From an uncultured Flavobacteriaceae bacterium (lineage in GTDB: Bacteria > Bacteroidota > Bacteroidia > Flavobacteriales > Flavobacteriaceae): a stretch of 64,000 nt of DNA. The notes below the pieces were generated by a model. That model saw only the letters and a list, made by a program, of their open reading frames with translations, ran no database searches and had not been told where the DNA came from. Of the stretch, positions 1 to 64,000 are shown piece by piece; the first letter of the stretch is position 1, and each line of letters begins with the position of its first letter. The position numbers and the translations under genes are program-made. The stretch covers positions 434,001 through 498,000 of the forward strand of contig CANMXP010000002.1 of the NCBI GenBank assembly GCA_947501845.1. Reading direction: 5' to 3'.

Positions 1-90
1 GTTTAATCCATAACATAATTTTCTCACTCTAGCAGTGATTTTGTCGAACATGATCTGCTCTTTTCTTCCGTCTCTTTTTATTACATACAT
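1..90 (-). CDS. nrdA: Ribonucleoside-diphosphate reductase large subunit, N-terminal 30 residues (partial)
   Basis: An ATG at 90 on the minus strand opens a frame that runs off the window edge. It begins [11 protein letters not shown] and continues through [16 protein letters not shown]. This is the start of the ATP-cone of the class I ribonucleotide reductase alpha subunit, the allosteric activity site that senses ATP/dATP. It lies 202 bases downstream of nrdB on the same strand, the usual NrdB-NrdA order in Bacteroidota, and the two proteins form the enzyme that makes deoxynucleotides. Only 30 codons are visible, so the catalytic cysteines cannot be checked. The match of these residues to the family N-terminus is close. 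Confidence 0.85.
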
Positions 91-292
91 ACTTATTACA
101 CTTTTTAGGTTTCCTGATACACCTTCAGAAAAATGGTTAGTCTATTACTCTAAAATTTAATTCTAATGGTTAGTTAGATAAAAATCAGTTGCTTGGGTTA
201 ATCAATAAAAGGCTATTAATCTTTCCATTTTCATGGAAATGTCATTCTAATTGAATTTTCAAAAAAGAAATCTTCGAAAATTAGGGGCTCAA

Positions 293-1273
293 TTAAAAAT
301 CAGCATCAAAGCTGAATTTGTCCTTTTCTTCTTCTTTATTAAGGACACCTGCTTTTTGATATTCGGATACGCGTTTCTCAAAGAAATTTGTTTTCCCTTG
401 TAACGAAATCATATCCATAAAATCAAACGGGTTAGCTGTATTATATTCTTTTTCGCAGCCTAATTCGTTTAACAGTCTATCGGTCACAAATTCTAAATAT
501 TGTGCCATTAAAACTGCATTCATACCAATTAAACTTGCTGGTAAAGATTCTGTTATAAATTCACGTTCAATATCTAAAGCATCCACTAATATTTCTCTAA
601 TACGAGATTTTGGAACCTTATTTATTAAATGTTTATTATGTAAGTGTACCGCAAAATCGCAGTGTACACCTTCATCGCGAGATATTAACTCATTGGAGAA
701 TGTTAAACCTGGCATTAAACCTCTTTTTTTCAACCAGAAAATCGAGCAAAATGCTCCAGAAAAGAAAATACCTTCAACTGCTGCAAATGCAATTAAACGT
801 TCTGCAAAACTTGGAGATTCAATCCATTTTAAAGCCCAATCTGCTTTCTTTTTAATCGCAGGAAAGTTCTCTAAAGCATTAAATAGCAGGTCTTTTTCTT
901 TTTCGTCTTTTACATAAGTATCTATTAAAAGAGAGTAGGTCTCACTATGAATATTCTCCATCATAATTTGAAATCCGTAAAAGAATTTCGCCTCACTATA
1001 TTGTACTTCGTTTACAAAGTTCTCAGCTAAATTTTCGTTTACAATACCATCACTTGCAGCAAAAAATGCCAAAATGTGCTTTATAAAATAACGTTCGTCA
1101 TCATTAAGTTTTGTGCTCCAATCTGTAAGATCTTGATGTAAATCAATCTCTTCTGCAGTCCAAAAACTTGCCTCCGATTTTTTATACCACTCCCAAATAT
1201 CATGGTGTTGAATTGGAAAAATAACAAAGCGATCTTTGTTTTCTTGTAAAATCGGTTCTATAGCCTGAGACAT
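293..1273 (-). CDS. nrdB: Ribonucleoside-diphosphate reductase small subunit (R2, radical-bearing)
   Basis: Cytosolic beta subunit of class Ia ribonucleotide reductase. It holds the diiron-tyrosyl radical used by NrdA to reduce ribonucleotides. All iron ligands are visible: D75 ([10 protein letters not shown]), E106 and H109 (ENIHSETY), E167 (VEGIFFSG), E201 and H204 (RDEGVH). The radical tyrosine is Y113, so this is a tyrosyl-radical enzyme, not a Phe-containing Mn/Fe type. At 326 residues it is full length. The motifs [16 protein letters not shown] and [16 protein letters not shown] are those of the eukaryotic-type R2 rather than the E. coli type, as is usual in Bacteroidota. nrdA follows on the same strand. 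The 294 bases upstream (1274-1567) hold no gene I can support and no clear NrdR box. Confidence 0.97.
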
Positions 1274-1567
1274 TGTTTTTTTAAATTTTTTATAAAATAT
1301 TGGACGAAAATTTCTTTCGATTTGGGAATAACAAAGATTGAAAATAGAAGTTGAAAAAGAAAGGCTTTGTCATAAACATTGTCAACAAGTTTTTAACAAA
1401 ACTTAGCAGCCCTCTGTTTTCAAAGGAAAGCCCTACAACAATTTAAACAACTGAAAATCAATAATTTAAATTTAATCATCTTCGCTTAAGCCCTATAAAA
1501 TAAGGATTCTTAGTTTTCAAAAAATGTACAAAAAAGAAGGGTTTATTTTAAAAAATTAAAATAGCTT

Positions 1568-2140
1568 TTAGCCATTTTTTTTAGAATTTGCAACCTTCTC
1601 TAATTCCATGTACCAGTCTTCTCCAAACTTTCTAATCAAGGCTTCTTTTACAAATTTATAGATTGGGATTTGCAATTCTTTACCTAGGGTACAGGCATCA
1701 TCGCAAATTTGCCATTTATGATAATTCACCGCTGAAAATTCACTGTAATCTTGAACTCTTATAGGATACAAATGACAAGACACTGGCTTTTTCCAAGAAA
1801 TTTCTCTCTGGTTGTAAGCAGCTTCTATACCACAAAGCGCTACTTTTTTTTCGTCGAAAATAACGTAAGCACAATCTGCTCCATCAATTAAAGGCGTTTC
1901 CAGTTCACCATCTTCGGTAGTCACATATGTTCCTTGAGATTCTATAGCTTCAATTCCCGCTTTACGCAAAAAGGGCTTTACTTTTGGATAAATATCTTTG
2001 AGTATTTTAGTCTCATCTGGCTCTAATGGTGCACCCGCATCGCCATCAACACAGCATGCTCCTTTACAAGCCGAAAGATTACACATGAAATCTTTTTCAA
2101 TGATATCTTCGGATACAATGGTTTTTCCTAATTGAAACAT
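1568..2140 (-). CDS. DUF3109 family cysteine-rich protein
   Basis: A 190-residue cytosolic protein of the DUF3109 family. The N-terminus MFQLGKTIVSEDIIEKDF is followed by a cysteine cluster C20-x4-C25-x3-CC29-30, and further cysteines come later (VSCHLYPIRV, ICDDAC). The pattern resembles YkgJ-like metal or Fe-S binding proteins, but the biochemical function is unknown. I chose the ATG at 2140. An upstream in-frame ATG at 2209 would add 23 residues that look like read-through of the intergenic region and would leave little room for the divergent MarC gene. It is divergent from marC-like 2231-2818. Confidence 0.8.
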   Translation of the reverse strand: MFQLGKTIVSEDIIEKDFMCNLSACKGACCVDGDAGAPLEPDETKILKDIYPKVKPFLRKAGIEAIESQGTYVTTEDGELETPLIDGADCAYVIFDEKKVALCGIEAAYNQREISWKKPVSCHLYPIRVQDYSEFSAVNYHKWQICDDACTLGKELQIPIYKFVKEALIRKFGEDWYMELEKVANSKKNG

Positions 2141-2230
2141 CGGACAAAAATAGACAATCTTTGGAATTATTTTGTGTAATAGTTTGGCATTTAATGCCGA
2201 ACTTTGCACACAAACTTAATAATCAAAGTA

Positions 2231-2818
2231 ATGCAATTAGACTTTAAAGAAATTTTTACGGCTTTTATGGTATTATTTGCCGTTATAGATATTATTGGGA
2301 ATATCCCTATAATTATTGATTTAAGGAAAAAAGCGGGACATATACAAAGCGAAAAAGCGTCTATTATTGCAGGTGTTATATTAATTCTATTTTTGTTTTT
2401 AGGGAAAAGCATTTTAAACCTTGTTGGTATTGATGTAAACTCATTTGCTGTTGCTGGTGCTCTTATTTTATTTTTTATTGCTTTAGAAATGATTTTAGGA
2501 ATCACTTTATACAAACAGGAAGAAAGCACCCCTATGACAGCTGCAGTATTTCCTTTAGCGTTTCCATTAATTGCGGGTCCTGGTAGTTTGACAACTTTGT
2601 TATCATTAAGAGCTGAATTTAGAACAGAAAACATTATTGTTGCAGTCATAATGAACGTTATCATTATTTTTATAGTGCTTAAAACGTCTGCTAAAATAGA
2701 ACGCCTTATCGGGCAAAATGGCATAAACATTATACGTAAAGTATTTGGTGTTATCTTATTAGCTATTGCCGTTAAACTATTTGCTCACAATATTAAAGCC
2801 TTATTTGAAATCACATAA
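2231..2818 (+). CDS. MarC family integral membrane protein
   Basis: An inner-membrane protein of about 195 residues and six hydrophobic segments. The family-typical loops are visible: AVIDIIGNIPIIIDL near the N-terminus and FPLAFPLIAGPGSLTTLL in the middle. MarC proteins were first linked to antibiotic resistance but that link was not upheld, and their substrate is unknown. I start at the ATG at 2231 (MQLDFKEIFTAF) because the alternative at 2204 adds only nine unconserved residues. It leads a tight run of three genes on the plus strand that ends with the flavoprotein at 3643. Confidence 0.88.
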   Translation: MQLDFKEIFTAFMVLFAVIDIIGNIPIIIDLRKKAGHIQSEKASIIAGVILILFLFLGKSILNLVGIDVNSFAVAGALILFFIALEMILGITLYKQEESTPMTAAVFPLAFPLIAGPGSLTTLLSLRAEFRTENIIVAVIMNVIIIFIVLKTSAKIERLIGQNGINIIRKVFGVILLAIAVKLFAHNIKALFEIT

Positions 2819-2831
2819 ACACTATTCGAAA

Positions 2832-3035
2832 ATGAAATATATAACCATTATAATAAGCATTATTGCCTTAGGCTTAATGATTTTTAACTTTACAAAAGTA
2901 AATTTTGATGCCCCTTTTAAAGATGATAGCATCATTGCTTTAATCACCATTGTAGCGTCTCTTTGTGTTATTCTTATGATGTTTATTTTAAGAATCTCTA
3001 AGCGTATTGAGCAAAAAGTTAAAGAACGCAACTAA
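2832..3035 (+). CDS. Small two-helix membrane protein, unknown function
   Basis: A 67-residue protein made almost entirely of two hydrophobic helices (about residues 3-20 and 35-55) joined by a short polar loop. It ends in a basic tail (RISKRIEQKVKERN). It starts 13 bases after the MarC gene, and its stop codon shares one base with the start of the next gene (TAATG), so all three are probably cotranscribed and translated together. I do not recognise a named family. The start at 2832 is preferred because the upstream extension overlaps the MarC gene. Confidence 0.65.
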   Translation: MKYITIIISIIALGLMIFNFTKVNFDAPFKDDSIIALITIVASLCVILMMFILRISKRIEQKVKERN

Positions 3036-3643
3036 TGTATGATGTTTTAATTATTGGAGGAGGCGCCGCTGGCTTATCATGTGCCTTGGTTTTAGGTTCT
3101 GCAAAAAACAAATCTTTTGCTAAAGACAAACATATTGGTATTATTGCTCATCAAAAAACATCCCATCTTCAAACTGCTTTATTCAACAATGTATTGGGTT
3201 TAGCTCCCAAAACTACTGGAGCTTCTATTTTAGAAAGCGGAAAAAAGCAATTAGCAGATTTATACCCACATGTTGACCTGATTGAAAAGGAAAAAACCTT
3301 AGGGCTATTAAAACCCGAAGGTGTTTTTAAAATAAAGACCAATAAAAACACTTACACAGCAAAAGCTATTGTCATTGCTGTTGGCTACACCGACTTAATG
3401 ACAATTAAAGGACTTGAGCATTATATTGAACCTCACCCAAGAAGCCCAATTGAAAAAAACCGCATCTGGTTAAAAAATACGGATCATTTAATTGAAGAGA
3501 ATTTATATGTTGCTGGCACGCTTGCGGGATGGCGTAGTCAATTTGCCATAGCTTCTGGAAGTGGCGCACACGTGGCTACCGATATTTTAACACTTTGGAA
3601 TGACGGGAAAGACACCAAGGTGCATGATAAGGTTGAAGCTTAA
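3035..3643 (+). CDS. FAD-dependent oxidoreductase, thioredoxin-reductase-like, short form
   Basis: A 202-residue pyridine-nucleotide-disulfide oxidoreductase-like protein. The Rossmann dinucleotide-binding loop GGGAAG is at residues 8-13 (MYDVLIIGGGAAGLSC). The C-terminal flavin motif appears as VAGTLAGWRSQFAIASGSG. The protein lacks the redox CxxC and the separate NADPH domain of true thioredoxin reductase (about 310 residues), so it probably binds FAD only and takes electrons from another donor. Its start overlaps the stop of the small membrane protein by one base, suggesting translational coupling. Substrate unknown. Confidence 0.75.
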   Translation: MYDVLIIGGGAAGLSCALVLGSAKNKSFAKDKHIGIIAHQKTSHLQTALFNNVLGLAPKTTGASILESGKKQLADLYPHVDLIEKEKTLGLLKPEGVFKIKTNKNTYTAKAIVIAVGYTDLMTIKGLEHYIEPHPRSPIEKNRIWLKNTDHLIEENLYVAGTLAGWRSQFAIASGSGAHVATDILTLWNDGKDTKVHDKVEA

Positions 3644-3839
3644 AATGTTTAGATAATCTTTGCTTTCTCATGAAGTATTCTTTACCGTTTAAGAACCAAT
3701 CAGCAACCAATTTTGAAGCTTACAAAATTAAATGGATTAAGAAAAAACGAATTGATGAATGATTGAACTTAGAATTTATAAATAAAAAAATGAAAGAGGT
3801 TCATATTCTTAGAGTAAGAGTAGAAATCGAAAAACATAA

Positions 3840-5432
3840 TCAATCATTCCCATCACTCAACTTAATAACCTCATCAATCATGATATCTCTCTGATTGAAA
3901 ACTTCTTCAAAAGCACCACCACCATAAAGTTGACCTGCCAATGTTGCCTTGATATATTGTTTCACTTCGGTATGATAAGCGACAAAAGTAATTTTAGAAT
4001 CGGTACGCACATTTAAATAATCCTGAAAAGCAAATACCAAATCATCGCTCACTTCAAACGAATCAATAAAATCTTGCCTTGAAATGTTATCGTAAAGATG
4101 CCTGTCTTTTTCCAGCTCCTCAAATACAAAATAACCAATAAACCCTCGTCTTTGTAAAAAGGTTAGCGTTTCATTTTGCATACTATTATCTATTGGCACA
4201 AATACATCTGGAATAATACCCCCGCCACCATACACAATTTTTCCTGCGGGTGTGGTAAATTTTAATGAATCTGCCACTTTAATTTTATCGGGGTCTAAAA
4301 GTTCGCCACTATCTAATCTATCAAAATACTCATCATAATAATCTTTATTACCGTTTTTATATGAACGTTGGATAGAACGCCCTGTTGGCGTATAATAACG
4401 TGACACTGTTAGTCGTACGGCGCTACCATCACCTAAATCCATTTCACGCTGTACCAACCCTTTACCATAAGAACGACGCCCTACTATGGTTCCTTTATCA
4501 TTATCTTGTAATGCACCAGCAACAATCTCACTTGCAGATGCCGAATTTTCATCTATAAGTACATATACATGACCATCTTCAAAATCGCCTTTACCTGTTG
4601 CAAAGCTTTTTTCAATATTTCCACGCTTATTTTTAGTAAATAAGATAAGTTTGTCATCTTCTAAAAACTCGTCCGCTATTTGCTCTGAGATACTTAAAAT
4701 ACCCCCAGGGTTATTTCTCAAATCTAATGCAATTTCGGTAGCTCCCAATTCTAAAAGCCTGTCCAAACCTTTTTTAAATTCTTTATAAGTAGACTCGGCA
4801 AACCGGTTTACTTTTATATATCCTAATTTTTCGGTTAGCATATAAACAGCGTCTACACTTTTAATAGGAATATTACCGCGCTTTACTGTAAAGTTTAAAA
4901 GTTCTGGTTCACCTTTTCTGTATACTTTTAAATTAACTTTCGTATTAATAGGTCCTTTTAGTTTTTTAACCATTTCACCATCATTCAATCTATCTCCATA
5001 AAGCGTATCGCTATCGGCCATAATGATTCGATCGCCCCCTTTAATTCCAGCTTTAGCACTAGGCCCTCCTTCAATAGCCCTAATAACCGCTATAGTATCC
5101 TTATAGGGGTAAAAGCTAACACCAATACCTACAAAATCACCTTTCATCTCTTCCGCTACACGCTCCATAGCCTCTTTAGGGATATATACAGAATGTGGAT
5201 CCAGATTCTCTAAAATGCCATTAACCGTAACATCAACAATACTATCTGTGTTTATGTCATCAACATAATCATAATCAATATAGTCAATTAGTCTATTGAG
5301 TTTATCTTTTTTACTATTTGTAGAAAACAATCTATCTGGCGAATCTCTAAAATCTAATTTTCCGCCAATAAAAATGCCTGCCGCAATTGCAACACCCAAA
5401 ATGAATGGTAAATATTTTTTTTGAAATGACAT
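3840..5432 (-). CDS. S41 family carboxy-terminal processing protease
   Basis: A membrane-anchored protease that trims or degrades envelope proteins from the C-terminus. An uncleaved-looking N-terminal helix (about residues 8-24) places the rest outside the inner membrane. A PDZ domain covers roughly residues 100-185 (GIGVSFYPYK, GGPSAKAGIKGGD), followed by the S41 catalytic domain. The Ser-Lys dyad is S299 (in ENSASASEI) and K324 (RSYGKGLVQ), exactly 25 residues apart as in Prc. Length 530 is normal for the Bacteroidota form. Its start codon shares one base with the stop of the upstream dCMP deaminase gene, so the two form an operon. Confidence 0.93.
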   Translation of the reverse strand: MSFQKKYLPFILGVAIAAGIFIGGKLDFRDSPDRLFSTNSKKDKLNRLIDYIDYDYVDDINTDSIVDVTVNGILENLDPHSVYIPKEAMERVAEEMKGDFVGIGVSFYPYKDTIAVIRAIEGGPSAKAGIKGGDRIIMADSDTLYGDRLNDGEMVKKLKGPINTKVNLKVYRKGEPELLNFTVKRGNIPIKSVDAVYMLTEKLGYIKVNRFAESTYKEFKKGLDRLLELGATEIALDLRNNPGGILSISEQIADEFLEDDKLILFTKNKRGNIEKSFATGKGDFEDGHVYVLIDENSASASEIVAGALQDNDKGTIVGRRSYGKGLVQREMDLGDGSAVRLTVSRYYTPTGRSIQRSYKNGNKDYYDEYFDRLDSGELLDPDKIKVADSLKFTTPAGKIVYGGGGIIPDVFVPIDNSMQNETLTFLQRRGFIGYFVFEELEKDRHLYDNISRQDFIDSFEVSDDLVFAFQDYLNVRTDSKITFVAYHTEVKQYIKATLAGQLYGGGAFEEVFNQRDIMIDEVIKLSDGND

Positions 5433-5863
5433 TATGCTTTTAAGTCTTCTATTAATTTAAGTTCTATCCCTGCTTTCTTCAAGAATTTCAATCCAGAATC
5501 GTCTTTATATGCTTCATGGTACACTACTTTTACAATTCCAGCCTGATGGATTAATTTACTACATTCTTTGCATGGCGACATGGTAATATACAGTGTTGCT
5601 CCTTTACATGATTGGGTAGAAGCTGCCACTTTTAAAATAGCATTCGCTTCGGCATGCAATACGTACCATTTTGTGTAACCTTCATCATCTTCACAAAAAT
5701 TCTCAAATCCAGATGGTGTCCCATTATACCCGTCAGAGATTATCATTCTATCTTTCACAATAATCGCGCCAACTTGCCTACGCTCACAATAAGACAATTT
5801 CCCCCATTCTTGCGCTATTCTTAAATAAGCCTTATCGTACTTTAGCTGTTTATTTTTTGGCAT
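5432..5863 (-). CDS. dCMP deaminase family protein (ComEB-like)
   Basis: A 143-residue zinc-dependent deaminase that would convert dCMP to dUMP, feeding thymidylate synthesis. The zinc site is complete: H70 with catalytic E72 (VLHAEANAIL), then C98 and C101 (SPCKEC). The segments NGTPSGFENFC and YVLHAEANA are typical of deoxycytidylate deaminases rather than cytidine or tRNA-adenosine deaminases. The gene precedes and slightly overlaps the S41 protease (TAATG), an arrangement I would read as co-transcription rather than shared pathway. Cytosolic. Confidence 0.9.
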   Translation of the reverse strand: MPKNKQLKYDKAYLRIAQEWGKLSYCERRQVGAIIVKDRMIISDGYNGTPSGFENFCEDDEGYTKWYVLHAEANAILKVAASTQSCKGATLYITMSPCKECSKLIHQAGIVKVVYHEAYKDDSGLKFLKKAGIELKLIEDLKA

Positions 5864-6071
5864 TACTTTATTTATAATTATAGTGTGTTTTTAAACGATC
5901 AATGTATTTTTGATAACATCCTTTAAGATAAAAAACTTGAATAGCTAAGTAAATACCTCAATCGCTCACGCAAAACAATACAACGAAGATACTCTGTTCG
6001 TATTTTAATCACAATGCTAGTTCGTTAAAGTTTTACGAAAATTTTATGTTAAGAAATGGTTTAAACCATTT

Positions 6072-6662
6072 TTAAGACAAGAAATCACTATTTAATATCA
6101 TAGGAATAACCAAACCAACAACTATGGCAGATACCACCATAATCCAATCGCGTTTAGAAAATCTAAAAATAGTCTGTACTATATACCCCAAAAACAATAC
6201 TAAGAACACAATGATAATCTGGGCTAGTTCTATTCCTAAAGCAAATTCCAACAGTAATGCCAATTTGTTATCTGAATCTCCCAACAGCATCTGAAATTCG
6301 CGCGCAAAGCCCAAACCATGTATTAATCCAAAGAACAATGTTGACAAAAACAATACGCCCACCTTTTCCCTTTGAGCACCTTTGCCAGAAGTAAAGACAT
6401 TAAAAAGCGCTACAATTAAAATAGTAATAGGAATTAAAAACTCTACAATTTGTGCATTTACACGAACCACATTATAAGCGGCCAAAACGAGCGACAAGGT
6501 ATGTCCTAAAGTAAACATAGAAACTAATAACAATACACGTTTCCAGTCTTTAAACACATACGGAACGGTTAAAACTATAAGAAATAAAACATGATCGTAG
6601 GCGTTAATATCTAATACATGATTGATACCATACTCTACATTAAACCAAAAATTTTGAAACAT
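6072..6662 (-). CDS. HupE/UreJ family membrane protein
   Basis: A 196-residue inner-membrane protein with about six helices. The conserved polar residues lie inside helices: YDHVLFLIVL (H24), FTLGHTLSL, FFGLIHGLGFA. These histidine-containing helices are the signature of the HupE/UreJ group, whose characterised members move nickel or cobalt. No hydrogenase or urease gene is nearby, so the metal and role here are not established. It is a single-gene unit between two roughly 200-base intergenic stretches. Confidence 0.8.
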   Translation of the reverse strand: MFQNFWFNVEYGINHVLDINAYDHVLFLIVLTVPYVFKDWKRVLLLVSMFTLGHTLSLVLAAYNVVRVNAQIVEFLIPITILIVALFNVFTSGKGAQREKVGVLFLSTLFFGLIHGLGFAREFQMLLGDSDNKLALLLEFALGIELAQIIIVFLVLFLGYIVQTIFRFSKRDWIMVVSAIVVGLVIPMILNSDFLS

Positions 6663-6864
6663 AATAATTTTAAGATTAGGGAACCGTTCAAATATACAAT
6701 TAATTAGGTTGTTTTAAAATGGCGTCGGATTTTTTATCTAGTGAAAATGATCTTTTTTAGGTTAACTAATAGCATATAATAAATTAGGAATTTGATTTCT
6801 AATTATTAAACAGAAAATAAACTATTACTATATCTTTGTATGGTACCATTTTAAATGAAGCACA

Positions 6865-7386
6865 ATGCGCATTAAAACTTTAAGCTTTTTAAGTCTGTTA
6901 ATACTATTTTTATCTTGTAAAAAGGAGCAAGAAAGCACCAATATTGCTGATAAAACAGACATTGAAAACAATGAAATAACGGAAAAGGATATTTCAAAAA
7001 TTGATTATATCGAGTTTTTTATAGATTCAAAAGCAGAAGAGATTACAGAAAATTGGTCGGAATATCAACAATTACAAGACGCTATTGCAACTATTAAAAA
7101 AGGTGACTTAAGTTTTTTTACTGATAATGAAGAAACTATAAACACCCTATTAAAGGGGTTTAAAAAAAGCATTCCAAAAGAATTAAAAGCGCCTTCTATT
7201 TCTTCTAGAATTACAGCGTTAGAAACCAAGCTCCGCAAATTACAGAGCTTGTCAAATTTATCTACTACTAGCAAAAAAGAACTTATAGCTACTATTAAGG
7301 ATTTTTTGGTAGCCTTTTCTAGTTTTAATTTACAAATAAACAAGAAAATAGAATTTGATACCCGAAAAATTGAAAAGCCTGAATAG
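6865..7386 (+). CDS. Predicted lipoprotein, unknown function
   Basis: A 173-residue protein with a lipoprotein signal: MRIKTLSFLSLLILFLSC, the lipobox cysteine being C18, followed by KKEQ. The mature part is charged and predicted helical, rich in Lys, Glu and Leu (ITALETKLRKLQSLSNLSTTSK). No family is recognised. A TATCTTTG sequence at 6831-6838 matches the Bacteroidota -7 element TAnnTTTG and is well placed 27 bases before the start, but I see no TTG at the usual distance upstream. A strong palindromic terminator follows. Confidence 0.75.
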   Translation: MRIKTLSFLSLLILFLSCKKEQESTNIADKTDIENNEITEKDISKIDYIEFFIDSKAEEITENWSEYQQLQDAIATIKKGDLSFFTDNEETINTLLKGFKKSIPKELKAPSISSRITALETKLRKLQSLSNLSTTSKKELIATIKDFLVAFSSFNLQINKKIEFDTRKIEKPE

Positions 7387-7389
7387 CAT

Positions 7390-7433
7390 AAAAAAAGGTC
7401 TAAAAAGTGAATTCACTTTTTAGACCTTTTTTT
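7390..7433. terminator. Bidirectional rho-independent terminator
   Basis: A perfect palindrome of 44 bases (GGTCTAAAAAGTGAATTC and its mirror) with A-runs on one side and T-runs on the other. It lies between the convergent lipoprotein gene (ends 7386) and TPR-like gene (ends 7448) and can stop transcription from both. Confidence 0.9.
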
Positions 7434-7447
7434 ATGAATCTTTTATA

Positions 7448-8161
7448 TTATTTTTTTGGTTGAGCAGCCTGTGCTTGCAACGCCTGTTTTTGCCTTAACA
7501 ATTCAGTTTTTGTCAACTGAATTAAATTAAAATTAGGTGTTGTTTTTAAAGTTCCATCTAAAACATCAACAGCAGCATCAATATTTGCTTTTGTATCCTT
7601 ATTATAAACCACCAAAGCTTTTAAATACATAAAGGCCGATTTTAAAGGCACCTCATAAGGCGTTTGGGTTTCGTAATAAGCTTTCTTCATATCGTCTTTG
7701 GAGTTTGCAATACCATAAGCTATATGTTTTTCTGCTTCTGCGAGTTTTTGAGTTTGTAAATTAAGCTCTGCTAACTCGTAAGCGATTAAAGCATTTGGCT
7801 TTCTTTTAAACATTTCTTCAAAAAACCCGATGGCCAACTCTGGTTGTTTAACAGATTTTAAAGACAATGCCTTAACTTCAATGGCAATATCAGAATCGGT
7901 CGTACTTTTTTCTATACCTATCGTGTTAAGGGCTTGCATATATTTACCTTCCGTCATATACAAATAAGCTAAAGTATCTTTTCTTGCTTGAGACGGTGCT
8001 AATAAATTTAAATGTGTCATCCCATTTATTATACCTTGAACATCACCTTGCGCCTTCATTTGCTTATAATAAGCTTCATAATGTTTTATTAATTCTGAGC
8101 TGCTTTGGGCGTTTAGCATAAAGCTGCTTACTAATAAAATCAATCCAAATAATCTTTTCAT
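7448..8161 (-). CDS. Secreted TPR-like repeat protein
   Basis: A 237-residue protein with a cleavable signal peptide (MKRLFGLILLVSSFMLNAQ, predicted cut after Ala-Gln). The mature protein consists of helix pairs with tetratricopeptide-like spacing, for example KYMQALNTIGI, PELAIGFFEEMFKRKPNALIAYELAELNLQTQKLAEAEKHI. Such proteins usually act as protein-protein scaffolds in the periplasm. No enzymatic motif is seen. It ends in a Gln/Ala-rich tail. The gene stands alone between a shared terminator and a 212-base intergenic region. Confidence 0.75.
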   Translation of the reverse strand: MKRLFGLILLVSSFMLNAQSSSELIKHYEAYYKQMKAQGDVQGIINGMTHLNLLAPSQARKDTLAYLYMTEGKYMQALNTIGIEKSTTDSDIAIEVKALSLKSVKQPELAIGFFEEMFKRKPNALIAYELAELNLQTQKLAEAEKHIAYGIANSKDDMKKAYYETQTPYEVPLKSAFMYLKALVVYNKDTKANIDAAVDVLDGTLKTTPNFNLIQLTKTELLRQKQALQAQAAQPKK

Positions 8162-8373
8162 TCTTCTTATATTTATTTTAACGTGCTAAAACTATAAAAA
8201 ATTAACATTTAAACTCTTAAAAGAATGCTAATTATTTTTATTTAAGCCATACGGCTTCTTTTTTGGAAATTATTGGCACTATTATTAATCGCTCTCCTTT
8301 TTAAGTGAAAAAGCATATTTATAGGAAAATTTAAAAAAAATGACTATATTTAAGATTACTAAAATTAATTACC

Positions 8374-8841
8374 ATGGGAATAAAAAGTTTTCTAGCTTCA
8401 CGAAAAAAAACAAAAAAAAACACACCCAATACCCCAATTAAGGTTAGCGACTATATGACTACGAACTTGATTACATTTAAATCTAATCAAAGAATTGAAC
8501 AAGTTATTGATGCCATAATAAAGCATAGAATTTCTGGCGCGCCAGTAATAAATGAAAAGAACGAATTAATAGGTGTTATTTCTGAAGGCGATTGTATTAA
8601 GCAAATAAGTGAAAGTAGATATTACAATATGCCCATGGATAATGCCACTGTAGAAAAACATATGGTTAAAGATGTTGAAACCATTGATGGCAATATGAAT
8701 ATTTTTGATGCTGCCAATAAGTTTCTAAACTCAAAACGAAGACGTTTCCCTATAATTGAAAACGGTAAATTAGTAGGGCAGATAAGCCAAAAAGATATTC
8801 TTAAAGCGGCACTAAAATTAAAAGGGCAAAACTGGAAATAA
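8374..8841 (+). CDS. Tandem CBS-domain protein
   Basis: A 155-residue cytosolic protein made of two CBS motifs, about residues 24-80 (VSDYMTTNLITFKSNQRIEQ ... NELIGVISEGDCI) and 88-148 (VEKHMVKDVETIDGNMNIFD ... GKLVGQISQKDIL). Paired CBS motifs form a Bateman module that binds adenine nucleotides and regulates a partner. There is no attached enzyme or transporter domain, so the partner is unknown. The N-terminal 20 residues are very basic (RKKTKKNTPNTPIK). Confidence 0.88.
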   Translation: MGIKSFLASRKKTKKNTPNTPIKVSDYMTTNLITFKSNQRIEQVIDAIIKHRISGAPVINEKNELIGVISEGDCIKQISESRYYNMPMDNATVEKHMVKDVETIDGNMNIFDAANKFLNSKRRRFPIIENGKLVGQISQKDILKAALKLKGQNWK

Positions 8842-8847
8842 ATTGGC

Positions 8848-9549
8848 TTACAATCTTCTTTTAATTGGTTTTATCGCTTTAGGGTGATCTGTAATAATTA
8901 TCTTTTGATTCACATCACTTTCCAATGCAGCAATTTTAGAATAACTATGTCCTTCTATAGGCTCTTTTAATGTTTTCCATTTTGCAATACCTCCAACGGT
9001 TATTGTTTCGCCTATTTCTAGTATACTCTCTGTATACTTTAAAGTTTTATTAAATCCAAGCCAATTTTCGCTTTCAACCCCAAAAGCATCTAAAACCTTA
9101 CGAAACTCTGGAGTTGGATCTTTAAACGTACCCGAAGAAACACGTTTATCTTCAACCATATAACTATAAAAATTACTTGTTTCCCGAGAAGGTTTAACCA
9201 TAACCAACTCACCATCTTTCTCTATAAAGAAGTCTTGAATGTCTTCCTTCTTGACTAACGTTTTCCATCGAGAATTCTTCCCAGACCCAACTTCTTGCTT
9301 TATTTCAAAAGTATAAGCAATGCACTTTCGTTTACTAAAGGGTACAACAAAAGGTTCATGTACTTGCAATACTTTCCCCGACACTTTTGTAAGCTCGTTG
9401 GTTCTAAATTGGGAGATTCGTTTTGCCTTAAATTTGGACAGTTTTCTTAGGATAATATTTTTTTTATTGAAAAAGATCACCAAAAAAATGATTCCTCCAA
9501 ATAGACTAAACATAAGAATGGGTATAACAAAAATAAGGGATTCAGTCAT
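8848..9549 (-). CDS. GIDE-domain-like membrane protein
   Basis: A 233-residue protein with one N-terminal transmembrane helix (about residues 5-27) followed by a basic segment. A central domain reads SGKVLQVHEPFVVPFSKRKC, then YTFEIKQEV, SRWKTLVKKEDIQDFFIEKDGELVMV and, further on, ETITVGGIAK. This layout (PFS..C..Y...W........F....G...V) is that of the GIDE domain found in mitochondrial E3 ligase MUL1 and in many bacterial membrane proteins of unknown function. No RING domain is present, so ubiquitin-ligase activity is not expected. It is convergent with the CBS gene, leaving six bases between them. Confidence 0.65.
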   Translation of the reverse strand: MTESLIFVIPILMFSLFGGIIFLVIFFNKKNIILRKLSKFKAKRISQFRTNELTKVSGKVLQVHEPFVVPFSKRKCIAYTFEIKQEVGSGKNSRWKTLVKKEDIQDFFIEKDGELVMVKPSRETSNFYSYMVEDKRVSSGTFKDPTPEFRKVLDAFGVESENWLGFNKTLKYTESILEIGETITVGGIAKWKTLKEPIEGHSYSKIAALESDVNQKIIITDHPKAIKPIKRRL

Positions 9550-9611
9550 CGATGCTATTCTATAATATGTAACAAGTAGTGATTATTCAAAATATATTGC
9601 AAAATAATGTT

Positions 9612-9959
9612 TTATTCACGTTTTACCAATGCATAATAATCTCCTTCTAATGGCAAGTACCCTTGGTCGTAAACAAAATAGTAAACAGTTCCTGCTTTAG
9701 TTGTATAAATACTTGTAAAATAGTTAAAGTCGAAACCTGCTTCTATAAGTTTGGCTCGGGATGTTTTTGTTTTTTGCTCGGGATTAAGCATCTCTAAAAT
9801 TCTATAATTTTTACGCAGTCTATTATTCGTATTCCGTATTAAATTTTTACTGTCTTTATTTACACGGTTGTTATACGCATTCCTACATCCGTCACTACAG
9901 AATTTTTTATCAATCCTACCAACTATATTATCACCACATTCCAAACATTGTTTTTGCAT
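9612..9959 (-). CDS. Small zinc-ribbon protein, unknown function
   Basis: A 115-residue protein starting with a zinc-binding knuckle pair: CLECG at residues 5-9 and KFCSDGCRNAYNNR at 19-32, giving C5, C8, C20 and C24. The remainder has a basic helical part (RNTNNRLRKNYRILEML) and a small C-terminal beta region ending in YYALVKRE. It follows the GNAT gene by two bases and is probably cotranscribed with it. A nucleic-acid or protein binding role is plausible from the ribbon and basic helix, but this is inference. Confidence 0.75.
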   Translation of the reverse strand: MQKQCLECGDNIVGRIDKKFCSDGCRNAYNNRVNKDSKNLIRNTNNRLRKNYRILEMLNPEQKTKTSRAKLIEAGFDFNYFTSIYTTKAGTVYYFVYDQGYLPLEGDYYALVKRE

Positions 9960-9961
9960 AG

Positions 9962-10486
9962 CTACTTATTTTCAATTTTATACCAGCGAAGCTTTAGCTT
10001 TTCTTCTTCACAATAAAAATCTTCAACATATTTTAAACCAATTTTTAAAAGTGTGCGGTGAGAAGCTTGATGCTCCACTTCTGTTATACCGTACAACTCA
10101 AGAAGTTTTAAAACTTTAAAACCATAATCGACAGCTTTTATACCTGACTCTGTTGCATAGCCTTGACCCCAAAAACGTTTTATTAGCCTGTAACCTACAT
10201 CGTAAAAATTGGTAATACCATTCATGTTAGTATTGATCTTTAACCCAGACCACCCCATGAATTCACCTGTTTTCTTATTGATTAAAGCCCAACGACCAAT
10301 ACCGTATTTTTCATATTGGTTAATAATATTTTCTATAATCTTCTGCGATTCTTCTTTCGTTTTTACAGGATTGTTTCCCAAATATTTATGTACTTCTGGG
10401 TCTGAATCCAATTCGAACATCCCTTCTAAATCAGACATTCGTAATTCTCTTAAAATAAGGCGCTCTGTTTCTAAATTAAATGTCAT
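9962..10486 (-). CDS. GNAT family N-acetyltransferase, RimJ/RimL-like
   Basis: A 174-residue acetyltransferase that would transfer an acetyl group from acetyl-CoA to an amine. The opening ETERLILREL is the hallmark of the RimJ/RimL branch. The acetyl-CoA pyrophosphate loop is in KRFWGQGYATESG. Start chosen at 10486 (MTFNLETERL); the longer frame from 10507 would overlap the end of the upstream DinB gene and adds MVIKLIS only. The gene sits between DinB (10501-11010) and the zinc-ribbon gene, all on the minus strand with very short gaps. Substrate unknown. Confidence 0.85.
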   Translation of the reverse strand: MTFNLETERLILRELRMSDLEGMFELDSDPEVHKYLGNNPVKTKEESQKIIENIINQYEKYGIGRWALINKKTGEFMGWSGLKINTNMNGITNFYDVGYRLIKRFWGQGYATESGIKAVDYGFKVLKLLELYGITEVEHQASHRTLLKIGLKYVEDFYCEEEKLKLRWYKIENK

Positions 10487-10500
10487 ACTAATTAATTTTA

Positions 10501-11010
10501 TTACCAATTACCTGCATATCCCAAATCAAGGTTTGTTTTCTGTTTTAAAAAATGATAATCGTACCTTAAAATTTGTCTTATATGTAAATAATCATGTGCC
10601 AACCAATTGGCTAAAAATAGTTGTGCCGACAAGTCTCCCAATTCAGGATGTTTTACGGTGCTGCTCCAACTAGCTTCTACTTGACTTTTTAACCATGTAA
10701 CAGATTGTTTACGTTCTTCTAGAAAATCTACGAGTGTTTGGCTATAATCTTTAGCACTATAATTTCTTTCTTTAACCCAGCCTTCAGGATCAATTGGTAC
10801 CAAGGTTTTTTTAGGAGTTTCAAGTGCATGAGCTACACGTGTTTTAAAATCGTCTCGTTCTTCATCCAATAAATGACAAACAATTTCTAGCAGATTCCAT
10901 TTTTCGGGCTCGGGCCGCCATAAATATTGCATCTCTTTTTTAGACATTAAAAGGCCTTTAAATACCTCTTGGTTAGTTTCTAATTGCGCTATAATCTCGA
11001 TAATAGACAT
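10501..11010 (-). CDS. DinB-fold metal-dependent protein (first copy)
   Basis: A 169-residue four-helix bundle protein of the DinB/YfiT superfamily. The expected metal triad is present: H46 (IVCHLLDEE), H139 and H143 (AHDYLHIRQI). Known superfamily members use this site in thiol-dependent transferase or hydrolase reactions, but many remain uncharacterised. A second, related DinB gene lies at 12060-12584, and the pair flanks an aldo/keto reductase. The shared segment HPELG(D/E)(L/V)S before the second histidines shows the two copies are paralogues. Confidence 0.85.
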   Translation of the reverse strand: MSIIEIIAQLETNQEVFKGLLMSKKEMQYLWRPEPEKWNLLEIVCHLLDEERDDFKTRVAHALETPKKTLVPIDPEGWVKERNYSAKDYSQTLVDFLEERKQSVTWLKSQVEASWSSTVKHPELGDLSAQLFLANWLAHDYLHIRQILRYDYHFLKQKTNLDLGYAGNW

Positions 11011-11051
11011 CTTATGTATTTAATACCTTAAAAACTGACCTAATGCCAACA

Positions 11052-12002
11052 CTAAGCCCAGATACTTTCCAACGTATAAGCACCACCTTCAAACACCCAA
11101 TGTCCACCCGACAAGTACCTATGGTTTTTATCCAAACTAGCAATTTTATTCATATCATCATCAGATAAATGAATTGGTTCTGCTTGTAAGTTCTGCGCAA
11201 TTCTCCCTGGGTTTACAGATTTAGGAATAACCGCAGTCCCTCTATGTAATGCCCAACTAATTAGTATCTGACCAGGTGTGGCGTTTTTAGATTTTGCAAT
11301 ATCTGTAATGGTAGCATCTTCCAATAATTTAGGCTCATTTGCTGTTTTAAATTTTTCTGCTCTATCTGAAGATCCTAATGGCGCATATGCCGTAAAATGA
11401 ATATCGTTATCTCTACAAAAAGAGAGTAAATCGTCCTGCTGAAAATATGGATGAGATTCTACCTGGTTCATTTCAGGTTTTATTTTTGATTTAGATATTA
11501 AATCTTCCAAAGCTTTCTTACCAAAGTTAGAAACACCTATATGCTTTACCAAACCTAATTCTACGGCCTCCTCCATAACTTCCCATGTTGTCGCATTAGG
11601 AAGATCTTCTAAAGAAACCAAATCTTCTTTGGCACCAACAAACATCACTTCTTTTTTTAATGCTACTGGCCAATGGATTAGGTATAAATCCAGATAATCG
11701 AGTTGCAAATCACTTAAAGTCTGTTTTAAGGCTGGGATCACATCTTCCTTTGCATGGGCATTACACCAAAGTTTGGAGGTAATCCATAAATCTTTTCTAG
11801 CAACAATGCCTTCTGAAAAACATTCAGCTAACGCTTCGCCAATTTCTTTTTCATTACCATAAACGGCTGCACAATCAATATGCCTATAACCTTCTTTAAT
11901 GGCTGTTTTTACCGCATTGTAAACATCTCCTTGTTCAGATTTCCATGTACCTAGACCAAAAGCAGGCATTTCGTCGTTGTTCTTAAATTTTAGTGTTCGC
12001 AT
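11052..12002 (-). CDS. Aldo/keto reductase
   Basis: A 316-residue NADPH-dependent oxidoreductase with a TIM-barrel fold. The catalytic tetrad is complete: D43 and Y48 (HIDCAAVYGNE), K77 (ITSKLWC) and H110 (YLIHWPV). The cofactor-binding end is also visible (AVIPKSVNPGRIAQN). Length and motifs match the AKR1/aldose-reductase-like subgroup of monomeric cytosolic enzymes that reduce aldehydes or ketones. It lies between two DinB-like genes on the same strand; this may reflect a shared detoxification role but nothing in the sequence proves it. Confidence 0.93.
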   Translation of the reverse strand: MRTLKFKNNDEMPAFGLGTWKSEQGDVYNAVKTAIKEGYRHIDCAAVYGNEKEIGEALAECFSEGIVARKDLWITSKLWCNAHAKEDVIPALKQTLSDLQLDYLDLYLIHWPVALKKEVMFVGAKEDLVSLEDLPNATTWEVMEEAVELGLVKHIGVSNFGKKALEDLISKSKIKPEMNQVESHPYFQQDDLLSFCRDNDIHFTAYAPLGSSDRAEKFKTANEPKLLEDATITDIAKSKNATPGQILISWALHRGTAVIPKSVNPGRIAQNLQAEPIHLSDDDMNKIASLDKNHRYLSGGHWVFEGGAYTLESIWA

Positions 12003-12059
12003 TTATTTTTTAATGTTTGTATTTTAAGATTTATCTGTTAAATATTTTAATGTCTATAT

Positions 12060-12584
12060 CTATGTATTCAAAATAGGAATGAAGGCTCTCCAAGGCCCTA
12101 CCTCATCTTTATATTGTTTTGCCATAACACGAGCAATTTGGGCTATATGTGCCAAATCATGTGCTACCCAACAGGCCAATAGCTCTTTTAAGCTGACCTC
12201 ACCCAATTCTGGATGTGTGGCTTTTAGTTCTAATTGCAATGCTGTAATTTGTAAATCTTTAAGCCTTTTTAAATTTTCTGCACGCAGTTCTGAAAACTCT
12301 TTTAATAATTGTTGTAATGTTTTTCCTTTTGAATTTTCAAACTGAGCAAATCTATCAAAAGATTTAAATACTTTGTTATTAGAATCGCTTAAAATAATGT
12401 TTGCTCTAACTATCCAATCGGTTTTTTCGCCATGAATTAAATGGCCAGCAACATCAAAAACACTCCAGGTATTATCACCTTCGTTGTTATAAATCCATTC
12501 GTTTGACAGCCCTGAAAGCATGGTGTTAAGCGTATTTGGTGTACGCTCTAAAATTTCTAAGGCCTGTTTTAAATTGTAAGTCAT
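12060..12584 (-). CDS. DinB-fold metal-dependent protein (second copy)
   Basis: A 174-residue relative of the protein encoded at 10501-11010. The putative metal ligands are H48 (VAGHLIHGEK), H142 and H146 (AHDLAHIAQI), and the segment HPELGEVSLKELLACW aligns with HPELGDLSAQLFLANW of the first copy. It is the first gene of a minus-strand run that continues with the aldo/keto reductase, the other DinB gene, the GNAT gene and the zinc-ribbon gene. Function unknown beyond the superfamily. Confidence 0.85.
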   Translation of the reverse strand: MTYNLKQALEILERTPNTLNTMLSGLSNEWIYNNEGDNTWSVFDVAGHLIHGEKTDWIVRANIILSDSNNKVFKSFDRFAQFENSKGKTLQQLLKEFSELRAENLKRLKDLQITALQLELKATHPELGEVSLKELLACWVAHDLAHIAQIARVMAKQYKDEVGPWRAFIPILNT

Positions 12585-12748
12585 ATTATTTATTTACAAT
12601 AAAGTATTTTAGTTAGTTACCAATGGCGGCTTATGTACTCATGGGAGTAGGCTATATAATCTTGCCAAATATAAGATTATTCCGAATTAAAGTTTAAAAC
12701 AAAAAACAAAGCGCATGAGCAGTGTGCCTATAACCTAATAGCCTTTAT

Positions 12749-13186
12749 TTAAACACCAATATCTTCGTTCCATAACTGAGGTTGGTCATTTATAAACTCT
12801 CGCATGAGTTTTTTGCATGTCTCACTATCTGCAACGACTACCTCTACACCTCTTGACTTAAGTAAATCTTCTTCTCCAAGAAATGTCTTATTCTCCCCAA
12901 TGACTACTTTGGGGATTTTATACAACAAAATAGTCCCCGTACACATAGGGCAAGGAGATAACGTGGTATACAAAGTGCATTTAGAATACACGGAAGCACT
13001 TAATCTTCCTGCATTTTCCAAAGCATCCATTTCGCCATGCAAAATAACGCTTCCTTTTTGAACGCGTCTGTTATGTCCTCTTCCTATAATTTTATTTTTA
13101 TAAACCAGTACAGATCCTATGGGAATGCCTCCTTCTTTAAGTCCCAGTTCTGCTTCTGCTATAGCTGCATTAAGAAATTTATCCAT
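12749..13186 (-). CDS. Cytosine deaminase, yeast Fcy1-like
   Basis: A 145-residue zinc deaminase expected to turn cytosine into uracil for salvage. Zinc site: H50 and catalytic E52 (VILHGEMDALENAGRL), C79 and C82 (TTLSPCPMCTG). The resemblance to the small fungal cytosine deaminase is strong throughout: KEGGIPIG, GRGHNRRVQKGS, TTLSPCPMCTG, GEN at 97-99, and the C-terminal W139 and EDIG tail that closes the fungal active site. N39 matches the substrate-binding Asn. This differs from the large amidohydrolase-type CodA of E. coli. It is a stand-alone gene next to the mobile region that starts near 13270. Confidence 0.85.
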   Translation of the reverse strand: MDKFLNAAIAEAELGLKEGGIPIGSVLVYKNKIIGRGHNRRVQKGSVILHGEMDALENAGRLSASVYSKCTLYTTLSPCPMCTGTILLYKIPKVVIGENKTFLGEEDLLKSRGVEVVVADSETCKKLMREFINDQPQLWNEDIGV

Positions 13187-13271
13187 TTGTAAAACTATTT
13201 TGAATTAAAAGTAACTAAAAAAAGCTTTGACAAAATGTATTTTTCAAGTGGGAAGTTCAATTTTGTTTTTT

Positions 13272-13327
13272 GGTGTAAACTTGTATATAGATGCCTTAAT
13301 AAGGGCATCTATATACAACTTACCACA
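13272..13327. repeat. Palindrome of two abutted IS1595-type ends around TTAATAA
   Basis: The 15-mer TTGTATATAGATGCC (13281-13295) is followed by TTAATAA and then by its exact reverse complement (13304-13318), with weaker symmetry further out. The right arm (13304-13328) is a perfect 25-base inverted match to the right end of the IS element at 17486-17510. The left arm plus TTAATAA (13281-13302) is a perfect 22-base direct repeat of 17496-17517. It looks like two element ends placed end to end around the target sequence. It lies just downstream of the 77-residue membrane protein gene, where it could also act as a hairpin terminator. Confidence 0.8.
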
Positions 13328-13345
13328 ATACACTAAGACAAGAGT

Positions 13346-13579
13346 TTATTTACCTTGTTGAAGTTTGTCAAAAAAAGGCTTAGCAAATTTAACTGTATAG
13401 TAAGTAGCTATAAGACTTAATATAGCAACTATTATATCTATAATATCAGTACTTAAAGAATCTTGAAAGTTAAAAACTTCTACTATTTTAATAAAGAAGT
13501 AACCATAAAACGAAAACACTAATAATATTAGGAATACCTTAAGAACAATTGAGAAAATATTTTCCATAAAATCTGGCAT
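13346..13579 (-). CDS. Small membrane protein next to mobile element, unknown function
   Basis: A 77-residue protein with two hydrophobic helices (about residues 9-31 and 45-62), a short acidic-polar loop (NFQDSLSTD) and a basic C-terminus (FAKPFFDKLQQGK). No family is recognised. It follows the RadC-like gene by 29 bases on the same strand and is probably cotranscribed. An internal ATG four codons in is an alternative start. Its end is 18 bases from the palindromic repeat. Confidence 0.6.
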   Translation of the reverse strand: MPDFMENIFSIVLKVFLILLVFSFYGYFFIKIVEVFNFQDSLSTDIIDIIVAILSLIATYYTVKFAKPFFDKLQQGK

Positions 13580-13608
13580 AATTTATTATTTAATATCCAT
13601 AGACGCCA

Positions 13609-14031
13609 CTAAAGCAACTCAAAAGCTTTAAAACTATAAAACTCTTTACTATCACATATAACAAGATGATCTAACAATTCTATATTTAGAACGTCTGCGC
13701 CTTTCTTTATTTTTTTGGTAACCTGTTTATCTTGCAAACTAGGTGTTGTATCTCCCGAAGGGTGGTTATGACAAAGTATTATTCTTTTGCATTTCTTGGC
13801 TACTGCAAAATTAAATACTTCAACAGGATCTAAGCTATTTTGGTTTAACACGCCAATGGTAAGCAGTTCTATATACTCTATATCGTTTTTAGAGCTAAGA
13901 CCAATCGTCCAAAAGTATTCCTTTTTCCTGTGCAGTTTATTTTGTCTTAGAAGTATTTTACGCATGATTCGGGCAATATCACGAGAATCTTCTATGCGTG
14001 TATTTTCATTTTTAGGAATACGTACGTTCAT
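13609..14031 (-). CDS. JAB-domain RadC-like protein (short form)
   Basis: A 140-residue protein carrying the JAMM metalloprotease-like motif H88-x-H90-x7-S98-x2-D101 (LCHNHPSGDTTPSLQD). Full RadC proteins are about 225 residues with an N-terminal helix-hairpin-helix region. This one has only the MPN/JAB domain, a form common on mobile elements of Bacteroidota. The biochemical activity of RadC proteins is not settled. On the minus strand a perfect -7 element TATATTTG lies at 14056-14049, and its upstream promoter half was probably displaced by the IS inserted at 14074. Confidence 0.85.
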   Translation of the reverse strand: MNVRIPKNENTRIEDSRDIARIMRKILLRQNKLHRKKEYFWTIGLSSKNDIEYIELLTIGVLNQNSLDPVEVFNFAVAKKCKRIILCHNHPSGDTTPSLQDKQVTKKIKKGADVLNIELLDHLVICDSKEFYSFKAFELL

Positions 14032-14065
14032 TTAATTTAAGGTTTCATCAAATATAAGACTATTC

Positions 14066-14073
14066 TTAATAAA
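14066..14073. repeat. Target-site duplication, left copy (TTAATAAA)
   Basis: The eight bases TTAATAAA directly precede the left end of the IS element and are repeated exactly at 17511-17518 after its right end. Eight-base duplications are characteristic of the IS1595 family. Removing the IS and one copy would join the upstream region of the RadC-like gene to the ssb upstream region. Confidence 0.75.
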
Positions 14074-14097
14074 GGGAACTATATACCACATTACACC
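14074..14097 (+). repeat. Left inverted end of the IS1595 element
   Basis: GGGAACTATATACCACATTA and the next four bases align with the inward-reading right end (17510 back to 17487): GG, A, CTATATAC and TTAC are shared. It is more diverged than the other copies of this end in the region. Confidence 0.65.
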
Positions 14098-14126
14098 GCA
14101 AAAAAACTAGGCTATGAAAAAAAAGT

Positions 14127-14663
14127 TTAGTTTTTCGGTAAAGAGTCTTTATTGGTTTTGGAAAGAAGTAAAATTTCAGTTTGAAGATTTTTGGTATTCC
14201 GCTCCAACTTATTTATACTTCCTTGGATTAATAATAGTTTATTCTCTATTGCTTGTGTTTCTTTGGTTTCTAGTGTTTTCTGGCTATTTGTTTTAAGTAA
14301 AAGGGTTAAAACAGCTATCACAAGAGCTAGTATTGGAATTAATATCTGTACAAATGTTCTTGCCCATTCTTTTATCAAATTTTCATTTTGCTTTATGTAT
14401 TTAAAGTCAGAAAAGGCACTAAACCCTGTTTTGGTTAGAGCCAATCCATCAACTTTATAGTCAGTGAATTGCACCTCCTCGTTAGTAAAAAGCGATGCGA
14501 AAATAATTTCACACTCTTCCTGACTACAGTTAAGTTTTTCTCTTAGTACAGAAAAATCAGTTCCAATATGAAAGTCACCTCCTAATCCCCTGTCTGTCCT
14601 TGTTTGAATAAATTTTGGGGTTAGTATTTTTAAAGTTTTATGCCTTTTTCTGTTATACCTCAT
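14127..14663 (-). CDS. IS passenger: single-helix membrane protein with coiled coil
   Basis: A 178-residue protein inside the IS element, divergent from the transposase. It has an N-terminal soluble part with a conserved-looking TDRGLGGDFHIGTDFSVLREKL segment cut here at position 22-43, a transmembrane helix at about 103-124, and a C-terminal helix with heptad-like spacing (IQGSINKLERNTKNLQTEIL) that should form a coiled coil. The soluble N-terminal 100 residues precede the helix. No family recognised. A 60-codon frame on the opposite strand (14114-14296) overlaps it and is treated as a shadow. Confidence 0.65.
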   Translation of the reverse strand: MRYNRKRHKTLKILTPKFIQTRTDRGLGGDFHIGTDFSVLREKLNCSQEECEIIFASLFTNEEVQFTDYKVDGLALTKTGFSAFSDFKYIKQNENLIKEWARTFVQILIPILALVIAVLTLLLKTNSQKTLETKETQAIENKLLLIQGSINKLERNTKNLQTEILLLSKTNKDSLPKN

Positions 14664-14690
14664 TAAATTAGAATTTAATTACACTAAATA

Positions 14691-14722
14691 TTTGCGTGTT
14701 GTGTAAATAACTTCTAAATTTG
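14691..14722 (+). promoter_or_regulatory. Bacteroidota-type promoter of the transposase
   Basis: TTTG at 14691-14694 and TAAATTTG at 14715-14722 are separated by 20 bases, matching the TTTG-N19-21-TAnnTTTG consensus of the primary sigma factor in Bacteroidota. The -7 element ends 21 bases before the transposase ATG, leaving a leader of roughly 15 bases. Confidence 0.75.
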
Positions 14723-14743
14723 TTATAACAAAACACCAATCAA

Positions 14744-15661
14744 ATGTTTAACCAAGAAGTAAAATCCGTTTTAGACCTTATAAAAGCCTTTCCAGATGAG
14801 CAATCTTGCATTGACCATTTAGAGTTGTTACGTTGGAATGGTAACGTTGTAAGTCCTTTTGATTCTACTTCTAAAGTTTATAAATGTAAAGGAAATAAAT
14901 ACAAGTGCAAAAACACAGGTAAATACTTCAATGTTAAGACAAACACTATTTTTGATAATACTAAAATGGAATTACAAAAATGGTTTCTTGCTATTTGGTT
15001 GGTAACATCACACAAAAAAGGTATTTCATCTTTACAATTAGGGCGTGATTTGGGTATAACTCAAAAATCTGCTTGGTTTATGTTGCAACGTATTAGAAAC
15101 TGTTTTGGCTTAGATAATAACGACCAATTAAGCGGTGAAGTTGAAATTGACGAAACTTATGTAGGTGGTAAAATGGCTAACAGACCTGCAAGAATTAGAA
15201 AAGACCAAACTGAAGAAGTAAAAGAGCATTATAAGAAATCTGCTGTTTTAGGCATGGTAGAACGCAATGGTAACGTTAGAGCGAGACACGTAAAAGACAC
15301 TACTCAAAATAGCTTAATACCCCCAATAATGAATAATATTAGCTTTGGTTCTACAATATATTCAGACGAATTAAAAGCATATAATATTTTAGATAGAGTT
15401 TACGACCATAAAGCAGTAGCACATGGTAGAAGTGAATATGTTAGAGGACGTATTTCTACAAACTCAATAGAAAGCTTTTGGGCGTTGTTAAAACGTGGTA
15501 TTTATGGCATATATCATTTTACTTCTAAAAAACATTTACAGTTTTATGTTGATAAATTTGTGTTTAGATATAATACTCGCAAAGGTTCTGAAAATGATAG
15601 ATTTAATTTACTTTTGTGTAATATCGAGAATAGAATAACTTATAAAGAATTGATTAAATGA
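14744..15661 (+). CDS. IS1595 family (ISXO2-like) DDE transposase
   Basis: A 305-residue transposase that cuts and joins the element ends. Catalytic residues: D136 (EIDETYVGGK), D208 (YSDELKAYN) and E243 or N240 (NSIESFWALLKRG). The ITQKSAWFMLQRIR helix-turn-helix motif at 105-118 is characteristic. The N-terminal zinc ribbon, normally two Cys pairs, is degenerate: where family members have CPxC this one has SPFD at 37-40, leaving only C48 and C55. The stop codon overlaps the start of the RhuM gene (ATGA). The catalytic domain looks intact, so the element may still be active. Confidence 0.93.
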   Translation: MFNQEVKSVLDLIKAFPDEQSCIDHLELLRWNGNVVSPFDSTSKVYKCKGNKYKCKNTGKYFNVKTNTIFDNTKMELQKWFLAIWLVTSHKKGISSLQLGRDLGITQKSAWFMLQRIRNCFGLDNNDQLSGEVEIDETYVGGKMANRPARIRKDQTEEVKEHYKKSAVLGMVERNGNVRARHVKDTTQNSLIPPIMNNISFGSTIYSDELKAYNILDRVYDHKAVAHGRSEYVRGRISTNSIESFWALLKRGIYGIYHFTSKKHLQFYVDKFVFRYNTRKGSENDRFNLLLCNIENRITYKELIK

Positions 15662-16815
15662 GTAATTTAGAGAATGAAACAAATTTTTTATTTTATACTT
15701 CCGATAGCGGAACAACTAATATACAAGTTATATTAGGAGAAGATACCGTATGGGTAAGTCAGTTAAGCATGGCTGAAATATTTGACACTACAAAACAAAA
15801 TATTAGTCTTCATTTAAATAATATATATAAAGAAGGAGAATTAAATAAATTCGCAACTGTCAAGGAAATCTTGACAGTTCAAAAAGAAGGGTCTAGAGAA
15901 GTACAAAGAAATATAGAGTTTTATAATTTAGACGCCATAATATCAGTAGGATACAGGGTAAGTTCTTCAAAAGCAACACTATTTAGAATATGGGCAACAA
16001 ATATTTTAAAGGAGTATTTAACTAAAGGTTTTGCATTAGATGACGACAGATTAAAACAAGGTAAAAACTTATTTGACAAAGATTACTTTGATGAATTAAT
16101 TGAACGTATCAGGGAGATACGTGCTTCTGAAAGACGTTTTTACCAAAAAATCACTGATATATACGCTACTGCAGTTGATTATAACAGAAAAGCAACAATC
16201 ACGCAAACATTCTTTGCTACTGTTCAAAATAAATTAGAATACGCAATAACACATCATACAGCGTCAGAACTAATTAAGCTAAGGGCTAGTTCAAAAAAGC
16301 CCAATATGGGGTTGACAAGTTGGAAAAATGAGAAAAAAGGAGGAAAAATACTAAAATCCGATGTTGGAGTTGGAAAAAATTATTTATCACAAGAGGAAAT
16401 ATCCGAATTGAATAGAATTGTTACCATGTATCTTGATTATGCAGAAAATCAAGCTAGTAAGGGCAGGCTAATGGAAATGAAAGATTGGGTTGATAGACTA
16501 GATGCTTTTCTTATATTTAATGAATATGATATTTTAAAAGATGCTGGAAAAATAAGAGCTCAAGTTGCTAAAAAATTTGCAGAAAAAGAATATGAAAAGT
16601 TTAGAGTAATTCAGGATAAGGAATATAAATCCGATTTTGATAAAATGATAGAAGGAGTAAAGAAAGGAGAATTACCTAAAGAAAAGAAAATTGAAATTCA
16701 AGAACCTTTATCAGATCTCAACCAAAAACTAAAACAAGGATTAAACTATAATCCCAAAGAAAAACAAGTTTCTGCTTTAAGTTTAAAGAGCGTAAAGAAG
16801 CATAAAGACAAATAG
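15658..16815 (+). CDS. rhuM: RhuM family protein, translationally coupled to the transposase
   Basis: A 385-residue protein of the virulence-protein RhuM family. The conserved N-terminal domain reads VWVSQLSMAEIFDTTKQNIS, then REVQRNIEFYNLDAIISVGY and SSKATLFRIWATNILKEYL, covering about residues 30-120. This N-terminal region resembles DNA-binding phage-regulator domains; the molecular function is unknown. A middle helical region and a C-terminal part (YLSQEEISELNRIVTMYLDY ... DAFLIFNEYDIL) follow, then a lysine-rich tail of about 60 residues. Its ATG lies in the transposase stop (ATGA), implying coupled translation from one mRNA, so it behaves as an IS passenger gene. Confidence 0.87.
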   Translation: MSNLENETNFLFYTSDSGTTNIQVILGEDTVWVSQLSMAEIFDTTKQNISLHLNNIYKEGELNKFATVKEILTVQKEGSREVQRNIEFYNLDAIISVGYRVSSSKATLFRIWATNILKEYLTKGFALDDDRLKQGKNLFDKDYFDELIERIREIRASERRFYQKITDIYATAVDYNRKATITQTFFATVQNKLEYAITHHTASELIKLRASSKKPNMGLTSWKNEKKGGKILKSDVGVGKNYLSQEEISELNRIVTMYLDYAENQASKGRLMEMKDWVDRLDAFLIFNEYDILKDAGKIRAQVAKKFAEKEYEKFRVIQDKEYKSDFDKMIEGVKKGELPKEKKIEIQEPLSDLNQKLKQGLNYNPKEKQVSALSLKSVKKHKDK

Positions 16816-16823
16816 TTACTATG

Positions 16824-16958
16824 TTAGCTATTACCCTTTCTTGAAATTAAAGTAAGAATAACAAAAAATACAGAACAACCTAATGCAGTAAACCAAAACA
16901 TACAGCCAAGTAATAAGCTAATTAAGACTCTTATGTAGATGTTTTTTAGGTAAATCAT
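16824..16958 (-). CDS. Possible 44-residue membrane peptide inside the IS
   Basis: An ATG at 16958 on the minus strand opens 44 codons: MIYLKNIYIRVLISLLLGCM, then FWFTALGCSVFFVILTLISR and KGNS. It is one long hydrophobic helix with a basic N-terminal flank and a basic end. The frame is convergent with rhuM and ends nine bases after its stop. AATATTTG at 16982-16975 (minus) is one base off a -7 element, at a workable distance. Size and composition resemble type I toxins or small membrane proteins, but the case rests on composition alone and it may be chance. Confidence 0.35.
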   Translation of the reverse strand: MIYLKNIYIRVLISLLLGCMFWFTALGCSVFFVILTLISRKGNS

Positions 16959-16972
16959 TAATCAAAAATACA

Positions 16973-17007
16973 AACAAATATTGATGTTAGTGGAATTAAT
17001 ATTTGTT
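16973..17007. repeat. 10-bp stem hairpin in the IS right part
   Basis: AACAAATATT (16973-16982) and AATATTTGTT (16998-17007) are exact inverse complements with a 15-base loop. The hairpin opens the gene-poor 16.96-17.5 kb stretch, in which I otherwise see only the two right-end modules and a coding remnant. Confidence 0.5.
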
Positions 17008-17070
17008 AAGCACGCTCATTGAAAAGTAAGAACTCAATTTGACTAAGGTCAGTAAGAGCTTATGTTTTGT

Positions 17071-17187
17071 GAATCTGAATTAGCAGATTTCAAAATGTAG
17101 GTTGAACAACTTACATACTTCAAAAAAGCACATTCCCTAGTGCGAAACTAAACTTTACTTTCTGGTGGTAAATTGTATATAGATGCC
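17071..17187 (+). ncRNA. Structured right-end module 1 (three hairpins plus internal IS end)
   Basis: Three successive hairpins. H1 is 17071-17090: stem AATCTG/CAGATT, loop AATTAG. H2 is 17095-17116: a 9-pair stem with one G-T wobble, loop GAAC. H3 is 17128-17143: stem GCAC/GTGC, loop ATTCCCTA. They are followed by GGTGGTAAATTGTATATAGA-TGCC, the internal copy of the element end. The same order with changed but still pairing stems occurs at 17398-17510. Whether it acts as DNA (transposase-binding end) or is transcribed as RNA cannot be decided from sequence; the ncRNA type is tentative. Confidence 0.45.
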
Positions 17188-17189
17188 GT

Positions 17190-17279
17190 TCCAAAGAACA
17201 CGATGATAAATTAAAGATCAACACCTCTTTAGACGACGTATTAAAGGCTTCCGTTCCTAAGCCCAAAGAAAAGGAATAG
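17190..17279 (+). pseudogene. 3' remnant of a small coding gene between the two IS right ends
   Basis: Directly after the internal element end an open frame without its own start reads SKEHDDKLKINTSLDDVLKA, then SVPKPKEKE and a TAG at 17277-17279. The Lys/Pro-rich tail and codon use look like a genuine protein C-terminus. The 5' part is cut off exactly at the internal end (17187), suggesting the element once terminated there and was inserted in, or recombined into, this gene. Family unknown. Confidence 0.5.
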
Positions 17280-17397
17280 CCTCGGTTTTGACCGTAAGTT
17301 AGGGTTAAGTCCTGGACTAACATTAACTAGTGCGACACGTTATTTGAGATAAAACAACCTTTGATTTGATTATTCGGCAAGATGCTCACGCTCTGGA

Positions 17398-17510
17398 AAT
17401 CTGAATAAGTAGATTCTATACGTGGATTAAAGGACTTCACTCAAAAAAATAGCCGTTCTAGGCTAGATTCAAAAACTATTCTTTCTTGTGGTAAGTTGTA
17501 TATAGATGCC
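17398..17510 (+). ncRNA. Structured right-end module 2 (three hairpins plus outer IS end)
   Basis: Second copy of the module at 17071-17187. H1 is 17398-17415: stem AATCTG/TAGATT, loop AATAAG. H2 is 17422-17440: weaker stem GTGGA/TTCAC with a G-T wobble at the same place as in module 1. H3 is 17450-17465: stem TAGCC/GGCTA, loop GTTCTA. The outer right end of the element, TGTGGTAAGTTGTATATAGA-TGCC, closes it. H3 stems differ completely from module 1 yet pair, which is compensatory change. Function, and whether it is transcribed, are unknown. Confidence 0.45.
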
Positions 17511-17518
17511 TTAATAAA
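17511..17518. repeat. Target-site duplication, right copy (TTAATAAA)
   Basis: Exact repeat of 14066-14073, immediately after the right end of the IS. Seven of these bases also occur at 13296-13302 in the abutted-end palindrome. Confidence 0.75.
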
Positions 17519-17679
17519 GGAAAATTATTCATTTACAAACGACTACAAACATTTACAAACGATATTAAATAAGTAATTACCGAATAACATTTGGAGGCTG
17601 TTTCATATTTGCAGTGTCGAATTTATACTGGGCTTGTTTCAGTAACTCATTCGCAAAACTCTAAAAGTAAATTAAAAAG

Positions 17680-17700
17680 ATCCTGGAACGAGTTCAGGAT
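17680..17700. repeat. Small palindrome in the ssb leader
   Basis: ATCCTG (17680-17685) pairs with CAGGAT (17695-17700) with near-symmetry between (GAAC/GTTC). It lies 35 bases before the ssb start in the otherwise gene-free 17519-17735 stretch. This kind of CCTGAA...TTCAGG palindrome is a common intergenic repeat in Bacteroidota. Confidence 0.45.
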
Positions 17701-17735
17701 TATGTATTAACTGTTTAACATTAAAATTTAAAATT

Positions 17736-18071
17736 ATGAACACGCTTAGAAACAAAGTACAGTTGATTGGTAACTTAGGAAATGACCCAGAAATTATTAA
17801 TCTAGAATCAGGAAAAACACTCGCTAAATTTGCTATCGCTACTAACGAAAGCTACACCAATAATGATGGTGAAAAAATCACAGATACACAATGGCACAAT
17901 GTGATAGCCTGGGGCAAAACGGCCGAGATTATTGAAAAATATGTCACAAAAGGAAAAGAAATCGCTATTGAAGGTAAATTGACCTCTCGTAGCTACGATG
18001 ATAAAGAAGGTAATAAACGATACATTACCGAAGTTGTTTGTAATGAACTTTTGATGCTAGGTGGTAAATAA
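17736..18071 (+). CDS. ssb: Single-stranded DNA-binding protein, short form
   Basis: A 111-residue OB-fold protein that coats single-stranded DNA. Family motifs: NKVQLIGNLGNDPEI at 6-20, KFAIATNESYTNNDGEK, TQWHNVIAWGKTAEI, YVTKGKEIAIEGKLTSRSYDDKEGNKRY. The usual glycine-rich linker and acidic DDDIPF-type C-terminal tail are absent: the protein stops after the OB fold at ELLMLGGK. It therefore cannot recruit partner proteins in the standard way and is likely an accessory SSB. It is next to the mobile region and may be a remnant of an older integrated element. Confidence 0.9.
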   Translation: MNTLRNKVQLIGNLGNDPEIINLESGKTLAKFAIATNESYTNNDGEKITDTQWHNVIAWGKTAEIIEKYVTKGKEIAIEGKLTSRSYDDKEGNKRYITEVVCNELLMLGGK

Positions 18072-18110
18072 CGAAAACCGTTTAAGGTTTTGATGAGGAT
18101 GCTTAAAAAG

Positions 18111-18223
18111 TGTCATTCAGAACGAAGTGAAGAATCTCTTAATACTAAATATTACTATATCTGTATTCTGAGATTTTTCGACTTTAGCTTGAACTAAGCA
18201 TAGCCGAAGTACTCAAAATGACA
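18111..18223. repeat. Intergenic inverted repeat, 113 bases
   Basis: Starts TGTCATTCAGAACGAAGTGA and ends CTCAAAATGACA, with an inner pair AAGAATCTC/GAGATTTTT. The arms form a long imperfect hairpin. It fills the gap between the convergent ssb and nadB genes and may serve as their terminator. Such GTCATTC...GAATGAC repeats are common between genes in flavobacteria. Confidence 0.65.
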
Positions 18224-18237
18224 ACTAGCAAACGTCT

Positions 18238-19809
18238 TTAAGTGTTCTCTTCTTTTTTAACATTATCAATATTATAATACCCCCCTTTATTTTCTTTTCT
18301 GTCTAAAGATTGTCTGATGATTAAGTGAGACACATTGATCATATTACGTAACTCACAAAGCGATGTGGTTATTTTAGATTCTTTATAGAGGTCTTCAACT
18401 TCGTTATAAATTAAATCCAAATGTTTTATGGCTCTTTTTAAACGTTTATTACTTCTTACTATCCCAACATAATTTCGCATTAAAGCCTGTAATTGCTTTA
18501 AATTATGTTGTATTAATATATGTTCTTCGGGAATGGTCGTTCCTTCATCATTCCAATCTGGGATATGAACATCTAAAGGTTGATATTCATTTTTAGAGTG
18601 GTGCTTAAAGATATTGTGAGCATACACCAAAGCTTCCAACAAGGAGTTTGAGGCCAATCTATTCGCTCCATGCAAACCTGTTCTTGAGCATTCGCCACAG
18701 GCAAATAAATTGTCAATGGTTGTTTTTCCTTTTTTACTCACCTTAATACCGCCACATAAATAATGCGATGCTGGGATAACAGGAATCCAATCGGTTTCAA
18801 TATTTATATGCCGTTCTAAACATTTTTTATAAATATTGGGGAAATGGTTTTTAAAGGCTTCTATATCCAGATGTGTACAGTCTAAGTACACATGTGGGTC
18901 TCCAGATTTTTTTAACTCGCTATCAATACTTTGAGATACAATATCTCTAGAAGCTAGTTCTGCACGCTCATCATAATCGGGCATAAAACGATACCCCTTT
19001 TTATTCCGAAGGTAGGCGCCAAAACCTCTAACGGCTTCTGAGATTAGAAATGCCGACTCCCCTTTTTCTTCATACAATGCCGTGGGGTGAAACTGAACAA
19101 ACTCCATGTCCTTAATTCGTGCCTTGGCCCTGTAAGCCATGGCAATCCCATCACCTGTGGCAATAACTGGATTTGTTGTATGCCCATAAACACAACCAAT
19201 ACCCCCAGAAGCAAGTAGTGTACTATTTGCTTTTATGGTAAAAATATCGCCTGTATTTTGATTAAATATATAAGCCCCAAAACACACTAAGGGTTCTTGT
19301 TCATAGTTTTTAATATGGTGATTGGTAACCAGATCTATAGCAAAATGGTGGGGTAAAATCGTAATATTAGGCAGCTGGTGCGCACGCGCTAACAAAGCGC
19401 GTTCAATTTCATACCCCGTAATATCTTTGTGGTGAACCACACGGTATTCTGAATGCCCGCCTTCTTTACCTAAATCGAATTCCCCACTGGCATTAACATC
19501 AAAATTAGCTCCCCAAAGTAATAATTCTTTTAGCCTTTTTGGACCTTCTTTTATCACCAGCTTAACAACATCTTCTTTACACAAACCATCGCCAGCAATT
19601 AAAGTGTCTTTAATATGTTTTTTAAAGGAATCCTGTTCTTTATCTAAAACGACAGCAACACCGCCTTGGGCATATTTAGTATTAGACTCGTCTTCATTAG
19701 CTTTAGTAACAATAACAACCTTTCTATCTGGGAATTTTTCTGCAATTTTAACCGAAAACGTTAAACCTGCTATTCCAGAGCCAATAACTAAATAATCTGT
19801 AGTAACCAT
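18238..19809 (-). CDS. nadB: L-aspartate oxidase
   Basis: A 523-residue cytosolic flavoprotein that oxidises L-aspartate to iminoaspartate, the first step of de novo NAD synthesis. FAD-binding loop GSGIAG is at residues 10-15. The active-site region is visible (VQFHPTALYEEKGESAFLISEA, then RGFGAYL and the HINIETDWIPVIPASHYLCGG block), as is GLHGANRLASNSLLEALV. It starts four bases after the nadA stop, so the two enzymes of quinolinate synthesis are one operon. Length is normal. Confidence 0.95.
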   Translation of the reverse strand: MVTTDYLVIGSGIAGLTFSVKIAEKFPDRKVVIVTKANEDESNTKYAQGGVAVVLDKEQDSFKKHIKDTLIAGDGLCKEDVVKLVIKEGPKRLKELLLWGANFDVNASGEFDLGKEGGHSEYRVVHHKDITGYEIERALLARAHQLPNITILPHHFAIDLVTNHHIKNYEQEPLVCFGAYIFNQNTGDIFTIKANSTLLASGGIGCVYGHTTNPVIATGDGIAMAYRAKARIKDMEFVQFHPTALYEEKGESAFLISEAVRGFGAYLRNKKGYRFMPDYDERAELASRDIVSQSIDSELKKSGDPHVYLDCTHLDIEAFKNHFPNIYKKCLERHINIETDWIPVIPASHYLCGGIKVSKKGKTTIDNLFACGECSRTGLHGANRLASNSLLEALVYAHNIFKHHSKNEYQPLDVHIPDWNDEGTTIPEEHILIQHNLKQLQALMRNYVGIVRSNKRLKRAIKHLDLIYNEVEDLYKESKITTSLCELRNMINVSHLIIRQSLDRKENKGGYYNIDNVKKEENT

Positions 19810-19813
19810 TTCC

Positions 19814-20740
19814 CTATTTAGATAGTTCTAACATACGTTCAATAGGCAATAAGGCTTTCTCTCTTATGGGTTCTGGCACTTCAATTTGTGGTGACTCATT
19901 TAATAAACAGTCATACAATTTTTGCATGGTATTCATTTTCATGAAATGACACTCACTACAGGCACAGGTATTATCTTCTACCGCTGGGGCAGGAACCAAT
20001 TCTGTATATGGCATTTCCTTTTGCATTTTATGTAAAATACCAGCTTCTGTAGCAACTATAAATTTTTCTTCCTGATGTTCTTTTACATAATTTATCATGC
20101 CAGAGGTAGACCCAATATAGGTTGCCGTATTTAAAATATGCTCTTCAGATTCGGGATGTGCAATAATTTTATAATCTGGATACTTTTTATGCAGTTCAAT
20201 CAATTTATCCATTGAAAAGGCTTCATGCACAATACAGCTACCATCCCAAAGCAACATATCCCTACCTGTTTCTTTAATAACATACTTGCCAAGATTTTTA
20301 TCTGGCGCAAAAATGATAGGGGTATCTTTTGGAACCGATTCAACAATTTTCAATGCATTTGAAGAGGTACATACAATATCGCTCAAAGCCTTAATTTCTG
20401 CCGAACAGTTTACATAGGTAATAACAACATGGTTTGGATGTGCTTTTGTAAATTTTTCAAAGCTATCTGGCGGACAAGAATCTGCCAGAGAGCACCCCGC
20501 ATTTAAATCGGGCAACACCACTGTTTTTGTAGGATTTAATATTTTAGCCGTTTCGGCCATAAAATGAACGCCTGCAAATACAATAACATCGGCATCTGTC
20601 TCGGCCGCTTTTTGCGATAAGCCCAAACTATCTCCTACATAATCTGCTATGTCCTGTATTTCGGCAATTTGATAATAGTGTGCCAGAATTACAGCATTCT
20701 TTTCCTTTTTAAGACGTTTTATTTCTTTTACTAAATCCAT
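19814..20740 (-). CDS. nadA: Quinolinate synthase
   Basis: A 308-residue [4Fe-4S] enzyme that condenses iminoaspartate with dihydroxyacetone phosphate to quinolinate. Cluster ligands: C83 ([12 protein letters not shown]), C169 ([10 protein letters not shown]) and C264 in the TCACSEC group near the C-terminus. Substrate motifs AHYYQ and SSNA are present. Start chosen at the ATG at 20740 ([10 protein letters not shown]); an in-frame TTG at 20767 would add nine residues. NadB follows after four bases. Confidence 0.95.
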
Positions 20741-20970
20741 GTTATTAATATTCACTGCTTTACGCAATAATCTAATGTTACTATAACATTATTATTTTGC
20801 AAATATCTTAATTAAAATTGTATTGAAAATCACCTAGCCTTAAAAATTAAGAAGAAATTAAGCATCTTCAAAAAAACCATGGGATAGAAGTATCTAACCT
20901 AAATAAAGGCTTTATTATTTCATAAAAATAGAATGAAATAATATTAAAAATAACATGTTTTTATCAAATT

Positions 20971-22779
20971 TCAACTTTTTAATGATAAATTTTCAATTTC
21001 AACTTTAATTAAACTTAAGGTCATTTCACTAGTATCCAATTCATTTAAAACAGCTTCCTTAATATCTTCAAAGGTATTTTTCAACCCACAAAACATGGCC
21101 TTGTAATACGATACACCTGCTTTCATGTTTTCTGTAAAAGTTAGCAAGTATTTTTCTTCTTTTTTTGTTATTGACTTTCTTGCTTCGTTCAATTTATTCT
21201 TTAAATAGTCTATGTAAATATGCAGTTCTTTAATAAAAAAATGGGGTCTATCATCTCTCGAAATCATATTATCTCTCCCATAAATATGGTCTGTAATGTT
21301 CTTTAAGCTCATAATACTAGAATAATATGCCATATTAGGGCCAGGGCAAACAGAAACCCCTTTGCCTTCTACTTTTGTATCTAAATTATATGCTAACAAC
21401 GCAGAAGTCCCCAAGCCTACACAAGTGCAAGATTTTTCTATTATTTTATTAAACTCAGCTTGGTATACTTCTAATGGCAACCCCTGTTTGTCCAATTCTT
21501 TTATTTTTAAATGTTGATATTCTCTAGAAGCTGTACAAATACCTTTTTCTTTAAACTCTTTATTTAAAGCCACAAACTTCTTTGGACAAGCGCTCCCTGG
21601 CCTTCCTTTATTAATAAACCCTTCTTTTTCAAGATCTTTTGTATTATCCCTAAGGTTATTAAATGGAATTCCTAATGGTGAAATATCGCTTAAATATAAA
21701 TCCTCCTCTTTAGCATTGGTTAACTTATCTAAGGTCTTTTCGTCTACGGTTGTTGCTTCTGGAACCAATAAAAAGGGGGTGCCCCAACCAACGGAGTCCA
21801 ATTGGTATTGCTTTATTAAAAAATCATGCTCTTCCTGTGTTCCAACGCCTCCTTGTGCAGAAATTTTTATAGCTAATGGTGTTTTAGAAACTGTGCGTCC
21901 CTGATTTATTAATTCCTGATTTAACAAATCTTGAATGGTGCTTCTCAGTGTTTCTCGTTTTTCTTTAAATTCAGCTAAAACGGGACCTAAAAGATATCCG
22001 TTAGTAGCAAATGCATGACCACCACAGTTTAGACCAGACTCAATTCTATATTCTGATACCCACAAGCCTTTTTTCGCTAAAAATTTACCTTGTATCAATG
22101 CCGATTTGTAATCGCTTACTTTTAAAATGATTTTCTTTTTAAAAACACCTTGTCCTGTAGGGTAAAAATCATCAAACTGCCCCATATAACTGTACAACCT
22201 GGGGTTCATGCCTGCGGAAAGTACAACAGAAGAGTTTAATTTACTATTTACAAAACCTCTTAAAGCTGCATGTGCATCGTTATACTCAACAGATAGCTTT
22301 TCACCCTTAACGTAGTTGTCTTTATCAACCTTGGTCATGATATTAACATCAATACTCCCTTTAACCAGGTTTTTAATAGTCCATTTTCTTAATTCAGAAA
22401 TATTAAACCCTTTTTCCGTTAGTTTTTTAAATTCTGTTTTCAACGAAGCGCCATTGGGGAGCATGTTTATATAAGCTTTTAAATCATCACTCCTTTTAAT
22501 GCCTATATTTTTTAAATCTTCGAATTTTTTATCGGCTAAATCATGAATCAAATTTAAGTATGATGTGATTCGTTTTGCTCTAAAATCCTGAACTTTATCT
22601 GTAATCTCGTTATATGGGATTTCAAATTTTTCGCTATACATTTTTCTTAACTTCTCAAGCAATATATCATCTACTAGAGAAATAACAGAATCCATACCAT
22701 ATTGAGCCACTTTTAAAGGCGTATCTACAGTAAAACCTATGCCCATAACCGGGATGTGAAATGAATGTACTTTTTCCAT
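20971..22779 (-). CDS. Conserved cysteine-rich protein, possibly TIM-barrel flavoprotein, unknown function
   Basis: A 602-residue cytosolic protein I cannot assign to a named family. Its segments look like an (alpha/beta)8 enzyme: IPVMGIGFTVDTPLKVAQYG at 9-28, SGLNCGGHAF at 248-257, IKISAQGGVGTQEEHDFL at 304-321 and SVGWGTPFLLVPEATT at 329-344, reminiscent of nitronate-monooxygenase-like FMN proteins. Six cysteines sit in conserved-looking contexts: C252, C398 (GSACPKK), C415, C451 and C453 (SCTCVGLG) and C478 (VCPGPNM), which could hold a metal cluster. The last 120 residues are helical. It is a single-gene unit upstream of nadA, with 230 bases between. Confidence 0.6.
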   Translation of the reverse strand: MEKVHSFHIPVMGIGFTVDTPLKVAQYGMDSVISLVDDILLEKLRKMYSEKFEIPYNEITDKVQDFRAKRITSYLNLIHDLADKKFEDLKNIGIKRSDDLKAYINMLPNGASLKTEFKKLTEKGFNISELRKWTIKNLVKGSIDVNIMTKVDKDNYVKGEKLSVEYNDAHAALRGFVNSKLNSSVVLSAGMNPRLYSYMGQFDDFYPTGQGVFKKKIILKVSDYKSALIQGKFLAKKGLWVSEYRIESGLNCGGHAFATNGYLLGPVLAEFKEKRETLRSTIQDLLNQELINQGRTVSKTPLAIKISAQGGVGTQEEHDFLIKQYQLDSVGWGTPFLLVPEATTVDEKTLDKLTNAKEEDLYLSDISPLGIPFNNLRDNTKDLEKEGFINKGRPGSACPKKFVALNKEFKEKGICTASREYQHLKIKELDKQGLPLEVYQAEFNKIIEKSCTCVGLGTSALLAYNLDTKVEGKGVSVCPGPNMAYYSSIMSLKNITDHIYGRDNMISRDDRPHFFIKELHIYIDYLKNKLNEARKSITKKEEKYLLTFTENMKAGVSYYKAMFCGLKNTFEDIKEAVLNELDTSEMTLSLIKVEIENLSLKS

Positions 22780-23076
22780 CTAATTACATTTTATTTCTAT
22801 TTGTTTAAATTTTATTAAACGCCGAAGATATTGGTTAAACAGATCACCAAGTATGACTTTTATCATGCCTCTATAATAGAATTAATATTTATGAATAAAA
22901 TATATACTAAGTTAAAGCCCTTTTTACATTATTAAGATTCTCGTTAAGTAAGCGTTTTATTTAATTATTCACAATAAGAATTCATCAAACTAAAAAAATT
23001 GATAAATCTTAATTAAGCCTGCGTTCCTTAATGAAAGCTTCACTATTTTTACAGCTAATTTTCATAGAACGAAATT

Positions 23077-25665
23077 ATGTCTGTAGAACCTAAGCTAACG
23101 AGATTTAATCAAACAGTATTGTCGAAATACCAGATATACAACAGTATATTTATGACATTACCTTTTGATTCTATAACAAAAACAGGAGTTTTACTCCCTC
23201 TATTTCATGAAACCTGCGAAAAAGGTTTTAAAAGAGGGGATGACCCGACCACTATTGTTGAAACGTTTTTTGAAAAATACCAAGCGCGAAGAAATGAAGA
23301 AAGCCAAATAAACTTATTATTTAGGTTTATACAATATATTGAAAGACAGGTTGTTTTATTTGATGCCATTGAAGATGCCGCATACTCAGTGGTAAACAAC
23401 ATGGATGGTATTGGTACCCTAAGGAACCTCAAAGGGTCTGCAAAATCTGAAGGTAAATTAGAGGAATTAAAAACCTTTCTGGAAGAATTTAAGGTCCGTA
23501 TTGTTTTAACGGCACACCCAACTCAATTTTATCCAGGCTCTGTTTTAGGGATTATCACAAATTTAACTCAGGCCATTGAGGAAGATAACCTTTCTGAAAT
23601 TCAGAACTTGTTTGCCCAATTAGGTAAAACCCCTTTCTTTAAACACAAGAAACCAACACCTTATGATGAAGCAAAAAGCTTAATCTGGTATTTGGAAAAT
23701 GTATTTTACAAAACTTTTGGAGATATATACAACTACATTCAAACCAATATTTATGCCGATGGAAAAAAGCATAATGATATTATAAATATTGGATTCTGGC
23801 CTGGTGGAGATAGAGATGGAAATCCTTTTGTAAAACCAGAAACCACTTTAAAAGTAGCTAAAAAACTTAAACGATCTATCCTAAAGAAATACTACCAAGA
23901 TCTTAAGGTTTTGAGACGTAAACTTACATTTAGAGGCGTTGAAGAACGTATTATAAAGCTTGAAACCATACTTTACAAGTATAGTATTGATTTAAACTAC
24001 AAAAAAGCGATTACCGAAAAAGAGCTTATCCTTGAATTATTAAGCATAAGAAACCTGATTGTTGAAGAACATCAGTCCCTATATGTCAATGAATTAAATC
24101 ATATTATAAATAGAGTACATCTTTTTGGTTACAGATTTGCAACTCTGGATATAAGACAGGATAGTAGAATTCACCATTCTGTTTTCACTACAGTTATAGA
24201 TCATTTAATCCAATCTGGTAATGGCTCGTTTCCTGAAAATTATCATGATTTATCTGAAGAAGAACAAACTAAAATATTATCTGAAGTATCAGACACATCT
24301 ATAGACATCAGTGTTTTTGAAGATGAAATGGTTTCTAACACATTGAAAACCATTCAGGTTATTAAAGAAATACAAGAGCTTAACGGAGAACGTGGTGCTA
24401 ACAGATACATTATAAGTAACAATCAAACAGCTTTAAATGTTATGCAGCTTTTTGCGATGCTTAAAGTGGTGGCATTTAATGACAACCTAACGGTAGATGT
24501 TGTTCCTCTTTTTGAAACGATTACCGATTTAGAAAATGCCCCTGGTGTTATGGAACAATTATATAGCAACCCTGCATACAGAGCGCATTTAAAAAACAGA
24601 GGCAACAAACAACCTATCATGCTAGGATTCTCAGACGGAACAAAAGATGGTGGTTATTTAATGGCAAACTGGGGTATTTATAAAGCCAAAGAATTGCTAA
24701 CGGAAATGTCTAGAAAATACGATATCACTGCTATATTCTTTGATGGTCGTGGAGGACCGCCAGCCAGAGGTGGAGGTAAAACACATAATTTCTACTCTTC
24801 ATTAGGTCCAACTATTGAAGACAAGGAAGTACAGCTTACCATTCAAGGTCAAACGGTGAGTTCTAATTTTGGAACGCTAGATTCTTCACAATACAACTTA
24901 GAGCAATTAATAAGTTCTGGTATTAAGAATAGAATAGACGGAGAGAAAAACAAAATGTCTGACGCAGATAGAGTCGTGATGAGTGACCTAGCAGAAACCA
25001 GCTACCAAACTTATAAAGATTTTAAAAGTCACCCAATGTTTATCCCGTATTTGGAACGCATGAGCACCTTAAAATACTATGCTAAAACAAACATTGGTAG
25101 TAGACCATCAAAACGATCTAATTCTAGTGAGTTAGTATTTTCAGACTTAAGAGCTATTCCTTTTGTAGGTTCTTGGAGTCAGTTAAAACAAAACGTTCCT
25201 GGTTTCTTTGGTGTGGGTACCGCTCTAAAAAACTATGAAGATAATGGCGAATTTGATAAAGTAGAGCAACTTTATAACAATTCGAAATTCTTTAAAACAC
25301 TACTAGAAAATAGTATGATGTCTTTATCGAAATCGTTTTTCGATTTAACAAAATACATGTCGAAAGACGAGGAGTTTGGTGAATTTTGGAACATTATTTA
25401 TGAAGAATACCTAACTACCAAAAGACTATTGTTAAAACTGACTGGCTATAAAGAATTAATGGAAAATGAGCCTGCAGGCAAAGCCTCTATTGAAGTTAGA
25501 GAATCTATCGTACTACCGTTACTAACCATACAGCAGTATGCGCTTAAAAAGATTCAGGAATTGCAAAAAGCAGACGTAAAAGACGAAGAACAGATAAAAA
25601 TATTTGAAAAGATAGTAACCCGTTCTTTATTTGGTAATATTAATGCCAGTAGAAATTCGGCATAA
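23077..25665 (+). CDS. ppc: Phosphoenolpyruvate carboxylase
   Basis: An 862-residue cytosolic enzyme that carboxylates PEP to oxaloacetate, refilling the citric acid cycle and supplying aspartate. Catalytic H147 lies in VLTAHPTQFYPGSVLG, and the glycine-rich bicarbonate/PEP loop FFDGRGGPPARGGGKTH is near residues 556-572. FWPGGDRDGNP and DIRQDS are also standard. Length is typical. It is monocistronic, ending in a clear terminator. Nothing recognisable lies in the 297 bases upstream beyond AT-rich DNA. Confidence 0.96.
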   Translation: MSVEPKLTRFNQTVLSKYQIYNSIFMTLPFDSITKTGVLLPLFHETCEKGFKRGDDPTTIVETFFEKYQARRNEESQINLLFRFIQYIERQVVLFDAIEDAAYSVVNNMDGIGTLRNLKGSAKSEGKLEELKTFLEEFKVRIVLTAHPTQFYPGSVLGIITNLTQAIEEDNLSEIQNLFAQLGKTPFFKHKKPTPYDEAKSLIWYLENVFYKTFGDIYNYIQTNIYADGKKHNDIINIGFWPGGDRDGNPFVKPETTLKVAKKLKRSILKKYYQDLKVLRRKLTFRGVEERIIKLETILYKYSIDLNYKKAITEKELILELLSIRNLIVEEHQSLYVNELNHIINRVHLFGYRFATLDIRQDSRIHHSVFTTVIDHLIQSGNGSFPENYHDLSEEEQTKILSEVSDTSIDISVFEDEMVSNTLKTIQVIKEIQELNGERGANRYIISNNQTALNVMQLFAMLKVVAFNDNLTVDVVPLFETITDLENAPGVMEQLYSNPAYRAHLKNRGNKQPIMLGFSDGTKDGGYLMANWGIYKAKELLTEMSRKYDITAIFFDGRGGPPARGGGKTHNFYSSLGPTIEDKEVQLTIQGQTVSSNFGTLDSSQYNLEQLISSGIKNRIDGEKNKMSDADRVVMSDLAETSYQTYKDFKSHPMFIPYLERMSTLKYYAKTNIGSRPSKRSNSSELVFSDLRAIPFVGSWSQLKQNVPGFFGVGTALKNYEDNGEFDKVEQLYNNSKFFKTLLENSMMSLSKSFFDLTKYMSKDEEFGEFWNIIYEEYLTTKRLLLKLTGYKELMENEPAGKASIEVRESIVLPLLTIQQYALKKIQELQKADVKDEEQIKIFEKIVTRSLFGNINASRNSA

Positions 25666-25704
25666 ATACACATTATAAATATTATTAGGTATAAAAATGC
25701 TATA

Positions 25705-25739
25705 ATAAAGCCTTCGGTTAATCGAAGGCTTTATTTTTG
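25705..25739 (+). terminator. Rho-independent terminator of ppc
   Basis: A 12-bp stem ATAAAGCCTTCG/CGAAGGCTTTAT with loop GTTAAT, followed by five T residues, 40 bases after the ppc stop codon. Confidence 0.9.
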
Positions 25740-25774
25740 TATAGCTGAATCAAAATAAAATATCATAGGGAATC

Positions 25775-25807
25775 AGACCTGACAGGTTTTTTAAACCTGT
25801 CAGGTCT
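25775..25807. repeat. 15-bp stem palindrome (AGACCTGACAGGTTT)
   Basis: AGACCTGACAGGTTT, a TTT loop and its exact inverse complement. This GACCTGACAGGT...ACCTGTCAGGTC repeat is frequent between genes of Bacteroidota. It lies between ppc and the convergent 87-residue gene. Confidence 0.8.
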
Positions 25808-25867
25808 CTTTTGTCTATATAAAGCACCAGCATCGTTTATGTCACATTATTCTGATTTAGCTTTACA

Positions 25868-26131
25868 TCATTCAGATAGCCCATTAAGTTCAGCATTTGG
25901 GTAACTAACCAAAAGCAACTTACTAAGCCAATACACGATACTTTGCATTTGTTCGTTTTTATATTGCCTTTTTTCTAATTGAGACAAGAGCAACATACAT
26001 TCAAGCAATGATTCCTGCATATAACTGAGTTCATTTAAGTCTGTAATGGGCAGTTTTATATACACTTGCCTAGTTTCAGGATCTGTTTGCAGTGTATGTC
26101 TATGACTTATGGTAAATTCGTTTGGTTTCAT
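25868..26131 (-). CDS. Small hypothetical protein
   Basis: An 87-residue soluble protein with a basic, histidine-containing N-terminus (FTISHRHTLQTDPETRQ), a short beta-like stretch (VYIKLPITDLNELSYMQ) and a long amphipathic helical part (SLLECMLLLSQLEKRQYKNE, QMQSIVYWLSKLLLVSY). No family or catalytic motif recognised. It is a single-gene unit, and the 269 bases upstream (26132-26400) show no further gene. Confidence 0.55.
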   Translation of the reverse strand: MKPNEFTISHRHTLQTDPETRQVYIKLPITDLNELSYMQESLLECMLLLSQLEKRQYKNEQMQSIVYWLSKLLLVSYPNAELNGLSE

Positions 26132-26400
26132 TTTATGGTCTTTATTATTTCACGAATCTAAGTTCTACTTTTGTGACCAATATAATAAACACATATGTGT
26201 GCTATTTGATTTTGATGGATAACTAAAATTAAATATTACAATTGAGATATCTTCTAATTTCATTTGGCATGAAGTATAAAACACTTTCTCTAAGTTTGAA
26301 ATTTTGCATAGAAAATTCGTATTGAAACTATTATATTTGAAAGAGATATTAATGTAATTGCATTTTTACTATAGCTGCAAACCATTTGAACAATAATCAT

Positions 26401-27027
26401 ATGAAAAGAATAATAACCATATCATTAATATTTTTCATCTCAATTAATACTTATTCTCAAACTAATAAAGAATCAGTACTTAAATCATTTGAGAATTACA
26501 AAAATGCAATTCTTACTGACAAAGGAGAAATCGCAGCTGAATTTGTTGATAGCAGAACTATGAACTACTATTCAAACATTTTAGATAAAATTAAAACGGC
26601 TGATTCATTGGAAGTTAATTCTATGGGAATAATTGACAAGTTAACTGTTTTAAGCATGAAGCATAGAACTTCTAAAGGCGAATTACTTAATTTCATTGGA
26701 AGAGATTTATTTGTTTACGCAATCGATAATGGAATGGTAGGAAAAAATAGTGTGATGAATGCGGAATTAGGAGAAGTAACTACAAGTGGAGATTTCGCTA
26801 AAGCAGAATTTATTGTTAACAATCAAAAGACTCCTTTTTTCTTTCATTTTTACCAAGAAAACGAAGTTTGGAAACTTGATATCACACATCTTTTTTCGTT
26901 AGGAGCTATGAGTTTTAAAAAAGTAATCGAGGATAGTGGAGAAAGCGAAAATAATTTTATAATAAATATCCTAGAAGCTGCAACAGGAAAGAAACCGACA
27001 AATGACATATGGAAACCCTTGAACTAA
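26401..27027 (+). CDS. Secreted hypothetical protein
   Basis: A 208-residue protein with a cleavable signal peptide (MKRIITISLIFFISINTYSQ, probable cut after the Ser-Gln typical of flavobacteria). The mature part has the feel of a small alpha/beta fold such as a nuclear-transport-factor-2-like domain (helices, then FAKAEFIVNNQKTPFFFHFY and QENEVWKLDITHLF strands), but this is a guess from pattern. Start at 26401 gives the signal peptide directly; an ATG five codons upstream would put polar residues in front of it. Confidence 0.65.
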   Translation: MKRIITISLIFFISINTYSQTNKESVLKSFENYKNAILTDKGEIAAEFVDSRTMNYYSNILDKIKTADSLEVNSMGIIDKLTVLSMKHRTSKGELLNFIGRDLFVYAIDNGMVGKNSVMNAELGEVTTSGDFAKAEFIVNNQKTPFFFHFYQENEVWKLDITHLFSLGAMSFKKVIEDSGESENNFIINILEAATGKKPTNDIWKPLN

Positions 27028-27118
27028 AAAAACGGCTCTCCCTCGTTTATTGCCGCACGTCTGTGACAAATGACGAAAAAAGCTAGATAAAGAGAAATTT
27101 CCGTTCATATTATCATAA

Positions 27119-27148
27119 AAAAAGGATGCCCTAACAGGCATCCTTTTT
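27119..27148. terminator. Terminator between the secreted protein gene and amt
   Basis: Stem GGATGCC/GGCATCC extended by A5/T5, loop CTAACA. It sits 24 bases from the end of the minus-strand amt gene and can terminate either direction. Confidence 0.85.
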
Positions 27149-27171
27149 ATTAACACTAACTAAAAATTTAT

Positions 27172-28407
27172 TTAATGCTCATTCATTCTAAAATCAGCAT
27201 AAGCACTCATACCGTGTTCGTGCCCATCTAATCCTTCCAATTCTTCTTTTTCAGAAACTCTTATTCCAACTGTTTTCTTCATTATAAAGAATATTATAAA
27301 TGCTGAAGGCACACAAATAGCTGCATAAGATAATATTCCAACTAATTGGCTAATTAACTGGTCTACACCAGCCAATGCTCCAAAAATTCCAACTGCTAAT
27401 GTACCCCAGATACCACAAATTAAGTGTACGGCAATAGCACCAACAGGATCATCTAATTTAATTCTATCAATAAAGCTTACAGCAAATACAATTAATGCAC
27501 CAGCAATGGCTCCAATAATAATAGCGTCCTCAGGGCTCATTTGGTCTGCTCCAGCAGTAATACCAACTAAACCACCTAATATACCATTTAAGAACATGGT
27601 TAAATCTAAATTCTTATATCTTAAGAACGATACTAGAGCAGCAACCACACCACCAGCAGCGGCAGCTAAACATGTTGTTACCAAAGTTAAAGAAGTTAAC
27701 TCAGGATCTGCAGAAAGTACAGAACCACCGTTAAATCCAAACCATCCTAACCAAAGGATTAATACACCAGCTGTTGCTAATGGAATGTTATGTCCAGGGA
27801 TTGCTTGTGGCTTCCCATCTTTAAATTTACCAATTCTAGATCCTAGTAACCAAACCGCAACTAAAGCAGCCCAACCACCTACAGAGTGCACTAAAGTAGA
27901 ACCTGCGAAATCGTAGAATGCTGTTTCTCTCATATCTAAGAAACCTCCACCCCATTTCCATGAACCAGCAATAGGGTAAACAATACCAACGTATAATACA
28001 GTGAAGATCATAAACGGTCCAATTTTAATACGCTCAGCAACCGCTCCAGATACAATAGTAGCAGCTGTAGCAGCAAACATACCTTGGAATAAGAAATCTG
28101 TCCACCAAGTATATCCACCATCAGCATATTCTGGAGTCATCCCATTCTCAGGAGGTGCAATTCCAAATCCTGCGAAATCGAAAAATCCAGCAGAACCATC
28201 TTCAAATCCTGGGTACATTAAATTGAATCCCATGATGTAGTATAATAAAAGACCAACAGTAATAATAAAAATATTCTTAAATAAAATGTTGATTGTGTTT
28301 TTTTGTCTTGTTAGCCCAATTTCAAGAAATGCAAAACCTGTGTGCATAAAGAAAACGAGCGCTGTACAGATCATCATCCATACATTATTGGTTGTAAGTA
28401 ATTCCAT
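27172..28407 (-). CDS. amt: Ammonium transporter
   Basis: A 411-residue inner-membrane channel with about 11 helices that imports ammonium. The pore twin histidines are in STLVHSVGGW and AVHLICGIWG, and the external recruitment region is aromatic (YTWWTDFLFQGMFAATAAT). The cytoplasmic C-terminus ends EHGMSAYADFRMNEH, the part P-II proteins bind or sense. P-II is encoded 23 bases upstream on the same strand, the classic glnK-amtB pairing, so import is probably gated by nitrogen status. Confidence 0.95.
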   Translation of the reverse strand: MELLTTNNVWMMICTALVFFMHTGFAFLEIGLTRQKNTINILFKNIFIITVGLLLYYIMGFNLMYPGFEDGSAGFFDFAGFGIAPPENGMTPEYADGGYTWWTDFLFQGMFAATAATIVSGAVAERIKIGPFMIFTVLYVGIVYPIAGSWKWGGGFLDMRETAFYDFAGSTLVHSVGGWAALVAVWLLGSRIGKFKDGKPQAIPGHNIPLATAGVLILWLGWFGFNGGSVLSADPELTSLTLVTTCLAAAAGGVVAALVSFLRYKNLDLTMFLNGILGGLVGITAGADQMSPEDAIIIGAIAGALIVFAVSFIDRIKLDDPVGAIAVHLICGIWGTLAVGIFGALAGVDQLISQLVGILSYAAICVPSAFIIFFIMKKTVGIRVSEKEELEGLDGHEHGMSAYADFRMNEH

Positions 28408-28430
28408 AATTATATATTTTTAAATAATGA

Positions 28431-28769
28431 TTATTTTAAAGTGTCCCCACCTTTTTCCCCTGTTCGTATTCTGTAACATTCATTAATATCTGATACAAAT
28501 ATCTTTCCATCACCTACCTCACCTGTTGCAGCCGAGTTAAGGATCGCTTGAATAGTTACTTCTTCAAAATCATCATTTACAACAATCGATATATGTCTAC
28601 GTTGAATATCACTAGTACTATATGATACCCCTCTGTATACATGCCCTTCTTTTTCATTCCCTAAACCAGTAACATCCCAGTAAGAGAAAAAGTTCACACC
28701 AACATCGTGCAATGCCTCTTTAACAACACGATATTTAGATTTTCTGATAATTGCTTCAATTTTTTTCAT
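28431..28769 (-). CDS. P-II family nitrogen regulatory protein
   Basis: A 112-residue trimeric signal protein that binds ATP/ADP and 2-oxoglutarate and controls the ammonium transporter. Recognisable parts: start MKKIEAIIRKSKYRVVKEAL, T-loop region EGHVYRGVSY with the modifiable-position tyrosine retained, B-loop ATGEVGDGKIFV, C-loop YRIRTGE. The T-loop GLGNEKEGH differs from the enterobacterial GFGRQKGH, and no uridylyltransferase is seen in the window. It lies directly upstream of amt, and a porin gene precedes it on the same strand. Confidence 0.95.
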   Translation of the reverse strand: MKKIEAIIRKSKYRVVKEALHDVGVNFFSYWDVTGLGNEKEGHVYRGVSYSTSDIQRRHISIVVNDDFEEVTIQAILNSAATGEVGDGKIFVSDINECYRIRTGEKGGDTLK

Positions 28770-28810
28770 ATGATATATGGTTTAATTGATTAGTTAATTA
28801 ATTAAAATAT

Positions 28811-28843
28811 GAGTATTCCCAAGTGCTTATCTTAGGAATACTC
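28811..28843 (-). terminator. Hairpin between porin and P-II genes
   Basis: GAGTATTCC and GGAATACTC form a 9-bp stem with a 15-base loop in the 88-base gap. On the minus strand it is followed by AT-rich sequence but no T-run, so it may be an mRNA-stabilising or partial terminator that lowers P-II/Amt expression relative to the porin. Confidence 0.5.
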
Positions 28844-28857
28844 AAGTATTATATTTT

Positions 28858-29865
28858 TTAGAAAGAATATATAGCAGCTAATGTAAAAGCAGCTAAACTT
28901 TTAGTAGGTTGTAAATCTGAATCAAAATAAACTTCTTCAGAATTGCTGTCTAAACGTAATTCAGGCTTTATGATTAAGTTTTCTAAAGTATAGCTTCCTG
29001 TTAAAGTAACTGCAAATACATTTGGCTCATCTGTTGCACCATCGATCATCCAGTTAAAATACTCTCCTCTTAAACCAATAGAGAAATCATCAGAAGTTGC
29101 AAGTTGTGGATATAAAGCGGCACCGTAAAATCCGTTTCCATCATTATCTGCATAAGCTCCGTTAATTCCTAAGAAGAAATCGTCAGATAAATCAAATCCT
29201 CCTGTATAATCAATTTCAAATCCTAATTTGATTCCAGAATCATAATAGAAATTCAAGAACTGACCAGAATAACCTAATTGAGCTCCTAAAGCATAATCTC
29301 CAGTAGTGTTGCTATCAATATCTGTAGCATTCATTACAGCTAACATTAAGCTAAAGTCATCAGACAAAGCAAAATCAGCTTTTAATCCTACATGAGAAAA
29401 TGGTCCGTTAGAGAACAAGTAAGATGTACTGTAGTTAAAGTTTGCTGCTGGAGAAATAACTTCATATCCTAAATACGTGTTAAAACGTCCTAAAGTTAAT
29501 GTAGTCCCTTCAGACACATTCCAGTAAGCATATAACTGATTAATATTGTTTCCTGTAATTGCAGAATTTCCTCTTGGTCCAAAAACCACATCTGCAACCA
29601 CACCTGTTTTTTCTCCTTCGTACGAAGCAACAATGTTAGCCATACCTAGAGCAAAACCAGTTTCATCTGCAAATGAAGTTCCAAAAGATTGAAAACCTCC
29701 ATCTCCACCATTGAATACTGGATTAGTAGCATCAGTAGACGTTAAATTTGTTTTGTAATAAGTATCAACTGTCCCGCTTATTGACACTTTTTTCTTTGTA
29801 GCTTCTTCTTGAGCAAATAGAACTGTTGCCATAAAAAGCATTGAAAGAGTAATTAATTTTTTCAT
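28858..29865 (-). CDS. Outer-membrane beta-barrel porin (nitrogen cluster)
   Basis: A 335-residue outer-membrane protein with signal peptide MKKLITLSMLFMATVLFAQ. The mature part is a run of amphipathic beta strands rich in Gly, Asp, Tyr and Phe (GTTLTLGRFNTYLGYEVISP, FSVGLRGEYFNWMIDG-like segments), ending in a strand with terminal phenylalanine (FTLAAIYSF), the outer-membrane targeting signature. It belongs to the porin/putative beta-barrel group (BBP2-like). Position before P-II and amt suggests it helps nitrogenous solutes cross the outer membrane. Confidence 0.85.
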   Translation of the reverse strand: MKKLITLSMLFMATVLFAQEEATKKKVSISGTVDTYYKTNLTSTDATNPVFNGGDGGFQSFGTSFADETGFALGMANIVASYEGEKTGVVADVVFGPRGNSAITGNNINQLYAYWNVSEGTTLTLGRFNTYLGYEVISPAANFNYSTSYLFSNGPFSHVGLKADFALSDDFSLMLAVMNATDIDSNTTGDYALGAQLGYSGQFLNFYYDSGIKLGFEIDYTGGFDLSDDFFLGINGAYADNDGNGFYGAALYPQLATSDDFSIGLRGEYFNWMIDGATDEPNVFAVTLTGSYTLENLIIKPELRLDSNSEEVYFDSDLQPTKSLAAFTLAAIYSF

Positions 29866-30328
29866 AATTGTTTAAGTTTTAAGTTATTGATCTTTGTGTT
29901 TATTTTCCAATTAATGGGGCTAAACTATATAAAAAAGACATATACCCCATAAAAAATAGGGGTAACTGACTCAATTTTATAGATATTTCATTTTTTACCC
30001 CATTTTTTTACATGTATTCTGTTTATAATGATGTTTTTTGAATTTTTAACAACTCGTTTATTTGAATGATTGTCAGTATTTTCCAAATTTTAATACCGTT
30101 ATTTCCATTTATTTGATTATTTGTTAGCATTAATTCAGATATATGTATTTATTGCTAAAAATTATAGATTGAATATTTATTAAAAAACACGTTTAATATT
30201 GATATATAATTATTTTTATCTAGACTTCGTTTCTATAATCGGAATAATGAAATACCCCCTATTGTTATTCGAATCTTAGTGCATATCTTAGCCCTTCAAC
30301 TCAAGTTTTAAACCAAAATTTGTTGATT
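29866..30328. promoter_or_regulatory. Divergent control region of nitrogen genes with repeated TACCCC motifs
   Basis: This 463-base gap separates the minus-strand porin/P-II/amt run from plus-strand gltBD. It contains no gene. Motif TACCCC occurs as an inverted pair (29943-29948 and, inverted, 29959-29964), again at 29996-30001 and at 30253-30258, and a related ATGGGG is at 29914-29919. In otherwise very AT-rich DNA this clustering suggests binding sites of a shared regulator. The regulator is unknown; no sigma-54 type GG-N10-GC element is apparent. Confidence 0.5.
30253..30291 (+). promoter_or_regulatory. Candidate gltB promoter with upstream TACCCC site
   Basis: TTG at 30262-30264 and TATCTTAG at 30284-30291 are 19 bases apart, near the TTG-N19-TAnnTTTG consensus with one mismatch. 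A TACCCC motif at 30253-30258 abuts the -33 element, the place an activator would bind. The gltB ATG follows 37 bases later. Confidence 0.45.
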
Positions 30329-33300
30329 ATGCTGAAGAAACAAGGACTGTATTTACCCGAATTTGAACACGAAAATTGTGGCGCAGGTTTTATTTGTAAT
30401 CTTAATGGAGACAAAACAAATCAAATCATTCATGATGCCTTAGAAATTCTCGTAAAGTTAGAACACCGTGGCGGTGTAAGTGCCGATGGAAAAACTGGTG
30501 ATGGTGCTGGTTTATTAATTGATATCCCTCATGATTATTTTAAAAGAGTTTGCGATTTTAACATCCCAGCTCAAAGAGAATATGCTGTAGGTATGGTATT
30601 TTTACCAAAAGTATCTAACCAATACCAATACTGTAAAGACACATTTGAAAATGAAATAAAAGCACAAGGACTTTCTATTTTAGGATGGAGAGAAGTGCCT
30701 GTAGATTCTACACAATTAGGTCAAATAGCGTTAGCTTCAGAGCCTAATATCGAACAGCTTTTTGTTGGTAAAACAGAAGCTATTAGTGAAGCTGATTTTA
30801 AAGCTAAATTATACGCTGCACGCAAGATTACCGAGCACACGATTAGAAAATCGAAAATCTCCGAAAGCGCCTATTTTTACGTACCTAGCTTATCTACTAC
30901 AACTTTAATATATAAAGGTATTATAATGCCTGAAGATATTGGGCCTTACTATACCGATTTACAACAGCAAGATTTAGTAACACGTCTGGCACTAGTACAC
31001 CAGCGTTTTTCTACCAACACAATGCCTACCTGGGAGTTAGCACAACCGTTCCGTTTTATGTGTCAGAATGGTGAGATTAATACACTTCGAGGTAATGTTA
31101 GTAGAATGCGTGTTCGCGAAGAAATCATGAAAAGTGATGTTTTCGGACCTCAAATAGATAAATTATTCCCTATTATATTGCCAGGTAAGTCAGATTCTGC
31201 TTCTATGGATATGGTCGTTGAATTATTGACACACACCGGAAGATCGCTACCAGAAATTATGATGATGATGATTCCAGAAGCATGGGAAAAACACAAAACC
31301 ATGTCTGAGGAGCGAAAAGCATTTTACGAGTATAATGCTTGTTTAATGGAACCATGGGATGGTCCTGCATCTGTTCCTTTTACAGATGGTGACTATATTG
31401 GTGCATTGCTAGACAGAAATGGACTAAGACCATCTAGATATACGGTTACCAAAAGCGGGAAATTAATTATGTCATCAGAAATTGGTGTTGTAGAAATTGA
31501 TGCCGAAGATGTAGAAAGACATGGCCGATTAGAGCCAGGGAAGATGTTCCTGGTAGATATGAATAAAGGGCGTATTATTGAGGATGAAGAAATTAAGAGT
31601 AAAATTGTTTCAGAAAGACCTTATAAAGAATGGCTAGATAAAACAAGGTTACATTTAAAAGACGTTCCTTATACAAACGAAACCTGTCCTATTGAAACTA
31701 TCGATATCAAAACACGTCAACGTCTCTTTAATTATACGTTTGAAGATATCCAAGAAGTCATAACACCTATGGCTATTGTAGGCAAAGAAGCCTTAGGCTC
31801 AATGGGAATTGATACACCTTTGGCTGTTTTATCAGACAGACCTCAGCTTATTTCAAACTACTTCAAGCAATTATTTGCACAAGTTACCAATCCGCCATTA
31901 GATGGTATTCGTGAAGAGATTGTAACCGATATTAGTTTAAACCTTGGTAAAGACAGAAACATTTTTAGCATTACAGATAGACAGTGTAGAAAACTTAGAA
32001 TTCAAAACCCTGTTATTTCTAATGCCGATTTAGAAAAAATAAGAACCATTGAAATTGAAAGTTTCAAAGCAGAAACTATTCAGATGCTTTACCCTAAAGC
32101 ACAAGGACTTAATGGTCTTGAAGATGCTTTAGAGGATATTATAAGACAAGTTGAAAAAGCACTGGAAAGGAAAACAAATATTATAATCCTTTCAGATAGA
32201 GGTGTTAATCAGGAATTTGCTCCTATCCCTGCTTTATTAGCATGTTCTTATGTAAATCATCAATTGAATCGTTTACGTAAGCGTTCTTATTTCGATATTA
32301 TTATCGAATCTGCAGAACCTCGCGAACCACACCATTTTGCAACTCTTTTTGGTTATGGCGCTAGTGCTATTAACCCTTATATGGTAAATGAAATTATCAG
32401 AATGCAAGTAAAAGAAGGCTTCATTGTTGATATGGATGAGCAAAAAGCTGTGGATAATTTCAATAAAGCCATCGGAAAAGGGATTTTAAAAATTATGAAC
32501 AAAATTGGAATCTCTACCCTACACTCTTATAGAGGTTCTCAAATATTCGAAATTGTTGGTTTCAACTCTCAATTTGTAGAAAAATATTTCCCTTATACAG
32601 CTTCAAGAATTGAAGGTATAGGGTTATATGAAATTGAAAAAGAAATTAATGAGCGTTACAAGCAAGCCTATCCAGATAACTTAATTGATAAACGCTTGGG
32701 CTTAAATATTGGTGGCGATTACAGATGGAGACGTAATGGCGAAAGACACCTGTTTAACCCAACTACAGTTTCCAAACTGCAACAAGCCGTTAGATTGAGC
32801 GACCAAGCCAGTTATGATGTTTACTCAAAAGCTATTAACGAGCAATCGGAAAACTTAATGACTATTCGTGGTTTATTTGAGTTTGACAATTTAAACCCCA
32901 TTCCGTTGGAGGAGGTAGAGCCTTGGACAGAAATTGTGAAGCGTTTTAAAACAGGTGCGATGTCTTATGGATCTATTTCCAGAGAGGCCCACGAAAATTT
33001 AGCGATTGCCATGAACCGAATTGGTGGTAAATCAAATTCTGGTGAAGGTGGAGAAGATAGAAAGCGTTTTCAAAAAGATATAAATGGCGATAGCCGTAAC
33101 TCGGCCATAAAACAAGTGGCATCAGGACGTTTTGGAGTAACTTCACATTATCTTACTAATGCGAAGGAAATTCAAATTAAAATGGCGCAAGGAGCAAAAC
33201 CTGGTGAAGGTGGGCAATTACCTGGTGAAAAAGTATTACCATGGATTGCTGATGCAAGAAACTCGACACCATTTGTAGGTTTAATTTCGCCACCTCCGCA

Positions 33301-34843
33301 TCACGATATTTATTCTATTGAAGATTTAGCACAATTAATTTTCGATTTAAAAAATGCCAATCGAGATGCTAGAGTTAATGTTAAGTTAGTATCAGAAGTT
33401 GGTGTAGGTACCATTGCCGCTGGGGTTTCTAAAGCCAAAGCCGATGTTGTATTAATTTCTGGTTATGATGGTGGTACTGGAGCATCTCCTTTAACATCAT
33501 TAAAACACGCTGGGTTACCATGGGAACTTGGTTTAGCCGAAGCCCAACAAACCTTGGTTTTAAATAAACTAAGAAGTAGAATTGTTGTTGAATGTGACGG
33601 CCAATTAAAAACGGGACGTGATGTGGCCGTAGCTGCGCTTTTGGGGGCTGAAGAATTTGGATTTGCCACAGCTCCTCTAGTTGCTTCTGGTTGTATTATG
33701 ATGCGTAAGTGTCACCTAAATACCTGCCCAGTTGGTATAGCAACTCAAGATAAAGAGTTACGTAAAAACTTTAAAGGAACACCTGAGCATGTTATTAACT
33801 TCTTCTACTACATTGCTGAAGAATTAAGAAGCATCATGGCACAATTAGGGTTCAGATCTGTCGCAGAAATGGTTGGTCAAACACATAAGATAAACGCGAA
33901 CAGAGCCATCAAGCATTATAAAGCAAAAGGCTTAGATTTATCGAGCATTTTACACAGACCTTCTGCTTACAATCAACTTACAATAAGAAATACAGAAACA
34001 CAAGATCACAACTTAGATAGTGTTTTAGACTTTACTATATTAAAAGATTCTCATAGAGCTTTATATAGAAAAGAGAAAATGAACCTAGCATATCCAATAA
34101 AAAACATCAATAGAACTGTTGGAGCCATTGTAAGTAATGAAATATCAAAAATTTACGGTCATTTAGGCTTACCTGAAGACACGTTAAACATAAACTTCAC
34201 AGGTTCTGCTGGTCAAAGTTTTGGTGCCTTTGGAGCCTTCGGATTAACATTTACTGTCAATGGAAACACCAATGATTATTTAGGGAAAGGCTTATCTGGA
34301 GCTAAACTAATCATCAAAAAACCTGCAAAAGCAGATTTCATAGCAGAAAACAATATTATTGTTGGTAATGTTTGCTTATTTGGTGCTGTAAAAGGTGAAG
34401 CTTACATTAACGGAATTGCTGGTGAACGTTTTGCAGTACGTAATTCTGGAGCAAAAGCAGTTGTAGAAGGTGTAGGAGATCATTGCTGCGAATATATGAC
34501 TGGAGGAAAAGTGATTGTTTTAGGTAATACTGGAAGAAATTTTGCTGCTGGTATGAGTGGCGGTACTGCTTATGTTTATGATCCTGAAAATAAATTCGTT
34601 AATGGTTTATGTAATACAGAAACTATTGAATTTGAAGATATTTCGGCAGAAGATGCAGCAGATTTAAAAGCATCTATAGAAAAGCATGTCCTTTATACAA
34701 ATAGTAATCGAGGTAAAAATCTATTAGCAGACTGGGATACCAGCCTAGGCAACTTTGTAAAAGTTATGCCAATAGAATACAAGCGTGCCTTAATACGTTT
34801 GGAAACTGAAGAACAAATGGTAGAAGAACTAACAACAGCATAG
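30329..34843 (+). CDS. gltB: Glutamate synthase large subunit
   Basis: About 1504 residues. With GltD it makes glutamate from glutamine and 2-oxoglutarate. Domain order: class II glutamine amidotransferase with the nucleophilic Cys in the NCGAGF motif shortly after the start, the central domain, the FMN/synthase TIM barrel ([37 protein letters not shown]), the 3Fe-4S ligands C-x5-C-x4-C in [16 protein letters not shown] (about residue 1126), then the GXGXG beta-helix. The start at 30329 ([15 protein letters not shown]) is preferred over a TTG three codons earlier. gltD follows after four bases. Confidence 0.97.
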
Positions 34844-34847
34844 TGTC

Positions 34848-36311
34848 ATGGGAAAAGTAACAGGATTTAAAGAATTTGAAAGACAAGATGAAACATACAC
34901 ATCTGTAAAAGATCGTGTAAAGCATTATAAAGAATTTACAGTACCTTTAAGTGAACCCGAATTGAAAAAACAAGGGTCGCGCTGTATGGATTGTGGTATC
35001 CCGTTTTGTCACAGTGGTTGTCCATTAGGTAACTTAATACCAGATTTTAATCACATGGTACACCAAGGTGAATGGCAAAAAGCTTCTTGGTTATTACATT
35101 CAACCAATAACTTTCCTGAGTTTACAGGGCGCTTATGCCCAGCTCCATGCGAAAAATCATGTGTATTAGGTATTATTGAAGATCCAGTATCTATAGAGAA
35201 TATAGAAAAGAATATTGTAGAACGTGCTTTTAAAGAGGGTTGGATTAAACCACAGCCACCTAAAACGCGTACAGGAAAAACCATTGCTGTTGTAGGCTCT
35301 GGGCCAGCTGGTTTAGCTGCTGCTCAACAATTAAACAGAGCAGGGCACACCGTAACTGTTTTTGAAAGAGATGATGAAATTGGTGGATTATTGCGTTATG
35401 GTATTCCTAATTTTAAAATGGAAAAAGAAATTATAGACCGCCGTATAGCCATTTTAGAAGCCGAAGGCATCACTTTTAAAACGAACGTAAACGTTGGTGT
35501 AAATTATGATGTTGAGGAATTAAAAGCTTTCGATTCGGTTGTTCTTTGTGGAGGAGCCACAGAAAGAAGAAGCTTACCAACTTCTGGTATTGATGCAGAT
35601 GGTGTGGTACAGGCTATGGATTTCTTAACACAGCAAACCAAAGTATTATTTGGTAAAGAGGTGAAAGATCAAGTATTAGCGACCGATAAAAACGTGATCG
35701 TTATTGGTGGTGGTGATACAGGTTCAGATTGTGTAGGAACATCGAACCGACATGGTGCTAAATCGGTAGTTAATTTTGAAATCATGCCTAAGCCTCCAGG
35801 ACATCGTTCGCCAACAACTCCTTGGCCTTTTTGGCCATTACAGTTAAAAACATCCTCTTCGCATGAAGAAGGTGTAGAACGTAACTGGTTAATTAACACC
35901 AAAGAATTCATAAAAGACAAAAATGGTAAATTAACAGCCTTAAAAACCGTTAATGTAGAATGGAAAATGGTTCCAGGTGAGCGTCCTCAACTCATAGAAA
36001 TTGAAGGCACCGAAAAAACATGGCCTTGTGACCTAGCTCTATTGGCACTTGGATTTACTGGCCCTGAAAGTACTTTGTCCGATAAATTAGGTATTGAAAA
36101 AGATGCACGCTCTAATTATAAAGCTGAATACGGGAAATACCAAACAAACATTCCAAATATTTTTGCTGCTGGCGATATGCGCCGCGGACAATCGTTAATT
36201 GTTTGGGCCATCTCTGAAGGTAGAGAAGCAGCTCGCCAAGTAGACATATACTTAATGGGTAAATCTAACTTACCATCTAAAGATATGAGCGGCGATTTGG
36301 TTGCGCTTTAA
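34848..36311 (+). CDS. gltD: Glutamate synthase small subunit
   Basis: A 487-residue subunit that takes electrons from NAD(P)H and passes them via FAD and iron-sulfur clusters to GltB. The N-terminal cluster region has CMDCGIPFCHSGCPLGNLIP and the second group GRLCPAPCEKSCVLG. FAD loop: VVGSGPAGLAAAQQL. NAD(P)H loop: VIGGGDTGSDCVG. C-terminal flavin motif: FAAGDMRRGQSLIVWAI. Cotranscribed with gltB, with a strong terminator behind. Confidence 0.96.
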   Translation: MGKVTGFKEFERQDETYTSVKDRVKHYKEFTVPLSEPELKKQGSRCMDCGIPFCHSGCPLGNLIPDFNHMVHQGEWQKASWLLHSTNNFPEFTGRLCPAPCEKSCVLGIIEDPVSIENIEKNIVERAFKEGWIKPQPPKTRTGKTIAVVGSGPAGLAAAQQLNRAGHTVTVFERDDEIGGLLRYGIPNFKMEKEIIDRRIAILEAEGITFKTNVNVGVNYDVEELKAFDSVVLCGGATERRSLPTSGIDADGVVQAMDFLTQQTKVLFGKEVKDQVLATDKNVIVIGGGDTGSDCVGTSNRHGAKSVVNFEIMPKPPGHRSPTTPWPFWPLQLKTSSSHEEGVERNWLINTKEFIKDKNGKLTALKTVNVEWKMVPGERPQLIEIEGTEKTWPCDLALLALGFTGPESTLSDKLGIEKDARSNYKAEYGKYQTNIPNIFAAGDMRRGQSLIVWAISEGREAARQVDIYLMGKSNLPSKDMSGDLVAL

Positions 36312-36334
36312 AAACGATAAAATAGTTTAAATAT

Positions 36335-36366
36335 AAAAAGGCTTCTTTTAAAAAGAAGCCTTTTTT
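36335..36366 (+). terminator. Rho-independent terminator of gltBD
   Basis: Stem GGCTTCTT/AAGAAGCC extended by A5/T5 pairs, small TTAAA loop, ending in six T residues, 24 bases after the gltD stop. Confidence 0.9.
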
Positions 36367-36460
36367 GTTTTTAATAAATACTGCCATAACCCCGACAGAA
36401 AACAACTATTTTTTAATCGAATTAAATAAAATCATATCTTATGGGAATAAACCTTTAATT

Positions 36461-37750
36461 ATGGACAAGCAAAAACACCTTTTAAGCAAAGCCCTTTTTG
36501 TATTTGTATTACTAACCATATTCTTTTCTTGTAAAAGAGGACAAGACCCTCAACCCACTAATGATCAAGGCCCTTTCCCTTTTATGTTGCCTGACGAAAA
36601 ACCCAACAGACCATTAAGCTTGGCAATGGAACGTTTATATGATAATTACCCCGCCCCTATACCAGAAAACAATGAACTTTTTTCTCAATTTAAATATACC
36701 CCAGTAAAAGGTTTTAAATACAGTAATCATGATGGCACCATAAGCCGTCGAGACCCTTCAAAAATAATTTTACATCAAGGAAAATATTATGTCTGGTATA
36801 CATACAGACATACACCAACACCCCCACAAGGAGCGGCCAAATGTAATGACACCATACCTTCTTCAGATTGGGACTTGTCCGAAATTTGGTATGCCACAAG
36901 TACCGATGGATTCACTTGGGAAGAACAAGGCGTAGCTATTAAAAGGCCCGAAAAACCTATTGTAGGTTGGCGATCGGTAACTACAACAGATATCCTTAAG
37001 TGGAAAGGCAAATATTATCTGTATTACCAAGGCTTTATGGAAGCCAGTGGAAAAAGAGGTGACGATTGCCCTGTTGCTGTTTCTTATGCCGATTCACCTG
37101 ATGGTCCTTGGACTCCATATAACAAAATAGTAATTCCTAATGGTGAAAAAGAAGCATGGGATCAATACTCTATTCACGACCCTTATCCCTTAGTCTACAA
37201 AGGTAAAATATATCTATACTACAAATCAGATACAGGAGTAGCACCTCATCGGGTTCGTATGCAGGGTTTAGCTACCGCCGACAATCCTTTAGGGCCGTTC
37301 ACAAAACACCCTTTGAATCCTGTGATTTCTTCGGGGCATGAAACCTCTTTGTTTCCTTTCAAAGGTGGCATAGCTGCCTTGGTTTATAAAGATGGTAATG
37401 AGCACAATACCATTCAATTTGCAAAAGATGGTGTTAATTTTGACATTGCTTCCATAACAGAATTAATGCCTTATGCCGCAGCACCTTATATAGCAGATGC
37501 TTTTACAGATACAAAAGATGGCAGAGGTATTACATGGGGCTTATGCCATTTTATAAACCTAGGGGGTAGAGATAAATTTCACTCTATGCTGGTAAGATTC
37601 GATTGTGATTTAAGTCAAGATCTACATGATCCAGAAATGAAAAAGCATCGTGTTAAACATGACACTATAGTTCATTTCAAACAAGGCTTAAGTAGTAAAC
37701 AGATAGCCCGTATTAAAGAAGAAAACAGCAAACTAATACTTAATAATTAG
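36461..37750 (+). CDS. GH117 family glycoside hydrolase, lipoprotein (3,6-anhydro-L-galactosidase-like)
   Basis: A 429-residue lipoprotein (signal ending LLTIFFSCKRG, lipid Cys C24) of glycoside hydrolase family 117. These five-bladed beta-propeller enzymes remove terminal 3,6-anhydro-L-galactose from agar oligosaccharides. Family features in order: N-terminal helical arm RPLSLAMERLYDNYPAPIPE, GTISRRDPSK with D98 at the conserved acid position, YVWYTYRHTPTPPQGA, SDWDLSEIWYATS, VGWRSVTTTDILKWKGKYYL and DQYSIHDPYPLVYKGKIYLY. Start at 36461 chosen because it begins the signal peptide; an upstream frame from 36365 runs through the gltD terminator. The sulfatase gene follows after seven bases. Confidence 0.88.
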   Translation: MDKQKHLLSKALFVFVLLTIFFSCKRGQDPQPTNDQGPFPFMLPDEKPNRPLSLAMERLYDNYPAPIPENNELFSQFKYTPVKGFKYSNHDGTISRRDPSKIILHQGKYYVWYTYRHTPTPPQGAAKCNDTIPSSDWDLSEIWYATSTDGFTWEEQGVAIKRPEKPIVGWRSVTTTDILKWKGKYYLYYQGFMEASGKRGDDCPVAVSYADSPDGPWTPYNKIVIPNGEKEAWDQYSIHDPYPLVYKGKIYLYYKSDTGVAPHRVRMQGLATADNPLGPFTKHPLNPVISSGHETSLFPFKGGIAALVYKDGNEHNTIQFAKDGVNFDIASITELMPYAAAPYIADAFTDTKDGRGITWGLCHFINLGGRDKFHSMLVRFDCDLSQDLHDPEMKKHRVKHDTIVHFKQGLSSKQIARIKEENSKLILNN

Positions 37751-37757
37751 TTCTAAA

Positions 37758-39545
37758 ATGAAAAGATTGGCAACATTCTTATTTACCTTATTTTGCCTTA
37801 TAGGGTTTTCACAAAAAGGAAATAAAAATATAAAACGGCCTAACGTTATCTTGGTTTTAACAGACGATCAAGGTATTGGAGATCTTAGTTGCCATGGAAA
37901 CCCTTGGTTAAAAACTCCAAACATTGATGCCTTTTATAAAGAGGCAGTAAGAATGACCGATTTTCATGTAAGCCCCGTATGCACACCAACACGAGCTGCA
38001 ATTATGACTGGGCGATACCCCATTAATAATGGCGCATGGGCAACCTATAAGGGTAGAGATGCTTTATCTGAAGGAGCAACAACATTGGCCGACCTGTTTC
38101 AACAAAATGGTTACAAAACTGGTGTTTTTGGAAAATGGCATTTAGGAGATAATTACCCCGTGCGAGCAACCGATTGTGGTTTCGACATGGCTGTTCAGCA
38201 CCTAGCTGGTGGTGTTGGAGAACTATCAGATTATTGGGGCAACAACTATTTTAATGATGTCTACTATGTAAACAATGAACCCAAACAATTTGAAGGTTAC
38301 TGTACCGATATATGGTTTCAAGAAACCATGAAGTTTATCAAGACCAACAAAGACGAACCTTTTTTTGTCTATCTACCAACCAATACACCCCATAGCCCAC
38401 ATTATGTAGATGAAAAATATGCGGCGCCTTACAATCATTTGGAAGGATCTCAAATCCTGAATGCTAAATATTTTGGCATGATTGCCAATATTGATGAAAA
38501 TTTTGGAAAACTTGAAAATTTTCTAAAAGAAAACAACCTCGCTGACAACACGATTTTAATCTTTATGACCGATAACGGTACCATCGATGGCATAAGTAAA
38601 GATGGAAAAACAGGTTATAATATGGGGCTACGAGGACGTAAAGGAGATAAGGTCGAAGGCGGGCACCGAGTACCATTTTTTATCCGATGGAATGATGGAA
38701 AAATTAAAGGTGGTTGGGATATTGGCCAAACTACGGTCCATGTCGATCTTGTACCTACACTAGCCAATTTATGTCATATCACTATTCCAAAAGATATGAA
38801 GTTAGACGGTGTTGATATATCCGCACTATTACTTAAAAAGACTAAAAAGTTAAAGGGCAGAACTATTTTTGTACATCACCGTCAAGACTGGCGCAGACCT
38901 AAAGATGTTGACGAAACATGTATCATTATCGATAAATGGCGATTAGTAAATGGTCATGAGTTATACAATATTGAAAAAGACAGCATGCAAAAGCACAATC
39001 TAGCAGATCAATATCCAGAGCTTGTACAACAGATGCTTAATGACAATACAACATTTTTAAAAACCACTAAAAAGAATCGTGAATACAATGAATTTCCGCT
39101 TTTTATCGTTGGCAATCCATCTCAAAACGAAATTAAACTCACCATTCAACATGCCATAGGCGATGATAAGCCTATTTGGAAAAGTGAGCAAGTTGCAGAA
39201 GGTTTAAAAAACAAAAACAACACACATGCACTTAAAATAGAAAAAAAAGGAATCTATCAAATTTCATGCAGAAGATGGCCAAAAGAATGTCCTGGACCTG
39301 TGCTTGGAATTCCAAAAGAAAATCCAAAAAACTGGTTCAATTATAAACCCATTTCTCCCAATAAAGCAAGCATTCAAATTGCAAATCAAATATTTGAAAA
39401 ACCAATTAAACCCGATGATACAGAGGTTGTTTTTGAAGTCCATCTGGAAAAAGGAAAAACCTTTTTGGTTAACGATTTTATTGAAGGTCATGAAAGGTAT
39501 GGTGTTTATTACACCTATGTTTCACTTTTAGAAGCGACCAAATAG
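37758..39545 (+). CDS. Arylsulfatase family (S1) sulfatase, exported
   Basis: A 595-residue exported sulfatase with signal peptide MKRLATFLFTLFCLIGFSQ. The formylglycine signature CTPTRAAIMTGR starts at C75, and the metal-binding LTDDQGIGD motif is at 34-42. GVFGKWHLGD and MTDNGT are also present. The enzyme should remove sulfate esters from algal galactans. Residues after about 440 form an extra C-terminal domain (from NPSQNEIKLTI) found in several polysaccharide sulfatases. It follows the GH117 gene closely, so both act on the same sulfated red-algal polymer, probably porphyran or agar type; the exact linkage is not readable. Maturation needs a formylglycine-generating enzyme, not seen here. 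Confidence 0.9.
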   Translation: MKRLATFLFTLFCLIGFSQKGNKNIKRPNVILVLTDDQGIGDLSCHGNPWLKTPNIDAFYKEAVRMTDFHVSPVCTPTRAAIMTGRYPINNGAWATYKGRDALSEGATTLADLFQQNGYKTGVFGKWHLGDNYPVRATDCGFDMAVQHLAGGVGELSDYWGNNYFNDVYYVNNEPKQFEGYCTDIWFQETMKFIKTNKDEPFFVYLPTNTPHSPHYVDEKYAAPYNHLEGSQILNAKYFGMIANIDENFGKLENFLKENNLADNTILIFMTDNGTIDGISKDGKTGYNMGLRGRKGDKVEGGHRVPFFIRWNDGKIKGGWDIGQTTVHVDLVPTLANLCHITIPKDMKLDGVDISALLLKKTKKLKGRTIFVHHRQDWRRPKDVDETCIIIDKWRLVNGHELYNIEKDSMQKHNLADQYPELVQQMLNDNTTFLKTTKKNREYNEFPLFIVGNPSQNEIKLTIQHAIGDDKPIWKSEQVAEGLKNKNNTHALKIEKKGIYQISCRRWPKECPGPVLGIPKENPKNWFNYKPISPNKASIQIANQIFEKPIKPDDTEVVFEVHLEKGKTFLVNDFIEGHERYGVYYTYVSLLEATK

Positions 39546-39939
39546 TGTGGTTTTGGTCTAAAATTTATTGTTTATTTCTCTAATTCTTTATTAGATTACC
39601 TCAAGTAAAATCGAGGGGCTTTATAAATTGATATTATTTTTATGATTCTGGGTTATAATTATTTAAGGGAAAGTAGGTCAATTCTCCATTCTTTGAAGTA
39701 AACTTACTATATTGCGTGTGTAATGGGTATATGTGTACTGGTACATATATTCTTTTGTTATGGAAAATTAAAACAAAATACCAATACTTTGGAAGGAACT
39801 TAAAACGAGAATAAGTATTAAATAAAATTAATAAGATACAACAAATAGCAATCTTAATGGAGTATTCACTTTAAATTCTTACGGTCAAAAAATGAAGGAA
39901 CAAAAGACGAATACAAAAAAGAAAGGTGCAAATATTATA
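39546..39939. other. Gene-free stretch after the sulfatase
   Basis: About 390 AT-rich bases with no supportable gene. It holds a weak palindrome near 39732-39752 (TATATGTGTAC/GTACATATA) and, at its end, a 23-codon frame (39892-39963) that runs into the start of the next gene and could be a leader peptide or chance. Confidence 0.4.
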
Positions 39940-39946
39940 AAGGAGG
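39940..39946 (+). promoter_or_regulatory. Strong Shine-Dalgarno AAGGAGG
   Basis: A full AAGGAGG lies six bases before the ATG at 39953. Such a complete anti-16S match is rare in this genome's other leaders, so this gene may have been acquired from outside the phylum. Confidence 0.7.
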
Positions 39947-39952
39947 AAAACG

Positions 39953-40684
39953 ATGATGGATGAACTACATAATAATAGAGGTCGTGGACGAGAAGCTGAA
40001 AAACGAGACAGTCGAAGAATAAAAAGATTGTTTGTAGGAGGTTGTGTCCTTGCAATATTTGGAATACTGGCGCCAACCTCCTTGACTAACGCAATTGTTG
40101 CAACTATGTTCTCACCATTTGGCGGAAGTGAAATTGGTTCGGGAAATGGAGGTCTTGTTATCATTGAGCTTATTAGTCTTTTTATGGTAAGTTCAGCATT
40201 ATTTTTTAGATTAATTATGCGAATGTCTAAAGCTCCCACACTGGTTAGTAATAGTCCAATTGAAGGAGAACTACCACTTCATTTAGTTATGAAATATGAG
40301 ACCTTTAGAACCGAAGACGATATTTTCCTTCCTAATGAAGAGAAAATGGTCGATGCTATTGAAGATTGGTTACAGTCTTCATCTGTATTTTTAGGCAATG
40401 AGAGTGATAAGAATGTAGTGATAGAACTCAAGTATTTGCCAGCTAAGAGCATTCAATACAATATGGGTGTTGATTTAACTCTCTTTTTGAAAGTGACAAT
40501 TTATATTGATGGAACTGAGGCTACAAATTCTGTAATTGAAGTGTGTGAATTGCGACCAGATGGTTTTTGGGCACGATTTAATCACGGTATGGCAGATACA
40601 TTCAAACGTCTAAATGAGAAATTGTTCATAAAGTCTATGGACATCATTGAGCAATGGGTTAAGGTCGAATTAACCAAGGTGTAA
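39953..40684 (+). CDS. Two-helix membrane protein with soluble C-terminal domain, unknown
   Basis: A 243-residue protein. A basic N-terminus (RGRGREAEKRDSRRIKRL) precedes two transmembrane helices (about residues 26-50 and 67-88), then a 150-residue soluble domain with alternating strands and helices (EDWLQSSSVFLGNESDKNVV, DLTLFLKVTIYIDG). No family recognised. Two ATGs (39953 and 39956) are possible; the first is six bases from the AAGGAGG. The strong ribosome-binding site and its position at the start of an accessory stretch suggest horizontal transfer. Confidence 0.6.
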   Translation: MMDELHNNRGRGREAEKRDSRRIKRLFVGGCVLAIFGILAPTSLTNAIVATMFSPFGGSEIGSGNGGLVIIELISLFMVSSALFFRLIMRMSKAPTLVSNSPIEGELPLHLVMKYETFRTEDDIFLPNEEKMVDAIEDWLQSSSVFLGNESDKNVVIELKYLPAKSIQYNMGVDLTLFLKVTIYIDGTEATNSVIEVCELRPDGFWARFNHGMADTFKRLNEKLFIKSMDIIEQWVKVELTKV

Positions 40685-40723
40685 ATTTGGATTTAAATTA
40701 ATTGGAAAGAAAAAATAAAAGCC

Positions 40724-40750
40724 CATAACGCGGTGTATAAAACCGTTATG
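40724..40750. repeat. Small hairpin CATAACG/CGTTATG
   Basis: A 7-bp stem enclosing CGGTGTATAAAAC, 33 bases before the HARE-HTH gene. The sequence CATAACGCGGTGTATAAAA is a frequent intergenic motif in flavobacteria. Confidence 0.45.
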
Positions 40751-40782
40751 ACACATAAGAGCAAAACCTTGAAATTTAACAA

Positions 40783-41724
40783 ATGACATTCCACAAATTA
40801 GCAGAAATAGTTCTAAAAGACTCCGAAATACCACTTACCATTTCTGAAATATGGAAGATTGCGGTTGATAAAGGCTTAGATATAAAGTTAAATAGTCAAG
40901 GAAAAACTCCAAGTTCTACTCTTGGAGCTAGATTGCACGTTATCGCACGAGATAATCCAGATAGTCTATTTAAAACTATTGGAAGAAGACCTAAAAGGTT
41001 TTATCTAGATGATAAAAAATATAATATTGATTTCAGTGAATACGAAGCTGGTAAAACAGAAGAGGAAACCGCAATAATCAGCTCTAAAGAACCAGCTTTT
41101 AGATATTCAGAAAAAGACTTGCATAACTTCTTAGCACATTTTGCTTTTTTTAAACTCAAATCATATACTAAGACAATAAATCATTCTAAATCTGATAAGA
41201 AAAAATTTGGTGAATGGGTTCATCCAGATATGGTAGGTTGTGAATACCCTATTGATGAATGGGACGACAATGTATTAAAACTAAGTAGTTCAATTGGGAA
41301 TACTTCTATTGTGATTAAATCTTTTGAAATAAAAAAGGAGTTAAACCTATCGACATTAAGGCAAAAATTCTTTCAGGCCGTATCGAATTCATCTTGGGCT
41401 AATGAAAGCTTTTTAGTGGCTGCAGAAATTTCTGAAGATGATGAATTCAAGCAAGAACTGAAAAGACTTTCCTCTGCTTTTGGAATTGGAGTAATCCATT
41501 TAGACATAAATAATCCAAACAATTCAGAGGTTATTTTACTTCCTGAATATAAAGAAATATTGGACTGGGATACTTTAAACAAATTGGTTCAAATGAATTC
41601 AGACTTCAAAGACTTCATTAAAAGAATTGAGAAAGACTTAAATAGTCACGAAATAAGAAAAGAAATGTATGACAAAGTTTTGGATGATGATAAATTATTG
41701 AAACTGATAAAAAACGTGTCATAA
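40783..41724 (+). CDS. HARE-HTH protein with PD-(D/E)XK nuclease-like domain (HrgA-like)
   Basis: A 313-residue protein. Residues 1-78 form a HARE-HTH domain (FHKLAEIVLKDSEIPLTISE, then SSTLGARLHVIARDN and KRFYLDD), a winged helix thought to read modified DNA or couple with restriction. Residues 108-240 look like a restriction-endonuclease-fold core: D149 in EWVHPDMVGCE and E182-x-K184 in SFEIKKEL give the D...ExK triad. This matches the HrgA-like group found beside restriction systems. No methyltransferase or other restriction subunit is next to it, so it is a solo copy. A C-terminal helical tail follows. Confidence 0.75.
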   Translation: MTFHKLAEIVLKDSEIPLTISEIWKIAVDKGLDIKLNSQGKTPSSTLGARLHVIARDNPDSLFKTIGRRPKRFYLDDKKYNIDFSEYEAGKTEEETAIISSKEPAFRYSEKDLHNFLAHFAFFKLKSYTKTINHSKSDKKKFGEWVHPDMVGCEYPIDEWDDNVLKLSSSIGNTSIVIKSFEIKKELNLSTLRQKFFQAVSNSSWANESFLVAAEISEDDEFKQELKRLSSAFGIGVIHLDINNPNNSEVILLPEYKEILDWDTLNKLVQMNSDFKDFIKRIEKDLNSHEIRKEMYDKVLDDDKLLKLIKNVS

Positions 41725-41905
41725 CAAGATATAAACACAAAAAAGCATAATGCATTGTACTAATTCCGAAAGTCACTGACTTTATTCACGCATAGACTTT
41801 TACATTAATCGTCGTATTTAATATCATAAAAAATGAAAGATTCATTCTATTTTTACTAAGTTAGTTACTCCCCTTACACCAATTGTTATATCCAATTAAA
41901 GAATA

Positions 41906-42547
41906 ATGAGCAAAGGAAAAAGACATAATAAGAAATGGTTAATCTCCCGCCTAAAAACCTCTGGAAGTAAGAGAAGATATGTCATTGATGGAAACTATTC
42001 TGATACTCGAAATTCAAAAAATAATAAAGACTGGGACAACCTTCCTTCTCATGAAGGGATGGGAAAGAGTTTTAAATTCTTTAATAACAAAATAAACTAC
42101 GGTCTTTTAGTCAGATTTCTTCGAGGCAAAGTTGGCAATGATTGGAAGAAGGTTAGTAAAGAAATAGAAGAAAGAATACCAACAGACCTTTTAGAATACA
42201 AGGATTGTGTAAAGTGGTTCGTCTCAGACTTAATAGAAAAACGTGAGGATGGACTTTGGGACAAAAGAGAACAGAAGTATGTAAGACTTGAACCAAATGA
42301 ACCTTTTGATTGGAACCTTTATATTTCAAAAGAGTTTTATGTTGATCCTGAAACTAATAACCTTATAAGAGTCAAGGACTTTCCCTCGAATCGAAAAACT
42401 AAAGGGATGGATAGCGAACAATTGAGACTATTTCGTGAAAATGAAAAACGCAGCAGGCTTGAAGGGAAAAGAATTATTAAAGCCGAAAAAGAAGAAATTA
42501 AAAACAATGCAAAAGAATTATTAAAGAAAGCGAAAGAACAAAAATAA
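41906..42547 (+). CDS. Conserved hypothetical protein, highly basic
   Basis: A 213-residue very basic soluble protein. Recognisable blocks are GMGKSFKFFNNKINYGLLVR, FLRGKVGNDWKKVSKEI, CVKWFVSDLIEKREDGLWDK and REQKY, followed by a Lys/Glu-rich helical C-terminus (EKRSRLEGKRIIKAEKEEIK). I recall similar blocks in hypothetical proteins of Bacteroidota but no function. The charge suggests nucleic-acid or ribosome association; this is inference. It stands alone between gaps of 181 and 153 bases that show nothing else. Confidence 0.6.
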   Translation: MSKGKRHNKKWLISRLKTSGSKRRYVIDGNYSDTRNSKNNKDWDNLPSHEGMGKSFKFFNNKINYGLLVRFLRGKVGNDWKKVSKEIEERIPTDLLEYKDCVKWFVSDLIEKREDGLWDKREQKYVRLEPNEPFDWNLYISKEFYVDPETNNLIRVKDFPSNRKTKGMDSEQLRLFRENEKRSRLEGKRIIKAEKEEIKNNAKELLKKAKEQK

Positions 42548-42700
42548 CCTGACATTACTGTGTAAAAATGTATTGAAACGCATTCAAAGTCACTTCCCAT
42601 AATTGAGTAATGAATTAGCTATCAAATCTCAAACTAATCCAATACTATTAAACAAATAAATTGTAGAGGACTCCCAAGACTGGCAGCCCTCTCCCAAGTT

Positions 42701-43060
42701 TTAAGATTTTGCAATTTGCTCCAATCCCTCCCACAAGATTTTTAGGTTAAAAAGTGCATTCTTATCATCTGTATCAAAACACAAATTTGTGTTATACAGA
42801 GCAAAATCATGAATCATTTTTAAAGATTTAATGAATTCCTCAATTCCGTGAAATTTGATGTCTTCTACAAGTTTCTTTTCTGGAACGGTAACGAATTTAA
42901 GATGTTTTGACCCATCAAATTCATAACTAATATTCTCTAGGAATCTGATTTGATTTGGAGAAAGTGATTCTCCCTTTTTTACTTCGGTAATGAGTAAACC
43001 GTAAGGTGTTTGCACCAAATTATCCTCGGTGCATACCAATTGACCATTTGTGTTTCGCAT
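42701..43060 (-). CDS. Hypothetical protein, possible N-terminally truncated VRR-NUC-like nuclease
   Basis: A 119-residue protein. The stretch GLLITEVKKGESLSPNQIRF resembles the core of VRR-NUC-type PD-(D/E)XK nucleases (E-x-K followed by G..LS..Q), but the preceding strand with its catalytic Asp is missing, and the frame begins only 20 residues earlier with MRNTNGQLVC. Start at 43060 chosen because the longer frame (from 43147) reads through a structured repeat. An ATG at 43226 opens with the same codons (MRNT), which suggests the original 5' end was duplicated or displaced by the 43.06-43.23 kb repeat region. Likely inactive. Confidence 0.45.
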   Translation of the reverse strand: MRNTNGQLVCTEDNLVQTPYGLLITEVKKGESLSPNQIRFLENISYEFDGSKHLKFVTVPEKKLVEDIKFHGIEEFIKSLKMIHDFALYNTNLCFDTDDKNALFNLKILWEGLEQIAKS

Positions 43061-43226
43061 AATGTAATGGATTAAGTGAATAAAAAGAGGATAGGTCACT
43101 GCGAAACACATCAAAGCAGCGCCTCGAACGGTCTGCGGGACTTGCACCCGTATGCCTATCCAATATTTTCTGTTTAAGCCGAATTTTGATTTTTGGCGTC
43201 ATAATGAAATGTAATGTGTTTCGCAC
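43049..43226. repeat. Repeat-rich structured segment at the 5' end of the nuclease-like gene
   Basis: TGTGTTTCGCA occurs at 43049-43059 and 43215-43225 and inverted at 43100-43110. CATTACATT occurs, on the minus strand, near both outer copies. Between them, GGATAGG (43089-43095) and CCTATCC (43155-43161) pair to enclose 73 bases containing stems CTGC/GCAG and GCGGG/CCCGT with a 7-base loop. This looks like a small inserted structured element. Nothing else is seen in 43227-43389. Confidence 0.5.
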
Positions 43227-43389
43227 TTCAAATATACAACTAAAAATGAAATGAGAGAAAAAAGCCGATAACTAGATATAGCAAATAGGGCATCCGTGGT
43301 TAACGGAAGTTTTGTACTTTTAAACAATCACTCAAAAACAAAGTTTTGACATTCTCATACTAAGCTTTACCAAACATTATAACAAAATC

Positions 43390-43770
43390 ATGAAACAAAT
43401 TACTTTAACAATCATTGGACTTCTATTATTTACATTTTCCTGTGTGCAGAAACATGAAAAAGTTGATAAAAAAGAAATTATAGAAAAAACTGAAGCCCCA
43501 AAAAAGCTATGGACTGATTATAAAAACTCTAAATTATCATTATTTTATAACGATTTTGCAAATGAAATATCTGACATGACTTTAGTATCGACAAACTCGC
43601 CTGGAAATATTACTGAAGTCATCTTTATAGACAAGAAAAAAGGACATTATATAGTTGAATTAGATGCTCCAATACCTAAATCCGATAAAGCTAAAGTTGG
43701 TCAAAACTGGAAATTTAATCACGTTGAAAATGGTGTTATTCGGAATATTAAATTTGTAACCAAAAAATAG
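43390..43770 (+). CDS. Small predicted lipoprotein
   Basis: A 126-residue protein with lipoprotein signal MKQITLTIIGLLLFTFSC (lipid Cys C18), a charged linker (VQKHEKVDKKEIIEKTEAPK), then a small beta-rich domain (LFYNDFANEISDMTLVSTN, EVIFIDKKKGHYIVEL). No family recognised. Single-gene unit, convergent with fbp. Confidence 0.65.
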   Translation: MKQITLTIIGLLLFTFSCVQKHEKVDKKEIIEKTEAPKKLWTDYKNSKLSLFYNDFANEISDMTLVSTNSPGNITEVIFIDKKKGHYIVELDAPIPKSDKAKVGQNWKFNHVENGVIRNIKFVTKK

Positions 43771-43854
43771 AAAACAAAAGAGTTAGCATGAAAATTATCA
43801 TACACTTATATCAAAAATACAAAAGATAGTTACCGATTATTAAGTGGGCGTGTG

Positions 43855-44859
43855 TTATGCCTTTTGCATAAACGTTTCAGCTTTTTCAACCATATTTTTA
43901 CTTCCACAAATAAACGGTACACGTTCGTGCAGTTCGGTAGGCTCAATATCCATAATTCTGGTAAACCCATCACTGGCTTTACCATTGGCTTGTTCTGCCA
44001 AAAATGCCATCGGGTTACATTCATAGAGCAAGCGTAACTTTCCATTCGGGTTTTTTGAGCTCTGCGGATACAAATAAATGCCTCCTTTAATCATATTTCT
44101 ATGAAAATCGGAAACCAAAGATCCAATATACCTTGAGGTATACGGCCTGTCCCCCTCTTCCATCTGACAATATTTTATATAATTCTTAATACCCTGAGGA
44201 AAATGAATATAGTTCCCTTCATTCACAGAATAAATGGTACCATCTTCAGGAAATTGCATATCTGGATGCGATAAATAAAATGATCCTATCGCTGGGTTTA
44301 ATGTAAACCCATTAACACCATCGCCCGTTGTATAAACCAACATGGTAGACGTTCCATAAACCACATAACCAGCAGCAACTTGTTGACTTCCTTTTTGTAA
44401 AAAATCTTCCAACTTCACAGGCGTTCCAACTGGTGTAACACGCCTGTAAATAGAAAAAATTGTTCCTACAGACACATTCACATCTATATTTGAAGACCCA
44501 TCTAAAGGATCAATTAAAACAACATATTTATTTTGATGATTTTCGTCTTGGCTATTAATCGAGATAAAATCATCTTCTTCCTCACTAGCAATACCACAAA
44601 CAATGTTTCTATTGGTTAGTGTCTGAATAAATTTATCGTTTGCATAAACATCTAGTTTTTGCTGATCTTCTCCCTGTATATTCATATCGCCAGCAGCTCC
44701 GATAATGTCTACCAACCCTGCTTTATTCACTTCATGATTCACTACTTTAGCAGCTAGTCGAATAGAATTTATAAGACTAGATAATTCTCCCGAAGAATAT
44801 TTAAAAGACGATTGATTTTCAATAATAAATTCTCCTAGAGTTTGTTTTTTATGAGACAT
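43855..44859 (-). CDS. fbp: Fructose-1,6-bisphosphatase class 1
   Basis: A 334-residue cytosolic phosphatase of gluconeogenesis that converts fructose 1,6-bisphosphate to fructose 6-phosphate. Metal and phosphate site: EEED at 93-96 and [20 protein letters not shown] beginning at 116, with further motifs [18 protein letters not shown] and [18 protein letters not shown]. Length is that of the bacterial class 1 enzyme. Monocistronic, divergent from the SSAT-like acetyltransferase gene. Confidence 0.96.
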
Positions 44860-44983
44860 AAAATCGTTGGTTTTGTTTGTGCAAATATCAATTATTTTTT
44901 AATGAACTACAACGTTTTCGTTAAAGATTAATGGCTTTAAATAATCAACTTTAAACTATATTTGGAATAATTATAAGGATCCT

Positions 44984-45463
44984 ATGAATTACTCTATACG
45001 AAAAGCGACTAAGAATGATATGCCCCGAGTGCTTCATTTAATAAAAGAATTGGCGCATTTTGAAAAAGAAGCCAATGCTGTTGAAGTTACCGTTGAAGAT
45101 TTGCAAGCCGATGGCTTTGGCAATAATCCAGCATTTCAATGTTTTGTAGCCGAAGTAAATAATACTATTGAAGGTATTGCGTTGGTTTATAATAGATATT
45201 CTACATGGAAAGGAAAATCATTACATCTAGAAGATTTAATAGTAAGCGAACCTATGCGAGGTACTGGTTTAGGAACTGCTCTTTTAGATGAAGTTATTAA
45301 ATATGGGTATCATTTAGGCGTAAAGCGTATTAATTGGGAAGTACTCGACTGGAACGAACCTGCCATTACTTTTTATGAAAAAAAGGGAGCTCAAGTTAAA
45401 CGTGATTGGGATGTTGTTCATTTAAATGAACAAGGAATTAAAGACTATATATCAAAATTATAG
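44984..45463 (+). CDS. GNAT acetyltransferase, spermidine/spermine acetyltransferase-like
   Basis: A 159-residue acetyltransferase resembling animal-type diamine acetyltransferase (SSAT): IRKATKNDMPRVLHLIKELA, EDLQADGFG, FVAEV, LHLEDLIVSEPMRGTGLGTA (acetyl-CoA loop) and LDWNEPAITFYEKKGA. The likely substrate is a polyamine, diamine or thialysine, but only the fold and branch are visible. A perfect TATATTTG (44957-44964) precedes the start by 19 bases and is probably the -7 element. The aspartate kinase gene starts one base after its stop codon. Confidence 0.85.
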   Translation: MNYSIRKATKNDMPRVLHLIKELAHFEKEANAVEVTVEDLQADGFGNNPAFQCFVAEVNNTIEGIALVYNRYSTWKGKSLHLEDLIVSEPMRGTGLGTALLDEVIKYGYHLGVKRINWEVLDWNEPAITFYEKKGAQVKRDWDVVHLNEQGIKDYISKL

Positions 45464-45464
45464 C

Positions 45465-46715
45465 ATGCAAGTATTCAAATTTGGTGGTGCGTCCGTAAAA
45501 GATGCCACAGGTGTAAAAAACATAGTTTCTGTATTACAAAAAGTGGGTTACACAAATACCCTCATTATTGTTTCTGCTATGGGAAAAACGACCAATGCCT
45601 TGGAAATTGTTGTTAAAAATTATTTTGAAAACAAGCCACAACTACAAAGTGCACTTCAAGAAGTTAAAAAATATCACCAAGTGATTTTATTGGATTTATT
45701 TGAAAATGAAAACCATCCAGCTTTTAAAAAAGTTGCCATGCTATTTGATGAGCTAAGCAACTTTTTTACAATAAATAAATCACCAAACTATAACTTTGTT
45801 TACGATCAAGCAATAGGCTTTGGAGAATTAATTTCAACAACAATAATAAGCGAATATTTAAACGCTATAAACATTAAAAACAATTGGATTGATGTAAGAA
45901 CACAAATCAAAACAGATAATTACTATAGGCGTGCTAATGTAAATTGGGAAGAAACCCAAAGCCTAATAACTTCAAAATTCAATAAGACCATTTTAAATAT
46001 TACGCAGGGTTTTTTGGGCAGTGACCCCAACAATTTCACAACAACCCTTGGCAGGGAAGGAAGCGACTATACAGCAGCTATTTATGGATACTGCCTAAAT
46101 ACAGAAAGTGTTACCATTTGGAAAGACGTTCCTGGAGTGCTAAATGCAGACCCTCGTTATTTTGAAAATGCCCAATTGCTTAATAAAATATCATATAGGG
46201 AAGCTATAGAACTGGCTTTCTACGGCGCCTCTGTTATTCATCCAAAAACACTACAGCCATTACAAGGCAAAGAAATCCCGTTACATGTAAAATCATTTTT
46301 AAACCCTGAAGCTCCTGGAACCAGAATTGGTAAAAATGTTACTTTAGAGCCTATGATTCCTTGCTTTATTGTAAAGAAAAATCAGGTTTTAATTTCATTA
46401 TCATCTTTAGATTTCTCATACATAGTCGAAGAAAATATTAGTGATATTTTCAATTTACTACATCAATATAAAATGAAAGTAGATGTTATTCAAAATTCTG
46501 CCATTAGTTTTTCTGTTTGTGTAGATAATATTTTTAATAATCTGGATAAACTTTTACATCATTTAAGAGCAAAATTTAAGGTAACTTGTAACGAAAATGT
46601 ATCCCTTTATACTGTTCGGCATTATAATAAAAATGCTATTAGCCAGATTGAAGAAGGTAAAACCGTGTTATTAAAACAATTAACTCAAGAAACCGTTCAA
46701 GTAGTAACTAAATAA
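45465..46715 (+). CDS. Aspartate kinase
   Basis: A 416-residue kinase that phosphorylates aspartate, the entry to lysine, threonine and methionine synthesis. N-terminal nucleotide motif MQVFKFGGASVKD, then LIIVSAMGKTTNALE, FGELISTTI, TTLGREGSDYTAAIYGYCL, WKDVPGVLNADPRYF and AFYGASVIHPKTLQPL. The C-terminal regulatory part is shorter and more divergent than in classical enzymes. Start at 45465 fits the conserved MQVFKFGG; an upstream frame start at 45426 overlaps the acetyltransferase. asd, the next enzyme of the pathway, is at 51024-52013. Confidence 0.93.
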   Translation: MQVFKFGGASVKDATGVKNIVSVLQKVGYTNTLIIVSAMGKTTNALEIVVKNYFENKPQLQSALQEVKKYHQVILLDLFENENHPAFKKVAMLFDELSNFFTINKSPNYNFVYDQAIGFGELISTTIISEYLNAINIKNNWIDVRTQIKTDNYYRRANVNWEETQSLITSKFNKTILNITQGFLGSDPNNFTTTLGREGSDYTAAIYGYCLNTESVTIWKDVPGVLNADPRYFENAQLLNKISYREAIELAFYGASVIHPKTLQPLQGKEIPLHVKSFLNPEAPGTRIGKNVTLEPMIPCFIVKKNQVLISLSSLDFSYIVEENISDIFNLLHQYKMKVDVIQNSAISFSVCVDNIFNNLDKLLHHLRAKFKVTCNENVSLYTVRHYNKNAISQIEEGKTVLLKQLTQETVQVVTK

Positions 46716-46737
46716 ACAATTTAGTACATTTACACTC

Positions 46738-48570
46738 ATGACCAAACAACAAAATACGGGATTAGTAACCGCCAAAGAAGTCGCTAAAGCGATACAACTA
46801 GACAAATATGGTTTTTTTGGTACTTTTATTGGTTGGATATTAATGAAGGTTCTTAAAATATCGACTCTAAATAAAATTTATAATCGTAACAAACATTTAA
46901 ATGAGTTAGCTTTTTTGGATGGTATTTTAGATGATTTTCAAATTAAATTCGAGATTCCAGAAGAGGATCTAAAACGGTTACCAAAAGATGGTGCCTATAT
47001 TACCATTTCTAACCACCCTCTTGGGGGTATTGATGGCATACTGCTTTTAAAGCTTATGCTCGAACAACGAAAAGACTTTAAAATAATAGCTAATTTTTTA
47101 TTGCATAGGATAGAACCTTTAAAACCTTACATCATGCCCGTTAATCCTTTTGAGGACAGGAAAGATGTAAAATCCAGTATTGCTGGGTTTAAAAATTCTA
47201 TTTTACATTTAAGAAATGGACACCCTCTGGGTATTTTCCCAGCTGGAGAAGTATCAACTTATAGAGACGGTAAATTAGTAGTTGATAAGCCTTGGGAAGA
47301 AGCTGCCATGAAACTTGTTAAAAAAGCAGAAGTCCCTGTAGTCCCTATTTATTTTCATGCCAAAAACAGCAAGTTATTTTATAAACTTTCTAAAATAAGT
47401 GATACGTTCAGAACAGCTAAATTACCCTCTGAGCTATTAACCCAAAAGCGACGTATCATAAAAGTTAGAATAGGCAGACCAATATCGGTTGCCGATCAAA
47501 AAGAACACACAACCCTAGATAGCTTTTCTGGTTTTTTAAGACGAAAAACCTATATGTTATCGAATGCTTTTGAGGACAAATCAAAGATTTTAGATAACAT
47601 CTCATCAACATTAAAGACACCTAAAGTCCCCAAACGAATTGTCACTCCTGTTGATAATACGTTGATGACAAAAGAGGTTGAAGCGCTTATTAAAAATAAT
47701 TCCAGGTTATTACAAAGTAAAAATTACGAAGTGTTTTTGGCAGAACCTAAAAGCATTCCTAATATTTTACGTGAAATTGGACGTTTACGTGAAATTACTT
47801 TTAGGGAAGTTGGTGAAGGAACCAATGAAGCTATTGACTTAGATACTTTTGACACCTATTACCATCATATGTTTCTTTGGGACAATGAAAAGAAACTAAT
47901 AGCTGGCGCTTATAGAATGGGCTTAGGAGCTAAAATATATGAGCGTTATGGCATCGATGGTTTCTACTTACAAGACCTCTTTAGATTTGAACCTGAGCTG
48001 CACAAGATGATGAGCCAGTCCATTGAAATGGGTCGTGCTTTTATTATTAAAGAATATCAGCAAAAACCAATGCCTTTATTTTTACTTTGGAAAGGTATTG
48101 TACATACCACATTGCGTTTTCCAGAGCATAAGTTTTTAATTGGTGGGGTTAGTATTAGCAATCAGTTTTCCAACTTCTCAAAATCATTAATGATTGAGTT
48201 TATGAAGTCGCATTACTACGACCCATACATCGCACAATATGTACATCCTAAAAAGGAATTTAAAGTCATCCTTAAAGATGCCGATAAGGATTTTGTTTTT
48301 GATGCTACCGAAGCCGATTTAAATAAATTCGACAAAATTATAGACGAAGTAGAACCGGGCGCTTTACGTTTACCTGTACTACTAAAAAAGTACATAAAGC
48401 AAAATGCCCGGTTAGTTGCATTTAATGTCGACCCGTTATTCAACAATGCTGTTGATGGCTTAATGTATATTAGAATCGCCGACCTACCTGATAGTACGGT
48501 ACGTCCTGTTATGGAAGAGTTTCAAGCTGAGCTGGAAAGCAAGTTTATGGATAATGGCGGAGACGCTTAA
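46738..48570 (+). CDS. olsF: Bifunctional acyltransferase, OlsF-like (PlsC domain plus OlsB-like N-acyltransferase domain)
   Basis: A 610-residue fusion. Residues about 60-290 are a PlsC-type O-acyltransferase: SNHPLGGIDG with H93 and D99, then GHPLGIFPAGEVSTYRDG and VPVVPIYFHA. Residues about 325-590 are an OlsB-like GNAT-fold N-acyltransferase (REIGRLREITFREVGEGTNE, GAYRMGLG, MGRAFIIKEYQ, PLFLLWKGI). Together they should acylate an amino acid such as ornithine or glycine on nitrogen and then on the hydroxyl of that acyl chain, giving aminolipids of the membrane. The order matches OlsF proteins known from Flavobacterium and Serratia. The end overlaps the convergent arsC by four bases. Confidence 0.82.
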   Translation: MTKQQNTGLVTAKEVAKAIQLDKYGFFGTFIGWILMKVLKISTLNKIYNRNKHLNELAFLDGILDDFQIKFEIPEEDLKRLPKDGAYITISNHPLGGIDGILLLKLMLEQRKDFKIIANFLLHRIEPLKPYIMPVNPFEDRKDVKSSIAGFKNSILHLRNGHPLGIFPAGEVSTYRDGKLVVDKPWEEAAMKLVKKAEVPVVPIYFHAKNSKLFYKLSKISDTFRTAKLPSELLTQKRRIIKVRIGRPISVADQKEHTTLDSFSGFLRRKTYMLSNAFEDKSKILDNISSTLKTPKVPKRIVTPVDNTLMTKEVEALIKNNSRLLQSKNYEVFLAEPKSIPNILREIGRLREITFREVGEGTNEAIDLDTFDTYYHHMFLWDNEKKLIAGAYRMGLGAKIYERYGIDGFYLQDLFRFEPELHKMMSQSIEMGRAFIIKEYQQKPMPLFLLWKGIVHTTLRFPEHKFLIGGVSISNQFSNFSKSLMIEFMKSHYYDPYIAQYVHPKKEFKVILKDADKDFVFDATEADLNKFDKIIDEVEPGALRLPVLLKKYIKQNARLVAFNVDPLFNNAVDGLMYIRIADLPDSTVRPVMEEFQAELESKFMDNGGDA

Positions 48571-48992
48571 ATCAAGTTATATTCCTCTACAAACTCTTTA
48601 AAATAAGCTTTTATCTCTTCTCGAGCTTTTAAAAATGCTGTGTGCTTTTCTTCATCGGAGCCTTCTACTTTTGATGGATCGAAAAAGTTATGGTGTAAAC
48701 GCAATGCATTTTTACTTGGAATGAATGGACAATTTTCATTGGCATGATCACATACTGTAACGATATAATCAAAATCTACATCGGCATATTCATCCACATG
48801 ATTAGAGGTGTGATGATCAATATTTAATCCATCTTCTTTCATAATAGCCAAAGCGCCTGGGTTTAAACCATGCGTTTCTATCCCTGCACTATAAACGTTT
48901 ACGGTTCTATTATCTAAAAAATGGTTTAAATATCCATGTGCCATCTGGCTTCTACATGAATTCCCTGTACATAATACTAAAATGTTTTTCAT
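48567..48992 (-). CDS. arsC: Arsenate reductase, thioredoxin-coupled (LMW-PTP fold)
   Basis: A 141-residue cytosolic enzyme that reduces arsenate to arsenite. The P-loop is C8-TGNSC13-R14-S (VLCTGNSCRSQMAHGY), and the redox pair needed for thioredoxin coupling is C81 and C88 (TVCDHANENCP), distinguishing it from a plain tyrosine phosphatase. It is on the same strand as arsR, DUF6428 and a GNAT gene about 0.1-1.4 kb upstream. No arsenite efflux gene is visible. Confidence 0.92.
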   Translation of the reverse strand: MKNILVLCTGNSCRSQMAHGYLNHFLDNRTVNVYSAGIETHGLNPGALAIMKEDGLNIDHHTSNHVDEYADVDFDYIVTVCDHANENCPFIPSKNALRLHHNFFDPSKVEGSDEEKHTAFLKAREEIKAYFKEFVEEYNLI

Positions 48993-49000
48993 ATTTATTT

Positions 49001-49077
49001 GTCATTCCTGCGAAGGCAGGAATCTTATTAATTGAAATTAATTTTTACATATGGATTCCTGCCTTCGCAGGAATAAC
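49001..49077. repeat. Inverted repeat with 24-base arms (CCTGCGAAGGCAGG)
   Basis: GTCATTCCTGCGAAGGCAGG-AATC (49001-49024) is mirrored at 49054-49077 with one mismatch, with a 29-base spacer. Each arm also contains its own small palindrome CCTGCGAAGGCAGG. This is a widespread intergenic repeat of Bacteroidota and separates arsC from the GNAT gene. Confidence 0.85.
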
Positions 49078-49084
49078 ATAATAT

Positions 49085-49576
49085 TTAATTTATTTTATTA
49101 CTTCTTCTTTCAAGAAAATGATTGTCATACCACTTTCCATACAATTTCCCAATTCTTTCACGAACACCAATCACTCTGAACCCGCATTTTAGATGTAAAT
49201 TAATGCTGGCTATGTTTTCTGAAAAAATACTGGCTTGTAGGGTCCAAAACCCATTCGTTTCACTTTCCTTAACCAATTGTTTCAACAATGTTTCCCCAAT
49301 ATGTTTTCCTTTAAACTTATTTGAAACATATACACTTACTTCTGCAACTCCTTTATAAACATTTCGCTTCGAAACTGGTGCTAAAACAGCAAATCCCACA
49401 ACGTTCTCTCTTACTACAGCTACGAACCTACAAACAGAAAAATACTTGGTGTCCCATTGCTGCCAATTAGGAACTTCCGTTTCAAAAGTAGCTATTCGGG
49501 TGGCTATACCTTCCTTGTAAATTTCTGAAACGGAATCCCAATCGCTTTTTAGTAATTTTCTAACAACAATTTCCAC
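49085..49576 (-). CDS. GNAT acetyltransferase, phosphinothricin-acetyltransferase-like
   Basis: About 163 residues. Motifs: VRKLLKSDWDSVSEIYKEGI, ATFETEVPNWQQWD, VVGFAVLAPVSKR, GVAEVSVYVSNKFKGKHIGE (acetyl-CoA loop) and LHLKCGFRVIGVRERIGKLY. This is the Pat/Bar branch, whose members acetylate small amino compounds; some occur with arsenic genes (ArsN-type). No ATG fits: the frame upstream is the other-frame shadow of DUF6428. The best start is a GTG at 49576 (MEIVVRKLL), which overlaps the DUF6428 gene by 17 bases. Confidence 0.75.
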   Translation of the reverse strand: MEIVVRKLLKSDWDSVSEIYKEGIATRIATFETEVPNWQQWDTKYFSVCRFVAVVRENVVGFAVLAPVSKRNVYKGVAEVSVYVSNKFKGKHIGETLLKQLVKESETNGFWTLQASIFSENIASINLHLKCGFRVIGVRERIGKLYGKWYDNHFLERRSNKIN

Positions 49577-50057
49577 CAGGAGAACAACAAGGTTCTGCAC
49601 TCGCCGATACTGCCTCTTGGGGTTCTGGTACGCCACAAAGTTCCTTTGCTTTGCAATCCGTTTTTTCGACGGCTAATTTAACTATTAATTTGCCCTCTTT
49701 TGTTTCAAAATCGTTAACAAATAATTGTGCCGTGTGAAATGTTGCATTGCTATATTCAAACTTTACCTCAGCACCCATATCATAAGTCTTCATTTTTCCA
49801 ACCTTATTTAAAATGGCTAATGCCTTATAAACAGACATATATTCTGTTTTTTCTGATTCGTTCGGACTTTCCCAAAGCTGTATAATAGTTTCTTTCCAAG
49901 CATCTGCCTGAGATCCACAATCGATAGAATCAATTGCTAAATGCTTTACTTCTGTAATGTGATAATTAGCTCCAACTAATAAATTTGGTGCATATTCAAA
50001 CAGTAATGATTTGTCTTGATTTTCTTCAAGTACTTTAAATAACTCTTGTGTTTTCAT
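49560..50057 (-). CDS. DUF6428-like protein of the arsenic cluster
   Basis: A 165-residue cytosolic protein, with the N-terminus FKVLEENQDKSLLFEYAPNL, then GANYHITEVKHLAIDSIDCG and WKETIIQLWESPNESE, a small protein family typically next to arsR and arsC in Bacteroidota. The tail is cysteine-rich: DCKAKELCG and, at the very end, CCSPGGNCC, which could bind arsenite or a soft metal. Function unproven. It starts 83 bases after arsR on the same strand and overlaps the GNAT gene. Confidence 0.75.
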   Translation of the reverse strand: MKTQELFKVLEENQDKSLLFEYAPNLLVGANYHITEVKHLAIDSIDCGSQADAWKETIIQLWESPNESEKTEYMSVYKALAILNKVGKMKTYDMGAEVKFEYSNATFHTAQLFVNDFETKEGKLIVKLAVEKTDCKAKELCGVPEPQEAVSASAEPCCSPGGNCC

Positions 50058-50140
50058 GTGTTTAAATTTAAGTGCCCGTTAAAACGGGAATGATAATTTT
50101 AATAGTAATCTTGAGGACAACCTCAAAAGACCATTTTCAA

Positions 50141-50464
50141 TTAGCAACAATTTGATTTTGTTGTATTAAAAAATAGATTTAATTGATTTTGAATGGCAGT
50201 CCATCGCTCAACATTAATACAATAGCACATACTTTTGCCTTCTATCTCTCCATTTAGCAACCCGATACTTTTAAGCTCTTTTAAATGCTGAGAAATGGTA
50301 GCCTGTGCCAGACCGATTTCTTCAACCAAATCATTGCATATACATGCGTTTTGATTACTAATGTATTGTAAGATAGCGACTCTGGCAGGATGACCTAAGA
50401 CTTTAAAGAATTGAGCTAGGTCATTTTGCTTTTCTGTAAATATTTGAGTTTTGGTAATTCCCAT
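50141..50464 (-). CDS. arsR: ArsR family transcriptional repressor
   Basis: A 107-residue winged-helix repressor that should release DNA when it binds arsenite. Motifs: FFKVLGHPARVAILQYISNQ, the metal-site CxC in NACICNDLVEEIG, and the recognition helix AQATISQHLKELKSIGLL. The C-terminus also ends in Cys-Cys (TKSNCC). It is the first gene of the minus-strand cluster with DUF6428, GNAT and arsC, and a palindrome just upstream is a candidate operator. Confidence 0.92.
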   Translation of the reverse strand: MGITKTQIFTEKQNDLAQFFKVLGHPARVAILQYISNQNACICNDLVEEIGLAQATISQHLKELKSIGLLNGEIEGKSMCYCINVERWTAIQNQLNLFFNTTKSNCC

Positions 50465-50477
50465 TGCTTTTATTTAT

Positions 50478-50489
50478 ATATTGCAATAT
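50478..50489. promoter_or_regulatory. Candidate ArsR operator (ATATTGCAATAT)
   Basis: A perfect 12-base palindrome 13 bases before the arsR start codon, where repressor binding would block the cluster's own transcription. Confidence 0.5.
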
Positions 50490-50555
50490 TACGATATTAA
50501 ATCTGAATAAAAAAACTATATTTGAAACTTATTAACCCCAAAATCAACTATTATT

Positions 50556-50918
50556 ATGAATTGGTACCTAAAAGTATTAAAACAGTATGCCGATTTTTCT
50601 GGAAGAGCTAGAAGAAAAGAATACTGGATGTTTTTCTTATTCAATATCATCATTATTTACGGACTCATCTTTCTTGCAATAGGTCTGGAAATGCCTTCAC
50701 TAGTGACATTATATGGTATTTATACTTTTGCTGTTTTAATTCCTTCACTTGCTGTAGGAGTTAGAAGAATGCACGATGCAGGTAAAAGTGGCTGGTATTT
50801 ATTAATTCCTATTTACAGTTTAATTTTAGCTTGTACAGATAGTGAGGCAGGTTCTAACAAATGGGGCCCAAACCCTAAGTCTGATGCAGAGGAAATTGAC
50901 CTAATAGGTCAAGAATAA
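50556..50918 (+). CDS. DUF805 family membrane protein
   Basis: A 120-residue inner-membrane protein with about three to four helices. Family features: MNWYLKVLKQYADFSGRARR, KEYWMFFLFN, then the loop VGVRRMHDAGKSGWYLLIPI and the tail GSNKWGPNPKS. Function unknown. A perfect TATATTTG at 50517-50524 is a probable -7 promoter element. A strong palindromic terminator follows. Confidence 0.88.
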   Translation: MNWYLKVLKQYADFSGRARRKEYWMFFLFNIIIIYGLIFLAIGLEMPSLVTLYGIYTFAVLIPSLAVGVRRMHDAGKSGWYLLIPIYSLILACTDSEAGSNKWGPNPKSDAEEIDLIGQE

Positions 50919-50963
50919 TTATAATTTAAAAAATGCCTTCCTAAAGTAGGTTGCAGATTTTTA

Positions 50964-51007
50964 ATAAAATCAAACCAGAGAAGCTAGCTTCTCTGGTTTG
51001 ATTTTAT
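50964..51007. terminator. Bidirectional terminator, 22-bp perfect stem
   Basis: A perfect palindrome centred on AAGCT/AGCTT (arm ATAAAATCAAACCAGAGAAG) between the convergent DUF805 and asd genes, AT-rich at both ends. Confidence 0.9.
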
Positions 51008-51023
51008 ATAAAAGTTGAAATAT

Positions 51024-52013
51024 CTACACTAAATTATTTTCAACTAGATATTCAGCGATTTGAATCGTATTTGTTGCTGCTCCTTTACGTAAATTATCAG
51101 CTACTATCCACATGTTTAATGTATTTGGCTGCGTTTCGTCTCTACGAATTCTACCTACAAAAACCTCATCTTTATCATGTGCATAAATAGGCATTGGATA
51201 GGTGTTTGTATCTGTATTATCCTGTACAACAACACCAGATGTTTCATGAAGCATTTTGCGAACATCTGCTAAATTAAAATCATTTTCAAACTCAACATTT
51301 ACAGACTCTGAATGCCCTCCAGCAGTTGGAATACGAACAGCAGTAGCCGATACAGAAAATGTTTTGTCGTTAAATATTTTTTGAGGCTCTCTAGCTAATT
51401 TCATTTCCTCTTTTGTGTATCCGTTTTCTAAAAACACATCACAATGTGGTAATGCATTTCTTCCAATAGGATAAGGATAAGCCATTTCGCCATCTATGCC
51501 AGCTATTTCATTCTCCAATTGCTTTACAGCTTTTACACCAGTCCCTGAAACAGATTGGTATGTAGAAACAATAACACGTTTCATTTTATATTTTTCATGC
51601 AATGGTGCCAATGCCATAACCATTTGTATGGTAGAGCAATTGGGATTTGCAATAATTTTATCCTCTTTAGTTAACTCACTAGCATTAATTTCGGGAACTA
51701 CCAGTTTTTTAGTAGGATCCATTCGCCATGCTGAAGAGTTATCAACCACCGTAGTACCAGCTTCAGCAAATTTAGGTGCCCATTCTACAGAGGTGTCGCC
51801 TCCAGCAGATAAAATAGCAATCTGAGGTTTAGCTGCCACAGCATCTGCTAAACCAATTACAGTATATTCTTTATCTTTAAAAGTTAATTTTTTTCCAACA
51901 GAACGTTCAGATGCTACAAGTAATAACTCTGTAACAGGAAAATTACGTTCTTCTAATACTTTAAGCATCACTTCGCCAACCATACCTGTGGCTCCAACAA
52001 CTGCTACTTTCAT
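51024..52013 (-). CDS. asd: Aspartate-semialdehyde dehydrogenase
   Basis: A 329-residue NADPH enzyme that reduces aspartyl phosphate to the semialdehyde, the step after aspartate kinase. Cofactor loop GATGMVGEVM at 8-17, catalytic C126 in IANPNCSTIQM, substrate region VSTYQSVSGTG and the late catalytic His motif RIPTAGGHSE. Length normal. Monocistronic, with terminators on both sides. Confidence 0.96.
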   Translation of the reverse strand: MKVAVVGATGMVGEVMLKVLEERNFPVTELLLVASERSVGKKLTFKDKEYTVIGLADAVAAKPQIAILSAGGDTSVEWAPKFAEAGTTVVDNSSAWRMDPTKKLVVPEINASELTKEDKIIANPNCSTIQMVMALAPLHEKYKMKRVIVSTYQSVSGTGVKAVKQLENEIAGIDGEMAYPYPIGRNALPHCDVFLENGYTKEEMKLAREPQKIFNDKTFSVSATAVRIPTAGGHSESVNVEFENDFNLADVRKMLHETSGVVVQDNTDTNTYPMPIYAHDKDEVFVGRIRRDETQPNTLNMWIVADNLRKGAATNTIQIAEYLVENNLV

Positions 52014-52078
52014 TTCGTTTAATATTTAATAAATTCTTAGAGCACAAAATTAAGTATTAATTCTATTTTAAAATCTAA

Positions 52079-52113
52079 AAAAAGACCTCATTATTAGAAA
52101 ATGAGGTCTTTTT
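52079..52113 (-). terminator. Terminator of mscL
   Basis: Stem AAAAAGACCTCAT/ATGAGGTCTTTTT with loop TATTAGAAA, 39 bases beyond the mscL stop and before the asd start region. Confidence 0.85.
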
Positions 52114-52151
52114 AACAACAAATAACACGGTGTTATATATTTAACAATTAG

Positions 52152-52553
52152 TTATTTTTTCAATAAATCTCTTATTTCTGCCAGTAATTCTTCTTGAGAT
52201 GGCCCTTTTGGAGCTTCTGGAGCTGGTTCTTCTTTTTTCTTCATTTTATTTACACCTTTAACGATCATGAACATCACAAAAGCTACAATAATAAAATCAA
52301 TGACATTAGTTAAGAAAGCTCCCCAAAGTACAGATACTTCGCCTTCAATAACCCCATCGGCGTTAGCAACACCTTCTTGTATAACATATTTTAAATCTTT
52401 AAAATCTGCATTGAAAATTAAACCAATTAATGGCGATACAATACCTCCTGTAAATGAAGCCACTACTTTATTAAAGGCAGCACCCATAACAAAACCAACG
52501 GCAATATCTACTAAATTGCCTTTCATTGCAAAGTCTTTGAATTCTTTAAGCAT
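52152..52553 (-). CDS. mscL: Large-conductance mechanosensitive channel
   Basis: A 133-residue inner-membrane channel that opens under membrane tension to release solutes on osmotic downshock. N-terminal helix and first transmembrane segment are FKDFAMKGNLVDIAVGFVMG and AAFNKVVASF, then FLTNVIDFIIVAFVMFMIVK is the second. The C-terminal helix EELLAEIRDLLKK is conserved. Single gene with its own terminator. Confidence 0.96.
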   Translation of the reverse strand: MLKEFKDFAMKGNLVDIAVGFVMGAAFNKVVASFTGGIVSPLIGLIFNADFKDLKYVIQEGVANADGVIEGEVSVLWGAFLTNVIDFIIVAFVMFMIVKGVNKMKKKEEPAPEAPKGPSQEELLAEIRDLLKK

Positions 52554-52627
52554 AATCTTTAAATTTTTTCAGTTAGCGATTACTAAAATAGATAAAATAG
52601 TTATACGCTTAACATTTGTTAAGTTAC

Positions 52628-53740
52628 TTATTTCAAAAAAAATCGCTTAACACGCTGAGAAACAGACGTTATAAGTTCGTAAGATATCGTGTTAGTAGCT
52701 TCTGCTAATTGCTCTGCTGTGGTTGTGGTGTCTTTCCCAAATACAATAACTTCATCTCCCTCTTCACAATCTATATGGGTAACATTAACCATAATCATAT
52801 CCATACATACATTTCCAACAATAGGAGCCTGTTGCCCCTTAATGGTTACAAAGCCTTTTCCGTTTCCATATTGCCTACCAATACCATCTGCATGACCAAT
52901 GGGAAGCGTCGCTGTTTTTAAAAATGAATTGGATTTAAAAGCCCTATTATACCCAACAGATTCTCCTTTTTCAATGTTATGAATTTGGGAAATGATCGTT
53001 TTTAAAGTAGCAATAGGAATCAAATTTTTGTTCTCCTTTTCAGAATTTCCAAAGCCATAGAGCCCAATACCAGCTCTAACCATATCAAAATGTGCTTCAG
53101 GGTAGTTTAATATCCCTGAAGTGTTACACATATGAAACATAGGATTATAAGGCAGTTTATTTATAATTTTTTTAGAAATAGTATTGAAACTTGCTATTTG
53201 ATTTAAAGAAAACTTTTTTTCATTTAAATCTTCACTAGCAGCTAAATGGGAAAAGATAGATGCTATTTTTACAGCATCTGTTTTTTTAATTTCTGAAACG
53301 ATATATTCGATATCACTTTCCCAAAACCCAAGTCGGTTTAAACCCGTATTAAATTTTATATGAATAGGGTAATTGTTTAATTTTTCTGCTGAAGCCAGCT
53401 CTATAAATTCCTTTAATATTTTCGCATTATATAAATTGGGTTCTAAGGAATGTGCTATCAGCGTTTTTAAATTTACAGCTTGAGGATGTAATACCAAAAT
53501 AGGTGTAGTAATGCCTGCTTCACGCAATGTAACACCTTCATTCACATATGCTACAGCAAAATAATCTACTCCTAATTCTTGCAGATAACTCGCTACTTCG
53601 CAGGAATCGCTTCCATAGCCAAAAGCTTTAACTACAGCTAAAAATTTGGTATTGTTTTGGAGTTTCGATTTTAGATGCTCAAAATTATGTTTAAGTGCTT
53701 TTAAATCAATTTCAAGTACAGTTTCTTGCGCTTTAGGCAT
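52628..53740 (-). CDS. alr: Alanine racemase
   Basis: A 370-residue PLP enzyme that makes D-alanine for peptidoglycan. PLP lysine K38 is in [14 protein letters not shown], the second-base tyrosine in SVGYNRAF, and [12 protein letters not shown] and [12 protein letters not shown] are typical. It overlaps the upstream thymidine kinase gene by eight bases, so both are one operon. Confidence 0.95.
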
Positions 53741-54380
53741 TGGAGTCTTTAGGTTTAGGAGTCACTTCTTCGGCATCATTTACCTTCATATTTCTAACTT
53801 TATCGCGCATCATGGCTTTGTAATAGGCAGCTCTGCTTAAGGGTTCGTATTCATCAACTTCACCAAGAAGCACTAAATTATCGCTTTTAGCTTTCCTGTA
53901 ACTGTATTGTGCCAAGTTACCCGTTCTGGTACAAACTGCATGTACTTTTGTAACATAATCTGCTGTTGCCATTAAAAAAGGCATAGGCCCAAAAGGATTC
54001 CCCTTAAAGTCCATGTCTAGTCCTGCAACAATAACCCGAACTCCTTTATTAGCTAAATCGTTACAAACCCTTACAATCTCATCATCAAAAAACTGAGCTT
54101 CATCAATACCGATAACATCACAGCCGTCGGCTAAAATAGGGATGTTAGCAGCCGCGGGTACAGGAGTTGAGCGAATTTCGTTAGCATCATGAGACACAAC
54201 CATTTCCTCATTGTAGCGCACATCCACCGCTGGCTTAAAAATCTCAACTTTTTGTCTGGCAAATTGGGCTCGCTTGAGTCTACGGATTAATTCTTCTGTT
54301 TTCCCAGAAAACATGGAACCGCAGATAACTTCAATCCATCCAAATTGTTCTTTATGATTTACTGTATTTTCAAGAAACAT
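53733..54380 (-). CDS. tdk: Thymidine kinase
   Basis: A 215-residue type II (homotetrameric, zinc-bearing) thymidine kinase that salvages thymidine. P-loop [13 protein letters not shown] at 21-33, [11 protein letters not shown] with the catalytic acid, and the lasso region [14 protein letters not shown]. The zinc site is incomplete: the family's CxxC and CxxC/H pairs are reduced (AVCTRTG, and no Cys in the tail), which some bacterial forms share. Overlaps alr by eight bases. Confidence 0.93.
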
Positions 54381-54487
54381 TTCGTAATTTTAGCACTAAA
54401 ACAAAGCGATTATTCGTTTGTATAAAGGTGGCGTAAATTTATTAAAAATCAAAAGTCTAAATAGCAATAATTTAAAAATTATAAATA

Positions 54488-55228
54488 ATGAAAAAGAAGC
54501 TAGAGTCGGAACTCATTAGTATAGCACATAGAATTCTCAAATTAAAAGGGAAAGAAGATGTTATAAAGATGCATGCAGAGGTATCAGCTCTTTACGAAAA
54601 GTTGTCGGTATTGAAGTTTGCACATGAGAATTTTGAAGATGGTATACCAACTATTGGGAGCGACTCGTCCTTTTTCGGTATGCTAGATAAGGCATTTAAT
54701 AACAAGGTTAGTGATAATATTGAAATTGAAGACAAGATTTACATTAATCTTGATGAAGTTGAAGATGATGATATTATGGAGCCTGTTATAGAGAAAATTA
54801 AAGATATGGTAGCACAAATGCCTCATGAAACTCAAGAGATTGATACCATTTTTGAAGAAGCCATTCCTAAACAATATCGTAAAGCAGATTTAGAAGAGAT
54901 TACTGCTGGATTTGAAGACACACCCATTTTTGAGCCTGTTTCTAAAATACAAAATGGGCAAGCAGATGATAAAAAATCATTAAATGACAAATTAAAAACA
55001 GGAGGATTTAACATTGGGCTTAATGATAAGATTGCTTTTATAAAGCACCTATTTGATGGTAAAAGCGAAGACTATGACCGTGTTATTTCTCAACTAAATA
55101 CATCGGATAGTTTCAGTGATGCCAAACGTTTAGTAGAAGACATTATAAAGCCAGACTATAACAACTGGGAAGATAAAGAAGAGTTTGAAACACGATTCAT
55201 GCAAATTATTGAAAGTAAGTTTGAATAA
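54488..55228 (+). CDS. Conserved hypothetical protein, acidic helical
   Basis: A 246-residue acidic soluble protein. The N-terminal helix hairpin is LISIAHRILKLKGKEDVIKM, followed by HAEVSALYEKLSVLKFAHEN; the middle is acidic and probably disordered (NLDEVEDDDIMEPVIEKI); and the C-terminal block is FNIGLNDKIAFIKHLFDGKS followed by EDYDRVISQLNTSDSF. I recognise the C-terminal block as common in flavobacterial hypotheticals but know no function. It is followed after 20 bases by the DoxX gene. Confidence 0.7.
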   Translation: MKKKLESELISIAHRILKLKGKEDVIKMHAEVSALYEKLSVLKFAHENFEDGIPTIGSDSSFFGMLDKAFNNKVSDNIEIEDKIYINLDEVEDDDIMEPVIEKIKDMVAQMPHETQEIDTIFEEAIPKQYRKADLEEITAGFEDTPIFEPVSKIQNGQADDKKSLNDKLKTGGFNIGLNDKIAFIKHLFDGKSEDYDRVISQLNTSDSFSDAKRLVEDIIKPDYNNWEDKEEFETRFMQIIESKFE

Positions 55229-55248
55229 TATTTCTTGACCTTAATCTA

Positions 55249-55605
55249 ATGATAGTACACAAAACTTTATATTGGATAAGTACAGTACTTTTGTGTTTGT
55301 TGATGGCTTATTCTGCTTCAATGTACTTCACAAATACAGAAATGGTTAAAGGTTTTTTTGAAAATCTTAATTACCCTACTTACATAGTGATTCCATTAGC
55401 CATATTGAAAGTATTGGGCATTGCCATGATTTTATGGCGAAAAAGCGCCTGGCTAACAGAATGGGCTTATGCAGGTTTTTTCTTTGACCTAACATTGGCA
55501 ACTGCAGCACATTATTATGCTGGACATGGTATTATGGGCTTTTCACTTTATGGATTATTATTAATTTTTCCATCTTACTTTTTAGGAAAACAAATTAGAG
55601 ATTAA
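55249..55605 (+). CDS. DoxX family membrane protein
   Basis: A 118-residue protein with four helices of the DoxX type (MIVHKTLYWISTVLLCLLMA, YPTYIVIPLAILKVLGIAMI, LTEWAYAGFFFDLTLATAAH, GHGIMGFSLYGLLLIFPSYF). DoxX proteins have been tied to redox and thiosulfate metabolism in some organisms, but most, including this one, have no known role. Its stop shares a base with the rsmI start (TAATG). Confidence 0.8.
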   Translation: MIVHKTLYWISTVLLCLLMAYSASMYFTNTEMVKGFFENLNYPTYIVIPLAILKVLGIAMILWRKSAWLTEWAYAGFFFDLTLATAAHYYAGHGIMGFSLYGLLLIFPSYFLGKQIRD

Positions 55606-56282
55606 TGAGTAAACTCTATATTGTACCAACACCTATAGGCAATCTAAAAGATATTACTTTTAGAGCCATTGAAGTTTTAAAAGAAGTCGATTTAATCCTT
55701 GCTGAAGACACGCGTACTTCGGGAAAACTTTTAAAGCATTTTGAAATCACTACACCTATGCAATCGCACCATATGCATAACGAGCATAAGACGGTTAACC
55801 ATGTTATTCAGAAATTAAAAAGCGGGACAGCCATAGCGCTTATTAGTGATGCAGGGACACCTGCAATTTCAGACCCTGGTTTTTTACTAACTCGGGCGTG
55901 TATAGAAAATAGTATTGAAGTAGACTGTCTTCCTGGTGCTACTGCCTTTGTTCCTGCTTTGGTAAATTCTGGTTTGCCAAATGACAAGTTTGTATTTGAA
56001 GGTTTTTTGCCCGTTAAAAAAGGACGACAAACGCGGCTACTATTGCTAGCGGAAGAAACCAGAACCATTATTTTTTACGAAAGCCCCCATAAACTGGTGA
56101 AAACCCTTGGGCATTTCTGTGAGTATTTTGGAGAAGAAAGACAGGTATCTGTATCCCGAGAACTTACAAAACTATACGAAGAGACTATAAGGGGAACCGC
56201 TAAAGAAGTTTTAGAATATTATACTAACAAACCACCAAAGGGAGAAATTGTAATTGTTGTTGGTGGAAAAAACAAGATTTAA
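55605..56282 (+). CDS. rsmI: 16S rRNA (cytidine-1402-2'-O)-methyltransferase
   Basis: A 225-residue SAM-dependent methyltransferase of the tetrapyrrole-methylase fold that modifies C1402 in the ribosomal decoding centre. Motifs: LYIVPTPIGNLKDITFRAIE, LAEDTRTSGKLL, ALISDAGTPAISDPG, PGATAFVPALVNSG, FYESPHKL and SRELTKLYEE. It begins within the DoxX stop and ends within the start of the HopJ-like gene, both TAATG overlaps. Confidence 0.95.
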   Translation: MSKLYIVPTPIGNLKDITFRAIEVLKEVDLILAEDTRTSGKLLKHFEITTPMQSHHMHNEHKTVNHVIQKLKSGTAIALISDAGTPAISDPGFLLTRACIENSIEVDCLPGATAFVPALVNSGLPNDKFVFEGFLPVKKGRQTRLLLLAEETRTIIFYESPHKLVKTLGHFCEYFGEERQVSVSRELTKLYEETIRGTAKEVLEYYTNKPPKGEIVIVVGGKNKI

Positions 56283-56626
56283 TGACCATAGAACTATTTA
56301 AAGATAAACTTAAAAACGCACCCGAAACTATCGCGTTTTCTGAAACGATGGAAATTATAGAAACAAACTATAATTTCTTTCCAACTGCCTTTGCAAATGG
56401 GACTTTACAGAATAAAAGTGGGGAGAACTCTGGCTCATGTAAGTTATTTGCTTTTGCAAAAACGCAAAATTTAACAAAAGAAGAAACTTTAGCATGTTTT
56501 GGCAAGTTTTATTTTGACGAAGTATTGAATGATCCTAATGGTACGGGACATCAAAACATCAGGAACTTTATGAAAACAGGCTTTGAAGGTCTTTCTTTTA
56601 ATGAAGAACCTTTAAGCAAAAAATAG
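56282..56626 (+). CDS. HopJ type III effector-family protein (non-effector homologue)
   Basis: A 114-residue soluble protein with the family blocks FKDKLKNAPETIAFSETMEI, IETNYNFFPTAFANG, NKSGENSGSCKLFAFAK and the tail GTGHQNIRNFMKTGFEGL. The family was named after a Pseudomonas effector but is widespread in free-living bacteria, and no type III secretion genes are here. Function unknown. Coupled to rsmI by a one-base overlap. Confidence 0.85.
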   Translation: MTIELFKDKLKNAPETIAFSETMEIIETNYNFFPTAFANGTLQNKSGENSGSCKLFAFAKTQNLTKEETLACFGKFYFDEVLNDPNGTGHQNIRNFMKTGFEGLSFNEEPLSKK

Positions 56627-56637
56627 ATATTTGTTTA

Positions 56638-57213
56638 ATGGATGATTTACTTTACGATATTAGGCAGTGCTCAATTTGTTCAGAACATTTGCCATTAGGC
56701 CCTCGCCCTATTGTAACTGCACATCCAAATGCTAAAATTGTTATTATTGGTCAGGCTCCTGGAACGCGCGTTCATAAAACAGGCATTCCTTGGGACGACC
56801 CTAGCGGCAAGCAATTACGAAAATGGTTAGGTGTTACGGATGAGCAATTTTACGATGAAACCAAAATTGCTTTAATGCCTATGGGCTTTTGTTACCCTGG
56901 AAAAGGAAAAACAGGTGATTTACCACCTCGGCCAGAATGTGCGCCACAATGGCATGAGCCGTTATTGAATAAGTTACCAAATATTGAATTGACTATTTTG
57001 ATAGGACTCTATTCTCAAAAATATTATTTAAAAAGTGAAGCCAAGAAAACATTAACCGAAACAGTAGCGAATTATAAAGATTACTTGCCAAAAAAATATT
57101 TACCCTTACCCCACCCATCTCCTAGAAATAGATTTTGGTTAACAAAGAACCCCTGGTTTGATGTTGGCGTTTTACCCGAGTTGCAAATGAGGGTAAAACA
57201 ATTAATTTTATAA
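56638..57213 (+). CDS. Uracil-DNA glycosylase family protein
   Basis: A 191-residue protein of the UDG superfamily. The water-activating motif region is IVIIGQAPGTRVHKTGIPWD, DPSGKQLRKWLG follows, and the DNA-minor-groove motif is LPLPHPSPRNRFWL. C11 and C14 (RQCSICSEHL) recall the Fe-S family 4/5 enzymes, but only a partial set of Cys is seen (also C112-region PECAPQW). It likely removes uracil or another damaged base; substrate not certain. It closes the DoxX-rsmI-HopJ run. Confidence 0.8.
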   Translation: MDDLLYDIRQCSICSEHLPLGPRPIVTAHPNAKIVIIGQAPGTRVHKTGIPWDDPSGKQLRKWLGVTDEQFYDETKIALMPMGFCYPGKGKTGDLPPRPECAPQWHEPLLNKLPNIELTILIGLYSQKYYLKSEAKKTLTETVANYKDYLPKKYLPLPHPSPRNRFWLTKNPWFDVGVLPELQMRVKQLIL

Positions 57214-57220
57214 CAAACAA

Positions 57221-57244
57221 AAACCCCACCGAAAAGTGAGGTTT
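57221..57244 (+). terminator. Weak terminator after the UDG-like gene
   Basis: AAACCCCAC/GTGAGGTTT forms an 8-pair stem with one mismatch and a 6-base loop, in the gap before the convergent MORN gene. Confidence 0.55.
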
Positions 57245-57268
57245 AAATTATATTATAAAAGATAGCTA

Positions 57269-58051
57269 TTAAAGGCTACTAATGTATTTTCTGTATTTTG
57301 AGATTTCTCTAGGATTGGTAGCAAAATTAATACGTTTTATCTCTTTCCCCTCTTCATTTAACTCTACCAAAAAGGTCTCTTCGCCTTCATCTATCATTTG
57401 CAAATAGACTTTCATAGTATTATCATCATTATAAAATTTCACACCTTCAAAATCATCATAGTTAGATGATATTTGTTCTTTAAACACCTGACCATTTTTA
57501 ATAGATTGTGTTATGCTTTTACCGTTTTCTATAAACATTTTAGATTCAATATCCCCATCATGATTATAAGTTATAGAAGTAATACGCTGATCTTCTTTAA
57601 ACTCAGATTCAGCAAGTACTTGACCATTTTCAAAATAAGAAATGGTTTTTCCATGAAGTAAACCCTGCTTATAATTACTAACTTTTTTCAATTTTCCAGA
57701 AAGGAAATATGTTTTTTCTTCCCCATGAAGTTTACCTTTATTATACATGGAATGCATAAATTTTTCTCCACTTTGATGATAAAAGATATAATCGTCATAT
57801 AAGAGACCTTCCTTTATATAAAACTCTTCCCATTTTATTGTTTTATCACCAACAATAAAATGACCATTCATAGGTTTTCTATAAATATTATCTCTGTAAA
57901 CTTTTATCCCGTCGTAAGAATCTACAAAGTATGAGTTTCTTGGAATGTATATGGGTTCATTGTTATTTTCGCTTCCTTTTCCGTTGCAACTAAATAGACT
58001 TAAGAGCACACAAAAAAGCAACACACAAGAGGTTTTTGTAGGTAAATTCAT
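57269..58051 (-). CDS. Lipoprotein with MORN-type repeats
   Basis: A 260-residue lipoprotein (signal ending LLFCVLLSLFSC, lipid Cys near residue 22). The mature part is a run of MORN-2 type beta repeats with the GxxHGxxxxYxxxG pattern: YNKGKLHGEEKTYFLSGKLK, YKQGLLHGKTISYFENGQVL and AESEFKEDQRITSITYNHDG. Such proteins are common in Bacteroidota and are annotated as YwqK-like; a protein- or lipid-binding role is assumed. A C-terminal non-repeat part follows. Single-gene unit. Confidence 0.8.
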   Translation of the reverse strand: MNLPTKTSCVLLFCVLLSLFSCNGKGSENNNEPIYIPRNSYFVDSYDGIKVYRDNIYRKPMNGHFIVGDKTIKWEEFYIKEGLLYDDYIFYHQSGEKFMHSMYNKGKLHGEEKTYFLSGKLKKVSNYKQGLLHGKTISYFENGQVLAESEFKEDQRITSITYNHDGDIESKMFIENGKSITQSIKNGQVFKEQISSNYDDFEGVKFYNDDNTMKVYLQMIDEGEETFLVELNEEGKEIKRINFATNPREISKYRKYISSL

Positions 58052-58213
58052 TATTTTGGGGTTATAATAGTTGAGGCTAACATAGGTAATAATTACTTAA
58101 TCGCCAACTATTTAGTCATAAAATATTTACATTTTCTACAATAAAACCTTTTAATAAAAAATTATAAAAAATTAAAAATCAAATAGTTACGAATAATTGA
58201 TTTGACTAAAAAA

Positions 58214-58804
58214 CTATTTATGCTTTCCTTTTTCCCAACCATGCTTCCCAAGATATTTTACACCACTTTCAACAGCTCCGTCTTCAATAGAAGTACCCAT
58301 GGAATCATTCCAACGATTCAAATATCCAAATAGAGAAATGACGCCTAACATTTCAACAATTTCACCTTCATTCCAATGCTCATATAGCCGTTTTTTTATG
58401 TTTTCATCCACACCATTTGGTAATTGAGATGCTTGTAAGGAGAAATCTAAAGCAGCACGTTCTGCCTCACTAAAAGCTGGGTGGGTACGATATTCCCAAA
58501 TATTGTCTAACTGTTCTTGCTCTGCTCCATAACGTTCGGCAGCCCGAATAGCGTGTGCTTGGCAATACCTACAACCTGTTGAATTACTACTTACCCAAGC
58601 AATCATCCTTTTTAAAGCAGAAGTTACTCGTCCTTCATTAGCCATAACTGCTTTGTTCAAGTTTATAAATGCTTTACTTATTGCTGGTCGGTGTTGCATG
58701 GTAAGCACAGAATTTGGACAAAAACCTAAAGTTTCATTAAAAAATTCAGCAAGTTTTTGAGTCTCTAAATCATGATTAGCAGATAAAGGTGTAACTAAAG
58801 GCAT
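58214..58804 (-). CDS. Carboxymuconolactone decarboxylase/AhpD-like peroxidase-related protein
   Basis: A 196-residue all-helical protein with the AhpD-like active site C78-R-Y-C81-Q-A-H84 (STGCRYCQAHAIRAAE). Such proteins act as alkylhydroperoxidases or peroxide-linked redox partners. Start at 58804 (MPLVTPLSANHD); the longer frame to 58846 adds a non-conserved basic stretch and crowds the divergent OsmC gene. The divergent pairing with an OsmC peroxidase (58863) fits a peroxide-defence role. Confidence 0.85.
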   Translation of the reverse strand: MPLVTPLSANHDLETQKLAEFFNETLGFCPNSVLTMQHRPAISKAFINLNKAVMANEGRVTSALKRMIAWVSSNSTGCRYCQAHAIRAAERYGAEQEQLDNIWEYRTHPAFSEAERAALDFSLQASQLPNGVDENIKKRLYEHWNEGEIVEMLGVISLFGYLNRWNDSMGTSIEDGAVESGVKYLGKHGWEKGKHK

Positions 58805-58862
58805 ATTTTTGTTTTTTAATAGTATTTTTGAAGCTACAAGTAACAAAAAATAATTCAGAGAA

Positions 58863-59285
58863 ATGACAAATCATATTACAACAACCTGGTTAGGAGATAT
58901 GAAGTTTGAAAGCACAAATCCATCAGGACATAATTTGTTTATTGATGCTGGTGAGGAAAATGGTGGGAAAAGTGAGGGTTATCGCCCTAAAGCTTTGATG
59001 CTATCTGGTTTAGCAGGTTGTTCTGGTTTAGACGTGGCAGCTTTAATAAAAAAAATGAAGCTGAATGTTGATGATTTTAAAATTGAAATAGAAGCAAACT
59101 TAACAGAAGAACATCCTAAATATTATGATAAGGTCGCTATGCATTTTCATTTCTATGGGGACGATCTACATGAAAAGAAATTACAACGCGCAGTAGATTT
59201 ATCTATTGAAAAATATTGTGGTGTGATGGAAATGTTTCGACAATTTTCAGAATTAACCATAGAAACTCATTTTCATAAAAAATAA
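58863..59285 (+). CDS. OsmC family peroxiredoxin-like protein
   Basis: A 140-residue protein of the OsmC/Ohr superfamily. Its two redox cysteines are C53 (LAGCSGLDVAAL) and C119 (EKYCGVMEMF), the pair that reduces hydroperoxides. Sequence blocks RPKALMLSGLAGCSG and LQRAVDLSIEKYCGV are typical of the OsmC subgroup rather than Ohr. Divergent from the AhpD-like gene with only 58 bases between, so both probably share a control region. Confidence 0.88.
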   Translation: MTNHITTTWLGDMKFESTNPSGHNLFIDAGEENGGKSEGYRPKALMLSGLAGCSGLDVAALIKKMKLNVDDFKIEIEANLTEEHPKYYDKVAMHFHFYGDDLHEKKLQRAVDLSIEKYCGVMEMFRQFSELTIETHFHKK

Positions 59286-59336
59286 AAGTCGAAAACAGAT
59301 TTGTTTAGCCTTAAATTATAAAATTTCAATCAATCC

Positions 59337-61028
59337 ATGCGTTGGACATTAAAACCTAAGCCAGAAACATCGAAAATAGAAGCATTGCAAAAAGCACTTC
59401 AGATAGATTCGGTATTGGCAATCTTGTTATTACAACGTGGTATTGAAACATACGATCAGGCCAAAGCTTTTTTCAGACCAAGCCTCGACGGTTTGCACGA
59501 TCCGTATTTAATGAAGGATATGGATAAAGCAGTTGCCCGTATAGAAAAAGCGATAGCCCATAACGAAAATATTTTAGTTTATGGTGATTATGATGTAGAT
59601 GGAACCACCTCGGTTGCTTTAATGTCTACATACTTAAAAACACGGTATGGTTTGGTTCACACCTATATTCCAAACAGATACGATGAAGGATATGGAATAT
59701 CTTACAAAGGCATCAATTTTGCTTTAGAAAATGATTTTACACTTATTATAGCCTTAGATTGCGGTATTAAATCTGTTGAGAAAGTAGCATTTGCAAAAGA
59801 AAAAGGCATCGACTTCGTTATTTGCGATCATCACAGACCTGGGGATAGCATTCCTGAAGCTGCAGCTGTTTTAGACCCTAAACGAAATGATTGCAAATAT
59901 CCATATAAAGAGCTATGTGGTTGTGGCGTAGGTTTTAAACTGATTCAGGCATTAGCACAAAAAGAAGGAAAAACAGTAGGTGATTTAACAGCTTACTTAG
60001 ATTTAGTAGCAACAGCGATTGGTGCCGATATTGTTCCTATAACAGGAGAAAACAGAATATTGGCCTATTATGGGCTTTTAGTAATTAATAGCAATCCACG
60101 ACCAGGCATTAAAGCTATTTTAAGTCAAGTTAAAAAAACAGAATTGACAATTACCGATGTGGTATTTATTGTCGCACCAAGAATAAATGCGGCTGGACGA
60201 ATGAAGCATGGCAATTATGCAGTGACATTATTAACTGAAACCGAAGAGGATTTGGCTGCAAAATATGCTTCAGAAATTAACGATTACAATATAGACAGAC
60301 GTGAAACAGATAAACGCATTACAGAAGAAGCTCTTAAACAAATTGAAGAACAAAAAGAACAGGAACGCTTTACTACTGTTGTTTACGATGAAACTTGGCA
60401 TAAAGGCGTTATTGGTATTGTGGCTTCTAGATTAACCGAAACTTATTATAGACCAACCCTTGTATTTACAAAAAGCGGTGAAAAATTAGCAGCATCGGCA
60501 CGTTCGGTTAAAGATTTTGATATTTATAATGCATTAGGTGCATGTAGTGAACATATTGAACAATTTGGTGGCCATAAATATGCCGCAGGGTTAACTTTGA
60601 AAAAAGAAAACTATGAAGCTTTTAAACAAGCTTTTGAAGATGTTGTTGCCAAAACCATTGATAAAAATTTATTAGTCCCGGAGATAAAAGCAGATATTCA
60701 AATTGATTTAAACCATATTACTCCAAAATTCTATAGGGTTTTAAAACAATTTGCGCCATTTGGCCCTAATAATATGGCCCCCATTTTTTTGACCGAAAAC
60801 TTAACAGATACTGGATATGGCAAATGTGTGGGAGATGATAAAACACATTTACGATTAACAGTTACTCAAACTGGGGCAAATAATATAGTATGTATTGGTT
60901 TTAGTATGGGAGATAAATACGACTTAATTTCTGATAAAAAACCATTTAGAGCAGTCTACTCCATTGATGAAAATGAGTGGCAAGGAAAAGTATCGTTACA
61001 GCTTAAATTAAGGGACATTAAAGAATAG
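59337..61028 (+). CDS. recJ: Single-stranded-DNA-specific exonuclease RecJ
   Basis: A 563-residue 5'-3' exonuclease of recombination and mismatch repair. DHH-family motifs: YGDYDVDGTTS from residue 82, D141 in ALDCGIKS, DHHRPGD at 164-170, and the DHHA1 motif GGHKYAAGLTL. The C-terminal OB-like domain (YRVLKQFAPFGPNNMAPIFL) is present. Normal length. The MFS gene follows after three bases. Confidence 0.95.
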   Translation: MRWTLKPKPETSKIEALQKALQIDSVLAILLLQRGIETYDQAKAFFRPSLDGLHDPYLMKDMDKAVARIEKAIAHNENILVYGDYDVDGTTSVALMSTYLKTRYGLVHTYIPNRYDEGYGISYKGINFALENDFTLIIALDCGIKSVEKVAFAKEKGIDFVICDHHRPGDSIPEAAAVLDPKRNDCKYPYKELCGCGVGFKLIQALAQKEGKTVGDLTAYLDLVATAIGADIVPITGENRILAYYGLLVINSNPRPGIKAILSQVKKTELTITDVVFIVAPRINAAGRMKHGNYAVTLLTETEEDLAAKYASEINDYNIDRRETDKRITEEALKQIEEQKEQERFTTVVYDETWHKGVIGIVASRLTETYYRPTLVFTKSGEKLAASARSVKDFDIYNALGACSEHIEQFGGHKYAAGLTLKKENYEAFKQAFEDVVAKTIDKNLLVPEIKADIQIDLNHITPKFYRVLKQFAPFGPNNMAPIFLTENLTDTGYGKCVGDDKTHLRLTVTQTGANNIVCIGFSMGDKYDLISDKKPFRAVYSIDENEWQGKVSLQLKLRDIKE

Positions 61029-61031
61029 TTT

Positions 61032-62300
61032 ATGGCAAAAAACGACCCCTATGCAGCATTAAGGATTAAAGAATTCAATATTTTTTTGTTAATGCGTTTT
61101 TTACTTGTATTTGGCTGGTCTATGCAGTTTATTGTGATTGAATGGCAGGTGTATTCGTTAACTAAAGACCCTTTATCGTTAGGAATTATAGGGCTTATGG
61201 AAATTATCCCTGCATTTACCATGGCTTTGTTCGCAGGGCATATTGTAGACCAAAGAGAAAAACGAAATTTACTGGCAGTATGTATAGCGGCATTTTCGTT
61301 AATAAGTTTAGGACTGTTTTTATTGACCTCAGATAAATTTGTTAGTGATTGGTCTACAAAAGCTATTTTATATTCTATCTACGCCCTCGTGTTTTTTGGC
61401 GGATTTTTACGTTCGTTTTTTGGTCCCATTATATTCTCTCTCGTAGCATTAATTGTTCCCAAAAAAATATACCCTAACGCTGCCACATGGAGTACGAGTA
61501 CCTGGAAAGCTGCTGCTGTTTTAGGGGCTCTCTTTGGTGGTTTTTCTATTAGTTGGATAGGTGTCGATAATACATTATGTGCTGTTTTCGTTTTGGTAGC
61601 ACTGTCATTTTTATTGGTTTTTCAAATAAAAAAGAAACCTATTTTAAACAAGAAAATTGGAGAACCAATAAAAGAGAGTTTAAAGGTTGGTATTCGTTTT
61701 GTTTTTCAGAACAAAGCCGTTTTAGGAGCTTTAACCTTAGATATGATTGCCGTTTTGTTTGGTGGTACGGTTGCCATTCTTTCTGTTTTTGCACAAGATG
61801 TATTGGAAGTTGGAAGCCAAGGTTTTGGTATACTAAACGCTTCAATATCTTTGGGGAGTATCGTTACCATGTTTGTAACGACTTATATCCCAATTAGTAA
61901 AAATACTGGTAAAAAACTGCTCGTTGCAGTATTTATATTTGGCATAAGTATTATTGGTTTTGGCTTATCATCTATCTTTTGGGTAAGTGTTTTAATGTTA
62001 TTTATAAGCGGTGCTGCAGACGGTATTTCAATGGTCATTCGTCAAACGATACTTCAATTAAAAACACCAGATGATATGCGTGGTCGTGTATCGTCTGTTA
62101 ACTCTATGTTTGTTGGATCATCTAATGAATTAGGCGCTTTTGAGAGTGGTTTGGCTGCTAAACTAATAGGGCCTGTAGCTGCTGTAGTTTTTGGAGGTAC
62201 TATGACCTTACTTACCGTATTTGCTATTGGTCTAAAAAACCCAGTGCTTAGGGAATTAGATTTAACCGAAGATGTTGAGGCTCAAGAAAATGAAGACTAA
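61032..62300 (+). CDS. MFS transporter (enterobactin-exporter-like group)
   Basis: A 422-residue inner-membrane transporter with 12 helices of the major facilitator superfamily. Features: FNIFLLMRFLLVFGWSMQF, WQVYSLTKDPLSLGIIGLME, FAGHIVDQREKRNLL and the second-half loop TPDDMRGRVSSVNSMFVGSS. The pattern fits the MFS_3/EntS-like branch, often drug or siderophore exporters; the substrate is unknown. Probably cotranscribed with recJ. Confidence 0.88.
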   Translation: MAKNDPYAALRIKEFNIFLLMRFLLVFGWSMQFIVIEWQVYSLTKDPLSLGIIGLMEIIPAFTMALFAGHIVDQREKRNLLAVCIAAFSLISLGLFLLTSDKFVSDWSTKAILYSIYALVFFGGFLRSFFGPIIFSLVALIVPKKIYPNAATWSTSTWKAAAVLGALFGGFSISWIGVDNTLCAVFVLVALSFLLVFQIKKKPILNKKIGEPIKESLKVGIRFVFQNKAVLGALTLDMIAVLFGGTVAILSVFAQDVLEVGSQGFGILNASISLGSIVTMFVTTYIPISKNTGKKLLVAVFIFGISIIGFGLSSIFWVSVLMLFISGAADGISMVIRQTILQLKTPDDMRGRVSSVNSMFVGSSNELGAFESGLAAKLIGPVAAVVFGGTMTLLTVFAIGLKNPVLRELDLTEDVEAQENED

Positions 62301-62339
62301 CACACCCCTTTCAAAAAGTACATCTTAACTTTCCAGATA

Positions 62340-63203
62340 CTACTTTAATTTAAATTGTGATAGAAACTCCCAAATTACAGGAGTAGCTTCAAAGCTAGTA
62401 TTGCCTTCTCGCCCTGGCCATAAATGGGTTCCTCCTATAACTTTGTAATGCACTATTTTGGAATTGTTTTCTCCATTAAGAAATTCATGCTTCTCTACAG
62501 TTTGTTCATCATCAGGGTTTTTATCTGTAACAGAAGTGATTATTGGTGTTTTATCACATTTATTATGGTCAACCCAAAACTTTAAAGATTTATCTACTGA
62601 TTTTCCGTATGTATTGCCATTATAAGGAACAGCATTATCGTTATCACCGTTAATTACTATAGCAGGTGTACTATGAGTTGGAGCACATTTAAATAAATTT
62701 GAAACTGGCATAGCACCAGACACAGGGGCAATTGCTGCAATTCTATTATTTAAGTGACAACCAGCAATAAAACTCATATAGCCTCCTTGAGAAAAGCCTG
62801 TGATATAAATTCTTTTCTCATCTATGGCGTAATCGTTTATTAATTTATCCATAAATAAATTCACATAATCCACATCTTTAATTTCGCCTTTATCATTGGT
62901 ACTAGAAAAATCCCATGCAGGTACTTTTACAGCATTAATTTTTCCCTCTGGACACGCTATAATAAAACCATATTTTTCAGCTAGTGGCTGAAACTTGGTA
63001 TATTCTAAGATCCACCCAGCTGGTTCACTATATCCATGAATAAGTAATAATAAAGGAACTGGTTTTTCTTTAGTATATGAACTCGGAATATAGATTTTAT
63101 GAACACGTTCTATATGGTCATGCATCATGGTTCCACTCACTGTTTCTTGAGCTGTTGCTAAAAAGGTTATGAAACATAAAAACGAAACGGTTATTGTTTT
63201 CAT
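62340..63203 (-). CDS. Secreted alpha/beta-hydrolase esterase (PHB depolymerase/LpqC-like)
   Basis: A 287-residue exported hydrolase with signal peptide MKTITVSFLCFITFLATAQ. The nucleophile is S138 in TGFSQGGYM, the oxyanion-side motif is LLLLIHGYSEP, and the acid and histidine positions are in INGDNDNAVPYNG and GGTHLWPG. The group covers polyhydroxybutyrate depolymerases and feruloyl/acetyl-xylan esterases; which applies here cannot be told. It is convergent with the MFS gene and 11 bases downstream of lpxH. Confidence 0.85.
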   Translation of the reverse strand: MKTITVSFLCFITFLATAQETVSGTMMHDHIERVHKIYIPSSYTKEKPVPLLLLIHGYSEPAGWILEYTKFQPLAEKYGFIIACPEGKINAVKVPAWDFSSTNDKGEIKDVDYVNLFMDKLINDYAIDEKRIYITGFSQGGYMSFIAGCHLNNRIAAIAPVSGAMPVSNLFKCAPTHSTPAIVINGDNDNAVPYNGNTYGKSVDKSLKFWVDHNKCDKTPIITSVTDKNPDDEQTVEKHEFLNGENNSKIVHYKVIGGTHLWPGREGNTSFEATPVIWEFLSQFKLK

Positions 63204-63214
63204 TAGAAAATAGT

Positions 63215-63976
63215 TTAATATTCTTTTAATTCAAGATGTTCACCATCAAAAACACCATAGGTGTAATATTTTATCCAGTCACCTAGGTTAACATACTTTG
63301 ACTTTTCATTAAGATCTATGTTAAGAGGAAGATGCCTGTGTCCAAATACAAAATAATCGCGATGTTTCTCTTCTAATTTTCGTTTGCAGTATTGTACAAG
63401 CCATTCATTGTCCTCACCTAAAAACTTAGCATCATCTTCACCAGAAATAAGCTTGTTTTTAACAGATAAATATTGTGCCATTTTCACACCCAAATCTGGG
63501 TGTAACCATCTAAACAACCATTTACAAAATGAGTTTGTAAACACCTTCTTCATACGCTTATATCCTTTGTCTCCTGGTCCTAATCCATCGCCATGACCAA
63601 TAAAAAATGTTTTATTATTAAATGTAAATTCCTTTGGTTTATGATAAACGGGAATGTTAAGTTCTTCTTCAAAATAACCGTTCATCCATAAATCATGATT
63701 TCCAACAAAATAATGAATCGGGATTCCAGAATCTGAGATTTCAGCTAGTTTCCCCAAAGTCCTAGTAAAACCTTTTGGAACGACTTTTTTATAGTCCATC
63801 CAAAAATCAAATAAATCGCCTAAAAGAAAAATAGCTGCTGCATCTTGTTTCACTTCATCTAACCAAGCTACAAACTTTTTTTCGCGAGGGAGAGATGCCT
63901 CTCTAGTTGGTGCTCCCAAGTGATTATCACTTGCGAAATATATTTTTTTCCCTTTGGGGATATTTATGTTTTTCAT
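63215..63976 (-). CDS. lpxH: UDP-2,3-diacylglucosamine diphosphatase
   Basis: A 253-residue metallophosphoesterase that yields lipid X in lipid A synthesis at the inner membrane. Metal-site motifs: D17 and H19 (SDNHLG), D54 (LGDLFDFW), N93-H94 (GNHDLW), GHGDG and the C-terminal GHRHLP. The basic membrane-contacting region is KGYKRMKKVFTN and KWLFRWLHPDLG. The second motif set fits LpxH/LpxH2 of Bacteroidota. Start at 63976 gives MKNINIPKGKKIYFASDNHL; the window ends 24 bases upstream. Confidence 0.92.
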   Translation of the reverse strand: MKNINIPKGKKIYFASDNHLGAPTREASLPREKKFVAWLDEVKQDAAAIFLLGDLFDFWMDYKKVVPKGFTRTLGKLAEISDSGIPIHYFVGNHDLWMNGYFEEELNIPVYHKPKEFTFNNKTFFIGHGDGLGPGDKGYKRMKKVFTNSFCKWLFRWLHPDLGVKMAQYLSVKNKLISGEDDAKFLGEDNEWLVQYCKRKLEEKHRDYFVFGHRHLPLNIDLNEKSKYVNLGDWIKYYTYGVFDGEHLELKEY

Positions 63977-64000
63977 CAGACTGTAAATATAAGGAAAGTC

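What the first reader, a model, noticed from the sequence alone, without database searches (positions are those of the whole stretch)
17071..17510. Two right-end modules with the same hairpin order and covarying stems
Modules at 17071-17187 and 17398-17510 each have H1 (AATCTG stem, AATNAG loop), H2 with a G-T wobble at the same position, H3 (GCAC/GTGC versus TAGCC/GGCTA, loops both rich in TTC..TA) and then the element end. Stem 3 changed entirely but still pairs, evidence for selection on structure. It may be a structured RNA made by the element, or a folded single-strand DNA end.
Basis: seen in the sequence. Interest (0 to 1): 0.75.

Follow-up and report, generated by a model that had tools for sequence, protein, structure and literature searches.

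The report
Structured RNA at targeted transposon end
The two repeated hairpin modules are the ends of two stacked jumping genes, each encoding a conserved folded RNA that usually points at one landing site beside a DNA-protection gene, which raises the untested possibility that the RNA helps choose where the element lands.

Summary
Two modules share hairpins H1 and H3, and homologues covary strongly (H1, 23 sequences: 87.7% of cells paired, covariation 0.785 against 0.301 in shuffles). G·T pairs outnumber A·C, so the + strand is the structured one, as in an RNA read toward the right end. Rfam has no match over the modules.

The modules are right-end regions of two IS1595-family transposons, one truncated, stacked upstream of an accessory ssb gene. 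Among relatives, 27 of 31 module-bearing ends face a host repeat array, 21-22 bp away in 23; 0 of 43 module-less ends do. The array is unique in this genome. A second transposase clade, 42-46% identical to the window's, shares module and target. Three relatives with a different end structure lie in attC-like repeats.

Best reading: a new structured RNA of site-specific, oriented IS1595 transposons, probably helping target choice. That role is inferred: no RNA-target complementarity was found, four module-bearing elements lie elsewhere, and phylogenetic contrasts are too few.

The parts
13281..13295 (+). remnant right end of an older element (TTGTATATAGATGCC)
   Evidence: followed 8 bp later by a left end
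13304..13328 (-). left terminal inverted repeat of an older element, next to the remnant right end (R-8bp-L arrangement)
   Evidence: flank TTAATAAG, 7 of 8 identical to the right flank of the 17510 end
14066..14073 (.). left copy of the 8-bp target duplication TTAATAAA
   Evidence: 8 of 8 identical to 17511-17518
14074..14099 (-). left terminal inverted repeat of the stacked composite (element A)
14127..14663 (-). 178-aa ORF of element A, no Pfam match at E 0.001
14744..15661 (+). transposase of element A, IS1595 family (DDE_Tnp_IS1595)
   Evidence: PF12762 E 3.8e-42
15658..16815 (+). passenger gene, RhuM family
   Evidence: PF13310 E 1.4e-110
16975..17005 (+). hairpin P0' (loop GTTAGTGGA), 5' part of module 1
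   Evidence: 8 of 11 pairs with changes on both sides in 9 sequences; covariation 0.571 against 0.274, 0 of 500 shuffles
17029..17147 (+). structured module 1 (element A): P2 17034-17040/17099-17105, P3 about 17062-17069/17091-17098, H1 17071-17077/17084-17090, H3 17128-17131/17140-17143
   Evidence: (103.3 bits; a seed of the model)
17173..17187 (+). right terminal inverted repeat of element A, 44 nt after H3; followed by remains of element B, not by chromosome
17196..17279 (+). 3' end of a passenger gene of element B (tail ...LDDVLKASVPKPKEKE, stop TAG); the rest of B's left part is missing
   Evidence: the same tail sits upstream of a right end in L018, L020, L021, L026 and L091; also found in L053 and L154
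17283..17294 (+). hairpin P0 (CGGT-TTTG-ACCG), three nucleotides after the stop codon
   Evidence: changes on both sides in 4 cells, 2 of 4 pairs, 15 sequences; covariation 0.352 against 0.237
17356..17470 (+). structured module 2 (element B): P2 17358-17367/17424-17433, small hairpin 17376-17379/17383-17386, P3 17387-17390/17421-17424 (17424 can pair in P2 or P3), H1 17398-17403/17410-17415, H3 17450-17454/17461-17465
   Evidence: (91.3 bits; a seed of the model)
17496..17510 (+). right terminal inverted repeat of element B; the end that faces the array
   Evidence: 45 nt after H3
17511..17518 (.). right copy of the 8-bp target duplication TTAATAAA
17532..17562 (+). host repeat array upstream of ssb, the landing mark (30 of 31 match to consensus, 21 bp from the transposon end)
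   Evidence: single copy in the own genome; also upstream of ssb in genomes without an element there
17736..18071 (+). accessory single-strand-binding protein gene (111 aa)
   Evidence: PF00436

Best explanation
The two modules are the right-end regions of two different IS1595-family transposons that inserted one after the other at the same place upstream of an accessory ssb gene; the second (B) has since lost its left part, so its end lies next to the first (A). Each module encodes a conserved structured RNA of roughly 150-230 nt, read toward the transposon end, whose last hairpin sits 43-46 nt from that end. The module-bearing end usually faces a host repeat array at a fixed distance. Most likely mechanism: the RNA, perhaps processed from the 3' part of the transposase or passenger transcript, binds transposase or the transposition complex at that end and helps direct it to the array or to whatever binds the array, so that the element lands next to it with this end toward it. 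Shown: structure, strand bias, position, association with the target, orientation, target duplications. Inferred: transcription, binding to transposase, and a causal role in target choice.
For: Covariation of H1, P2, P0', P0 (few changes) and the whole model. Strand bias of wobble pairs. The motif scan found H3 in 24 of 32 module-bearing ends and in 2 of 3 attC-site ends, always 43-46 nt from the end; such geometry is hard to explain for a purely regulatory 3' UTR. 27 of 31 module-bearing ends face the array, 21-22 bp away in 23 of the 25 same-strand arrays; 0 of 43 module-less right ends do. A later check of relatives not scored before gave 5 more elements with 8-of-8 duplications; I see no module in them and no array on either side. 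L039 and L048 inserted on the ssb side of the array, in the opposite direction, and the right end still faces the array. In L042 the module lies at the end left of the transposase, duplication 8 of 8, and that end still faces the array. A transposase clade 42-46% identical to the window's shares module and target, with module-less clades between on the tree. No transposase residue cleanly marks the module-bearing elements. Two module-less elements inside a well-supported group of module-bearing ones (L040, L069) lie off the array although their hosts keep the array upstream of ssb; L069 still has a P0-like hairpin, as if the rest was lost.
Against: No recurrent complementarity between RNA and target or array. 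Four module-bearing elements (L005, L026, L036, L084) are not at the array, and in the hosts of L005, L036 and L084 I see no element in the 330 bases printed upstream of ssb. Module and target are clustered on the tree; only 3 independent contrasts, none opposite, sign test p 0.25; the tree is a quick one and warns that the second clade's long branch may be misplaced. Module labels for L021 and L039 were given by eye (degenerate copies), and other diverged modules by P0, H3 or eye. The score cut of 19 of 31 for the array was set after seeing the scores. The 44-nt end DNA next to H3 is also conserved in these elements and could itself be the targeting signal. No transcription data were available.
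Confidence: 0.45

Rival explanations
1. The module is a 3'-UTR-type regulatory or stabilising RNA of the transposase/passenger transcript (expression control, processing signal or insulator against read-through into host genes). Targeting is done by transposase and end DNA alone, and the link with the array is shared descent.
For: In several elements the 5' hairpin appears to start a few nucleotides after a stop codon (TAGCATCGG...). Module and target are strongly clustered on the tree. p-MULT/TnGBS transposons show oriented targeted insertion tied to a transposase signature and asymmetric inverted repeats; the passages seen mention no RNA (PMC3942029).
Against: Constant 43-46 nt spacing between H3 and the end (24 of 32 module-bearing ends); module and target shared by a clade 42-46% identical; in L042 the module lies at the other end relative to the transposase yet still faces the array; no clean transposase signature.
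Confidence: 0.33
2. The RNA is a base-pairing guide, like a bridge RNA or omega RNA, whose loops recognise the target sequence.
For: RNA at a transposon end, target-facing orientation; IS1111 elements, which belong to the family with bridge RNAs, include members that target attC (cited title in PMC11208160), and three relatives here lie in attC-like repeats.
Against: Complementary runs (7 or more, G-U allowed) between RNA and target do not recur at any RNA position above shuffled targets: 52 to 100 of 100 shuffles at least as high in the four target tests (24 elements, 25 elements). One of three tests against the element's own end reached 4 of 100, not corrected for seven tests. Pairing with gaps, or by RNA running into flanking DNA, was not excluded. 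No nuclease or DEDD recombinase gene was identified, but not every ORF was searched.
Confidence: 0.08
3. The module acts as folded single-stranded DNA or a cruciform at the element end.
For: It is placed at an end, and hairpins could form in DNA.
Against: Excess of G-T over A-C cells on one strand in H1 and P2, a DDE transposase with 8-bp target duplications, and a long-range helix P2 enclosing other stems.
Confidence: 0.07

Closest known systems
IS1595-family transposons with passenger genes
   Same: DDE transposase PF12762, terminal inverted repeats starting GG, 8-bp target duplication, passenger genes
   Different: A conserved structured RNA at one end and insertion at a fixed distance and orientation from a host array. 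Six of the ten literature searches named IS1595; their listings, and passages of four listed papers, showed nothing of the kind.
IS110/IS1111 elements with bridge RNA
   Same: Non-coding end carries a structured RNA; elements are sequence-specific; the IS1111 group has attC-targeting members (PMC11208160, passages and a cited title)
   Different: Transposase is DDE not DEDD; inverted repeats and 8-bp target duplications; no recurrent RNA-target complementarity found
IS200/IS605 elements with omega RNA
   Same: RNA scaffold near the right end (resemblance recalled)
   Different: No TnpB-like match among the six window proteins searched; DDE transposase
TnGBS / p-MULT transposons
   Different: Another transposase family; no end-encoded RNA mentioned in the passages seen
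Tn7 at attTn7
   Same: One designated end faces a chromosomal mark at a fixed distance (recalled)
   Different: Target recognised by a dedicated protein (recalled); no such match among the six window proteins searched

Membership tests
IS1595 family | DDE transposase of the ISXO2/IS1595 type | tested here: met
   PF12762, E 3.8e-42, profile 1-153 of 153
IS1595 family | terminal inverted repeats and 8-bp target duplication (8 bp recalled for the family) | tested here: met
   Outer duplication TTAATAAA 8 of 8 in the window; the best pair of ends has an 8-of-8 duplication in 50 of the 88 loci examined
IS110/IS1111 with bridge RNA | DEDD recombinase | tested here: not met
   Transposase matches PF12762 only
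IS110/IS1111 with bridge RNA | RNA loops complementary to the target | tested here: not met
   No recurrent complementarity above shuffled targets; ungapped runs only
Rfam families | match at the curated score | tested here: not met
   0 matches in the window at gathering score; at E up to 1 in 16800-17800 two weak matches, both downstream of the modules; 0 in L055, L061, L079, L044, L049
[quoted passage not shown]
   27 of 31 module-bearing ends at the array, 21-22 bp in 23 of 25 same-strand arrays; 4 of 31 elsewhere; 0 of 43 module-less ends
Transposon-encoded non-coding RNA | RNA is transcribed and stable | not testable with these tools
   no RNA-seq data available
Transposon-encoded non-coding RNA | conserved secondary structure with covariation | tested here: met

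The most novel reading that the evidence does not exclude
A family of DDE (IS1595-type) transposons uses an end-encoded structured RNA as part of the transposition complex to choose its landing site: one RNA type for the array upstream of ssb, another for integron-like attC repeats. This would be RNA-assisted targeting by a DDE transposase without CRISPR or a DEDD recombinase.
Probability: 0.25. Interest if true: 0.92.

Novelty: new variant of a known kind. Interest (0 to 1): 0.72.

Why it matters
If the RNA takes part in targeting, it adds a DDE transposase family to the short list of transposons that use their own RNA, in small elements in which, of the window's genes used as queries, only the transposase recurs throughout (where loci were chosen by it), and it gives a directly testable model: delete or re-pair the stems and map insertions. 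Even without that role it defines a structured RNA family absent from the Rfam release searched, and a landing site in Flavobacteriaceae, next to an accessory ssb gene, where elements pile up one behind another.

Tried and rejected
Base-pairing guide: no recurrent complementarity. Known RNA family: none over the modules. Module as part of the host ssb leader: rejected, because ssb sites without an element show the array but no module that I can see (for example L114, L115, L117, L118, L133), and in L039 and L048 the module end points away from ssb. Transposase signature: only position 226 (K in 19 of 22, 4 of 5 and 4 of 4 module-type rows against 10 of 37) and a V/I column. RNAalifold on a first alignment gave no structure, so the structure was set by hand from column pairs and checked by counts; seeds of model R1 match it by construction. 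The A2 structure fits P3 badly (50% of cells paired) because rows are offset there. attC-site ends: related to type 1 only by a short motif, the A-run plus H3 and the spacing; R1 does not hit them. A possible pairing of their RNA with the attC insertion point was noticed by eye in two of three and is not used as evidence. L062 was labelled as attC type with module in the tree but its right end was not found, so its module is unseen. L055's target duplication did not match. G1024, 75% identical to L079's transposase, shows no module that I can see and an AT-rich site; it is not in the tree or in the 43.

Rows dropped before the count: 17 of the 80 loci in which no right end was settled (L045, L060, L062, L067, L070, L072, L078, L080, L082, L086, L100, L101, L104, L108-L111); three ends that abut another element are a class of their own (window 17187, L091 7117, L098); L042's module-less end and L145 were left out. 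The 80 loci are the best of 406 relatives found. Of the loci only L005, L018, L020, L021 and L026 entered, seven, none. Some of the 43 ends have no 8-of-8 duplication (for example L089, L094, L103, L106). Eleven further regions relatives were fetched afterwards: L211, L212, L213, L216 and L217 have 8-of-8 duplications, I see no module, and array scores are 13-16 of 31 on both sides; L219 is the stack next to L053's element; L214, L215, L218, L220 and L221 gave no such pair of ends. Left flanks of 31 of the module-less elements score at most 19 of 31, within the range of shuffled flanks (up to 21). P0' was counted on 9 of 10 sequences found and P0 on 15 of 16 (L037 has one more loop base, L056 is a near copy of L054).

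Full report
WHAT IS THERE. The window (from a 5.37-Mb genome in 75 contigs; nearest relatives Flavobacteriaceae) holds an IS1595-family transposase (14744-15661, PF12762), a RhuM-family passenger gene (15658-16815) and an accessory ssb gene (17736-18071). The outer target duplication TTAATAAA is identical at 14066-14073 and 17511-17518. Two right ends lie at 17187 and 17510. Between them is the 3' end of a passenger gene (17196-17279) that in other genomes sits in a second transposon clade (L018, L020, L021, L026, L091). The simplest history, inferred: element A and element B stacked at one site, then loss of B's left part. R-8bp-L junctions of stacked elements are seen in L091 and L098.

THE STRUCTURE. 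Module homologues were aligned. H1 on 23 sequences: 7 of 8 pairs have changes on both sides, 87.7% of cells paired against 61.0% in shuffles, covariation 0.785 against 0.301; slid controls at most 0.184. P2 on 15 sequences: 0.428 against 0.227, 0 of 500. The whole hand-set structure: 0.388 against 0.226, with P3 poorly aligned there. The 5' hairpins P0' (9 sequences, 0.571 against 0.274) and P0 (15 sequences, 0.352 against 0.237, 2 of 4 pairs changed on both sides) add to this. Shuffle controls do not remove relatedness; the slid controls keep it and also fall far below, but the structure was fitted to these sequences, which favours it in that control. In H1 there are 33 G·T and 1 A·C cells on 23 sequences; on the 15 of A2, P2 has 27 and 14, H1 25 and 3, H3 4 and 4, in all 56 against 21 (p 8e-5, cells not independent). 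So the + strand is the structured one. Folding of single sequences gave z between -1.66 and -3.19 for the seven + strand sequences tried, and 0.11 and -1.48 for the two minus strands tried. Rfam has no match over the modules.

WHERE IT OCCURS. Model R1 hit 28 places at E up to 1 in 88 held sources; of the top 18 (79.8 bits or more) 15 are its own seeds, L006 is the same record as L037, and L042 and L005 are new. In 397 family genomes, 12 had a match at E up to 0.01. Ten of the 12 also gave a transposase match in the 299-genome search (G232 only at 5.0e-4). G248 did not: it keeps a module 1.1 kb upstream of its disrupted ssb gene, beside a damaged right end and what looks like another left end. 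G378 is not in the listing; its locus has a transposase fragment. R1 misses diverged modules (for example L047, L054), which were recognised by H3, P0 or eye. A scan for an A-run followed by a hairpin within 30-58 nt of the end found it in 24 of 32 module-bearing ends, always at 43-46 nt, and in 2 of 3 attC-site ends (43, 44); in 44 module-less ends it found 5 hits, at 32-42 nt.

THE TARGET. Of 31 module-bearing ends with readable flank, 27 have the 31-base array within 90 nt (scores 23-31 of 31; single-letter shuffles of the flanks reach up to 21), 25 on the same strand, 23 of these at 21-22 bp; L021 and L052 at 9 and 11; L039 and L048 have it reversed at 9 and 19. Because the array is itself periodic, 9-11 and 21-22 may be one register apart. 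Of 43 module-less right ends none does (best 18). Fisher p 2.7e-16 ignores phylogeny, and the cut of 19 was set after seeing the scores. Left flanks of 31 module-less elements reach at most 19, and five further elements fetched later (8-of-8 duplications, no module that I can see) have scores of 13-16 on both sides. The array is host sequence: it lies upstream of ssb in genomes without an element there and has a single copy in this genome with up to 3 mismatches. L039 and L048 sit on the ssb side of the array with the right end still toward it; L042 has its module on the side opposite to the usual one relative to the transposase, and that end still faces the array, with an 8 of 8 duplication. 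L039's and L021's modules are degenerate and were labelled by eye.

AGAINST. Four module-bearing elements are elsewhere (L005, L026, L036, L084). In the hosts of L005, L036 and L084 I see no element in the 330 bases printed upstream of ssb (the L005 host shows a short end-like scar); L026's host has an end remnant there. Module-less L040 and L069 also have the array without an element in their hosts. On a quick tree of 68 transposases module state needs 4 changes (shuffled mean 24.8), but independent contrasts number 3 (on average 2.4 same way, 0 opposite), p 0.25, and the tree warns about the long branch of the second clade. No recurrent RNA-target complementarity exists in ungapped runs. So the causal role is not shown.

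SECOND TARGET. L055, L061 and L079 have right ends at the same point of large imperfect palindromes ending in GTTAG-type cores, like integron attC sites, with similar repeats elsewhere in L055, L062 and L079; L062's left flank is of the same kind. The identification as attC is by eye. L061 and L079 carry a different RNA-like structure; L055's end differs again. With L062 they form one transposase clade (98*).

LITERATURE. Ten searches listed no report of a structured RNA in IS1595 elements or of their insertion at ssb or attC. Listings were seen, plus passages of PMC3942029, PMC11208160, PMC4859172, PMC9229058 and PMC9778887. PMC9229058 reports two IS1595-type copies interrupting Shewanella integrons and says most ISs there lie in coding regions. 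The library lacks most subscription journals.

VERDICT. A real, selected structure: a structured RNA family, absent from the Rfam release searched, at the target-facing end of site-specific IS1595 transposons. Its participation in target choice is the best-supported mechanism, but inferred.

Noticed in passing
L055, L061, L079 (right ends 8110, 3969, 7744) and L062 left flank near 4918: Related IS1595 elements inserted at one point inside attC-like palindromic repeats, with different right-end structures; an IS1595 counterpart of the IS1111 elements that target attC.
   Followed up: partly
window 17532-17562; also upstream of ssb in loci: Host array of about 10-bp units (TTTACAAACG) upstream of the accessory ssb gene, single copy in this genome; its binding protein is unknown.
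   Followed up: partly
window 13281-13328; L033 1651-1690; L091 7103-7140; L098 2955-2992 and 6183-6220: Right end, 8 bp, left end arrangements: repeated insertion at the same spot stacks elements.
   Followed up: partly
window 13609-14031: RadC-type (JAB domain) gene next to the elements; in L043 it lies between the element ends, in G248 it lies next to ssb.
   Followed up: partly
L040 7631, L069 7871, L209 5540: Elements without a module close to module-bearing or attC-site relatives, all off the array; L069 keeps only a P0-like hairpin, a possible natural deletion.
   Followed up: partly
L129/L137 (G248): The ssb gene of a same-genus genome looks disrupted: codons 1-57 lie at 2546502-2546672, a matching C-terminal piece about 54 kb away, and another ssb-like gene (61% identity) follows the first piece.
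   Followed up: no
window 17671-17743 minus strand: Weak match to the sRNA family BTncRNA_FopS (22.3 bits, gathering 56, E 0.86), probably chance.
   Followed up: no
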